Source: Candidatus Coatesbacteria bacterium
GTDB lineage: Bacteria > RBG-13-66-14
Length of the DNA: 40,147 nucleotides
Reading direction: 5' to 3'
NCBI GenBank assembly: GCA_014728225.1
Contig: WJLX01000026.1
Coordinates: 1-40,147, forward strand
Both the position numbers and the translations under genes were made by a program. The notes under the pieces were generated by a model. The model saw only the letters and a program-made list of their open reading frames with translations, had not been told where the DNA came from and did no database searches. Of this stretch, positions 1-40,147 are shown one piece after another (position 1 is the first letter of the stretch; every line of letters begins with the position of its first letter).

Positions 1-63
1 GAGGCGGACCGTTATCATCGTTAGTAACGGTCGCCGAGATGCAAAAACCGTGCCGGTTCCGGC
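1..63 (+). repeat. Dispersed palindromic element, copy 1 (left end cut by window edge)
   Basis: This is the right part of the element seen complete at four other sites. An inner stem pairs 7-14 (GACCGTTA) with 25-32 (TAACGGTC). The conserved CGAGAT strand of the internal loop follows at 35-40, and the outer right arm is 41-63. The left outer arm would lie before base 1. Read on the minus strand, the right arm contains CGGCACGGTTTTTGCATCT, a sigma-54-like -24/-12 pattern. The element lies just beyond the 3' end of the lytic transglycosylase gene. Orientation is the same as at 11057 and 30733. Confidence 0.85.
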
Positions 64-109
64 GGCCGCGGCGGGCGAAGCTTGAAGACCGGCGGTCCCC
101 CGGCGGCTG

Positions 110-751
110 CTAATCCAGCGGGGGGATGTTGGTCAGCGTCCCGTCGGGCGAAACGTAGACTGGGTTGCTCGGCGCCTCGGCGCTCTCGTCGAGTTTGACG
201 GTCTCGCCGACGCCGCCGTAGTCGGCGTAGTGGCCGAGGACGAGTTCGACGTAGCGCCGTGTTTCGTCGTAGGGCGGCACGCCGCCGTAGTGCTCGACGG
301 CCCGCGGTCCGGCGTTGTAGGCGGCCAGGGCGAGGCGCAGCCGGCCGTCGAAGCGTCGCAGCATCTCGAGCAGGTAGCGGCAGCCGCCGTCGAGGTTGGC
401 GGCGGGGTCGAAGGAATCGACCACCCCCAGCTCTTGCGCCGTGGCGGGCATCAACTGCATCAGGCCCCGGGCCCCGGCCCGGGAAACGGCCCGGGGGTAG
501 AAGGCGCTCTCGACGCGGACGACGGCCTTGATCAGGGCGACCTCGAGGCCGTAGCGCGCGGCGGTTTCAGCGATCAGGGGGGCGTAGCGGGCCTCGTTGG
601 CCTCGCGCTGGGCGAGCACCTCGGCGGGGGGTCGGTAGAGGCGGGGGTGGGCGGGCAGGTTGGTGATCACGCCGTCGCGGACGACGACCTCGTCGGCGCC
701 GGCGATAGTCGCCACCAGCAGTAACGTCAGCGTCAGCCGCCGCAGCATCAC
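110..751 (-). CDS. SLT-domain lytic transglycosylase
   Basis: Murein lytic transglycosylase of the soluble Slt/MltC-like fold, which cleaves the MurNAc-GlcNAc bond and leaves 1,6-anhydroMurNAc. Residues 1-19 form a signal peptide. The SLT domain runs from about 57 to 165, with the likely catalytic Glu81 in RVESAF, the GLMQLMP motif at 96-102 and AAYNAGP at 144-150. A short motif of the form DGxxTNxP occurs both after the signal peptide and at the C-terminus. The start is GTG at 751, overlapping the stop of the upstream gene (GTGA); ATG at 748 is the alternative. It is last in a minus-strand run with the LytR_C protein, so it is probably translationally coupled. The family is clear; the exact periplasmic role is inferred. 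Confidence 0.9.
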   Translation of the reverse strand: MMLRRLTLTLLLVATIAGADEVVVRDGVITNLPAHPRLYRPPAEVLAQREANEARYAPLIAETAARYGLEVALIKAVVRVESAFYPRAVSRAGARGLMQLMPATAQELGVVDSFDPAANLDGGCRYLLEMLRRFDGRLRLALAAYNAGPRAVEHYGGVPPYDETRRYVELVLGHYADYGGVGETVKLDESAEAPSNPVYVSPDGTLTNIPPLD

Positions 752-1575
752 TCGACCCCCAGGATAACCTCGAGGTCGTAGGCCGTCGGGGTGACCTTGC
801 CGGGCAGTTCGAGGACGCGCTTGAGTTCCTCAGCGGCGTCGATGGAGCCGGGTGCGTAGGCCAGGGTGGTCTTGTCGAGTTCGAAGTGTTCGTAGTTGCG
901 CGGCGGCAGGACCTCGACGCCCAGTCGCCGCAACAACTCGGCGGTCTGCCCGGCCACACCGGCGACACCGCAGCCGTTGAGCACCTCGGCACGCAGTCCG
1001 GCCAGGGAACCCTCACCGGGGAGCTCGGCGGGGACGTTGGCCAGCAGTCCGGCGATGTCCGATCCCAACACGATTACGAGATCGACGCGCCGGGGTGGAC
1101 CGTAACCCAGGCGGTCGGCCAGGGCCGCCGCCGTGGAGGAAATCAACTGCGCATCGCCGTGGTAATAGACGGCGGGGGCCAGGCGCATGTCGAGGGCCAT
1201 GTTCTTGACGTCGACGGCCAGTTCCTCAGCTGGTCGTTCACTGAGTTGGGCGAGTTCGAAGCGGGCGTTGCGCTCGGCGCGTTCGCCGCCGCCTGCGCGC
1301 CAAAGGACGAAGCGCAGCTCGGCGGGATCCGTCGGACCCGCGGGCTCGATCTCCCCATTTTCTTCTTCGCCGCTATCTTCGCCGTCGGGGGGCGCGGTTT
1401 GGCCGTTATCGATCACGGCATCGCTGTCGGAGATGCTCTCGCCGTCGTCCTTTTCCCAGGGGCGCCAGAGGAACAGGGCGCCGACGAGGACCACGGCGAC
1501 GACGATACTGGTGACGATGATCCGCCGCCGGCGTTTCTTCCGTCGTGCCCGCATCAATTCGACCCGTCCCTGCAT
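748..1575 (-). CDS. Membrane-anchored LytR C-terminal-domain protein
   Basis: Protein of 275 residues. An Arg/Lys-rich cytoplasmic start is followed by one membrane helix at about residues 19-37, an acidic low-complexity linker, and a C-terminal LytR_C-type domain. The last is recognised from the pattern LRAEVLNGCGVAGVAG...LRRLGVEV. LytR_C domains occur after LytR-CpsA-Psr ligase domains or alone in cell-envelope proteins; no ligase domain is present here. The ATG at 1575 is preferred over an in-frame start at 1704 because GGAGGT at 1582-1587 lies seven bases upstream and the longer N-terminus looks untranslated. A TTGCCA-N17-TACAAT promoter lies just upstream, so the gene heads a two-gene unit with the transglycosylase. 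Confidence 0.75.
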   Translation of the reverse strand: MQGRVELMRARRKKRRRRIIVTSIVVAVVLVGALFLWRPWEKDDGESISDSDAVIDNGQTAPPDGEDSGEEENGEIEPAGPTDPAELRFVLWRAGGGERAERNARFELAQLSERPAEELAVDVKNMALDMRLAPAVYYHGDAQLISSTAAALADRLGYGPPRRVDLVIVLGSDIAGLLANVPAELPGEGSLAGLRAEVLNGCGVAGVAGQTAELLRRLGVEVLPPRNYEHFELDKTTLAYAPGSIDAAEELKRVLELPGKVTPTAYDLEVILGVE

Positions 1576-1604
1576 CGAGCGACCTCCGGTTGAACTACAC
1601 TGCG

Positions 1605-1633
1605 ATTGTACCCCGGCGGGGCCCGGCTGGCAA
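1605..1633 (-). promoter_or_regulatory. Sigma-70-like promoter for the LytR_C/transglycosylase pair
   Basis: On the minus strand the -35 is TTGCCA (1628-1633), the spacer is 17 bases and the -10 is TACAAT (1605-1610). Expected transcription starts near 1598, about 23 bases before the ATG at 1575. The promoter is called from sequence only. Confidence 0.65.
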
Positions 1634-1676
1634 GGCCCGTCGCCGCTCAATCCCCGGTGGAACTGCAAACAGGGGC

Positions 1677-1698
1677 GGGGCGGATCAATGTCCGCCCC
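1677..1698 (-). terminator. Terminator-like hairpin after the propeller lipoprotein gene
   Basis: An eight-base perfect stem (GGGGCGGA/TCCGCCCC) with a six-base loop lies about 30 bases past the stop at 1728. The following minus-strand bases, GCCCCTGTTT, are only weakly T-rich, so termination efficiency is uncertain. Confidence 0.45.
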
Positions 1699-1727
1699 GT
1701 TCAACGACCGAACCGGCGCCCGTCGGC

Positions 1728-2693
1728 TCAGCGCACGGCGCCGATGACGGCGGGACCGATAACGCTGGTCGTGCGGGTCTCTTCGTCGCCGTTTTCATCG
1801 TAGAGGGCGACGAGATCGGCGGTCTCGACGGCGACCCAAACCCGATCGGGCACGGCCCCCAGCAGGGGCTCGCCGGGCAGGTCGCTGACCGTCGTCAGCC
1901 GGGCCCCGGCGTCGTCGTAAAGGTGCAGGTCGCCGGTTGCGTCGTCATAGACCCAACAGCCGCCGTCAGTGGCCGAGATGACCGTCGGGCGTTCCAGCCC
2001 GGCGATCTCGACGGTCACCGAGGCATCGGCCAGATCGTAGCGTCTGAGCACGGCGCCGTCGCTGAGCCAGAAGCTGGCGGAGTCGGGCTCGGCGTCCAGG
2101 TGATAGCGTCCCTCGTCGGCCAGCTCGTGGATCCAGAGCAGCTCGCCCTGGGCCGAATCGTAGCAGTAGAGGACCTCACGTCCCTCGATGATCAGGCGCC
2201 GGGCGTTCTCCCGCCCGGCCAGGCCGAGCTGGTGGGGGAAGTAGTCCAGCTCGAGGGTCCAGAGGCCGTTGCCGTTCTCGTCCAGGGCCGAGAGGGCCTC
2301 TGCACCGGAGTCGATGACGTAGAGGTTCTGACTGTCCGGGTCGACGACCATGTCGGCGGGCTGATCGAAGCCGCTGACCAGGCGCTCGAGGATGCCGTCG
2401 GTATCGTACTTGACCAGGCGGCGGGCCGCGACGTCGGCCAGCCAGATCTCGCCGTTGACCGGATCGGCGGCCAGGGCGACGGCCCGGCCGGGATCCTCGA
2501 CGATCACGGTCAGTTCACCGTCGGCGTCCAGGGCCGTCAGGCGGTCGCTGTCCCGGGAGTAGACCCAGCAGTTGCCGGGATTGACGATCAGGCTCTCGCT
2601 GGTCTCGCAGCCCGTGAAGATCAGAACTACTAGTAGAACGGCGCTCAGGCCGATGACGGCGGTGGTTCGGTTGGTCGGTTGGGCTGGGGTCAT
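1728..2693 (-). CDS. Beta-propeller (NHL/YncE-like) lipoprotein
   Basis: Protein of 321 residues with an N-terminal membrane-type signal ending in lipobox FTGC (Cys29), so it is probably lipid-anchored. The rest is made of repeated blade-like units carrying motifs such as EIWLADVAARRLVKYD, NLYVIDSG and CWVYDDATGDLHLYD. This is the pattern of six- or seven-bladed NHL or YncE-type propellers. No catalytic motif is seen; such proteins usually bind ligands or partners. The ATG at 2693 overlaps the stop of the upstream acidic membrane protein gene (ATGA), which implies translational coupling. The blade count and the function are not resolved. Confidence 0.75.
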   Translation of the reverse strand: MTPAQPTNRTTAVIGLSAVLLVVLIFTGCETSESLIVNPGNCWVYSRDSDRLTALDADGELTVIVEDPGRAVALAADPVNGEIWLADVAARRLVKYDTDGILERLVSGFDQPADMVVDPDSQNLYVIDSGAEALSALDENGNGLWTLELDYFPHQLGLAGRENARRLIIEGREVLYCYDSAQGELLWIHELADEGRYHLDAEPDSASFWLSDGAVLRRYDLADASVTVEIAGLERPTVISATDGGCWVYDDATGDLHLYDDAGARLTTVSDLPGEPLLGAVPDRVWVAVETADLVALYDENGDEETRTTSVIGPAVIGAVR

Positions 2694-3025
2694 CAGTCGC
2701 TCTCTCCGGACTCGATACGCTCGAAGAGCTCGTTATCCTCGACCTCTTCTTCGGTGTCGGTGTCGGTTTCGTCGTCGGCCTCGTCGGCGGGGACCTCCAG
2801 CGCGGGATCGCTTTCTGAGACGACTACCTCGTCGCTGTCGTCGTCTTCGCCGAAGATGGCGATCGCCGCCAGGCCGAGGGCGATGACCCCGGCCAGCGCG
2901 ATGGTCAGGGTGAAGCTGTTCTCGTTTTCGCTGCCGGAGTCGTCGCCGTCGTCGCCGTCGGGATCGGCGGCCAGGGCGGGAATACCGGCCAACAGCAGAC
3001 AGAGAAGAATGCACAGGGTACGCAT
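2693..3025 (-). CDS. Small secreted or membrane acidic protein, unknown function
   Basis: Protein of 110 residues. A signal peptide (about 1-19, ending ALAA) is followed by an Asp/Glu/Ser-rich stretch, one hydrophobic segment at about 38-58 (LTIALAGVIALGLAAIAIF), and a very acidic tail rich in Asp, Glu and Thr. I do not recognise a family. A good ribosome site, GGGAGGTAAGATC then ATG, supports the start. It is the first gene of a pair with the propeller lipoprotein, overlapping it by ATGA, so the two may act together at the envelope. Confidence 0.65.
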   Translation of the reverse strand: MRTLCILLCLLLAGIPALAADPDGDDGDDSGSENENSFTLTIALAGVIALGLAAIAIFGEDDDSDEVVVSESDPALEVPADEADDETDTDTEEEVEDNELFERIESGESD

Positions 3026-3071
3026 GATCTTACCTCCCTCAACCGGCGGCGGTCTTCTGCTCCGGCGTTGA

Positions 3072-3097
3072 GCTCGAGGGTACTGCTCGAGGGTACT
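3072..3097. repeat. Two tandem 13-bp repeats upstream of the acidic membrane protein gene
   Basis: GCTCGAGGGTACT occurs twice back to back (3072-3084 and 3085-3097), 47-72 bases upstream of the start at 3025. The location suits a regulatory site, but no partner promoter was identified. Confidence 0.5.
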
Positions 3098-3212
3098 GGA
3101 TGGAGACAGTCGTTCGGGACTCGCGGACGGGAAGGAGCGTGGTCCTTCGCATCGCTCGGGTTTTTCGGCGGCCGCGTTTCAGCGCGCGGGGGGGATGCAA
3201 AACCCGCCCTGT

Positions 3213-3650
3213 TCAGCTTCGGTCAGCGGCGGTTTCGGCGGTCTGCGCCGCTTCTTCGGTTTCGGGGAGCGCCGGTTCCTCGAAGGCGCCGTCGGACCAC
3301 AGGCGGCCGTACTCCAGCTCGGCTCCGCATTCGGAACCGGCGGCGATGTCGATGACCCCGGAGGCGTGGATCCGGCCCTCGACGCCGCCGGCGACGTAGG
3401 CGTCCTCGCAATAGATCCGGCCCTTGAGCCGACCGCCCTCGGCGACCCAGACCAGCCCGGAGACGGCGATCACACCGTTGAACGAGCCGGCGATGTAGAC
3501 GTTGGCGTCACCGGTCAGCTTGCCGCCCAGGGCGTCGTTGGGGGCGACGAAGAAGCTGATCGGCGGATCGTTGCGAACCACCCGGGGTTCGGATGTGCGC
3601 GGAGTCTCCTCGGCCTTCTTCTTGCCGAACAACCTGGAGAAAAAACCCAT
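3213..3650 (-). CDS. Bactofilin family polymer-forming protein
   Basis: Protein of 145 residues with the DUF583/bactofilin core at about 38-120. The core has the short, glycine-spaced hydrophobic repeats of a right-handed beta-helix (GKLTGDANVYIAGSFNGVI, RLKGRIYCEDAYVAGG). A basic, Phe-containing N-terminus (MGFFSRLFGKKK) could bind membrane, and the tail is acidic and disordered. Bactofilins form nucleotide-free cytoskeletal filaments used in cell shape, wall synthesis and polar placement. It lies 14 bases after the pfkA stop and is probably cotranscribed with it. A peptidoglycan hydrolase gene lies 2.5 kb away, and bactofilins are often near wall hydrolases. The family is secure; the specific role is inferred. 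Confidence 0.85.
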   Translation of the reverse strand: MGFFSRLFGKKKAEETPRTSEPRVVRNDPPISFFVAPNDALGGKLTGDANVYIAGSFNGVIAVSGLVWVAEGGRLKGRIYCEDAYVAGGVEGRIHASGVIDIAAGSECGAELEYGRLWSDGAFEEPALPETEEAAQTAETAADRS

Positions 3651-3664
3651 CTCACCGTCCGTCG

Positions 3665-4633
3665 TTAGTGACTCAGGATGCCGACGAGGTCGAACTCCTG
3701 ACGGTTAAAGGCATGCTCATAGGCCAGCACATCGGCCAGCGGCGTGACGGTCAACTCGGCGGCGACCAGGCCGACCATCACATCGTCGGTCCCGGCGGCC
3801 AACTGTTCAACGGCCACCGCACCCAAGCGGGAGGCCAGGTTGCGGTCGTAGGAGGTCGGAGCGCCGCCGCGCTGCAGGTGTCCCAGGACCGTGGCCCGGC
3901 ACTCCAGCCCGGTCAGCCGGGCCAGACGCTCGGCCAGGGCCGGGGCCTCGCCGGCGCCCTCGGCCAGGATGACCACGGCGGACTTCTTGCGGGCCATTTT
4001 TAAGTTACGGATCAGCTTGGCCGCCAGTTCCTCCAGATCACCCAGCCCGCCGGCCTCGGGCACCAGGGCGGCCTCGGCGCCGCCGGCCAGGGCCACCTCG
4101 ACGGCCAGGGCACCGCAATCCCGGCCCATCACCTCGACCACGAAGATCCGGTGGTGGCTGTCAGCGGTTTGGCGCAGCTTGTCGACGGCGTCCAGGGCCG
4201 TGTTGACCGCGGTGTCGAAACCGATGGAGTTGTCCGTGCCGGCGAGGTCGTTGTCGATCGAGGCCGGCAGGCCGATCAGCTGCAAGCCGCTTTCCGCGGA
4301 GAGGTCGTGGGCCCCGGCGAGGGAGCCGTTGCCGCCGATAACGACGAGGCCGCCGATCGCGTGATCGGCCAGCACCTCGAGAGCCCGGCGGCGTCCGGCG
4401 GCTTCACGGAACTCGGGACAGCGCGAGGTGCCCAGGAAGGTTCCGCCGCGGTCGATGATCCCGCCGACATCACGGCTGACCAGGGGGCGCAGCTCACCGG
4501 CGATCAACCCCCGGTAGCCCTCCGCGACGCCCCAGACCTCCCAGCCCCGGTAGAGGGCGCAGCGGGTCACCGAGCGCACCGCGGCGTTCATCCCCGGCGC
4601 GTCGCCTCCCGAGGTCAGTACGGCGATCTTCAT
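3665..4633 (-). CDS. pfkA: 6-phosphofructokinase
   Basis: Phosphofructokinase A family, 322 residues (typical length), which phosphorylates fructose 6-phosphate to fructose 1,6-bisphosphate in glycolysis. Visible motifs are GGDAPGMNA at 9-17, GGTFLGTSRCPEF near 63-75, the catalytic ASIDND segment with Asp127, and EVMGRDCG. The nucleotide-site motif reads GGNGS (Asn102) where many ATP enzymes have GGDGS. The following Gly favours ATP rather than pyrophosphate as donor. AAGGAT upstream of the ATG supports the start. It diverges from mazG across a 176-base gap with two facing-away promoters and is followed closely by the bactofilin gene. Confidence 0.92.
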   Translation of the reverse strand: MKIAVLTSGGDAPGMNAAVRSVTRCALYRGWEVWGVAEGYRGLIAGELRPLVSRDVGGIIDRGGTFLGTSRCPEFREAAGRRRALEVLADHAIGGLVVIGGNGSLAGAHDLSAESGLQLIGLPASIDNDLAGTDNSIGFDTAVNTALDAVDKLRQTADSHHRIFVVEVMGRDCGALAVEVALAGGAEAALVPEAGGLGDLEELAAKLIRNLKMARKKSAVVILAEGAGEAPALAERLARLTGLECRATVLGHLQRGGAPTSYDRNLASRLGAVAVEQLAAGTDDVMVGLVAAELTVTPLADVLAYEHAFNRQEFDLVGILSH

Positions 4634-4706
4634 CGTCTACAATCCTTCAACGCTGCAATCCATCCCGCTGTTGCATCCGTGTCGGTCCCGGCTTTCATCC
4701 GGCCAA

Positions 4707-4735
4707 AGCGTAGCATAGCCCCGTGCCGTGGTCAA
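4707..4735 (-). promoter_or_regulatory. Promoter for pfkA-bactofilin
   Basis: On the minus strand: TTGACC (4730-4735), 17-base spacer, TACGCT (4707-4712). Its -35 forms half of an eight-base inverted repeat with the -35 of the divergent mazG promoter. Confidence 0.6.
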
Positions 4736-4752
4736 CGCGCACCTGCGTTGAC
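4731..4752. promoter_or_regulatory. Inverted repeat joining the two divergent -35 boxes
   Basis: GTCAACGC (4731-4738) and GCGTTGAC (4745-4752) are perfect inverted arms six bases apart. They overlap the pfkA -35 on one side and the mazG -35 on the other. This may be a shared operator or simply two similar -35 regions in opposite orientation. Confidence 0.5.
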
Positions 4753-4776
4753 AGTCCGGCGGGGGCTCCGTATACT
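4748..4776 (+). promoter_or_regulatory. Strong sigma-70-like promoter for mazG
   Basis: Consensus TTGACA (4748-4753), 17-base spacer, TATACT (4771-4776). The predicted start is near 4783, about 27 bases before the GTG start codon at 4810, which has GGGAG upstream. Confidence 0.8.
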
Positions 4777-4809
4777 CCATAACCGTCCTACTACCGCGAC
4801 GGGAGCCCC

Positions 4810-5619
4810 GTGGAGAGCTACGACCGCCTGCTGGAAACCCTGGAAACCCTGCTGGCCCCGGGCGGCTGCGCCTGGGACCGGGAGCAGAGCGTCGAGACCA
4901 CGGCCCGGTATCTGATCGAGGAGGCCTACGAGTTCTATCAGGCCGTCGGCGAGGCGGACCCGGCCGGGATGGTCGAGGAGTTGGGCGACGTGCTCTACCT
5001 GGCCAGCTTCATCGGCCTGCTGGCGGCCCGCGACGACCGGTTCGACCTCGAAGACGCTCTGGATTCGGCGACGCGCAAGATGCGCCGTCGTCATCCCCAC
5101 GTCTTCGCCGACGACGGCCCCCGGCTCGAGGACGCCGAGGCGGTGATCCGCAACTGGGAGCGCATCAAGCACGGCGAGGCCGAGCGCGAACGGCGAAGCG
5201 TCGTCGACAAGCCCCTCAGCCACGCCCTGGACAAGGTGCCGCCCCAAACCCCGCCGTTGCTGCGCGCCGTCCGTCTGGCCGAGAAGGCGGCGCACTTCCA
5301 CTTCGACTGGCCCGACATCGGCGGAGTGCTGGAAAAGATCGACGAGGAGGTCGCCGAGCTGCGCGCCGCCGTGGCCGCGGGCGACGACGACTGTATCGCC
5401 GACGAGCTGGGTGACGCCCTGTTCACCCTGGCCAACCTGGGCCGCTTCCTCAAGCTCGATCCCGGGCTGGCCCTGAGCCGGACCCTGGAGAAATTCCGCC
5501 GCCGCCTGGACCAACTGGAGGGGGAATTGGCCGCCGCGGGTCGGCGGGTCGCCGACTGCGACATGCACGAACTCGAGCAACGCTGGCAGCGGGCCAAAGA
5601 AGACGATGGACGAGACTGA
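4810..5619 (+). CDS. mazG: Nucleoside triphosphate pyrophosphohydrolase MazG
   Basis: MazG of 269 residues, the usual two-domain length. It hydrolyses (d)NTPs to NMP and pyrophosphate and cleans the nucleotide pool. The first domain carries EEAYEF near residue 37 and EELGDVLY near 57, which are the metal-binding Glu/Asp motifs. The second domain repeats them as DEEVAEL and DELGDALF near 181 and 201. The start is GTG at 4810, supported by GGGAG and by the promoter at 4748-4776. Its end overlaps the next gene by 14 bases, so the membrane protein gene, tsaE and tsaB probably belong to the same transcript. Confidence 0.93.
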   Translation: MESYDRLLETLETLLAPGGCAWDREQSVETTARYLIEEAYEFYQAVGEADPAGMVEELGDVLYLASFIGLLAARDDRFDLEDALDSATRKMRRRHPHVFADDGPRLEDAEAVIRNWERIKHGEAERERRSVVDKPLSHALDKVPPQTPPLLRAVRLAEKAAHFHFDWPDIGGVLEKIDEEVAELRAAVAAGDDDCIADELGDALFTLANLGRFLKLDPGLALSRTLEKFRRRLDQLEGELAAAGRRVADCDMHELEQRWQRAKEDDGRD

Positions 5620-7483
5620 ACAGCCCCGCCGTCGCCGCCTGATCCTGCTGGCCGTCTGCCTGGCGGCCGTGGGAGTCTGGCTCCTCGTCGGCGGCAACCT
5701 CTCCGACGGCGCCCGGCTGCAACTCCACTACGCCGATCGGTTGGCCGCCGGCGAGCCCTGGCGGCTCAACCCCGAGGACCCCTCCACGGACGCCGCCGCC
5801 AACCCCCTCCTCGTCGCCCTGCTGGCCCTGGGACGCCTGGTGGGCGGGCCCGTCGGGGCCGTCGTTTGGGCCCATCTGCTGGGCTTCATCGTCCTGGCGG
5901 GTTTCGCCCTGACCCTGGAGCGCCTGGCCCGGCAGCTCGGCGGACACGGCTGGACGGCGCTGTTGGCCGCCGCCGCCGGGGTGCTCAACGCCCCCGCCCT
6001 TCACGGCTGTCTGGCGCTGGAACCCACCGCCCCGACGGCCCTGCTGCTGGCCGTGGTCGTCGTCGGGGTTCTCGACCGCCGACCCGCGGTGATCGTCCCG
6101 GCCACCGCCGCCCTGGTTTTCAGCGACTACGCCGGGATGTACGCCGCCCTGGCCGTCTGCCTGTCCGTGCCCGCCGTGGCCGTGCTCAAGGGCGAAAAGC
6201 AGAACCGGCGCAACCTGTGGTTGCTGCTGCCCTTCGCTCTGGCGGTGCTGCGCAGCCTGCTGCTGCGTCGGCTCTGGGAGGTCGACCCCCTGACCGACGT
6301 CGTCGTCCCCCTGTCCTCGGCCCCGCGGTTGGAGCTGACCGAGCGCCTCCTCGTCGTCGGTCGTCTGCCCCTGAAGGTCTTGGGCGCCCTGGGCGGCGGT
6401 CTGATCGGCCTGAGCCTGGCCGCCCTGGTGACCGCCGCGGCGGTGCCCCGGGCCCGCTGGCGGTTGTCCAGCGCCGTCATCGCCATCGCCCTGGCCGTGG
6501 GCGGCCTGATAATCCGCGGCGCCCGGCTGATCCTGCTTTGGCTGAGCCCCCTGGTCGTCGTCGCCGTCGTCGTCTGGCTCGCCGGTCGCTTCGACGGTCG
6601 CCGGCGACTGGCCGCGGCCGGTGCCACCCTGGTGCTGCTGACCGTCCCCGGCCTGCTCGCCGGAAAACCGGGAGGCCTGCCGACGGCCACCCGGGAGTTC
6701 GGCGACGAGGTATCCCGGCTGCTGCCGCCGGGAACCAACTTGGCCACCCCGACGCCCGGCCTGTACCTGCAGAACGGTGGCCTGCGCGTGGCCGATCTGA
6801 GCGGGGGGTTGCCGCCGGTGATCACCGAGCAACGCCGCGAGTTGGCCCCGGCCCTGGAGCGCTGGGCCGAAGATCCGCGCTACCGCCGCCCGCGCTACGC
6901 CGTCAGCGAACCGGCCAACCACGACGAACTGGCGCGCTGTCCGTTGATGAGCATGGTCCAACGCTTCGACGAGACCCGCGCCCTCTGGCGCATCGACTGG
7001 ATACCCCTGGAGCGGCGCTTCGGTCTGTGGGAGCCCGCGGTCATCGAGGCCGTCGCCGGCCGACGGCTGCTGGACTTCATCGATCTGGGCGGCGACGCTC
7101 CGGTACTCGAAGGCCTGGCCGTCAACGCCCTCGGTGGGGCCGAACGCACCTGGGAGCTTGTGCTGCACTCCCAGACCATCGGCGGTCGGGAAGCCCCGGT
7201 GGCCGACACCTGCCTGGTCTACCGGGGCGCCGACGCCCTGCGCGTCGATATGCTGCTCCCCTCCGATACCGGCCTGGTCTGCGCCCGGGTCGCGGTCAGC
7301 GACGCCGACGTCGAGGTCTACAGCGAATCGGGCACTCAGTCCAGCTTTCACGAGTTGGCCGCGGATCGCTGGAACGAGGTCGTCGTCGAACTGCCCCCCG
7401 GCTCGCGTTACCTCAGTCTGATCTTCAACGGCCTGGGACCGCAGACCCGCCTGGCTCTGGGTTCCCTCTGGCTCTTCGATTGA
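5606..7483 (+). CDS. Multi-pass membrane protein with large C-terminal soluble region
   Basis: Protein of 625 residues. The first half has about nine to eleven hydrophobic helices, beginning at 11-30, with short basic loops. From about residue 355 onward it is soluble, probably extracytoplasmic and beta-rich. The layout resembles the polytopic glycosyltransferase-like or mannosyltransferase-like membrane proteins (GT-C style) found in many high-GC bacteria. I cannot identify the DxD or Glu catalytic signature, so no enzyme activity is assigned. It overlaps mazG by 14 bases and is followed eight bases later by tsaE. The operon position gives no obvious functional clue. Confidence 0.75.
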   Translation: MDETEQPRRRRLILLAVCLAAVGVWLLVGGNLSDGARLQLHYADRLAAGEPWRLNPEDPSTDAAANPLLVALLALGRLVGGPVGAVVWAHLLGFIVLAGFALTLERLARQLGGHGWTALLAAAAGVLNAPALHGCLALEPTAPTALLLAVVVVGVLDRRPAVIVPATAALVFSDYAGMYAALAVCLSVPAVAVLKGEKQNRRNLWLLLPFALAVLRSLLLRRLWEVDPLTDVVVPLSSAPRLELTERLLVVGRLPLKVLGALGGGLIGLSLAALVTAAAVPRARWRLSSAVIAIALAVGGLIIRGARLILLWLSPLVVVAVVVWLAGRFDGRRRLAAAGATLVLLTVPGLLAGKPGGLPTATREFGDEVSRLLPPGTNLATPTPGLYLQNGGLRVADLSGGLPPVITEQRRELAPALERWAEDPRYRRPRYAVSEPANHDELARCPLMSMVQRFDETRALWRIDWIPLERRFGLWEPAVIEAVAGRRLLDFIDLGGDAPVLEGLAVNALGGAERTWELVLHSQTIGGREAPVADTCLVYRGADALRVDMLLPSDTGLVCARVAVSDADVEVYSESGTQSSFHELAADRWNEVVVELPPGSRYLSLIFNGLGPQTRLALGSLWLFD

Positions 7484-7491
7484 CCGGAGCG

Positions 7492-7983
7492 ATGGGAAAC
7501 GACCTCCAGCTCGAACTGGCCGACGAAACGGCCACCCTGGCCCTGGGCCGCAGGCTCGGGCGCCGCTGTCGGGGCGGGGAGCGCCTGCTGCTCCACGGTC
7601 CCCTCGGCGCGGGCAAGACCACCCTGGTGCGCGGCCTGGGCCGCGGGCTGGGGATCGAACACGGGGTGCGCAGCCCGACCTTCCAGCTCCTGCGCGAGTA
7701 CCGCGGCCGCCTGGTTCTCTACCACGCTGATCTCTACCGCCTCGGCGGCACGGCGGCGGAGTTCACCGAGCTCGGCCTCTGGGAGCTGCCCGGCCCCCGA
7801 GGCGTGCTGGCCGTCGAGTGGGCCGAGCGCGGCGCCTTCCCCGGTGCTCACCTGACCGTGCGGTTGTCCTTCGCCGGAGCTGGACGCCGCATCATGCTGC
7901 GCGACGTCGGCGGCGCCCACGGCCACCTGCTGGAGTTGGACACCTCGGCGAACCTGACCTCGACGAACCCGACGGAAGGATAA
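7492..7983 (+). CDS. tsaE: tRNA t6A biosynthesis ATPase TsaE
   Basis: TsaE (YjeE) P-loop ATPase, 163 residues, which works with TsaB and TsaD to place threonylcarbamoyl-adenosine at position 37 of ANN-decoding tRNAs. Visible motifs are the Walker A GPLGAGKTTL near residue 37, the conserved SPTFQLLREY, HADLYRL and the VEWAERG segment. The ATG at 7492 follows the previous stop by eight bases; GGAG lies close upstream. The stop at 7981-7983 is one base from the tsaB start. The gene is in a different frame from the preceding membrane protein gene and is easily lost because that frame stays open for 1.6 kb upstream. Confidence 0.92.
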   Translation: MGNDLQLELADETATLALGRRLGRRCRGGERLLLHGPLGAGKTTLVRGLGRGLGIEHGVRSPTFQLLREYRGRLVLYHADLYRLGGTAAEFTELGLWELPGPRGVLAVEWAERGAFPGAHLTVRLSFAGAGRRIMLRDVGGAHGHLLELDTSANLTSTNPTEG

Positions 7984-7984
7984 G

Positions 7985-8647
7985 ATGCGACTGCTGGCCC
8001 TGGCCTCGGCTACCCGACGCGGCGGCGCCGCCCTGCTGGACGACGCCGCGGGCATCCGCACCAGCGTCGAGTTCGCCCCGCCGACCACCGGCGGCGCCGG
8101 ACTACTGCCCGCGGCCCTGGAATGCCTGAACGAGACGGGCCTGACCCCGGCGGACCTCGACGGCCTCGTCGTTTGCGGCGGCCCGGGCTCCTTCACCGGC
8201 CTACGCGTCGGCCTGGCCGTGACCCTCGGCCTGGCCGAGACCCACCGCCTGCCCGTCTACGCCCCGGGAAGCCTCGAGGTGCTGCGCTGGAGCGCCCGCG
8301 GTGAACTCGAGGACGACGAAGCCGTCCGCGTTCTGCTGGGCGCCGGCCGCGGCCTGGTCTTCACCCGGGCCTTCCACGGTGCGTCCCCCGCCGGCCCGCC
8401 GGAGCTGCTGACCCTGGAAGAGCTGGCCGCCCGCCCCGCCGCGGCGACGTATCTGGGAGCTTTTCCCGCTGACTGGTCGGCTCCGCCCGGGAGTCGCCGG
8501 CTGTCCGGCTACGATTGGATCGCCCCCCTCGCCCTGGCCGACCTCGGCCGGGTGCACCTCAACGAGGGTCGCCCGATCCCCCTCGAGGAGCTGAAACCGC
8601 TCTACCTCAAGGCCCCGGCGGCCCGGCCCCTGGTCGAAAAGGGCTGA
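7985..8647 (+). CDS. tsaB: tRNA t6A biosynthesis protein TsaB
   Basis: TsaB (YeaZ) of 220 residues, an actin/HSP70-fold scaffold that dimerises with TsaD in the t6A complex. The N-terminal MRLLALASATRRGGAALLD start and the diagnostic CGGPGSFTGLRVGLA segment near residue 63 are clear. The C-terminal half is less conserved, as is usual for the family. It begins one base after the tsaE stop, so the two are coupled. TsaD and TsaC are not in the window. A promoter-like site follows within 60 bases, so transcription of the PilZ gene may be separate. Confidence 0.9.
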   Translation: MRLLALASATRRGGAALLDDAAGIRTSVEFAPPTTGGAGLLPAALECLNETGLTPADLDGLVVCGGPGSFTGLRVGLAVTLGLAETHRLPVYAPGSLEVLRWSARGELEDDEAVRVLLGAGRGLVFTRAFHGASPAGPPELLTLEELAARPAAATYLGAFPADWSAPPGSRRLSGYDWIAPLALADLGRVHLNEGRPIPLEELKPLYLKAPAARPLVEKG

Positions 8648-8697
8648 GTTCCCGCCTCCGAGCAGACCCCATCCCCCTCCCCCGGGCGACCCCGGTA

Positions 8698-8726
8698 TTG
8701 CCTAAAGTCCCTTTTTAGGCTAACAT
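8698..8726 (+). promoter_or_regulatory. Promoter with internal inverted repeat, upstream of the PilZ gene
   Basis: TTGCCT (8698-8703), 17-base spacer, TAACAT (8721-8726). GCCTAAA (8700-8706) and TTTAGGC (8714-8720) are perfect inverted arms seven bases apart that fill the -35/spacer region. They could be an operator or a short hairpin after tsaB. The following leader to the start at 8944 is about 210 bases and otherwise featureless. Confidence 0.5.
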
Positions 8727-8943
8727 ATTAGGTGAACACGCCTCCGTGGAGCGGATGACCCAGCGCTTACCGCCGGGAAACAACGGCGTCGCGGACCGAG
8801 CTGCCGGATCGGCGTGAAGCGGCCTGTCCACGGACAGATTTTCCAACGGCAACAAGCGGTCGACGAAGCGGCGGCCCGGCGTCGCGGCCTCCGACACCGC
8901 AGCAGACTCAGCGCCCGATACCCAGCGGCCGATGGGAGGACCA

Positions 8944-9423
8944 ATGAGCGATAAAACCACCGAGCGCCGTTCCGCCAAGCGCTATCGTCCCACCAATCTG
9001 GACGGCGTCGTCCTCTCCGGTCTGCCCGAGCACTTCCGCGAGGTCCGGGTCCGCTCGATCTCTCGCAGCGGCCTGGCCATCGAGGTCAACATCGAGGACG
9101 TCCTGCCCCTGGACGCCCCCCTCGGCCAGCGCGTGACCCTGTCCTTCATGCTGCCCGACGTGGCCAAGATCGCCACCGTCCACGCCGAGGTCGTGCGCAC
9201 CTACCGCCAAGTCTCCGACGGCGGTTTCATCCACCTGGCCTCCGACGGCGAATTGAACGAAACCTACGACGAGGGCGCCCGACCGGCCCACGACGACCGC
9301 ACCTACGGCCTGGGATTGCGCTTCATCGAGCTGTCTGCGGAGATGAAGCGTCAGTTGGAGCGCTATCTGGACACGATCATCAACGACCCGTCCAGGGACG
9401 ACAATCCCGCGGAAGAAGACTGA
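8944..9423 (+). CDS. PilZ-domain protein
   Basis: Protein of 159 residues. It begins with an RRSAKRYR segment, which fits the PilZ RxxxR cyclic-di-GMP motif, followed by a beta-rich core. The second PilZ motif, normally (D/N)xSxxG, reads SISRSG, so the first position is Ser. The extended acidic stretch near 100-118 and the C-terminal helix (SAEMKRQLERYLDTII) are typical of stand-alone PilZ regulators. ATG 8944 is preferred over the in-frame ATG at 8932 because GGGAGGA at 8934-8940 would then be the ribosome site. It lies 43 bases before rpoN and is probably cotranscribed with it. Cyclic-di-GMP binding is plausible but not certain. Confidence 0.75.
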   Translation: MSDKTTERRSAKRYRPTNLDGVVLSGLPEHFREVRVRSISRSGLAIEVNIEDVLPLDAPLGQRVTLSFMLPDVAKIATVHAEVVRTYRQVSDGGFIHLASDGELNETYDEGARPAHDDRTYGLGLRFIELSAEMKRQLERYLDTIINDPSRDDNPAEED

Positions 9424-9466
9424 GCCAGCCCACGTCTGTCTAACGGATAAGACTCAACCATAACCA

Positions 9467-10975
9467 ATGCCGATGACACTGAATCAACCCAAGCTGACCC
9501 TCGATCAATCCCTTAAGCTGCAGCTCAAGCTGTCGCCGAAGCTGCAGCAGGCCATCAAGCTGTTGGCCCTGCCCATCCTGCAGCTCAAGGACCGCGTCGA
9601 CGAGGAACTCCTCAGCAACCCCGTCCTGGAGGCCGAACAGGGTGGCGAAGCCGGCATCCAGACCGACAGCGAACTCGAAGAACGCGACCGCGGCGACGAG
9701 GCCTGGGAGGCCCAGCGGGACTACCTGCCCTCGGACGAAACCCCCACCGACAACAACCATTCCGAGCGCGACTGGGAAGACTACCTGCGTTACGATCCGC
9801 GCCCCTACCGCCCGCCGCGACCGCTCGAGGTCTCGGAGGAAGACTCCTACATCGACCGGGTCGTCGCCCGGGAGACCTCCCTCAACGATCACCTGCTGTG
9901 GCAGTTGCGGCTCAACTGCGACGACGAGCGCCGGGAGATCATCGCCGCCGAACTCGTCGGCAACCTCGACGACGACGGTTACCTGCGCGGTTTCGATACC
10001 ACCGAGCTGGCCGAGGATCTCGACCTCGACCCCCCCGCCGACGCCGCCGAGATCGAGGAGGTCCTCACCGGCTGCGTCCAGGGCCTGGACCCCCTCGGCG
10101 TCGGCGCCCGCGACCTGCGCGAGTGCCTGTTCATCCAGTTGGCCCCCCTGGCCGAGAACGGCACCGAGCCCGAACTGGTCGAGCTGGCCCGCCGGATCAT
10201 CGACGGCCACCTCAACGAGGTCGCCAAGCGCAAGTACAAGAAACTGGCCCGCACACTGAAAGTCGATGTCGAGCGCCTGCGCGAAGCCGTCCATCTGGTC
10301 GCCGGCCTGGACCCCAAACCGGCGCGCAACTACACCGGCACCGCCGCCACCTACGTCAAGCCCGATGTCTTCATCGAGAAAATCGGCGACGAGTACCGCA
10401 TCTATCTGAACGAATGGGGCATCCCCCGGTTGCGGATCTCCAACTACTACCGCCGCCTGGTCGCCGCCGGCGCCGCCGACAAGCAGACCAAGGAGTTCAT
10501 CCGCGACAAGATCAACTCCGCCGTCTGGTTCATCAAAAATATCGACGAGCGGCGCCGCACCATCCTCAGCGTCACCGAGTTCATCTTCGAGTACCAGCGC
10601 GACTTCCTCACCAAGGGCCTCGAAGGCCTGCGCCCCCTGACCCTGGACACCGTCGCCGAGGCCGTCGACCTCAATCCCAGCACCGTCAGCCGGGCCACCT
10701 CGGGCAAGTACGTCCAGACACCCCGGGGCCTGTTCGAGCTGCGCTTCTTCTTCTCCGGCGGCATCTCGACCACCGACGGCGGCGAGGGCGTCTCGACGAC
10801 CTACATCAAGGAGCGCATCCGCCGGCTGATCGCCGAGGAGACGACACCCCTCTCCGACCAGGCCATCGCCGACACGCTCCACGACGATGAGGGGCTGGAC
10901 ATCGCCCGGCGCACCGTCGCCAAGTATCGCAAACAGATGAAGATCCCCTCGTCCTCACGCCGCAAACCCCTCTAG
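9467..10975 (+). CDS. rpoN: RNA polymerase sigma-54 factor RpoN
   Basis: Sigma-54 of 502 residues. Region I (about 1-50) is Gln/Leu-rich and binds activators and core (LKLQLKLSPKLQQAIKLLALPILQL). An acidic region II follows, then the core-binding domain, a helix-turn-helix (VAEAVDLNPSTVSRATSGKYVQTP) and the RpoN box ARRTVAKYR at about 480-488, which reads the -24 element. All parts are intact, so the cell should recognise GG-N10-GC promoters, with initiation depending on AAA+ enhancer-binding proteins, none of which is in the window. A palindromic element whose arms match this promoter pattern begins 82 bases after the stop. Confidence 0.96.
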   Translation: MPMTLNQPKLTLDQSLKLQLKLSPKLQQAIKLLALPILQLKDRVDEELLSNPVLEAEQGGEAGIQTDSELEERDRGDEAWEAQRDYLPSDETPTDNNHSERDWEDYLRYDPRPYRPPRPLEVSEEDSYIDRVVARETSLNDHLLWQLRLNCDDERREIIAAELVGNLDDDGYLRGFDTTELAEDLDLDPPADAAEIEEVLTGCVQGLDPLGVGARDLRECLFIQLAPLAENGTEPELVELARRIIDGHLNEVAKRKYKKLARTLKVDVERLREAVHLVAGLDPKPARNYTGTAATYVKPDVFIEKIGDEYRIYLNEWGIPRLRISNYYRRLVAAGAADKQTKEFIRDKINSAVWFIKNIDERRRTILSVTEFIFEYQRDFLTKGLEGLRPLTLDTVAEAVDLNPSTVSRATSGKYVQTPRGLFELRFFFSGGISTTDGGEGVSTTYIKERIRRLIAEETTPLSDQAIADTLHDDEGLDIARRTVAKYRKQMKIPSSSRRKPL

Positions 10976-11056
10976 CCCGAACGCTGACTCCGCCGCGCCG
11001 TCCGCGACCTTCGAAACAAACGACACGGCACACCGGGAGCACAGGGAAACGGCGAC

Positions 11057-11143
11057 GCCGGAACCGGCACGGTTTTTGCGGAGGCCCGCCGGGGCACTCC
11101 GTCCCGGCGGGCGCCGAGATGCAAAAACCGTGCCGGTTCCGGC
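11057..11143 (+). repeat. Dispersed palindromic element, copy 2 (complete)
   Basis: Outer arms at 11057-11079 and 11121-11143 are a perfect 23-bp inverted repeat. An inner 10-bp perfect stem pairs 11084-11093 with 11103-11112. Between outer and inner stems the two strands differ: GGAGG on the left and CGAGAT on the right, as in every copy. Arms contain CGGCACGGTTTTTGC, the sigma-54-like pattern, facing each other. It lies between rpoN and lipA. The rest of the 300-base gap (10976-11276) shows only an AT-richer, TACTAT-containing stretch near 11240 that may be a lipA promoter. Confidence 0.92.
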
Positions 11144-11276
11144 CGGCGGGGATTCAACCGCCCGCCTGAGTGTTGTTTCGAAGGTCGCGCCGCGCCGTCC
11201 GCAACTGTAACGACGGTAAGCCGCAACACAGAGCAATACGCAATACTATTATCCCACCCCCCACCAAAAAGAAAAA

Positions 11277-12146
11277 TTGCCGACTACATCCCACCCCCGT
11301 CATCCCCGTTGGCTGCGTCGGGAGCCGCCCCGGAGCGAACACCTGGGCGAGGTGCGCCGCACCCTGCGCGAGCAGCGCCTCAGCACGGTCTGTGAGAGCG
11401 CCCGCTGCCCCAACCGCGGCGAGTGCTACGGCTGCGGCACCGCCACCTTCATGATCCTGGGCGAGCGCTGCACACGCAACTGCCGCTTCTGCTCGGTGCC
11501 CCACGGCGATCCGCCCCCGGTCGATAAAGATGAACCCCGGCGTCTGGCCGTGGCCGTGCGTCGCTGGGGGCTGTCCTACGTGGTGGCGACCTCGGTGACC
11601 CGGGACGACCTGCCCGACGGCGGCGCGGCCCAGTTCGCCGCCGTGATCGACGCCGTGGGCGCCCTGCCGGGACAACCCCCCGTCGAGGTGCTGGTGCCCG
11701 ACTTCGCCGGGAACCCGGCCGCCGTCGACGACGTTACCGAAGCCGGACCCGCAGTCTTCGCTCACAACATCGAAACCGTGCCCCGGCTCTACCCCCGGGT
11801 GCGCCCCGGCGCCGATTACGAGCGCTCCCTCGCGGTGCTGCGCCGCGCCGCCGCTAACGGGCTGACAACCAAGAGCGGTCTGATGCTCGGCCTGGGCGAG
11901 AAACGGCACGAATTGGAGCGGGTCTTCGCCGAGCTCACCACCGTCGGCGTTCGCAGCCTGACCCTGGGGCAGTACCTGCGTCCCACGACGGAGCAATTAC
12001 CCGTGGAACGCTACCTGCCGCCGGACGAGTTCGCGGAGTTGGCGGACCTCGCCCGCAACGCCGGGATCGACAGCGTCCTCAGCGGCCCCCTGGTGCGCAG
12101 CTCCTATTGCGCTGCGCAAACATACCACGAACTGTCCGGGAGCTGA
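11277..12146 (+). CDS. lipA: Lipoyl synthase
   Basis: LipA, a radical-SAM enzyme that inserts two sulfurs into octanoyl groups on lipoyl domains of 2-oxoacid dehydrogenases and GcvH. At 289 residues it is of normal length. The auxiliary cluster cysteines are Cys39, Cys44 and Cys50, the radical-SAM CxxxCxxC is Cys65, Cys69 and Cys72, and the C-terminal RSSY motif at about 274-277 supplies the serine ligand. The start is TTG at 11277 without a clear ribosome site; the conserved RHPRWLR segment begins only eight residues in, so the true start must be close. LipB is not adjacent. It sits between rpoN and hpf, which are neighbours in many bacteria. Confidence 0.94.
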   Translation: MPTTSHPRHPRWLRREPPRSEHLGEVRRTLREQRLSTVCESARCPNRGECYGCGTATFMILGERCTRNCRFCSVPHGDPPPVDKDEPRRLAVAVRRWGLSYVVATSVTRDDLPDGGAAQFAAVIDAVGALPGQPPVEVLVPDFAGNPAAVDDVTEAGPAVFAHNIETVPRLYPRVRPGADYERSLAVLRRAAANGLTTKSGLMLGLGEKRHELERVFAELTTVGVRSLTLGQYLRPTTEQLPVERYLPPDEFAELADLARNAGIDSVLSGPLVRSSYCAAQTYHELSGS

Positions 12147-12152
12147 TCATCA

Positions 12153-12178
12153 CGAGCGGTCGTCGCGAGCGGTCGTCG
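12153..12178. repeat. Two tandem 13-bp repeats upstream of hpf
   Basis: CGAGCGGTCGTCG occurs twice back to back (12153-12165, 12166-12178) in the 134-base gap between lipA and hpf. It may be regulatory or a small slippage product. Confidence 0.5.
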
Positions 12179-12280
12179 CCCTCGAACTCATCAAGATGTA
12201 GATTATCTCGTCCCGCAACCTCCAGACACCTGTTACACCAGCCACCCCGTCGCACGACGGGCTCATCACGGGAGGGACAG

Positions 12281-12844
12281 ATGAAGGTCCATATCGTCGG
12301 ACGCCATTTCGATATCACCGATGCCGTCAAGAGCTACGTCGAGGATCGCCTGCAGAAGATCCGCCGCCACTTCGACCGGGTGATGGACGTCAACGTCACC
12401 TTGAACCAGGAGAAATACCGGCACATCGCCGACATCGACATCAACGTCAACGGCGTCAACATGCACTGCGAAGAGGAAACCGGCGATATGTACACTTCCA
12501 TCGACCTGGCGGTGGACAAGATCGACCGCCAGGTACGACGCTACAAGGAAAAACTACAGCGACGCAAACAGCGCGCCCGCTCCACCGCCGCCGTGGCCGA
12601 AGAACAATTGCCCCAGGCGACATACGAGCTGCTGGAGCCCGACGCCGGCGAGGTCAGCGAGGAAGAGCGCAAGATCATCAGGAGTGAACGGCACCTGATC
12701 AAGCCGATGAGTCTCGACGAGGCCGTGATGCAGATGGACCTGAACAACGCCGACTTCTACGCTTTCACCAACGCCCGGACGAACAATATCAACGTCGTCT
12801 ATCGTCGCACCGACGGCAATGTCGGCTGGATCGCCCCGGAGTAG
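12281..12844 (+). CDS. hpf: Long-form ribosome hibernation-promoting factor
   Basis: HPF/RaiA family, 187 residues. Residues 1-100 form the S30AE domain that occupies the mRNA/tRNA channel of idle 30S subunits (KVHIVGRHFDITDAVKSYVE, DLAVDKIDRQVRRYKEKL). A linker and a C-terminal dimerisation domain follow (about 130-187: IIRSERHLIKPMSLDEAVMQM, FYAFTNARTNNINVVYRR). The long form pairs ribosomes as 100S particles. ATG 12281 is chosen because GGAGGG lies directly upstream at 12271-12276; an in-frame start at 12107 overlaps lipA and adds no conserved sequence. Confidence 0.94.
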   Translation: MKVHIVGRHFDITDAVKSYVEDRLQKIRRHFDRVMDVNVTLNQEKYRHIADIDINVNGVNMHCEEETGDMYTSIDLAVDKIDRQVRRYKEKLQRRKQRARSTAAVAEEQLPQATYELLEPDAGEVSEEERKIIRSERHLIKPMSLDEAVMQMDLNNADFYAFTNARTNNINVVYRRTDGNVGWIAPE

Positions 12845-12911
12845 GCGGCTTGCGCGGTGAGTGGAAGCCGGAAGGATTATTGGTCTATACTGCACCCGGC
12901 CGTCACAGTCC

Positions 12912-13343
12912 TTAATGGAGAAGCCGACGGATCTCGGCCGGACCGTGGAGCCGACCCCGACCGATACCCGGACACTCTTCGGCCTCGGCTTGCCAGCGCT
13001 CCCGACTGGTCAGGATCGAAGACCAGAAGGGATAGCTGCGACACTGCCGGGGCCGGACGGGATAGATCTCGCAACGCGCTCCACCGGGTTGGAGGAAAAC
13101 GCAGTCTCCGTTGGATCGTTCACGCAGGGACCAGCGTTTCAGGCCGATGCGCCGACACCAACGCCGGCGGAACTCATCCTCCTCCAGGCCCAAAGTAACG
13201 GCGATCAACCGGCGCTCCACTTCACCGACGAACACCACCCCGGGCTGACCCCGGCAGCAACGGGCGCAGTCCGGCAAACAGGAAAAACGCAAACCCGCGG
13301 GTTCGAACCACGTCGGCGGAGTGGAATTCACTTTGATATCCAA
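12912..13343 (-). CDS. YkgJ-family Cys-cluster protein
   Basis: Protein of 143 residues with the YkgJ/zinc-or-iron chelating cluster. An N-terminal CLPDCARCC segment (Cys22, 26, 29, 30) is followed by CVFL, CEIYPVRPRQCRSYPFW and a later Cys. This pattern is usual for the family, whose biochemical role is unclear; it probably binds a metal. The annotated start is TTG at 13343, and GTG at 13331 is an alternative; neither has a clear ribosome site. It diverges from a secreted-protein gene with only 20 bases between starts, so control signals of each gene must lie inside the other. Confidence 0.8.
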   Translation of the reverse strand: MDIKVNSTPPTWFEPAGLRFSCLPDCARCCRGQPGVVFVGEVERRLIAVTLGLEEDEFRRRWCRRIGLKRWSLRERSNGDCVFLQPGGARCEIYPVRPRQCRSYPFWSSILTSRERWQAEAEECPGIGRGRLHGPAEIRRLLH

Positions 13344-13363
13344 AGTCGGAGGTTCACGACACT

Positions 13364-13867
13364 ATGAATAAAGCAACCGTCGCCCCGCTGCTGATCCTCG
13401 CCGCGCTGACCGCCCTCGGTCCGGCCTGCTTCCGCGTCGACGAGAACTTCGAGCTGGTGATGTACGTCAGCGGGGGACTGTCCACCTTCAGCGGTCGCGA
13501 GTACCTGATCACGGTCGAGGGCGATAGCGCCCACTGGTCCATCGAAGAGGAAGCCCTGGACGGCGAGATAACCCGGCAGGATGGCGATAAACCCGTCGCC
13601 GAACTCCGTGAGCTCTACACCGAGATAAGAACGCTGGGGTTCGAGGAGCTGGAGAACGCCGGCGAGTTGATGGTCACCGACCAGCACACCTATACAGTCA
13701 CGGCCACCGACGGTGTATACACCTACGGCTTCAAGGTCTACGGACCGAGTTTCCAGCCCGACGAACGCTACCTGAAGATTATCGACGCCATCACCGGCTT
13801 CTGTCAACCGAACGCGGAAGGGGAGGACGACGCCGCCCCGCCGGAAACTAACCCGGCCGACAGCTAA
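13364..13867 (+). CDS. Secreted protein, possible lipoprotein, paralogue A of an unknown pair
   Basis: Protein of 167 residues. The signal peptide ends LGPAC (Cys22), a weak lipobox, so lipid attachment is possible but uncertain. The mature part is acidic and beta-rich and ends with YLKIIDAITGF before a disordered acidic tail. The next gene has the same overall plan and ends with YEIVVDAIKGFF. Both have a central segment of the form ELxELYTxxxxxGxxEL or ELWDAFEEAGIWELY. I do not recognise a family. GGAGG at 13348-13352 supports the ATG at 13364. Confidence 0.65.
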   Translation: MNKATVAPLLILAALTALGPACFRVDENFELVMYVSGGLSTFSGREYLITVEGDSAHWSIEEEALDGEITRQDGDKPVAELRELYTEIRTLGFEELENAGELMVTDQHTYTVTATDGVYTYGFKVYGPSFQPDERYLKIIDAITGFCQPNAEGEDDAAPPETNPADS

Positions 13868-13885
13868 CCATTCCCGAGGAGGGTC

Positions 13886-14371
13886 ATGCGCAGATTCTTA
13901 GTCGTCTCCATCTTGTTACTCACCGTTGCTACGTTATTATCAGGCTGCCGCCCACCGGCACCCGAACCCGGTGACTACACCGAACGCGAACCCCTGGAGC
14001 CCTTCTACGTCCACATGCGGGCCACCGGAGGCTACGACCTGTCCGAGATGCGCTACGCCGAATGGACGATCGAATACGAAGGCGGCGACAAGCTGCACTA
14101 CGAGTACCTGGCCGAATCCGACATGGGCCATATCGACCACAACGAAGCAGAATTGCCCGCCTGGCGCGGCTACGAACTGTGGGACGCCTTCGAAGAAGCC
14201 GGAATCTGGGAGCTCTACACCGATTCCAGCGTCGAGATGCACAACAAGGCGACCTACGAAATCGAGGTGCGCCGCGGCGGCCAGAGCAACGATTTCAGCA
14301 TCTACGCCCCCGGCTATCACTCCAAGGACGGCTACGAGATCGTCGTCGACGCTATCAAGGGCTTTTTCTAG
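13886..14371 (+). CDS. Lipoprotein, paralogue B of an unknown pair
   Basis: Protein of 161 residues with a good signal peptide and lipobox LSGC (Cys21), followed by a beta-rich domain. It matches its upstream neighbour in domain plan and C-terminal signature (VVDAIKGFF versus IIDAITGF), so the pair probably arose by tandem duplication with strong later divergence. The gap is 18 bases with GAGGAGG upstream of the ATG, so the pair forms one unit. The function is unknown. Confidence 0.65.
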   Translation: MRRFLVVSILLLTVATLLSGCRPPAPEPGDYTEREPLEPFYVHMRATGGYDLSEMRYAEWTIEYEGGDKLHYEYLAESDMGHIDHNEAELPAWRGYELWDAFEEAGIWELYTDSSVEMHNKATYEIEVRRGGQSNDFSIYAPGYHSKDGYEIVVDAIKGFF

Positions 14372-14408
14372 GGAGCGCCGGCTCATAACCCGACTCAACA
14401 GTAGCCTC

Positions 14409-14430
14409 GAGACCGGCCCCGGCCGGTCTC
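14409..14430 (+). terminator. Terminator-like hairpin after the paired lipoprotein genes
   Basis: A 10-bp perfect stem GAGACCGGCC/GGCCGGTCTC with a two-base loop lies 38 bases past the stop at 14371. The bases after it are not T-rich, so this may be a 3' stabilising hairpin or a weak terminator. Confidence 0.5.
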
Positions 14431-14511
14431 CTCGTCCATTACCGCTTAACCGCACGGCAATACAGTTGATAACAGCCCCCGCGGACCATGTGCAACCCCC
14501 AATCCCGCGGC

Positions 14512-14599
14512 GCCGGAACTGGCACGGTTTTTGCATCTCGGCACCCGTTAATAAACGCTGCTAACGGGTCGCCTCCGCAAAAACCGTGCCAGTTCCGGC
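14512..14599 (-). repeat. Dispersed palindromic element, copy 3 (complete, inverted orientation)
   Basis: Outer arms 14512-14534 and 14577-14599 are a perfect 23-bp inverted repeat. The inner stem pairs ACCCGTTA (14543-14550) with TAACGGGT (14562-14569). The left arm on the plus strand reads CTGGCACGGTTTTTGCATCT, the closest sigma-54 match in the window, including A after TTGC. The arm carries T where copies 1, 2 and 5 carry C, and the opposite arm carries the matching A. It lies in the convergent gap between the lipoprotein gene and tRNA-Asp; the remainder of 14600-14700 shows nothing else recognisable. Confidence 0.92.
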
Positions 14600-14703
14600 G
14601 TTCGTCAGTGACGGTGGGCGGTGTTTACTTCAGGCTGTTATCAACTGTTTTGCCGCTGGTGATGCCGCGTTGCTTGACGGGGTAATAACGGAGTAATAAA
14701 GGA

Positions 14704-14725
14704 GGAGACCCGGTAAGGGGTCTCC
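14704..14725 (-). terminator. Terminator of the tRNA-Val/tRNA-Asp unit
   Basis: Minus-strand stem GGAGACCC/GGGTCTCC (8 bp, six-base loop) begins directly after the CCA of tRNA-Asp and is followed by TCCTTTATTA. Confidence 0.65.
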
Positions 14726-14726
14726 G

Positions 14727-14804
14727 TGGCGCGGCGGACGGGACTCGAACCCGCAACTTCCGGCGTGACAGGCCGGTGCTCTGACCGAATTGAACTACCG
14801 CCGC
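14727..14804 (-). tRNA. tRNA-Asp (GTC)
   Basis: Folds as a full cloverleaf. The acceptor stem is GCGGCGG/CCGCCGC, the anticodon arm is CCGGC-CTGTCAC-GCCGG with anticodon GTC, and the T arm is GCGGG-TTCGAGT-CCCGT. The discriminator is G and CCA is encoded. The sequence closely resembles bacterial tRNA-Asp. A terminator follows immediately. Confidence 0.96.
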
Positions 14805-15094
14805 GTGTGGGGCAGGTGTTGCCCGGTTGAATTGAGCGTCTTTGGGAGTGACGGATCAGCCTGGGGAGTTGGGCTGTTGAGGCATCCCCGTCGAGCATTG
14901 GAGCGTTTTCATAACCCGACTCATTTTACCCGGCATCAATTGTGGCACCGGGAGGCTGAGGGGGATATTGGCTGTGGACGGGCTTGTCTGTAGTTTTCCC
15001 GATCTTCTTAACCCGGTCATTAATTCAGTACCGCTAGTCGGGGTTGGCCGTTGGGCGCGGCGAGCGAGGTTATCGGGAGGAGATCCGTGGCTAT

Positions 15095-15236
15095 CCGTTG
15101 AACGTGCCCCCGTTGAATGTGCCCCCGCTGTCCGCGTCCCCGTTGTACGCTTTCCCGTTGTCCGCGCCCCGTTGTACGCTCCCCGTTGTACGCTCCCCGT
15201 TGTCCGCTTTCCCGTTGTACGCGCCCCGTTGTAACC
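15095..15236. repeat. GC-rich minisatellite between tRNA-Val and tRNA-Asp
   Basis: About ten imperfect units of 13-16 bases built on CCCCGTTGTACGC, with variants GTTGAACG, GCTGTCCGC and GTTGTCCGC. An open frame on the minus strand through it gives a Thr/Gly/Arg repeat peptide, but that is a product of the repeat and no coding signal supports it. It would lie in the spacer of the two-tRNA precursor. Confidence 0.8.
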
Positions 15237-15256
15237 CGGCCCCAATTCAGCCCCGG

Positions 15257-15333
15257 TGGTGGGCGGAACAGGGATTGAACCTGTGACCTCCGGTTTGTAA
15301 GACCGGCGCTCTCACCGACTGAGCTACCCGCCC
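15257..15333 (-). tRNA. tRNA-Val (TAC)
   Basis: Full cloverleaf with acceptor stem GGGCGGG/TCCGCCC (one G-T pair), D arm GCTCAGTCGGTGAGAGC, and anticodon arm CCGGT-CTTACAA-ACCGG giving anticodon TAC (valine). The T arm is ACAGG-TTCAATC-CCTGT, the discriminator is A and CCA is encoded. A consensus promoter lies about 50 bases upstream. Confidence 0.96.
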
Positions 15334-15383
15334 GGAGCAAGGTCGTTTCCCGGTTCCTGGGTGGTGGGTACGTGGGAGAGGGG

Positions 15384-15413
15384 ATTGTAAGCCGGGCCGG
15401 GGTTGAGTGTCAA
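15384..15413 (-). promoter_or_regulatory. Strong promoter for the tRNA-Val/tRNA-Asp unit
   Basis: On the minus strand: TTGACA (15408-15413), 18-base spacer, TACAAT (15384-15389). Transcription would start near 15377, about 44 bases before tRNA-Val. Confidence 0.8.
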
Positions 15414-15562
15414 GGGGAATGTGGGGTTGGGGTTAAGGTGTGGGAGTGTCCGCGACGGACGAGCCGCGGAGGTTGTAGTTCGGTTCGGCGTCGTATAGCG
15501 GCGCTGTCCTCGCCGTTAGGGTGTGGTTCGGTGAGGGGGAGGTGCGGCGTTGGGCCGTTGGC

Positions 15563-16732
15563 TCAGGATTCGGCTTGGCGGCGCTGTTTGAACTCCTTGA
15601 GCCGCATGAAGGTCGGCCGTTGGAGGTCCTCCTCGCGGTCGTAGAGGCGGTTGAAGTGGACGACGGTCTCGCCCTGTTCGTTTTCCTGTCGTTCGAGGGC
15701 GTCGAGTTCGTCGATCAGGTTGTCGGAGATTTGGCTTTCGCTGGTTTCCTCTTCCGTGGGTTGGGCGAGTTTGGCCCGTCGAGTGAAGCCGGTGGCGATG
15801 ACGGTGACGGTGACCTGATCGGAGAGGTTGGATTCGACGACGCCGAAGACGATCTCGGCGTCGTCGTCGACGACGTCGCGGATCGAGTTGAGGGCTTCGT
15901 CGACGGCGTAGAGTGGCAGGTCCTGGGGGGCGGTGATATTGACCAGGACGCCCATGGCGCCGTCGATGGAGACCCCGTCGAGCAGGGGGGAGTTGACGGC
16001 GTTCTGGACGGCGTCGCCGATGGCGTTCTCTCCGGTGCCGTAGCCGGTGCCCATCAGGGCCTGGCCCATGCCGCTCATGACGGTTTTAACGTCGGCGAAG
16101 TCGACGTTGATCATCCCGGGGACCATGATGATGTCGGAGATGCCCTGGACGGCCTGGTGGAGGATGTCGTCGGCCATGGCGAAGGCGTTGTGGAAGGAGG
16201 TGCGTTTTTCGACGACGGCCAGCAGGCGCTGGTTGGGGATGACGATCAGGGTGTCGACGTTGGCGGCCATCTCTTCGAGGCCCTTTTCGGCCTTGCGGGC
16301 GCGGGCGGGGCCTTCGAAGTTGAAGGGTTTTGTGACGACGCCGACGGTTAGGATGCCGAGCTCTTTGGCCATTTCGGCGATGGCGGGGGCGGCGCCGGTG
16401 CCGGTGCCGCCGCCGAGTCCGGCGGTGATGAACAGCATATCGGAGCCACGCACGGCGGCCAGGAGCTCCTCGCGGCTCTCCTCGGCGGCTTCGCGACCGA
16501 TCTCGGGTTTGGCTCCGGCTCCGAGTCCGCCGGTGAGTTTTGCGCCGAGTTGGATTTTGTTGTGGGCGGCGTTCTGGAGCAGGGCCTGGGCATCGGTGTT
16601 GGCGGCGATGAACTCGACACCGCGCAGCTCCGCTTCGACCATGCGGTTGACGGCGTTGCCGCCTCCGCCACCGACGCCGATGACTTTCAGATCGGCGAAG
16701 GTGTTGGGTTTTTCATTGAGCAGTTCCAGCAT
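15563..16732 (-). CDS. ftsZ: Cell division GTPase FtsZ
   Basis: FtsZ of 389 residues, which polymerises into the Z ring. The N-terminal nucleotide-binding region starts with [15 protein letters not shown] (17-31), and the tubulin signature GGGTGTG is at 107-113. The T7/GTPase region includes [13 protein letters not shown]. After the globular part at about 320 there is a short acidic linker and the C-terminal peptide DLQRPTFMR, which fits the FtsA-binding tail, followed by a basic extension [11 protein letters not shown]. It is the last gene of the dcw run, 15 bases after ftsA. The gene order ftsQ-ftsA-ftsZ is the usual one. Confidence 0.97.
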
Positions 16733-16747
16733 GGTTGACTCCTTGGG

Positions 16748-17983
16748 TTAAAAGAAATCTTTGAGCCAGCTTTTCATCCGGTTGATGATGTTTTCGAACA
16801 GGGAGCCCTCGTTGAGGTTTGTACCGTGGTGGCGGCCTTCGGCGGCGTAGAGAACGAGCCCGACGCCGGTGGAGTAGGCGGGGTCGTCGACGGAGTCGAA
16901 CAGGCCGCCCATCGGTTGGGGTTTGGCGAGGCGGACGGGGGCGCCGAAGACGCGCTCGGCGAGATCGCAGGCCCCGGGGAGCTTGCTGGCGCCGCCGGTG
17001 AGGACATAGCCGGCGCGGAAGGCGTCGGCGAATTTGCTCTTGACGATCTCGCCCTTGACGAGTTCAAAGATCTCGGCCATCCGGGGCTCGATGATATCGA
17101 CGAGCTGGTTACGCGACACCAGGCGGGGCGGACGGCCGCCGACGCTGGGAACCTCGATCATTTCCTCGGCGCCGACGAGATCGTAGGAGGCTGAGCCGTG
17201 GGCGCACTTGAGGACCTCGGCCTGTTTCGTGGGGGTGCGCAGGCCGATGGAGACGTCGTTGGTGACGTTGTTGCCGCCGAGGGCGATGATCGAGCTGAAG
17301 CGCAGGGCGCCGTCGATGATCATGGCGATGTCGGTGGTGCCGCCGCCGATATCGACCAGGGCCACGCCCAGCTCCTCCTCGTCCTCGGTCAGGACGGCGC
17401 GGGAGCTTGCCAGTGGTTCGAGGACGATATCGGCGACCTTGAGTCCGGCGCGCTCGACGCTCTTGACGATGTTCTGCACGCTGGTGACGGCGCCGGTGAC
17501 GATGTGGACCTCGGATTCGAGGCGCACACCGCTCATACCGACGGGGTTCTTGATGCCGTCCTGATCGTCGACGATGTACTCCTGGGGCAGGACGTGGATG
17601 ACCTCGCGATCGAGGGGGATGGCGATGGCCTGGGCGGCGTCGATGACCCGTTTGACGTCGTGCTCGCGGATCTCGTGATCCGAGGAGCTGACGGCGATGA
17701 CCCCGCGGGAGTTGAAGCTTTTGATGTGGCCGCCGGCGACGCCGGCGAAGATGGCGCCGACCTCGACGTCGGCCATCAACTCGGCCTTGGAGACGGCCTC
17801 GGAGATACTCTTGACGCAATCCTCGATGTGGACCACGACGCCCCGGCGGAGGCCCTGGGCCGGCGCCGTGCCGACGCCGATGATCTCGGGCGCGCCGTCA
17901 GTGACTTCGGCGATGATGGCGCAGATCTTCGTCGTGCCGATGTCCAGACCGACGACGACGTTGGGGGCTTGTCTGTGGGCCAT
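16748..17983 (-). CDS. ftsA: Cell division protein FtsA
   Basis: FtsA of 411 residues, an actin-family ATPase that tethers FtsZ to the membrane and recruits later divisome proteins. The phosphate-1 motif GLDIGTTKICAII is at 13-25. The SHS2/1C domain follows at about 85-165, then the phosphate-2 motif ALVDIGGGTTDIAM and the adenosine motif YVLTGGASKLPG. The last residues, IINRMKSWLKDFF, are the amphipathic membrane-targeting helix. It lies 14 bases after ftsQ and 15 bases before ftsZ, in one operon with them. Confidence 0.97.
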   Translation of the reverse strand: MAHRQAPNVVVGLDIGTTKICAIIAEVTDGAPEIIGVGTAPAQGLRRGVVVHIEDCVKSISEAVSKAELMADVEVGAIFAGVAGGHIKSFNSRGVIAVSSSDHEIREHDVKRVIDAAQAIAIPLDREVIHVLPQEYIVDDQDGIKNPVGMSGVRLESEVHIVTGAVTSVQNIVKSVERAGLKVADIVLEPLASSRAVLTEDEEELGVALVDIGGGTTDIAMIIDGALRFSSIIALGGNNVTNDVSIGLRTPTKQAEVLKCAHGSASYDLVGAEEMIEVPSVGGRPPRLVSRNQLVDIIEPRMAEIFELVKGEIVKSKFADAFRAGYVLTGGASKLPGACDLAERVFGAPVRLAKPQPMGGLFDSVDDPAYSTGVGLVLYAAEGRHHGTNLNEGSLFENIINRMKSWLKDFF

Positions 17984-17997
17984 GATGGGCCTCCTCG

Positions 17998-18828
17998 TTA
18001 GAGTTCGGCTGCGGGTTCCGCGATTACCAGGAGCTCCTCGCCGGGAGTGGGCCGCGGCGGCGGAGGCGGGGCCTGATCACCGCCGCGGGCGACGATCTGA
18101 CCCTCGTAGCGGGCGTCCAGGGCGCTGTAGCCGGTCAGGCGTTCGCGGCTCCAGACGGCCTGCAGGGCGGCCAGCAGAGCGTCTTCGGTTTTTCGGGGCA
18201 GATAGATGTCGCCGCCGTCGGCGATCCGGCCGCGCAGGCCGCCGTCGACCGGGGTCAGTTCCAGCAGTTCATCGGCCAGGGGCAGGGCCAGGCACTGCAT
18301 CTCGTCACACAGGGCGCAGGCGGCCAGCAGGTCCTCGTCGCTGTGGCGTTCGAGTTCGCCGAGCCGCGGGAGTATCTCTTCGGGGACGTAGACGGGCAGA
18401 TCGAAGCCACCGGCGTCCAGCAGGGTACGGGGCAGGACGGTGCCGTCGCCGGCCAGGAGCTGGAGCTCGCCGCCGCCGAGCCAGAGTACGGGAGTGCGCT
18501 CGCTGAGCTGGACGACGAGTTTGTCCGGATATTCCTTCTCGACCCGGGCCCGCTGGATGAAGGGGTTGCGTTCCAGCCGTTCTTCGAGCTCCTCGACCTC
18601 GAGGGCGAAGAGGTTTTCTTCCAGCGGCAGCGCGGCCCGGATCTCCTCGTCGCCGACCACGGCGTTGCCGGCCACGGCGACGCGCCGCAGGGCGAAGTGG
18701 TCGGAGCGCAGGTAGAGAACGACGGCGACGCAGATCACGGCCAGACTGACCAGGGCGATCATCCAGCGGGCGCGGCGACCCAGGCGCTGGAACAGACCTT
18801 CACTGCGACGGCGGCCGTCGATGTTCAT
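17998..18828 (-). CDS. ftsQ: Cell division protein FtsQ/DivIB
   Basis: FtsQ of 276 residues. A basic cytoplasmic N-terminus (1-22) is followed by a membrane helix (about 23-40), a POTRA domain (about 45-115: FALRRVAVAGNAVVGDEEI) and a beta domain. The Pro-rich tail (APPPPPRPTPGEE) is not typical of the family. FtsQ links FtsL/FtsB to the rest of the divisome. ATG 18828 overlaps the murB stop (ATGA). An in-frame opening extends to 19305 inside murB but is not used. No ddl gene lies between murB and ftsQ, unlike in E. coli. Confidence 0.9.
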   Translation of the reverse strand: MNIDGRRRSEGLFQRLGRRARWMIALVSLAVICVAVVLYLRSDHFALRRVAVAGNAVVGDEEIRAALPLEENLFALEVEELEERLERNPFIQRARVEKEYPDKLVVQLSERTPVLWLGGGELQLLAGDGTVLPRTLLDAGGFDLPVYVPEEILPRLGELERHSDEDLLAACALCDEMQCLALPLADELLELTPVDGGLRGRIADGGDIYLPRKTEDALLAALQAVWSRERLTGYSALDARYEGQIVARGGDQAPPPPPRPTPGEELLVIAEPAAEL

Positions 18829-19763
18829 CGTCGGTCTCCCTGGTGAGGGTTGAACTCGCCGGCCAGACGGACCTCGGTCTGCAGTTCGAGGCCGTGGCGC
18901 TCCCGCACGCATTGCCTGACCAGCCGGATGAGTTCGTAGAAGTCGGCGGCGCTGGCCTTGCCGGTGTTGATCATGAAGTTGGCGTGCTTGTCGCTGATTT
19001 GGGCTCCGCCGATCCGGCGCCCCTTGAGACCGCAGGCCTCGATCAGCATGGCGGCGGTGCGCTCCCGGGAGGGGTTCTTGAAGACGCTGCCGCAGTTGGG
19101 ATATTCGAGGGGGTGCTTGCCCTCGCGGTCGGTGGTCAGCAGTTGGTGGCGCTCCAGCAGCTCCCGGGGGTCGCGGCGTTCCAGCTTGAGCATGGCGCCG
19201 GTGATCACGGCGCCCGGGGGCAGCTCGACGCGGCGGTAGCCGTAGTCGATTTCGTGGGCGTCGACCAGGGTCACCCGGCCCGAGGGCAGGGCCAGCTCGA
19301 TCCAAGCCACCCGGGGCCAGATGGCCGTTCCATAAGCGCCGGCGTTCATCGCCAGGGCGCCGCCCAGGCTGCCGGGGATGCCGTAGAGGTCCTCCAGGCC
19401 GCCGAGACCCGTGGCCGCCAGACGGTCGAGGAGAACGGCCAGGCGCAGTCCGGCGGCGGCGATACAGCGGCGACCCTCGATGATGACCTTGCCTTCGTCG
19501 AAGCCCGGGCCGAGGTGCAGCACCAGGCCGTCGAAGCCGTCATCGGCCACCAGCAGGTTGGTGCCCCGACCCAACAGCAGGACGGGGACGCCGGCCTCGT
19601 CGGCCAGCCGCAGGGTGGTGGCGGCGTCGATGGCCGCGTCGGGCTCGACGAGGATCCTCGCCGGACCGCCCACACCCAGCCAGGTGTAGTCGGCCAGGGG
19701 CGTCCCCCGGCGATAGGGGATGCGCCTGGTCTTCAACTGCTGGACTAACTCCTCGCTGGTCAT
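18825..19763 (-). CDS. murB: UDP-N-acetylenolpyruvoylglucosamine reductase MurB
   Basis: MurB of 312 residues, an FAD enzyme that reduces the enolpyruvyl ether with NADPH to give UDP-MurNAc. The FAD-binding region shows TWLGVGGPA and LGRGTNLLVAD. GIPGSLGGALAMNAGAYG, the YGYRR segment and PNCGSVFKNP with the proton-donor Ser are all present. It overlaps ftsQ by ATGA and follows murC by 34 bases. Confidence 0.95.
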   Translation of the reverse strand: MTSEELVQQLKTRRIPYRRGTPLADYTWLGVGGPARILVEPDAAIDAATTLRLADEAGVPVLLLGRGTNLLVADDGFDGLVLHLGPGFDEGKVIIEGRRCIAAAGLRLAVLLDRLAATGLGGLEDLYGIPGSLGGALAMNAGAYGTAIWPRVAWIELALPSGRVTLVDAHEIDYGYRRVELPPGAVITGAMLKLERRDPRELLERHQLLTTDREGKHPLEYPNCGSVFKNPSRERTAAMLIEACGLKGRRIGGAQISDKHANFMINTGKASAADFYELIRLVRQCVRERHGLELQTEVRLAGEFNPHQGDRR

Positions 19764-19797
19764 GCTTTTCCCATGGACGTGGCGCGCTGCGGCCGGT

Positions 19798-21261
19798 TCA
19801 GTCGGCGCGGGCCTCCTTGAGGGCGCTGACGATTTCGCGGGCGGTTTCCCAGATGTTGCCGGCGCCGAGGACCAGGATCAGCTCGTCGTCGGTGAGCATG
19901 TCGGCCAGTTTGGCCGGTATCTCGCGCCGGTCGGCGATGTAGGTCACGTCGCGGTGGCCGTGGCGACGGACGCCCTCGGCCAGCTTGGCCGCCGAAACCC
20001 CGGGGATGGCGGGCTCGCCGGCGGGGTAGATGTCGGTGACGATCAGGCGGTCGGCCTGGTAGAAGCAGCGCTGGAAGCGTTCGAAGAGGGCCTTGGTCCG
20101 GGTGTAACGGTGGGGCTGAAAGACGGCGGTGATCCGTCGTCCGGCCTTGGCCCAGCCGCTCTTGATGGCCTCCAGGGTGGCCTCGATTTCGGTGGGATGG
20201 TGGGCGTAGTCGTGGAGCACGGTCAGGCCGCCGATGTTGCCGATGTTCTGCAGGCGCATCTCGATGCCGCGGAAGCTGCGCAGGCCGCGGATGATCTGTT
20301 CCGGCGTCGCCCCGACCTCCAGGGCCACGGCGGCGGCGGCCAGGCTGTTGAGGACGTTGTGGCGTCCGGGCAGGTTGAGGTCGACCTCGCCCAGCTCCTC
20401 GGCGCCGCGGTAGAGCTTGTACTTGGCGCTCATCGGCAGCAGGGTGAGCTCCCGAGCGATGACGTCGCACTGGGTGGTGAAGCCGTAGGTGATGTAGCGT
20501 CGCTTGAGCTTGGGGATCATGTCCTGGACGGCCTCGTCGTCGAGACAGACCACCGTGGCGCCGTAGAAGGGCACCTGGTTGGCGAAGCGGGCGAAGGCCT
20601 CCTTGATCTGCTCGAAGCCGCCGTAGTAGTTGAGGTGGTCGGCGTCGATGTTGGTGACCACGGCGTAGGCCGGCCGGATGTCCAGGAAGGTGCCGTCGGA
20701 TTCATCGGCCTCGACGATGAAGTAATCGCCCGAACCCAGGGTGGCCCCGGTGGTGTAACCCTCCCGCGGCGGCGGGGCGGCCTCGCCCTCCTCGGGCTGG
20801 GCTTCGTCGGGCAAAGTCAGGGCCGAGAGCTTGCCGCCGATGACCGCCGTCGGATCCAGGCCGGCTTCGGACAGCACGGCGTAGATGAAGCTGGCCGTGG
20901 TCGTCTTGCCGTGGGTGCCGGCGACGGCGATGGGGTAGCGCAGGCGCATGATCTCGCTGAGGATCTCCGAGCGGCTGATGACGGGGATGTTGTATTTACG
21001 CCCGGCCAGCACCTCGACGTTGTCGGCGGGGATGGCCGAGGAGACGGCGACGACGTCGGCGCCGATGACGTTCTTCTCCTGGTGGCCGACGGTTATCTGA
21101 GCCCCCAGACCGCGCAGGCGCTCGACGGTGGCCCCGGCGCGCAGGTCACTGCCCGAGACCTCGAAGCCCAGGTTGAGCAGGATCTCGGCGATTCCGGACA
21201 TGCCGGCACCGCCGACGCCCACCAGGTGTACCCGGGTAACTCTGCCCAGCATCAGGGTCAT
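19798..21261 (-). CDS. murC: UDP-N-acetylmuramate-L-alanine ligase MurC
   Basis: MurC of 487 residues, which adds L-alanine to UDP-MurNAc. An N-terminal Rossmann domain (VHLVGVGGAGMSGIAEIL, 11-28) is followed by the ATP-binding loop GTHGKTT at 115-121. The central ligase domain contains NIDADHLNYYG, and the C-terminal domain DYAHHPTEI. A short Pro/Glu-rich insert near 150 (EAQPEEGEAAPPP) is unusual. The start overlaps the murG stop by four bases. It is the only Mur ligase in the window besides MurF. Confidence 0.96.
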   Translation of the reverse strand: MTLMLGRVTRVHLVGVGGAGMSGIAEILLNLGFEVSGSDLRAGATVERLRGLGAQITVGHQEKNVIGADVVAVSSAIPADNVEVLAGRKYNIPVISRSEILSEIMRLRYPIAVAGTHGKTTTASFIYAVLSEAGLDPTAVIGGKLSALTLPDEAQPEEGEAAPPPREGYTTGATLGSGDYFIVEADESDGTFLDIRPAYAVVTNIDADHLNYYGGFEQIKEAFARFANQVPFYGATVVCLDDEAVQDMIPKLKRRYITYGFTTQCDVIARELTLLPMSAKYKLYRGAEELGEVDLNLPGRHNVLNSLAAAAVALEVGATPEQIIRGLRSFRGIEMRLQNIGNIGGLTVLHDYAHHPTEIEATLEAIKSGWAKAGRRITAVFQPHRYTRTKALFERFQRCFYQADRLIVTDIYPAGEPAIPGVSAAKLAEGVRRHGHRDVTYIADRREIPAKLADMLTDDELILVLGAGNIWETAREIVSALKEARAD

Positions 21262-22397
21262 GCGTTCCTCCCGTTCTCTGCGGGGGTGGCCGGCCCGGCG
21301 GTTTGCAGGGCCAGACGGGCCGCGCGCTCGGCGGCGTCGGGACGACCCAGCCGCCGCATGGCGGCGGCCATGCGGTCACGTAGCGCCGCGTCCTCGGCCA
21401 GGCGCCGAACCTCGGCGATCAGGCGCTCGGCGTCCAGCTCGGCGTCGTCGACCAGGAAGGCCGCCCCGGCGGCGGTGAAGGCCCGGGCGTTGGCCCGCTG
21501 GTGATCGGCGGCGGCGTGGGGGTAGGGGACGAAGATCGCCGGAATGCCGCAGGCGGCCAGCTCGAAGGCCCCGCCGCCGGAACGGGCCACGGCGAAATCG
21601 CTGATCGCGAAGGCCGCGCCGACGGGGTCGAGAAAGGCGGCGACGTGGGCCCGCAGACCGGCCCGGCGCACGGCGCCCTCGACGGCGTCGCGCATCGCCT
21701 CGCCGGTCTGGAGGATCCACTGGACCTCGAGTTCGGCCAGGCGCGGCGCGGCGTCGATGACGGCCTCGTTGAGCGAGCGGGCCCCGGCGCTGCCGCCGAT
21801 GACCAGACCGGTGAGCCGGTCCGCTTCGAGGCCGAAAACAGAGTAATCGGCGGGGAAGGCCGTCAGCTCCGTGCGCACCGGATTGCCAGTCACCAGGGCC
21901 CGGCCCATGTTCAGGATGGCGGCGCTTTCGGGAAAGGCCACGGCGGCGGCGGACGCCAGGGGCGACAGCACGCGGTTGGTTAAACCGGGCACGGCGTTCT
22001 GCTCCAACAGCAACACCGGAACGTGGAGCATCCGGGCCGCCAGGGCGACGGGGAAACCTTCATAACCGCCGCAGACGACCACCAGTTGGGGTTCGAGCAC
22101 GCGCAACAACACCCGGGCCGCCGTCACCCCGTGGAAGTTGATCAGCATGCCGCGCAGCAGCTCGAGGAAATCGGTCTGGTAGACCGGGGCCGCCGGAACG
22201 TAATGGTAGTGCCAGCCACGCTTGGAACACACCCGGCGCGGCAGCTCGAAACCGGCGCCGCAGAAGTTGATCTCCACGTCGGGACGCAGGCGCTGGATCT
22301 CGGCGCCGACGGCCACACCGGGAAACAGGTGGCCGCCGGTCTTGCCGCCGGCGAACAGGATCCGCCTTTTCAGGCGCCAGGGCGACATCAGCGCCAC
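21258..22397 (-). CDS. murG: Lipid II synthase MurG
   Basis: MurG of 379 residues, a peripheral glycosyltransferase of GT-B fold that adds GlcNAc to lipid I at the inner membrane face. GGKTGGHLFPGVA is at 17-29, and the second domain contains VIGGSAGARSLNE and the donor-binding ARSGGGAFELAACGIPAIFVPYP. Overlaps on both sides (10 bases with ftsW, four with murC) imply tight coupling. Confidence 0.96.
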   Translation of the reverse strand: MALMSPWRLKRRILFAGGKTGGHLFPGVAVGAEIQRLRPDVEINFCGAGFELPRRVCSKRGWHYHYVPAAPVYQTDFLELLRGMLINFHGVTAARVLLRVLEPQLVVVCGGYEGFPVALAARMLHVPVLLLEQNAVPGLTNRVLSPLASAAAVAFPESAAILNMGRALVTGNPVRTELTAFPADYSVFGLEADRLTGLVIGGSAGARSLNEAVIDAAPRLAELEVQWILQTGEAMRDAVEGAVRRAGLRAHVAAFLDPVGAAFAISDFAVARSGGGAFELAACGIPAIFVPYPHAAADHQRANARAFTAAGAAFLVDDAELDAERLIAEVRRLAEDAALRDRMAAAMRRLGRPDAAERAARLALQTAGPATPAENGRNA

Positions 22398-23692
22398 CTC
22401 CGCCGACGATCGGCCCGGGCGTAGATCTCGCCGTAAGGCCGGTTATAGCTATGGCCGAAACCGCGCCGACCGCCGCCGGAGCGCCGGGGCCGCGGCCGCT
22501 CGAAGCTTCGTCGCTCGACGCGGCTGCTATAGGCCGGCGAAGCTACGGGTTCGCGACGCACCCGGCTCTCGGGCAGGGGCTCGCCGACCTTGGAAGGCGC
22601 CCCGGCCAGGTTCTCCCGGGCCACGCCGGCCAGCAGACCCACGGCGGCCAGACCCACCACCAGGGAGCTGCCGCCGTAGCTGATGAAGGGCAGGGGCAGC
22701 CCCGTCGTCGGCAGCAGCGCCGTGACCACGCCGATGTTGATCAGGGCCTGCAGCCCCAGCCAGACCGTCACCCCGAGGGCGGTCAACCGGCTGAAGGGGT
22801 CGCGGGCCGCCTTGACGATCCGCAACCCGATGATCACCAGGGCCACGAACAGCCCCAGTACGGCCAGCCCGCCCAGCAGTCCCAGCTCCTCGCCGAGGAT
22901 GCTGAAGATGAAATCGGTGTGCGCCTCGGGCAGGTAGAACAGCTTCTGCTGGCTGGCCCCCAGCCCCACGCCGCTCAGGCCGCCGGAGCCGATGGCCAGC
23001 AGGCTCTGGACGATCTGGTAGCCCGAGGCCTCGGCGTCGGCCCAGGGGTCGAGGAAGGCCGTCACCCGGGCCCAGCGGTAGGGCTCGAGATAGACGAGGA
23101 CGACCACCAAGGGGATCAGCACGGCCAGGGTCAGCAGGAGGTGCTTGCCCGGTACCCCGGCGATCCAGAACAGCGCCAGGGCGGTGACGAACAGCAGCAG
23201 GGCCGTGGAGAGGTCGGGCTGCAACAGCAGCAGGGCGCAGGCCGCCAGCACCACCAGCAGGGGCGGTAGCAGGCCGCGCTTGAACTCGCCCAGGCGCTCC
23301 GTGGTCCGCGCCAGGCGCGAGGCCAGATAGAGCACCAGCAGCAGCTTGACGATCTCCGAGGGCTGGAAGCTGAACAGCCCCAGGGACAGCCAGCGCCGGG
23401 CCCCGGAGCTCTCGGCGCCGAAGTCCTGCAGCAGCACCAGCACCAGCAGGCCCATCCCCACCAGCAGGGCCGGCTTGGCCAGCTTGGCCAACCGCGCCGC
23501 CCCCAGGCGCCACAGCAGCAGCATCAGGGCCACGCCCGGCAGCAGTTTCCAGAGCTGACTCTTCAGGTAGTAGAGCGCATCCCCCCGGGCGGCGCCCAGC
23601 ACCTGACCGGCGCTGCCGACCAGCAGCAGGCCGACCAGCACCAGGGCCGTGGTAACGATGAACAACTGGATGTCCGGGCGCTTGAGGTTCAT
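22388..23692 (-). CDS. ftsW: SEDS glycosyltransferase FtsW
   Basis: FtsW of 434 residues, a ten-helix SEDS protein that polymerises lipid II with FtsI. Diagnostic segments include ESSGARRWLSLGLFSFQPSE, LLLLQPDLSTALL, HTDFIFSILGEELGLLGG and the C-terminal TGLPLPFISYGGSSL. The tail (about 365-434) is Arg/Pro-rich and cytoplasmic, longer than usual. murD would normally precede ftsW, but here a 58-codon ORF occupies that place. Confidence 0.95.
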   Translation of the reverse strand: MNLKRPDIQLFIVTTALVLVGLLLVGSAGQVLGAARGDALYYLKSQLWKLLPGVALMLLLWRLGAARLAKLAKPALLVGMGLLVLVLLQDFGAESSGARRWLSLGLFSFQPSEIVKLLLVLYLASRLARTTERLGEFKRGLLPPLLVVLAACALLLLQPDLSTALLLFVTALALFWIAGVPGKHLLLTLAVLIPLVVVLVYLEPYRWARVTAFLDPWADAEASGYQIVQSLLAIGSGGLSGVGLGASQQKLFYLPEAHTDFIFSILGEELGLLGGLAVLGLFVALVIIGLRIVKAARDPFSRLTALGVTVWLGLQALINIGVVTALLPTTGLPLPFISYGGSSLVVGLAAVGLLAGVARENLAGAPSKVGEPLPESRVRREPVASPAYSSRVERRSFERPRPRRSGGGRRGFGHSYNRPYGEIYARADRRRRWR

Positions 23693-23731
23693 GATCGTCC
23701 GGGGAGAGGGGTTGATGGTGGACCGCCGTGA

Positions 23732-23908
23732 CTAGCGGTTGCGCCGACCCACCACGGGCAGATCGAAGCGCAGGGCCTCGTCGTTGCGGTCTTCGAAGGC
23801 GAACTCGCGGATGTTGAGCTCGAAGGTCAACTGATCCTCGCTCTCGACGGCGACATCATCGCCGGGACCGTTGTTGCTGCGGGTGTCGTGCAGGCTATCG
23901 TCGAACAT
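23732..23908 (-). CDS. Small 58-aa ORF between mraY and ftsW, unknown
   Basis: An ATG at 23908 is preceded by GGAAGGG nine bases upstream and opens a 58-codon frame ending in TAG at 23732-23734. It starts MFDDSLHDTRSNN and ends DLPVVGRRNR. Codon third positions are mostly G or C, as in the neighbouring genes. The product is acidic, with no membrane helix or signal peptide. It lies in the place of murD in the usual dcw order. It might be a new small cell-envelope protein or a leftover; I do not recognise it. Confidence 0.55.
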   Translation of the reverse strand: MFDDSLHDTRSNNGPGDDVAVESEDQLTFELNIREFAFEDRNDEALRFDLPVVGRRNR

Positions 23909-23986
23909 GATAACAACCCTTCCTTCGTTACGGCGACGCTTAATCGCCGTGATTGCGTCTCAATCGTCGTCACCGGCGCACCGCGC

Positions 23987-25099
23987 TCAGCGCAGCTTGA
24001 GGGTGGCGATGGAGATCAGGGCGAACATGGCCGCCAGGATCCAGAAGCGGACGAAGACCCGGCTCTCGGGCCAGCCCTTGAGCTCGAAGTGGTGGTGCAG
24101 GGGCGACATCTTGAACAGGCGCTTGCCCCCGCCGTCGGGACCCTTGCCCTTGGTCAGTTTGTAGTAGCCGACCTGGAGAATGACCGACAGGCCCTCGAGG
24201 ACGAAAACCCCGCCGACGATCAGCAGTAAAAGCTCCTGCTTGCAGAAGATGGCCACGGCGCCGACCGCCCCGCCGAGGGCCAGGGAGCCGGTGTCGCCCA
24301 TGAAGATCTCGGCGGGATGGGCGTTGTACCAGAGGAAACCCAGGGCCGCCCCGACCAGGGCGGTGACGAAGATGGTCAACTCGCCGATGTCGGAGAGGAA
24401 GGTCACCTCGAGGTAGTTGGCAAAGACGGCGTGACCGGCGATATAGACGAAGATGACGTAGGCCAGGCCGGCGAACAGCGTCGAGCCGATGGCCAGGCCG
24501 TCCAGGCCGTCGGTCAGGTTGACGGCGTTGGAGGCGGCGATGATCACCAGGGCGACGAAGGGGATGTAGCCCCAGCCCAGATCGAGTTGGACGTCTTTGA
24601 AGAAGGGCACGGTCAGGATCGTCGAGTGGGCCGGATCCAGGGGCCAGAAGTAGAGGATGCAGCCCACGCCGAGACCGAGGAGGGCCTGGCCGATCAGCTT
24701 GTAGCGCGCCACCAGCCCCAGGGGCTGGTTCTTGACGTTCTTGAGGTAGTCATCGAGGAAGCCCAGCAGGGCCAAGCCGATGGTCACCGCCAGGGCCATC
24801 AGCACGTAGCGGTTGGTCAGGTCGGCGAACAGCAGGGTGGGCACCACCAGGGCCAGCAGGATGATCACCCCGCCCATGGTGGGCGTCTTCTCCTTGGCCT
24901 TGTGGTGCTGCGGGCCGTCCTCCCGGGTCTGCTCGGTGAACTGCTTCTTGCGCAGCCAGCGGATCAGCGGGCGGGCGAAGATGAAGGTCAGCAGGACCGC
25001 GGTGATCGCCGCCGCCCCGGCGCGGAAGGTGATGTAGTTGAACAGGCGCAGGAAGCCGATCTCGTCGGACAACGGCGCCAGCAAATGGTAGAGCATCAT
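23987..25099 (-). CDS. mraY: Phospho-MurNAc-pentapeptide transferase MraY
   Basis: MraY of 370 residues, a ten-helix membrane enzyme that makes lipid I from UDP-MurNAc-pentapeptide and undecaprenyl phosphate. Conserved segments are KEKTPTMGGVIIL, the catalytic aspartate region LLGFLDDYLKN, NAVNLTDGLDGLAIG, FMGDTGSLALGG and the C-terminal PLHHHFELKGWPE. Two ATGs in a row (25099, 25096) follow a GGGGGA; either may be used. It is 17 bases after murF. Confidence 0.96.
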   Translation of the reverse strand: MMLYHLLAPLSDEIGFLRLFNYITFRAGAAAITAVLLTFIFARPLIRWLRKKQFTEQTREDGPQHHKAKEKTPTMGGVIILLALVVPTLLFADLTNRYVLMALAVTIGLALLGFLDDYLKNVKNQPLGLVARYKLIGQALLGLGVGCILYFWPLDPAHSTILTVPFFKDVQLDLGWGYIPFVALVIIAASNAVNLTDGLDGLAIGSTLFAGLAYVIFVYIAGHAVFANYLEVTFLSDIGELTIFVTALVGAALGFLWYNAHPAEIFMGDTGSLALGGAVGAVAIFCKQELLLLIVGGVFVLEGLSVILQVGYYKLTKGKGPDGGGKRLFKMSPLHHHFELKGWPESRVFVRFWILAAMFALISIATLKLR

Positions 25100-25116
25100 T
25101 CCCCCGCGGATGGCGG

Positions 25117-26547
25117 TCAGATCTCGGGCAGTTCCTCGAGCAGGCGGTCGAGTTCCAGGGCGTTGGAGGCTTTGGCCAGCAGAACGTCGCCGGGGCGCAG
25201 CACCTCGAGCAGGCGCTTGCGGGCCTCCACGCGATCCCGCGCCCGGTAGACCCGGCTCATCCCGGCCTCCCGGGCCCCGGCGGCCGTCTCGGCGGCCAGA
25301 CCGCCGACGGCGATCAGGACGTCGATCCCCAGCCGGGCCACCAGGGCGCCGACCTCGTGATGCAGCTCTTCGGCGGCGGGACCGAGTTCGAGCATGTCCC
25401 CGAGAACGGCGACGCGGCGCTGGCCGGGCAGGGCGGCCAGGGTGCGCAGGGCGGCCTCCATGCTCAGGGGGTTGGCGTTGTAGGCGTCCTGCAGCACGAC
25501 GAGGGAGCCGTGGTTGACCACGTCGCCGCGCTGCCGCGTCAGCCGGGCGGCGTTGAGGCTGCGGGCCGCCCGCTCCAGGGGCACGCCGCAGAGCAGGGCC
25601 GCCGCGGCGGCGCGCAGGGCCGAGAGGGCCTGGTGATGACCGGGTCGGGGCAGATCGATCCGCGCCCGGGCCTTGACGAAGCCCAGCTCCGCCGGGGGCT
25701 CCCAGACCAGATCGAAGCGCAGCCCCTCCGGGGTTTCATGAAGCTCCTCGGCGCGGCAGTCCCCGCGCTCCAGGCCGAAGGTGATCACCCGGCAGCGGGC
25801 GAAGCCACGCAGGAAGTCGTAGTGTTCGTCCTCGACGGGCAGGACGGCGAAGCCCGTCGGCGGCAGCTCCTCGAGCAGCTCGGCCTTGGCGCGGGCGATG
25901 CCGCGGACGCTGTCGAAGAACTCGAGGTGCGAAGGGCCGACGGCGGTGACGACGCCGATCTGCGGCCGGGCCGCCCGGGCCAGCTCCCGGATCTCCCCCG
26001 CCCACTGCATCCCCAGTTCGAGGACGGCGAAGCGGTGCTCCGGGGTCAGCCGGGCCAGGGTCAAGGGCACGCCGACCTCGGTATTGAGGTTGCCGGCGGT
26101 GACCAGGCTGGGGGCGTAATCGGCCATGATCCGGCCCAGATAGTCCTTGGTCGAGGTCTTGCCGACCGAACCGGTGATCCCGACGACGCGGAGCTCGGGG
26201 AAGCGCCCGCGGAAGCCGGCGGCGATCCGCAGCAGGGCCCGGCGGACATCGTCGACGACGAGCTGGGGCAGACCGGACAGGGCGCGCGGCCGGGAGACCA
26301 GCGCCGCCACGGTCCCCGCGGGCAGGCGGTCGAGGAAATCGTGGCCGTCGACGCGGCTGCCGGTCAGGGCGCAGAAAACGTCACCGCTCTCGACGACGCG
26401 GGAATCCGCCGCCAGGCCGCCCACGGCGGACCGGCGTAGCTCCTCGGCTGCGTCTAGCGCGAAGGACGCCCCGGCCCAGTCGGCCAGCCCGCCCAGGGTC
26501 AGGGGGCTGCCGAGATCGGCGCGCAGACGGTTCAGCTGGCGGCTCAT
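25117..26547 (-). CDS. murF: UDP-MurNAc-tripeptide-D-Ala-D-Ala ligase MurF
   Basis: MurF of 476 residues, which completes the pentapeptide precursor by adding D-Ala-D-Ala. An N-terminal uridine-binding domain with LAADSRVVESGDVFCAL is followed by the ATP loop GSVGKTST at 126-133, LELGMQWAGEI, and the C-terminal QDAYNANPLSMEAAL motif characteristic of MurF rather than MurE. The start overlaps the ftsI stop (ATGA). MurE, which would normally precede it, is absent here. Confidence 0.95.
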   Translation of the reverse strand: MSRQLNRLRADLGSPLTLGGLADWAGASFALDAAEELRRSAVGGLAADSRVVESGDVFCALTGSRVDGHDFLDRLPAGTVAALVSRPRALSGLPQLVVDDVRRALLRIAAGFRGRFPELRVVGITGSVGKTSTKDYLGRIMADYAPSLVTAGNLNTEVGVPLTLARLTPEHRFAVLELGMQWAGEIRELARAARPQIGVVTAVGPSHLEFFDSVRGIARAKAELLEELPPTGFAVLPVEDEHYDFLRGFARCRVITFGLERGDCRAEELHETPEGLRFDLVWEPPAELGFVKARARIDLPRPGHHQALSALRAAAAALLCGVPLERAARSLNAARLTRQRGDVVNHGSLVVLQDAYNANPLSMEAALRTLAALPGQRRVAVLGDMLELGPAAEELHHEVGALVARLGIDVLIAVGGLAAETAAGAREAGMSRVYRARDRVEARKRLLEVLRPGDVLLAKASNALELDRLLEELPEI

Positions 26548-28469
26548 CGATCCTCCAGGCGCACGATCAGTTTGTCCTCGTCGCGCTCGACGGCGCTTAC
26601 CGTTCCGCAGCCGTGGAACTCGGCCCGCAGACCGGCCGCCGAGATCAGGGCCGCCGCCCGGCGAGCGTCCAGGCCGAGGAGTTCGAGCTCGTCGTCGACG
26701 GGGGCGCTGCGGCGCAGCAGGTCCGGAGTGTCGGCGCGCACCACCCGGGCGCTCAGGGCGCCGGGCGCCGGAACGCCCTCCAGGGCCAGCACCTGACGGA
26801 CGATGCGGGCGAAGGCCGGACCGCAGGTCGGACCGCCGCCGTAGATCGGCCGGGGCTCGTCGAGGACCACCAACAGAACCAGGCGGGGATCGGCGGCCGG
26901 GGCGAAACCGACAAAGCTGGCGATGTAACGGTTGCCGTCCAGATAACCACCGGGTCCGATCTTCTGCGCCGTACCCGTCTTGCCGCCGACCCGATAGCCC
27001 GAGCCGCCGGCGTCGACGGCCAAACCGCGCTCGACGGTCTCCACCAGGATCTCGCGCAGTTCGGCGGCGGTCTCCGCGGAGATCACCCGGCCGCGCGGTT
27101 CGCTCGGATTATCGGCGACGGGGCGGCCGCGCTCCTCGAAGCGCTCCACCAGGCGCGGGCGGACCAGGCTGCCGCCGTTGGCCAGGGCGGCGTAGCCCAC
27201 GGCCAACTGCAAAGGAGTGACGGCGATACCCTGACCGAAGCTGGCGCAGGCGGTGTCCAGGGGGTACCAGCGCTCGGCGTCGCGCAGGATGCCGCCGGCC
27301 TCGCCGACGGCCTCGAGGCCGCTGGGCTCGCCGAAGCCGAAGGCGCGCAGGTAGTCGTGCAGGCGCTCCCGCCCCAGCAGGCGGCCGATCTGCAGCACGC
27401 CGACGTTGCTGGAGCGCTCGATGATCCCGCTGACGGTGAGCCGGGAAGCGTGGGGCAGGCTGTCGCGGATGCGCCGCCCGGTCACCAGGGTCGCCTGGGG
27501 GGTGTCGAAGACGGTTTCCGCCTCGACCAGGCCCTCCTCGAGGGCGGCGGCGACGGTGAAAGCCTTCATCGTGCTGCCCGGCTCGTAGACGTCGGTGACG
27601 GCGCGGTTGCGCCGCACCTCGGCCGGGTAGGCGGCGAAATCGTTGGGATCGTAGTCCGGGTAGTTGGCCAGGGCCAGCAGGGAGCCGTCGGCGGGGTCGA
27701 GCATGACGGCCATCCCGCCGCGGGCGTTGCCGCGCTCGACGGCGGCGGCCAGCTCACGCTCGACGATGTGCTGATAGCGGGCGTCGATGGTCAGGAAGAT
27801 ATCCCGGCCGCGCTCGGGCTCCTCCAGGGTCTCCTCGAGGGGGTAGAGGGGGCGGCCGGCGGCGTCGGTGACCTTGAGCACCCAGCCCGGCTCGCCGATG
27901 AGTTCGTCGTCATAGAGCAGTTCCAAGCCCTCGAGCCCCCGGTGGTCGACACCGACGAAACCCAGCAGGTGGGCGGCGGTGCGTCCCAGGGGATAGATGC
28001 GCGCCGGTTCGTCGCGCAGATGGACACCGGGCAGCGCGGCCTCGCGCAGCTCGGCGGCCTCGCTCTCGCTGAGTCCCCGGGAGAGCCAAACGAAATAGCC
28101 GCTGCGGTGGACCAGCTCGTAGACCTTGGTACGCGGCAGCCCGAGGATACGGGTCAGTTCATCGATGACGTAGTCGCGACGCTCCTCGGGCACCTCGGCC
28201 GGCGAGAGGAAGGCCGTCGGTATTTCGCGGTCCGCGGCCAGGACGACGCCGTTGCGGTCGTAGATGGTGCCGCGCAGCCCGGGCAGGGGCTCCCGGCTGA
28301 CCTGCTGGCTGTGGGCCTGCTCGCCCAGTTCGGCGCCGCGGATGACCTGGAGCTGGATCAGCCGTCCGGCGATGATCAGGGCGAAGACACCCAGGATCAC
28401 CGTCAGCCAGACCAGGCGGCGGCTGCCGGTTTGGCGGCGTTGCTGTCGCAGATCCTCGCGCACGGGCAT
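26544..28469 (-). CDS. ftsI: FtsI-type penicillin-binding transpeptidase with C-terminal PASTA domain
   Basis: Class B PBP of 641 residues that crosslinks septal peptidoglycan. A membrane helix (about 19-38) is followed by a PBP dimer domain (about 55-220) and a transpeptidase domain. The catalytic SxxK is Ser299 in EPGSTMK, SSN is at 354-356 and KTGT is at 498-501. The last 60 residues resemble one PASTA domain (LLGLDARRAAALISAAGL), common in Gram-positive and some other lineages but absent from E. coli FtsI. The start is ATG 28469, with AGAGG directly before it; GTG at 28463 is better spaced and is an alternative. The open frame continues to 28586 inside ftsL but is not used. Confidence 0.95.
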   Translation of the reverse strand: MPVREDLRQQRRQTGSRRLVWLTVILGVFALIIAGRLIQLQVIRGAELGEQAHSQQVSREPLPGLRGTIYDRNGVVLAADREIPTAFLSPAEVPEERRDYVIDELTRILGLPRTKVYELVHRSGYFVWLSRGLSESEAAELREAALPGVHLRDEPARIYPLGRTAAHLLGFVGVDHRGLEGLELLYDDELIGEPGWVLKVTDAAGRPLYPLEETLEEPERGRDIFLTIDARYQHIVERELAAAVERGNARGGMAVMLDPADGSLLALANYPDYDPNDFAAYPAEVRRNRAVTDVYEPGSTMKAFTVAAALEEGLVEAETVFDTPQATLVTGRRIRDSLPHASRLTVSGIIERSSNVGVLQIGRLLGRERLHDYLRAFGFGEPSGLEAVGEAGGILRDAERWYPLDTACASFGQGIAVTPLQLAVGYAALANGGSLVRPRLVERFEERGRPVADNPSEPRGRVISAETAAELREILVETVERGLAVDAGGSGYRVGGKTGTAQKIGPGGYLDGNRYIASFVGFAPAADPRLVLLVVLDEPRPIYGGGPTCGPAFARIVRQVLALEGVPAPGALSARVVRADTPDLLRRSAPVDDELELLGLDARRAAALISAAGLRAEFHGCGTVSAVERDEDKLIVRLEDR

Positions 28470-28479
28470 CCTCTGATTA

Positions 28480-28749
28480 TCAGTAGACGGTGACGGTCTC
28501 GATCGTCTCGGGCACCTCGAGCTCGAGGCGCGCCGCGGCCAGGGATTCCAGGTTCTCCGGTGAGACGGCCAAGCGCCATTTCTCACCCCAGCGCCGGGCC
28601 AGTTCCTCTTCCTCGACGACCTCGCGGCGCAGGCCGTCGATCTCGGTCCGCAGGCTGTAGGCCCGGCTGTTGAGCACCAGATGCAGGGCGCCCAGGGCGG
28701 CGGCGCCCAGGATCAGCAGAAACCAGAAACGGTAGCCCCGCTTAGCCAT
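28480..28749 (-). CDS. ftsL: FtsL-like division protein
   Basis: Protein of 89 residues. It has one membrane helix at about 8-26 and then a heptad-like coiled coil (SLRTEIDGLRREVVEEEELARR). The size, topology and place between rsmH and ftsI identify it as FtsL despite the usual low sequence conservation. FtsL joins FtsB and FtsQ to activate FtsW/FtsI. It overlaps rsmH by eight bases. Confidence 0.8.
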   Translation of the reverse strand: MAKRGYRFWFLLILGAAALGALHLVLNSRAYSLRTEIDGLRREVVEEEELARRWGEKWRLAVSPENLESLAAARLELEVPETIETVTVY

Positions 28750-29656
28750 CGTCCTCCTCCAGCCGCTCGGCGGCGCGCAACTTGGCCGAACGAGCCCGCG
28801 GGTTGTCGGCGAGCTCTTCCTCCGTCGGCGTCAGCGGGCGCCTGGTCAGCAAGCGGAGTTGCCGGCGGGGCTCGCAGCGGCAGACCGGGGTTCCGGGCGG
28901 ACAGATGCAATGTCCGCTGCGATGCTTGAAAAAACGCTTGACGAGGCGATCCTCGCCGGAGTGATAGCTGATGAAAACCAGGCGACCGCCGGGCTCGAGC
29001 AGCTCCAGGGCGCTGTTCAATCCGTGTTCGAGCTGGACCAGCTCGTCGTTGACGGCGATGCGCAGGGCCTGGAAGGTCCGGGTGGCCGGATCGAGCCGGC
29101 CCGAGGGTCCAACGGCCCGACGGACGACCTCGGCCAGGGCCCGGGTGTCGGCGAAGGGTCGCTCGTTCACTATGGCCGTCGCCGCCCGACGCCAGCGCCG
29201 CTCGCCGCCGTAATCGCGCAGCAGCCGTCCCAGGGTCTCCTCGTCGAGTCCGTCGATCAGCTCGGTCGCCGTCGGTCCGGAGACGGGGTCCATCCGCATG
29301 TCCAGCGGACCGTCGAGGCGGAAGCTGAAGCCCCGAGCGGCATCGCTGAGCTGCTCCGAGGAGACGCCGAGGTCGAACAGCAGGCCGTCGAAGCGTTCGG
29401 CCAATTCGCCCAACTGGGCGAAGGAAAGCTTCAAAATCCGCAGGCGGTCACCGAAGGCGTCGGCCGATTCGCGGCGCACCCGCCGCAGCGCCTCGGGGTC
29501 GCGGTCGCAACCCAACACCCCCGCCTCGGGATAGCGGCTCAGCAGGGCCCGGCTGTGACCGCCCCGACCCAGGGTGGCGTCGAGGTAGGAGCCCGCCGGA
29601 TCGACGACCCAGTGCTCCAGGACCTCCTCGACCATCACCGGCTGGTGTCGCTCCAC
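28742..29656 (-). CDS. rsmH: 16S rRNA N4-methyltransferase RsmH (MraW)
   Basis: RsmH of 304 residues, which N4-methylates C1402 of 16S rRNA. The start region is HQPVMVEEVL, followed by the SAM motif DATLGRGGHSRALL, the conserved FDGLLFDLGVSSEQL, DMRMDP, and the C-terminal SYHSGEDRLVKRFF and RRPLTPTEEEL motifs. GTG 29656 is chosen because GGGGAG lies five bases upstream and the N-terminus then matches the family. An in-frame opening to 29782 overlaps mraZ and looks spurious. It is 34 bases after mraZ. Confidence 0.95.
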   Translation of the reverse strand: MERHQPVMVEEVLEHWVVDPAGSYLDATLGRGGHSRALLSRYPEAGVLGCDRDPEALRRVRRESADAFGDRLRILKLSFAQLGELAERFDGLLFDLGVSSEQLSDAARGFSFRLDGPLDMRMDPVSGPTATELIDGLDEETLGRLLRDYGGERRWRRAATAIVNERPFADTRALAEVVRRAVGPSGRLDPATRTFQALRIAVNDELVQLEHGLNSALELLEPGGRLVFISYHSGEDRLVKRFFKHRSGHCICPPGTPVCRCEPRRQLRLLTRRPLTPTEEELADNPRARSAKLRAAERLEEDDG

Positions 29657-29690
29657 CTGAACTCCCCGGGGGAAAGGGTGGGGTTTCAAC

Positions 29691-30122
29691 TCAGAATTCC
29701 AACTCGCCGAGGGTTTCAGCGGCGTCCTCGTAATCGGCGTCGGCGGCGTAATCCTCCCAGGCGGCCTTGTCCCAGATCTCAATCCGGCGGCCGACGCCGA
29801 CGACGATCACCTCTCGCTTGAGCTCGGCCCAGGCCCGCAGGTGTTGGGGGATACCGACGCGGCCCTGCTTGTCCAGGGTGACCTCGACGGCGCCGGCGAA
29901 CAGCAGGCGGGCGAAGCGCCGGGCGGCGCGCTGATTGGCGGCCAGCGACTGCACCCGGCCGGCCACCTCGCGCCAGGTCTCGACGGGGTACAGGAACAAA
30001 CAGCCGTCCAGCCCCTGAGCCAGAACCCAGTCGACGGTCCCGTCGTCACCGTTGCGCAGACGGGCGGGGATCGCCAGGCGACCCTTCTCGTCCAGGTTGT
30101 ATTCGTAGCGGCCCAGAAACAC
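29691..30122 (-). CDS. mraZ: Transcriptional regulator MraZ
   Basis: MraZ of 143 residues with two AbrB/SpoVT-like halves, each with the DxxxR signature: Asp11-Arg15 (DEKGRLAIP) and Asp84-Arg88 (DKQGRVGIP). MraZ forms ring-shaped oligomers that bind repeated TGGG/AGTGG boxes upstream of the dcw cluster, acting as repressor or activator depending on the species. The start is GTG at 30122 with GAGG eight bases upstream. Its 260-base leader contains eight such boxes, so it almost certainly regulates itself and the wall genes behind it. Confidence 0.95.
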   Translation of the reverse strand: MFLGRYEYNLDEKGRLAIPARLRNGDDGTVDWVLAQGLDGCLFLYPVETWREVAGRVQSLAANQRAARRFARLLFAGAVEVTLDKQGRVGIPQHLRAWAELKREVIVVGVGRRIEIWDKAAWEDYAADADYEDAAETLGELEF

Positions 30123-30222
30123 GACTAATCCTCGTTCAAGTGACTGACTGCCAATGGCGGGGCCCTGGGGGGCCCAAAGCCTAAGCTGTAATCCAGCAGC
30201 TACTTAGCCCATAGCAACCAGC

Positions 30223-30380
30223 TTTTTTTAATGCTCCACCACTTTTTAATGCTCGCCCACTTGTAATGCTCCCCCACTTGTAATGCTCCCCCACTTGTAA
30301 TGCTCGCCCACTTTTTAATGCTCGCCCACTTTTTAATGCTCGCCCATTTTTTTAATGCCCCCCCACTTTTCCCCACCTTT
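30223..30380 (-). promoter_or_regulatory. Array of eight MraZ-type boxes upstream of mraZ
   Basis: Eight near-identical 17-19 base units. On the plus strand, TAATGC begins at 30229, 30247, 30264, 30281, 30298, 30316, 30334 and 30353. On the minus strand each unit reads AAGTGGGSGAGCATTA or a close variant. Seven of eight contain TGGG, the first has TGGT, and the seventh has AATGGG. Known MraZ sites are TGGGN in E. coli and AAAGTGG in Mycoplasma, usually three or four in about 10-base steps. The array lies between the mraZ promoter and start codon, so it is inside the leader. Confidence 0.85.
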
Positions 30381-30389
30381 CACCACGGC

Positions 30390-30421
30390 ATTATAGTAAC
30401 CGGCCTGGAGCGACGTGTCAA
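30390..30421 (-). promoter_or_regulatory. Promoter of the mraZ-dcw operon
   Basis: On the minus strand, consensus TTGACA (30416-30421) is followed after 17 bases by TACTAT and after 20 by TATAAT (30390-30395). Either -10 could be used. The start of transcription would be about 30383, immediately before the MraZ boxes. Confidence 0.75.
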
Positions 30422-30732
30422 TAGCTCGTAGTAACTTTTTTACAAAAAAATAGTTAGCGCTATCATCATCTGTAAGACACAGGAAACCGAAGAACCGACG
30501 GTTTCGTTAAAGAACCCAATGTTAATGAATCTTAACTACATGAAATATTAGCTTTTATACCCATCTTGCCTCGTGGTGCAAGCAGGTGGGGAGAAACAGA
30601 CGCGCGACCGTGCGCCGCTCGCGCACCGAGCGATGCCAATATCAGATACGCGCAACTAGCCGCGGGCCGGACAATCGCCAAGGCAGCTCTGAAAAAACGC
30701 CCGGCACACCGCGACAAGCCAAGAACCTCCGC
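30422..30732. other. AT-rich gap upstream of the mraZ promoter
   Basis: This stretch is markedly AT-rich to about 30560 (runs such as TTTTTTACAAAAAAATAG), unlike the rest of the window. It contains a small stem GAAACCG/CGGTTTC (30483-30489 with 30499-30505). No convincing gene is seen; a 61-codon frame on the minus strand lacks a ribosome site and coding bias. It may hold UP-element or regulator sites for the dcw promoter. Confidence 0.5.
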
Positions 30733-30819
30733 GCCGGAACTGGCACGGTTTTTGCGGAGGTGGACCGTTATACTTCTTCGTAACGGTCACCGAGATGCAA
30801 AAACCGTGCCAGTTCCGGC
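30733..30819 (+). repeat. Dispersed palindromic element, copy 4 (complete)
   Basis: Outer arms 30733-30755 and 30797-30819 are a perfect 23-bp inverted repeat. The inner stem pairs GACCGTTA (30763-30770) with TAACGGTC (30781-30788). It has the same strand-specific GGAGG/CGAGAT internal loop as the others. The arms read CTGGCACGGTTTTTGC. The CGAGAT-side arm points (minus strand) toward mraZ. Confidence 0.92.
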
Positions 30820-30882
30820 GCCGCAGGGTTCACCGGCGCGCCGATCGACAGCGGCTGTTTTCAGAGCTGCGGGGGATTAGAA

Positions 30883-30906
30883 CGAGGACCGCCGGAGCGG
30901 TCCTCG
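30883..30906 (-). terminator. Hairpin after the 30.9-kb lipoprotein gene
   Basis: A 10-bp perfect stem CGAGGACCGC/GCGGTCCTCG with a four-base loop lies 27 bases past the stop at 30933. The minus-strand tail TTCTAATCC is short in T. Confidence 0.6.
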
Positions 30907-30932
30907 CGAGGGAATCATGGACGGCGGGTGTC

Positions 30933-31358
30933 TTACTGAGCGACGTCGAATTCGTCGTCGAAGGCGGCGCCTTTTTCCTCGTCCATGGCGTAAATCTTCT
31001 CGCTGACGGACTGCAGGCGGGTCATGTCTTCTTCGAGCGTCTCGAACTCGGTCATGACGGTTTCGGCGTCGGTTCCCATCTCCTCATAGAGGGTCAGGGC
31101 CTTGTCGGAGTCGGGATCGTCGGGGTAGACACCGACGAAGATGGCGGCCAGCTCGTCGTCGCTGAGACCTTCACCTTCCATGCTGGCAGTGACCTCTCCC
31201 ATGGCCTCGGCGGCCTCGCCGGCGGCGGCTTCCATCTCTTCGGCCATTTCCTCGAGGGCGGCTTCGGTCTCATCGAGGGCTTGCTCTTCTTCACTCTCAC
31301 AAGCAACGAAGAACAGGCCGAGGGCGGCGATCAGGGTCAGGGCGATAATCGTGCGCAT
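30933..31358 (-). CDS. Small acidic lipoprotein, module family member 1
   Basis: Protein of 141 residues. Signal peptide with lipobox FVAC (Cys20) followed by a Glu/Ala-rich helical stretch (about 23-65) that looks like a coiled coil. The C-terminal module starts GLSDDELAAIFVGVYPDDPD and ends VSEKIYAMDEEKGAAFDDEF. That module closely matches the C-terminal module of the lipoprotein at 32401-33072 (LTDKELAEIFVAAYPEEE, then VSEKIHSLDEEKGAAFDEIF). ATG 31358 has AAAGGAGG upstream; the open frame to 31427 is not used. The function is unknown; the predicted location is lipid-anchored at the envelope. Confidence 0.8.
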   Translation of the reverse strand: MRTIIALTLIAALGLFFVACESEEEQALDETEAALEEMAEEMEAAAGEAAEAMGEVTASMEGEGLSDDELAAIFVGVYPDDPDSDKALTLYEEMGTDAETVMTEFETLEEDMTRLQSVSEKIYAMDEEKGAAFDDEFDVAQ

Positions 31359-31421
31359 CTTTTGGGCCTCCTTTGGGGGGTTGACGCTGGATTGTTGCTC
31401 CAGCGAAACGGGTGCAGCATG

Positions 31422-31467
31422 CTGCAAGGTTCACACTGCAAGGTACACAAAGGAGTATTGTACAATA
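31422..31467. promoter_or_regulatory. Tandem 14-bp repeats and a 12-bp palindrome in a lipoprotein upstream region
   Basis: CTGCAAGGTTCACA (31422-31435) and CTGCAAGGTACACA (31436-31449) are adjacent. TATTGTACAATA (31456-31467) is a perfect palindrome and contains a TACAAT -10 on the minus strand. No clear -35 is seen. The location fits the promoter region of the gene starting at 31358. Confidence 0.5.
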
Positions 31468-31552
31468 TCAGGCGCCGGATTTGTGAGCGTTCAGGTGTCG
31501 GTGCGGCCGGTTAGTTGAGAGGCTCTGGTCATCGGAGCGCCCCGTCGGACGC

Positions 31553-32227
31553 TCACTGGGTGAAGGGCAGATCCTCGAGGTGCTCGGTGGTCTGTTCGAG
31601 GATCGCCTCGATCTGCCGGGCGATGTCGCCGGTAAAGTCCTCGAGGTCCGCGCCGAACCGGGGAAGGTCGGTCTCGCTCTCACCTTCGAGCTCATCGAAC
31701 AGGTTGGCGGTGGCCAGGCTGATGACGTAGCCGTTGTAGGTCAGGTTGGCGGAGAGGTCCTCGGCGATCTCGGCGGCGATGGGCTGGTAGCGGGCGCCGT
31801 CGTCGAGGAGCTCCCGCGTGTAGGCGTCGAACTCGGCGGCCGAGGTGCCGTACTCGGCCAGGGTCTCGTCCCAGGCCGCAGTAGAGTCGCCGCTCCAATC
31901 CTCGTAGGTCTCCAGCCAGATCTCGGCGTAGGTCTCGTCGTTGAGCTCCGTAATGGCCGTCTCGTTCTGCATGACGAGGAAGAAGACCAGGCCGCCGGAG
32001 AGCAGCGTCAGCAAACCGGCGATGAGGGCCAGGCGCGCCGGCTTCGACGGGGAAGACCGTGAACGCCGTGTATCCGTCGGCGCCGGACCGTAGCTGATCC
32101 CGTCGTCGTCGGCGTAGGGTTGTTCCACATCCAGACGCTCGTAGTGGCGCCGCGAAGCCCCGCAGGCCGGGCAGCGCCCGTTGAGCGGCCGGTCGAATTC
32201 GGCGCCGCAGTTGTTGCAGAAATGCAT
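31553..32227 (-). CDS. Zinc-ribbon membrane protein with lipoprotein-family module
   Basis: Protein of 224 residues. Residues 1-24 form a cytoplasmic zinc ribbon (CNNCGAEF...CPACG), then a linker and one membrane helix (about 66-87). The extracytoplasmic part (about 94-165) is the same module as in the lipoprotein at 33435: ELNDETYAEIWLETYEDW here versus ELNDETYADIWLETYEKW there, then EYGTSAAEFDAYTRELLDDG versus EYGTSAEEYDAYTIELLEGD. The family module is thus attached by a membrane helix instead of a lipid. TTTACA-N17-TACAAT lies upstream. The function is unknown. Confidence 0.8.
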   Translation of the reverse strand: MHFCNNCGAEFDRPLNGRCPACGASRRHYERLDVEQPYADDDGISYGPAPTDTRRSRSSPSKPARLALIAGLLTLLSGGLVFFLVMQNETAITELNDETYAEIWLETYEDWSGDSTAAWDETLAEYGTSAAEFDAYTRELLDDGARYQPIAAEIAEDLSANLTYNGYVISLATANLFDELEGESETDLPRFGADLEDFTGDIARQIEAILEQTTEHLEDLPFTQ

Positions 32228-32277
32228 CCTTGTCCCCGTGAAAGAGAATATCGAAGGGCCGGGCGGTCAGACTACTG

Positions 32278-32306
32278 ATTGTAATCCAGACCCGTGGTGC
32301 TGTAAA
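32278..32306 (-). promoter_or_regulatory. Promoter for the zinc-ribbon module protein
   Basis: On the minus strand: TTTACA (32301-32306), 17-base spacer, TACAAT (32278-32283), about 50 bases upstream of the ATG at 32227. Confidence 0.7.
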
Positions 32307-32353
32307 CGCCCGGTGCATCCTACCGACCGGGCTGTTCGCCGCGGAGTGTAAAA

Positions 32354-32379
32354 GGCGGAGCCGTGTTGTCGGCTCCGCC
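32354..32379 (-). terminator. Rho-independent terminator
   Basis: Minus-strand stem GGCGGAGCCG/CGGCTCCGCC (10 bp, six-base loop) followed by TTTTACA, 22 bases past the stop of the lipoprotein gene at 32401. Confidence 0.85.
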
Positions 32380-32400
32380 CACCGGTTTGTCAACCGGACG

Positions 32401-33072
32401 CTACATGAAGATTTCGTCGAAGGCCGCGCCCTTCTCCTCGTCCAGGGAGTGGATCTTCTCGCTGACGGACTTGACCCGTTCCGGGTCTTCCTCGAGGGCC
32501 TCGAAGGCCTCTTCGACGGTTTCATCGTCGGTTTCATACTTCTCGAGGACTTCGGCCGGCACCTCTTCCTCGGGGTAGGCGGCGACGAAGATCTCGGCCA
32601 GTTCCTTGTCGGTCAGACCGCCCAGGCCGGCCAGGCTCTCATCGATGCCCTCGGCCATGCCTTCCATACCTTCGACCATACCGCCGAAGAGGTCGCCCAG
32701 GCCCTGGCCGAGCTCTTCCATCCCGGCGGAGAATTCCTCGCCGAAGGCCTCCAGGTCCTCGAACTCGGCCATGGCGCCGCCCAGCCCCAGGCTCATAGCC
32801 AGCACGAAGGCGGCGTCCTCGTCCTTCTCGGCCACCATGTCGACGACCTTCTCGGCCCGATCGGGATCATCGGCCAGCTCGTCGTAGTAGTTATCCATGT
32901 CTTCCTGGGACCAACCGTACTCGTCGGCCACCTTCTGGGCCTCTTCCTCGTTCTCGATGTTGTAGGACTTGATCCAGAACTCGACGAAATTCTCGTCGTT
33001 GAGCTCCTTGCCGCAACCGGTGATGATCAGGCCGAGGGCCACGATCAGGGTCAGAGCCAAGAATTTTCGCAT
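32401..33072 (-). CDS. Lipoprotein with two tandem modules, family member 2
   Basis: Protein of 223 residues with lipobox ITGC (Cys20). Two related modules follow: the first begins ELNDENFVEFWIKSYNIENE and contains DDPDRAEKVVDMVAEKDEDA; the second begins LTDKELAEIFVAAYPEEEVP and contains EDPERVKSVSEKIHSLDEEK. Aligned, they share L(N/T)D at the start, a Tyr/Glu-rich middle, DP(D/E)R, and a DE..AAF end, so one arose from the other. A Glu/Gly/Met-rich hinge lies between them. ATG 33072 with GGAGG upstream is used; the frame to 33342 includes the promoter and is not coding. The function is unknown. Confidence 0.8.
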   Translation of the reverse strand: MRKFLALTLIVALGLIITGCGKELNDENFVEFWIKSYNIENEEEAQKVADEYGWSQEDMDNYYDELADDPDRAEKVVDMVAEKDEDAAFVLAMSLGLGGAMAEFEDLEAFGEEFSAGMEELGQGLGDLFGGMVEGMEGMAEGIDESLAGLGGLTDKELAEIFVAAYPEEEVPAEVLEKYETDDETVEEAFEALEEDPERVKSVSEKIHSLDEEKGAAFDEIFM

Positions 33073-33241
33073 CGGTTTCCTCCAGGTTGGCCCGGCGTTG
33101 CCGGGTCGTTGAGCAGGCTGATGAGCCTCGTCGGTTCCGTCGGAACGAGTAAGGTTACTGAAGTATGGCCCGAGCCGGGCGGGTGTCCCGCGGATCCGTC
33201 GTTCCACAAGCGGCATCCGGTGTGCAGGGTGCAGCCTATAT

Positions 33242-33270
33242 ATTTTAGTCGGTTCTCGTGGGGATGTCCA
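33242..33270 (-). promoter_or_regulatory. Promoter for the two-module lipoprotein
   Basis: On the minus strand: TGGACA (33265-33270), 17-base spacer, TAAAAT (33242-33247). The leader of about 160 bases contains a CCCGGC/GCCGGG hairpin (33091-33105) just before the ribosome site, which might affect translation. Bases 33271-33380 show nothing else. Confidence 0.6.
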
Positions 33271-33380
33271 GCGGTTAACGGCTGGAGGGGCCTCCCAGTG
33301 CTCGGCCCAGTGCCCGCCGAACACTCTACCCGGCGGGTGCAAGAATGGGATGGCGGACCGCCCGGTAAGTGACTAGCTAA

Positions 33381-33406
33381 CAACGGCCCCCGGTGGGGGG
33401 CCGTTG
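33381..33406 (-). terminator. Terminator-like hairpin after the 33.4-kb lipoprotein gene
   Basis: An 11-bp perfect stem CAACGGCCCCC/GGGGGCCGTTG with a four-base loop lies 28 bases past the stop at 33435; the minus-strand tail is TTAGCTAG. Confidence 0.7.
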
Positions 33407-33434
33407 GAACAACGCTACTGCGGTGAAACCATGC

Positions 33435-33947
33435 TTACTGAGCGTCCTCTTCCTCGGTGCCTTCGGTGGCCTCTTCCATGGCGCCTTCGGCCTCGTCGAC
33501 GGCCTCGCCCATGCCTTCGCTGGCCTCTTCCAGGCCCTCGTTGATGCCGGCTTCGAGGTCGCCGAACATGTCGCCCAGGCCCTCCATGCTCTCGTCCAGC
33601 GCGGTGCCCAGGTCCTCACCGAAGCCGCCCAGACCGACGGACATGGTGTAGCCGAAGTAGGCCATGCTGGCGCCGAGGTCGTCCTCGATAGCCTTGGTCA
33701 CTTCGGTGTAACGGGCGTCGTCACCCTCGAGCAGCTCGATGGTGTAGGCGTCGTACTCCTCGGCCGAGGTGCCGTATTCCTTCAGGGCCTCGTCCCAGGC
33801 GCCTTCTTGCTCGCCGTCCCACTTCTCGTAGGTCTCGAGCCAGATGTCGGCGTAGGTTTCGTCGTTGAGTTCATCGATGCCGCCGCCGCAGCCGGTCAGG
33901 GCGGCGCCGAGGGCCACGATCAGGGTGGCCAGCAGGATCTTGCGCAT
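33435..33947 (-). CDS. Small acidic lipoprotein, module family member 3
   Basis: Protein of 170 residues. The signal peptide (MRKILLATLIVALGAALTGC) is nearly the same as that of the 32401 gene and ends in lipobox LTGC (Cys20). The module at about 26-100 begins ELNDETYADIWLETYEKWDG and matches the zinc-ribbon protein. The C-terminus is a Glu/Gly/Ala-rich helical repeat (ESMEGLGDMFGDLEAGINE), like the hinge in the two-module paralogue. GGAGG precedes the ATG. The function is unknown. Confidence 0.8.
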   Translation of the reverse strand: MRKILLATLIVALGAALTGCGGGIDELNDETYADIWLETYEKWDGEQEGAWDEALKEYGTSAEEYDAYTIELLEGDDARYTEVTKAIEDDLGASMAYFGYTMSVGLGGFGEDLGTALDESMEGLGDMFGDLEAGINEGLEEASEGMGEAVDEAEGAMEEATEGTEEEDAQ

Positions 33948-33984
33948 TGTTTCCTCCAGGTTTGGCAGGTTTGGTGGGTACTGT

Positions 33985-34001
33985 CTGTACTGCTCGTACA
34001 G
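33985..34001. promoter_or_regulatory. Palindrome upstream of the 33.4-kb lipoprotein gene
   Basis: CTGTAC-N5-GTACAG (33985-34001), 38 bases upstream of the start at 33947. This is an operator candidate; no clear promoter was matched to it. Confidence 0.45.
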
Positions 34002-34049
34002 TAGGGTTGACTCGCCCTGCGGCGGGTCGGGTTCGCCAGGGGTTGATAA

Positions 34050-34080
34050 AGAGAGCGGGTCTTGGGATAAGACCTGCTCT
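34050..34080 (-). terminator. Terminator of rpsA
   Basis: Minus-strand stem GAGAGCAGGTCTT/AAGACCCGCTCTC (12 of 13 paired, five-base loop) followed by TTTATC, 12 bases past the rpsA stop. Confidence 0.85.
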
Positions 34081-34092
34081 CAAATTATAGTG

Positions 34093-36399
34093 TCACTCGT
34101 CCCTTTTTTCTTCCTTCTCGGCGGTGGATTCCTCCGCGGCGTCGGGCTCGTTCTCGGGAGCGTCGGCGCCCTCTGCAGGGCCCTCTTCCGCCTTTTCTTC
34201 TTCAGCGGCTTCCTCCGCCACCGGTTCATCGTCGGCGGCCTCGGCGGCAGCTTCGGCAGCGTCCTCAACGGACGAAGGTTCCTCCTCGGCGGGAGGCTGT
34301 TCATCTGACTCGGTGGGCGCTTCTTCGACCGAGTCCTCGGTCGAGTCCTCGGTCGAGTCCTCGACCGCGTCTTCGGTCGCAGTCTCGGCTGCCTCGTCAG
34401 CCGCCTTCTCTTCGCCGGTTTCATCGTCGGTCTCAGAGGTCTCGGCGGCCTCGGCAGCCTCGGCGGCTTCGGCGCTCTCGCCTTCCTGCTTGGCGATCAG
34501 GCGCTGCATGATCGGATCGTCTTCGGGGCCGATACCCATGTCGGCGTTGTAGGCCTTGAGGGACAGGTTGACCTTGCGCTCGGCGCGGTTGATGTTGATG
34601 ACCTTGCAGGTCAACTGCTCGCCGATCTCGAGAACGTCCTCGACGTTGGGCACGTGGGCGTCGACGATCTCGGAGATGTGGAGCAGGGCCTCGATGCCGT
34701 TGGAGAGCTCGACGATGGCGCCGAAGCGGGCCGTACGGACGATCTGACCCTCGACGTAGGCACCTTCCCAGATATAATCCTCGATGTGCTCCCAGGGGTC
34801 TTCCTTGAGCTGTTTCATCCCCAGGGAGATGCGGCGGTTGTCCGCGTCGACGTTGAGAACGACGACCTCGACCTCGTCACCCTTGGAGAGGATCTCCGAG
34901 GGGTGGTGAACCCGGCGCAGCCAGCTCATATCGGAGATGTGCACCAGGCCGTCGATGCCCTCGTCGACCTCGACGAAGGCGCCGAAGTCGGTGATGTTGC
35001 GCACCTTGCCCACAAGGCGCGTCCCGCGGGGGAAGCGCTCGGCGATGGTCTCCCAGGGATCCTCTTCGGTCTGCTTGAGGCCCAGACTGATGCGCTGCTT
35101 CTCCGTATCCAGGTTGAGCACCTTGGCGTCGACCCAGTCGTTGACGTTGAGGATCTGAGAGGGGTGGCGGATGCGCTGGGTCCAGCTCATCTCGGAGATG
35201 TGGATCAGGCCCTCGATACCGTCCTCGAGCTCGACGAAGGCGCCGTAGTCGGTCATGTTGACCACGCGACCGCGGATGAAGGTGCCCTCCGGATACTTGG
35301 TGGCGGCCTCCTTCCAGGGGTGCGGGGTGAGCTGCTTGAGCCCCAGGCTGACCCGCTCGCGCTCGCGGTCGAAGTTGAGCACCAGGACCTTGACCTCGTC
35401 ACCGATGCTGAGAACCTCGGAAGGATGGCTGATGCGGCCCCAGGTCATATCGGTGATATGCAGCAGACCGTCGATGCCGCCCAGGTCGATGAAGGCGCCG
35501 AAGTCGGTGATGTTCTTGACCTCGCCCTCGCGGATCTGGCCCTCCTCGAGCTCCTGGACCAGCTCTTCCTTCATCTTGGCGCGACGCTCCTGCAGCACGG
35601 CCTTGCGCGAGAGAACGATGTTGCGGCGGCGGCGGTTGATCTTGATGACCTTCATCTCGAACATGTCGCCGACACAGGCCTCCAGGTTGCGCACCGGCCG
35701 CAGCGCCACCTGGCTGGCCGGCAGGAAGCCGCGGGCGCCGATATCGACCTCGAGACCGCCCTTGATCCGGTTGATGACCCGACCTTCGATAACCTCGTCG
35801 TTCTCGTAGGCGCTCTTGATCTTCTCCCAGGTGCGGGCGAAATCGGCCTTCTCCTTGGACAGCACGATGATGCCGTCCTGGTCCTCTTTCTTCTCCAGGA
35901 AGACCTCGACCTCGTCGCCGACGGCGATCTCCAGATCGCCGAACTCTTTGCGGTCGATGGGACCCTCGGACTTGTAACCCACGTCGACGAGGATCTCCTC
36001 GTCGCTGACGGAGACGACGGTGCCCTTGACGATCTCGCCCTCGCGCAGCTCGGCCAGGGTGTCCTCGTAGGCCTCCATCAACTCGTCCATCGTGGCGTGC
36101 TCTTCGTCCAGGTCGTCGAGGGACAGCTTGGGTCGCTGCTCCACCTCTTCTTTTCCATCGTCGGCGGTGGGGGCTTCGTCAGCTTGCTCCGGTTCCACTA
36201 CAACCGACTCGTCGTCGGTGCCCTCAACTTCGGCCGTGACCGCCTCGTCGGCGGTTTCAGCGTCGGTTTCGGCATTCTTTTCGACGACGGGCTCCGCGCC
36301 GGTCTCTTCTTTCTCGGTTCGGGGCGCTTCTTCGGGCTGCTGATCGACCGCCTCGTCTTCCGGGGTCGGGAGGTTTTCGTTCTCTTCCGGGTAGGTCAT
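34093..36399 (-). CDS. rpsA: 30S ribosomal protein S1 with long acidic N- and C-terminal tails
   Basis: Protein of 768 residues; typical S1 is about 550. Six S1 RNA-binding domains lie at about 121-184, 203-266, 290-355, 375-442, 462-529 and 547-616. Domains 3-5 show the classic (D/Y)FGAF(I/V)...G.(D/E)GL(L/V)H(I)S pattern. S1 helps place mRNA on the 30S subunit. Residues 1-100 and about 638-768 are highly acidic low-complexity tails (repeats such as STEDSTEDSVE and AAEAAEAAE). AAAGGA about ten bases before the ATG is the ribosome site. The terminator at 34050 ends a single-gene unit. Confidence 0.95.
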   Translation of the reverse strand: MTYPEENENLPTPEDEAVDQQPEEAPRTEKEETGAEPVVEKNAETDAETADEAVTAEVEGTDDESVVVEPEQADEAPTADDGKEEVEQRPKLSLDDLDEEHATMDELMEAYEDTLAELREGEIVKGTVVSVSDEEILVDVGYKSEGPIDRKEFGDLEIAVGDEVEVFLEKKEDQDGIIVLSKEKADFARTWEKIKSAYENDEVIEGRVINRIKGGLEVDIGARGFLPASQVALRPVRNLEACVGDMFEMKVIKINRRRRNIVLSRKAVLQERRAKMKEELVQELEEGQIREGEVKNITDFGAFIDLGGIDGLLHITDMTWGRISHPSEVLSIGDEVKVLVLNFDRERERVSLGLKQLTPHPWKEAATKYPEGTFIRGRVVNMTDYGAFVELEDGIEGLIHISEMSWTQRIRHPSQILNVNDWVDAKVLNLDTEKQRISLGLKQTEEDPWETIAERFPRGTRLVGKVRNITDFGAFVEVDEGIDGLVHISDMSWLRRVHHPSEILSKGDEVEVVVLNVDADNRRISLGMKQLKEDPWEHIEDYIWEGAYVEGQIVRTARFGAIVELSNGIEALLHISEIVDAHVPNVEDVLEIGEQLTCKVININRAERKVNLSLKAYNADMGIGPEDDPIMQRLIAKQEGESAEAAEAAEAAETSETDDETGEEKAADEAAETATEDAVEDSTEDSTEDSVEEAPTESDEQPPAEEEPSSVEDAAEAAAEAADDEPVAEEAAEEEKAEEGPAEGADAPENEPDAAEESTAEKEEKRDE

Positions 36400-36727
36400 G
36401 GGTTAGAAATCCTTTAGTTTAGACAAACAGGTTACGACCCGTCACGCGGGCCTGGTCACTCACCTGGATCGTGTCGGCGATTTGGTAAACGCTGCTGGGA
36501 TGCCGACGAATGGCGAGCCGGGGCTCGAAGAGGTCGGCGTCTCGATAGCGATGGAGGGAATGTAACACAGGGCGCCGGTAAATGAAAAGGAAAAAAACGG
36601 ACCGCGAGTCGGGCCGTCACCGCATCTAGATCCAGGCGGACCGCAGGTCGGGCATCAATCAGGCCCCCCCGGGGACCCGGGATGCTCCCACGACGAAAAA
36701 CCACCCCCGGGCGGCTTACCCGCCCGG
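36400..36727. other. Upstream region of rpsA, no further gene seen
   Basis: The region between the rpsA start and palindromic element copy 5. It should contain the rpsA promoter: a TAAACT -10-like hexamer lies near 36415 on the minus strand, but no good -35 was found. Open frames here lack ribosome sites. Confidence 0.4.
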
Positions 36728-36819
36728 CCGCCGCAACCGGCACGGTTTTTGCATCTCGGCGAGCGTTGCCGGTTGATGCTAACGCTTCGCCTCCGCAAAA
36801 ACCGTGCCGGTTGCGGCGG
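36728..36819 (-). repeat. Dispersed palindromic element, copy 5 (complete, inverted orientation)
   Basis: The inverted arms extend to 25 bp (36728-36752 and 36795-36819). They carry GCAACC/GGTTGC where other copies have GGAACC/GGTTCC, so both strands changed together. The inner stem pairs AGCGTT (36762-36767) with AACGCT (36781-36786). The left arm on the plus strand reads CGGCACGGTTTTTGCATCT, pointing toward the acyl-CoA dehydrogenase gene. Confidence 0.92.
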
Positions 36820-36989
36820 TGGAGGTCGCGAAGGATGCCGCTGGGGCGGGGTTCCAGGAGGGGGTGGTTTTTCGTCGTCGCTGCCGCTGACGTTCAGTCT
36901 AAGCGAACCGCCCGCGCGGGTGGTGGGGAGACGGCTCTGGTCCTTCGTAGATCGGCGGTCGGGAATTCGCCGGAGTCAAGCAGCGCCTG

Positions 36990-37132
36990 GAGTTGACGGT
37001 TATCTGGAGGTTCATCGGCTCGCCGGTTTCGAGGAGTGCGTTGGTGTCGTAATGGACGAGGTCCAGTTCGACGGTTGGTTGGATCAGGCCGCCGCTAATG
37101 TCGGCTTTAGTTTGGCCGGCCGTGCCACGTAG
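36990..37132 (-). pseudogene. Possible gene remnant upstream of the acyl-CoA dehydrogenase
   Basis: One minus-strand frame gives about 45 codons with C/G-ended codons typical of this genome (it reads VELDLVHYDTNALLETGEP and then MNLQITVNS). It has no start, ribosome site or recognisable family, and the frame decays on both sides. It may be the remnant of a secreted-protein gene or chance. Confidence 0.25.
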
Positions 37133-37137
37133 AGTTC

Positions 37138-37170
37138 GTTGACGATCAGTTGACGAACAGTTGACGAACG
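37138..37170. repeat. Three tandem 11-bp repeats upstream of the acyl-CoA dehydrogenase promoter
   Basis: GTTGACGATCA (37138-37148), GTTGACGAACA (37149-37159) and GTTGACGAACG (37160-37170) lie in register, one helical turn apart, 19-51 bases upstream of the -35. Confidence 0.7.
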
Positions 37171-37182
37171 TCCCCGGCCGCG

Positions 37183-37217
37183 GTGGACTTGTCCACAACG
37201 GCTTTTCCGGTTATACT
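37183..37217 (+). promoter_or_regulatory. Promoter with palindromic operator for the acyl-CoA dehydrogenase
   Basis: TTGTCC (37189-37194), 17-base spacer, TATACT (37212-37217). The perfect palindrome GTGGAC-TT-GTCCAC (37183-37196) overlaps the -35, a typical repressor position. The leader to the start codon at 37359 is about 135 bases and has no visible structure. Confidence 0.7.
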
Positions 37218-37358
37218 CTGTCGGTGTTTTTACCGACCTGCGCGGGGACCGACGCCGCGAACCGGCCTGGCGAACCGGCCCCGTTAACGAATCGTGCGGA
37301 CCAGTACCGCGAACCAGCTTTACGTATCTGCCCTGCGTACAAAACCGGGAGGACGACC

Positions 37359-38510
37359 TTGGACTTCACCCTCACCGCCGAGCAGCAGAAGTACCGCGAC
37401 CTGATCCGCGGTTTTGCCGCCGAGCGTATCGCCCCCGTCGCCGCCGAACTCGACGAGAAGGCGTTATACCCCCAGGAGATCTTCGACGAGATGAAGCAGT
37501 TGGGGCTTTACGGTTTCACCCTGCCCAAGGAGTACGGCGGCAGCGGGGCGGATTCGATCAGCTTCGCCATCGCCCTGGAGGAGCTGGCCAAAGCGGCGGC
37601 CGGGGTTGCCGTGGCCTTCGCCGTGCATAACTCGATCGGCGCCTTCGCCATCAATGAGTACGGCACCCGGGAGCAGAAGGAAGAGCTGCTGCCGCGGATG
37701 TCCGCCGGCGAGATCCTGACCAGCTTCGCCCTGACCGAGGAGGCCGCCGGCTCCGACGCCGGCGCCGTCACGACCACGGCGCTCCGCGACGGCGACGAGT
37801 TCGTCCTCAACGGCCGCAAGCGCTACATCACCAACGGCAAGTACGCCGACCTGCACACCATCGTCGCCCTGACGAACCCGAACCGCGGCAAGAAGGGCCT
37901 GTCCTGCCTGCTGGTCCCGGCCGACACCCCGGGCTTCCGCGTGGTGCGCACCGAGAACAAGATGGGCCAGCGCTGCAGCGACACCGCCGAGCTGGAGTTC
38001 ACCGACTGCCGCGTGCCGGTCAAGAATCTGCTGGGCAAGGAGAATCGCGGGCTGTCGATCTCGCTGCGCGCCCTGGACGGCGGACGCTTCGGCGTGGCTT
38101 CGATCGCCCTGGGCTGCGGCCAGGCCGCCTTCGAGAAGGCCCTGCATTACGCCCAGCAGCGCAAGCAGTTCGGTCAGCCGATCATCGGCTTCCAGGGGAT
38201 CGAGTTCATGCTGGCCGAGATGGGCACCCAGCTCGAGGCGGCCCGGCTGATGATCTACCGCGCCGCCTGGAACAAGGACCAGGGGCTGCCCTACGGCAAG
38301 GAAGCCGCCATGGCCAAGATGTTCGCCACCGAGGTGGCCGAGATGGTCTGCCACCGGGCGATCCAGATCCACGGCGGCGCCGGCTACATGAAGGAGAACG
38401 ACGTCGAGCGCTACTACCGCGACCAGCGCATCTGCCAGATCTACGAGGGCACCAACCAGATCCAGCGCTGGGTCATCGCCATCCAGTTGATCAAGGAGTT
38501 CGGCCGCTAG
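37359..38510 (+). CDS. Acyl-CoA dehydrogenase
   Basis: FAD-dependent acyl-CoA dehydrogenase of 383 residues, the family's normal length. It forms trans-2-enoyl-CoA and passes electrons to ETF. Signatures are LPKEYGGSGADSISFAIALEELA, the FAD-site FALTEEAAGSDAG and ITNGKYADLH, the QRKQFGQPI segment and IYEGTNQIQR, which holds the catalytic Glu in short-chain/butyryl-type enzymes. The TTG at 37359 is used because GGGAGG lies just upstream and the protein then begins LDFTLTAEQQKYRD, as in the family. The open frame from 37161 includes the promoter. No ETF or other beta-oxidation gene is adjacent. Confidence 0.93.
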   Translation: MDFTLTAEQQKYRDLIRGFAAERIAPVAAELDEKALYPQEIFDEMKQLGLYGFTLPKEYGGSGADSISFAIALEELAKAAAGVAVAFAVHNSIGAFAINEYGTREQKEELLPRMSAGEILTSFALTEEAAGSDAGAVTTTALRDGDEFVLNGRKRYITNGKYADLHTIVALTNPNRGKKGLSCLLVPADTPGFRVVRTENKMGQRCSDTAELEFTDCRVPVKNLLGKENRGLSISLRALDGGRFGVASIALGCGQAAFEKALHYAQQRKQFGQPIIGFQGIEFMLAEMGTQLEAARLMIYRAAWNKDQGLPYGKEAAMAKMFATEVAEMVCHRAIQIHGGAGYMKENDVERYYRDQRICQIYEGTNQIQRWVIAIQLIKEFGR

Positions 38511-38561
38511 CGGCCGGGTTCGCCTATTATTGTCTAGCCCATACGGCTAGGGGGTTTCGTA

Positions 38562-38585
38562 GGGGAGGACCTTCAGGTCCTCCCC
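38562..38585 (+). terminator. Terminator-like hairpin after the acyl-CoA dehydrogenase gene
   Basis: A 10-bp perfect stem GGGGAGGACC/GGTCCTCCCC with a four-base loop. A smaller stem CTAGCC/GGCTAG (38534-38550) followed by GGGGGTTTCG lies just before it. Confidence 0.65.
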
Positions 38586-38834
38586 CGTTGATGGCGATTG
38601 CAGTCCGCCGGCCCCGGGGGGCGGGTTTTCCAACCCCGCCGCCGCGGTCAATGACCAAGGCGGGTCCAAGCGCAATCCTCTCGCAATCCTCTCGCAATCC
38701 TCGACGGTCCGCCGGCGCTTCTTCCTCGCGGATCGCGGGGTTTACCCCAGGAGATAATGAATTCGCCCCCCACCCACCCCTCGGGGGAGAGGTCCGGGGG
38801 ATGGGGGGACGCGACAGGTTGAAACAATGAACAA
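38586..38834. other. Gap with three 11-bp direct repeats, no gene seen
   Basis: CGCAATCCTCT is repeated at 38671-38681 and 38682-38692, with CGCAATCCTCG at 38693-38703. A G/C-rich run (38766-38810) gives an open frame on the plus strand, but it has no ribosome site and shows no coding bias. Confidence 0.45.
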
Positions 38835-38860
38835 CGGGGCCGCTCGCTCGATCGGCCCCG
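38835..38860 (-). terminator. Rho-independent terminator of the 38.9-kb lipoprotein gene
   Basis: Minus-strand stem CGGGGCCG/CGGCCCCG (8 bp, 10-base loop) followed by the T-rich tail TTGTTCATTGTTTC, about 86 bases past the stop at 38946. Confidence 0.75.
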
Positions 38861-38945
38861 ACGTGTGCGAGAAAACCGCAGGTCTCGAAGTGGCTCTGCG
38901 TCGGGGAAGGGCATCACAACGCCCGCCGCTCCGGACGTTCCCGGG

Positions 38946-39419
38946 CTATTCCCCCGGCGGGGTCAACTCGATGCCGCCGTCTTCGGGGTCGACCTCGAAG
39001 GTCTCGGCGGTCTGGTCGATGGTCGGCGGTTGCAGCTCGACCCCCTCGGCGGAGCGCAACTCGTCGAGGCGGCGATAGATCTGGGTCTCGACGGCCCGGT
39101 CGCGGCCGCCCTCCTCGAGAGCTTCGGCGAAGGCGGCAACCTCGTCGGCCGTGACGCCGTAGCGCTCGTAGTAGGGCGCGGGATCGATCACTTCGCCGGC
39201 CGGGAGCCGCTCGCGCGCCCAGGCCAGCTCGGCCTGCAGGCTGATGTAGAGGTCCTCATCGAGGACGCCGGAGGTGTAAGCCGGCGACTCGACCTCCGGG
39301 GTCTGGGAGCCGTCGATGAGCGGCACGGGTTTCTCCTCTTCCTCCTCGGAGCCGCAGCCGCCGAGGAGGAGCGAGACGGCGACGGCGGAGCTGGTCGCGA
39401 GTTTGGTGAGCCCTTTCAA
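38946..39419 (-). CDS. Acidic lipoprotein, probable distant family member
   Basis: Protein of 157 residues. The signal peptide has lipobox LGGC (Cys22), followed by a Glu-rich linker. The helical region at about 53-120 (VLDEDLYISLQAELAWARER, then YYERYGVTADEVAAFAEALEEGG) follows the pattern of the 33435 module (ELNDETYADIWLETYE, then EYGTSAEEYDAYTIELLEGD). It is a fifth, more distant relative on the other side of rpsA and the dehydrogenase. The start is TTG at 39419 with GGAGGAT upstream. The function is unknown. Confidence 0.7.
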   Translation of the reverse strand: MKGLTKLATSSAVAVSLLLGGCGSEEEEEKPVPLIDGSQTPEVESPAYTSGVLDEDLYISLQAELAWARERLPAGEVIDPAPYYERYGVTADEVAAFAEALEEGGRDRAVETQIYRRLDELRSAEGVELQPPTIDQTAETFEVDPEDGGIELTPPGE

Positions 39420-39504
39420 GCAATCCTCCGCTGGGGGTCCGCGTGGCGGCGTGACTCGTCGATGTTAGCTCAAGACGGCGCCCGGAGCAATCCCCGTTCG
39501 CCGG

Positions 39505-39975
39505 TCAAGGAGTGGAGGAGCGCCGCCGCTCGCCGCGGGTCACTTCGTCGAGAAAGCCGACGGCCCGCTTCATCGCCGGCAGACCGTCGCCGAGCAGCTT
39601 TCGGGCGGCTTCCTCATCCCGTAGACGGCGACGGAAGACCCGTTCCTCGTTGATGCGCCGCAGCCGCAGGCGCCGCCGCCCGCACAGCGGCTCCAACAGG
39701 GCGCACCAGTTGCGCAGGTCGGCGGTCAGGTGCTCGAGGGCCGCGGCGTCGAGTTCGCGCTCGGTCAAAAGCGACAGCACCGCGACGTCGAAATCGACCT
39801 CCAGGATGATCCCCGGCGGCTGCTCGACGACCTGGTCCCCGACGGCGTGGCCTTTGGCGGGCCGGATCCAGGTTTGCGCCCGGGGCAGATCGCGCAGGCG
39901 AAAACGTGGACAGGGCTCGCAAAGGTAGTTGAGCTGGTCGAGCAGGACGCCGATGGGTTGCACGGCGGCGCTCAC
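39505..39975 (-). CDS. Unknown protein coupled to the right-edge gene
   Basis: Protein of 156 residues, basic, with a possible metal-binding pair CEPC near residue 19-22 and an Arg-rich C-terminal half. No signal peptide or membrane helix is seen and I do not recognise a family. The GTG at 39975 overlaps the stop of the upstream gene (GTGA); GTG at 39963 is an alternative with better spacing from GGGGAGG. Translational coupling suggests it works with the upstream gene product. Confidence 0.6.
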   Translation of the reverse strand: MSAAVQPIGVLLDQLNYLCEPCPRFRLRDLPRAQTWIRPAKGHAVGDQVVEQPPGIILEVDFDVAVLSLLTERELDAAALEHLTADLRNWCALLEPLCGRRRLRLRRINEERVFRRRLRDEEAARKLLGDGLPAMKRAVGFLDEVTRGERRRSSTP

Positions 39976-40147
39976 CTCCCCGGTCGGCGCCAGTAGTAAC
40001 TGATGTTCAACAGGCTGAGCAGCTCTTCCACGGGTCTCTCCCGGGGGTGATATCGACCGTTGAAGCGCCAGGTCTCCTCGGCCAGGTAGAGGGGCAGGCG
40101 TTCGCTGCGCACCCCGCCGCGGCGGAAGACCGCGTCGCGCAACCGGC
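39972..40147 (-). CDS. Partial gene, C-terminus resembling an IS1595/ISXO2-like transposase
   Basis: The minus-strand frame entering from the window edge gives 57 residues before TGA at 39972-39974. The reading includes RLPLYLAEETWRFNGRYHP and then EELLSLLNISYYW. A YLxExxWRFNxR segment near the C-terminus followed by a short helix is typical of IS1595/ISXO2-like DDE transposases. Only the end is visible, so the assignment is tentative; no terminal inverted repeat can be checked here. Confidence 0.45.
   Translation of the reverse strand, partial: RLRDAVFRRGGVRSERLPLYLAEETWRFNGRYHPRERPVEELLSLLNISYYWRRPGR

Follow-up and report, generated by a model that had tools for sequence, protein, structure and literature searches.

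The contig studied here raises the question of what kind of palindrome recurs at five separate places between its genes, and whether it is a mobile repeat or a functional structured site. The window, that is the whole stretch of 40,147 nucleotides analysed here (G000:C26:1-40147), is contig 26 in the assembly of an uncultured Candidatus Coatesbacteria relative, the genome under study (G000; 2.96 Mb, 96.8% complete). The nearest relative with a name is Candidatus Coatesbacteria bacterium Bin_537 (G001), which belongs to a sister genus of the same family.

The initial annotation described an element of 87-92 bp with 23-bp arms, a fixed loop (GGAG... / ...GAGAT) and a variable inner stem, lying in tandem, convergent and divergent gaps. 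All five copies are present where it placed them, and the arms, the loop, the inner stem and the three arrangements were all found. Its length holds for the core palindrome, but the full unit is about 195 bp (~185-204 bp) with outer inverted repeats, and the match of the arms to sigma-54 promoters had been missed.

Copies in the window

Copy 1 (1-63, + strand) is incomplete because the window begins at the contig start; its right arm is intact at 41-63. Copy 2 is a full unit of 187 bp (11003-11189, +) in the tandem gap that separates rpoN from a radical-SAM gene, 28 nt past the rpoN stop codon. Its core palindrome (11057-11143, +) holds inward-facing sigma-54-like boxes, GGCACGGTTTTTGC, at 11066-11079 (+) and 11121-11134 (-), and its left outer arm CGCGACCTTCGAAACAA (11003-11019, +) pairs with the right outer arm TTGTTTCGAAGGTCGCG (11173-11189, +). 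Copy 3 (201 bp; 14455-14655, -) has its core at 14512-14599, boxes at 14521-14534 and 14577-14590, and outer arms at 14455-14477 and 14633-14655. The corresponding parts of copy 4 (188 bp; 30683-30870, +) are a core at 30733-30819, boxes at 30742-30755 and 30797-30810 and outer arms at 30683-30695 and 30858-30870, and those of copy 5 (189 bp; 36690-36878, -) are a core at 36728-36819, boxes at 36739-36752 and 36795-36808 and outer arms at 36690-36708 and 36860-36878.

The gene just before copy 2, rpoN (9473-10975, +), is the only one in G000 with a match to the sigma-54 DNA-binding domain. The order across 9473-12844 is rpoN, the unit, the radical-SAM gene and a ribosome-hibernation/sigma-54-modulation (S30AE) gene.

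Copy number and taxon range

Hundreds of copies per genome had been predicted from the five, and this was borne out: a looser arm pattern gives 240 matches in the 2.96 Mb of G000, or about 240 copies. The exact arm-loop core pattern matches 174 times and its reversed control 0 times, so the copies are far above chance. Counted singly, the arms total 265 in forward and 260 in reverse orientation, thus nearly all arms have a partner. G001 contains 147 pattern matches, and a third element type is found in G006 (40 matches). Related genera carry their own lineage-specific versions, in which the identical invariant bases are kept. In a search of 290 genomes, the inverted-box pattern was absent outside this Candidatus Coatesbacteria family; G002 has one match.

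De novo palindromes and isolated boxes were read in 1.4 Mb of G000, about half of the genome, and genes were called by a simple codon-usage script. The G000 palindromes in this 1.4 Mb were found without a sigma-54-shaped pattern, whereas G001 loci were retrieved by one, so the conservation of the boxes in G001 is partly due to the selection of loci. Contigs C9, C16, C20, C23, C26, C34, C72, C94, C112 and C133 of G000 start or end within a unit. Since many assembly contigs are broken inside units, near-identical recent copies may be under-represented.

Anatomy and pairing of the unit

From the inside outwards, the unit consists of a variable inner stem, a conserved internal loop, the core arms, a spacer of ~42 nt and an outer inverted repeat of ~20 bp; the hairpin of 87-92 bp is the core only. 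The core arms are 23-33 bp long and perfect (150 of 159 de novo palindromes in 1.4 Mb of G000). The outer inverted repeat, ~42 nt beyond the core on either side, is copy-specific, and its median score is 38 in G000 and 32 in G001, compared with 18 and 17 for mismatched partners. Read outward, the right outer arm is roughly TTTTTCAAAGGTC in G000 and TTTGGCAAAGGTC in G001, yet in many copies the outer arm is unrelated in sequence to the consensus and still perfectly paired. G006 elements have no outer inverted repeat.

Changes in the arms come in matched pairs. In G000 core arms 118 changes are compensated and 7 uncompensated, and at the six outermost core-arm positions, which were not used in copy selection, 102 changes are matched vs 3 unmatched. 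In an alignment of 32 copies, 99.9% of cells pair and the covariation is above that of all 500 shuffles. The outer arms of G000 pair at 80-97% per column, where 30-77% is expected, and each column shows three to four pair types. By eye the spacers do not align between copies, and the longest alignments between copies reach an identity of at most 76% over about 205 bp. With arms kept by compensated changes and spacers that cannot be aligned, the units are constrained. Neutral decay would leave unpaired arms, which are almost absent, so selection on the stems for pairing is the simplest inference from these sequences. Arm-to-arm copying (template switching) could keep the pairing as well, but would not preserve the sequence common to the core arms.

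Sigma-54-like boxes in the arms

The consensus of sigma-54 promoters is TGGCACG-N4-TTGC(T/A) (PMC9765219). The invariant bases of the arms, (T)GGCAC-N5-TTGC, agree with its -24/-12 elements in both arms, which face inward 40-43 bp apart. The promoter core, with GG and GC ten bases apart, occurs as GGCAC-N5-TTGC in 150 of the 159 de novo palindromes in 1.4 Mb. Variation in the arms falls almost wholly at positions that sigma-54 leaves free; genera and copies differ at N5 (GGTTT, GTTTC, GTTTT, ATTTC, AGTTT, GATTC) and at T(-26). The spacing of the facing boxes is 40-42 in 157 of 161 G000 copies; in two others it is 30-31, shorter by roughly one helical turn, and in G001 it peaks at 43 and 39-40. 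Position -11 is A in one arm of the unit and G in the other, giving an A.C or G.T mismatch in 155/161, 66/90 and 25/26 copies in three genera.

Isolated perfect boxes are few, 8 in 1.4 Mb of G000, all of them intergenic, and 7 of the 8 lie 25-63 nt before a start codon. These isolated sigma-54 promoters all have A or T at -11, while their T at -26 is built into the search pattern. There are about 8 strong activator-domain genes in G000. No shared upstream activator motif was found at the isolated promoters. The outer arm was considered as a sigma-54 activator site and rejected, as its motif is absent upstream of 7 isolated promoters.

Judged from the boxes, the chances that sigma-54 polymerase binds at the paired sites seem evenly balanced. 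The departures from the consensus count against it and against a boundary function built on it: position -26 is C rather than T in 62% of G000 arms (T in 38%; T in nearly all G001 arms), and one arm per unit has G at -11.

A more specific proposal is that the hairpin-borne inward box pairs are structural docking sites genome-wide, each unit being a hairpin promoter or roadblock, perhaps free of activators; we regard this as improbable. Sigma-54 promoters start melting at -11. In a folded form of the unit, single-strand or cruciform, the arm pair would make a duplex -24/-12 box that ends at -12, beside the conserved -11 mismatch. If the units were docking sites of this kind, inversion of the inner segment would set the side with the favourable base.

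Some viral contigs among L301-L380 (e.g. L317, L328, L332, L341, L348) contain clustered inverted TGGCAC-N5-TTGC motifs of varying spacing, which are possibly sigma-54-like or phage-specific promoter arrays. They were rejected as relatives of the unit and look unrelated, with other spacing and no shared arms.

Placement relative to genes

No unit lies inside a called gene in G000 or in G001; in G006 it is 1 of about 26 copies, with a caller trained on G000. The element is thus a REP in the broad sense of a high-copy dispersed intergenic palindrome (~240 copies, 0 in called genes). Element-bearing gaps make up 28% and 37% of convergent, 12% and 19% of tandem, and 11% and 17% of divergent gaps in G000 and G001, respectively. 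Units are nearer to stop than to start codons, and the outer arm starts 0-20 nt past the stop codon at roughly 30-40% of the gene ends counted. They show almost no preferred orientation with respect to the genes (56 to 36 in G000, 20 to 19 in G001).

An intrinsic terminator was rejected: the arms run T-stem-A, the opposite of the terminator polarity, and intrinsic terminators occur at similar rates at gene ends with and without an element (21% vs 15% in G000, 12% vs 19% in G001), so the element is not a terminator replacement. From this placement, a role of the units as boundaries at the ends of transcription units is plausible, though short of probable. The similar terminator rates weigh against it, and so do the 16 G000 units in divergent gaps.

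The element could also act purely at the RNA level, its DNA boxes being irrelevant: as a long hairpin at the 3' end it would shield messages, serve as a cleavage site for RNase III or halt transcription. The predicted folds of unit transcripts are very stable (-112 to -133 kcal/mol), units adjoin stop codons, and the pairing of the outer arms is kept with little constraint on their sequence. However, such a role would leave unexplained the fixed inner-arm sequence with its 40-43 bp spacing, as well as the variation across genera mainly at non-consensus box positions, and we find it unlikely.

Active portable promoters, resembling Correia elements, are another reading, in which transcription could start from either arm, cross the inner segment and enter the adjacent gene, and inversion picks the arm with A(-11). 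The boxes do share their core and spacing with the sigma-54 promoters of the genome itself, 155 of 161 copies carry A at -11 in exactly one arm, and inner orientation is random in G001 and has flipped in one orthologous copy (see below). Promoters of this sort are quite improbable all the same, given that units favour convergent gaps and lie nearer to stop codons, that their orientation to genes is nearly random, and that isolated promoters lack a common upstream activator motif.

Site turnover and mobility

Comparison of orthologous gaps, as the initial annotation had proposed, gave mostly unshared sites. Among 121 gene pairs that are neighbours in both genomes, a unit is present only in G001 in 18, only in G000 in 7 and in both in 3, that is, 3 of 28 sites are common to the two genera. 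Filled gaps measure 240-360 bp and empty gaps 6-19 bp. The genera differ in their sites and every lineage has a consensus of its own, so the elements have dispersed. A G001-type copy at L046:1888-1982 in G000 and a G000-like copy at L071 in G001 were also seen.

At one shared site (C10/L183) the G000 copy is of the G001 type; it has the same outer arm, GTCAGCCGAGGTC, but its inner segment is inverted. Across G001 the orientation of the inner segment is independent of the outer ends (18 to 17). From the inverted ortholog and the random orientation in G001, the inner segment appears to flip over evolutionary time.

Direct repeats at the flanks of 144 and 62 units are as frequent as shuffling predicts, in agreement with the earlier statement that no target-site duplication is visible. 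The annotation had also suggested a RayT-type transposase; Y1 tyrosine transposases (RAYT, PF01797) number 0 in G000 (96.8% complete) and 0 in G001 (99% complete), and mobilisation by RAYT was rejected. No transposon was seen between arms. In 722 kb no element-like arm lacks a partner except at contig ends (the remaining genome was covered by arm counts only), and only one outer-arm-like hairpin is without a sigma-54 core, which speaks against an autonomous parent transposon. An origin from phage or plasmid was rejected for lack of any match. Among the longest alignments no pair of copies is more than 76% identical over about 205 bp, hence no recent copying is seen. Both possibilities raised at the outset, mobile repeat and functional structured site, find support, for the elements have dispersed and their arms are constrained.

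A second hairpin family in G000, family B, has 22 matches in 1.4 Mb, two of which are degraded copies of the main family. It reads CGTCACGGTTNTTGC, a copy-specific inner hairpin, then GCAANAAC(N2)G(T/C)GCCGG, with N covarying. Its sites include L057:7074, L051:13263, L065:10091, L066:1500 and L059:6127, and about half are in convergent gaps. It has the TT-N-TTGC stem in common with the main family and mostly no proper -24 box.

A plain MITE/REP-like selfish repeat would account for part of this: its inner-arm hairpin would be recognised by some transposase or nuclease and the sigma-54 match would be coincidental. The lineage-specific consensus, the non-orthologous sites and the filled and empty gaps fit such a repeat, and the A.C/G.T mismatch that is fixed immediately inside the arms of three genera recalls the polarity marks of hairpin substrates. 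Family B, with the same stem and mostly no full -24 box, also speaks for it and against sigma-54 docking at boundaries. Nevertheless, the Y1 transposase gene, target-site duplications and closely similar copies are all missing, and the unpaired arm decay expected of neutral copies is almost absent. Moreover, the probability of a chance 10-base match in a 23-bp arm is ~2e-5, a rough figure before allowing for many recognisable motifs. On balance a purely selfish repeat is rather unlikely.

Proposed explanation

The palindrome is very probably a dispersed non-coding nested element of the REP/MITE/Correia class, limited to one Candidatus Coatesbacteria family. Beyond copy number, anatomy, pairing, taxon limits, placement and site turnover, which are direct observations, we propose that the units were amplified separately in each genus by some activity, and may now be held by selection for their stems and sigma-54-like boxes. 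At the ends of transcription units they would act as direction-neutral boundaries, where transcripts entering from either side would fold into very stable hairpins. The paired boxes are candidate docking sites for sigma-54 RNA polymerase, and polymerases docked there could face each other head to head, stalled as closed complexes. Our confidence in this explanation as a whole, from the class of the element to sigma-54 docking at boundaries, is about even.

Small dispersed palindromes are common in bacteria, and it is usually hard to judge whether the host retains them for a function. Here, the answer can partly be read from the sequence, with hundreds of copies whose spacers cannot be aligned while stems, motif and spacing are kept. 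If sigma-54 polymerase binds the units, there would be far more sigma-54 sites in repeats than in ordinary promoters, and that polymerase would have a new role.

Comparison with known repeats

The initial annotation knew of no named family with such a design, and our comparisons agree. At the gathering score Rfam returns only two tRNAs in the window, the matches of the element being far below the cut-offs, and a known RNA family was rejected. A literature search on sigma-54 and such repeats gave nothing relevant. The design, the sigma-54 boxes and the matched-pair arm changes of this palindrome appear undescribed. It is a new taxon-restricted family, and what sets it apart is the sigma-54 boxes together with the doubly covarying stems.

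ERIC elements (IRU/RU-1) of enterobacteria are likewise intergenic palindromic units, ~127 bp long and implicated in mRNA stability (PMC2229807). They differ in their 7-bp TIRs, TA ends, target-site duplication and unrelated sequence, and copy-specific covarying arms are not in their description.

REP/BIME and REPIN sequences (GTAG and CGTC classes) are also intergenic palindromes in hundreds per genome, often at gene ends, and the CGTC REPs have no known transposase either (PMC3733652, PMC3116915). However, REPs are 20-40 bp long with a GTAG or CGTC tag next to a short hairpin, whereas the Coatesbacteria unit has a perfect arm pair of 23-33 bp nested in ~195 bp and no RAYT, and GTAG at the hairpin foot is absent from the consensus of 143 copies.

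Correia elements (CREE/NEMIS) of Neisseria are likewise dispersed and non-coding, about 100-155 bp long, bounded by terminal inverted repeats of ~24 bp and with promoters at their ends; their hairpin RNA is handled by RNase III, and inversion has been reported (PMC2229807, PMC10969869, PMC2649163). The unit resembles them in being dispersed and non-coding, in its inverted repeats, promoter-like boxes and predicted hairpin, and in its apparent inversion. Correia promoters are sigma-70-like, with TA ends and target-site duplications, while the Coatesbacteria unit has inward sigma-54-like boxes and, outside the core, another stem that covaries, and lacks target-site duplications; TA is near an end in only 16% and 19% of units. 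The unit is therefore closest to Correia elements in design and to REPs in abundance, without the defining features of either. By analogy, it would work most like both, as a palindrome at gene ends able to bind host proteins and to fold in transcripts.
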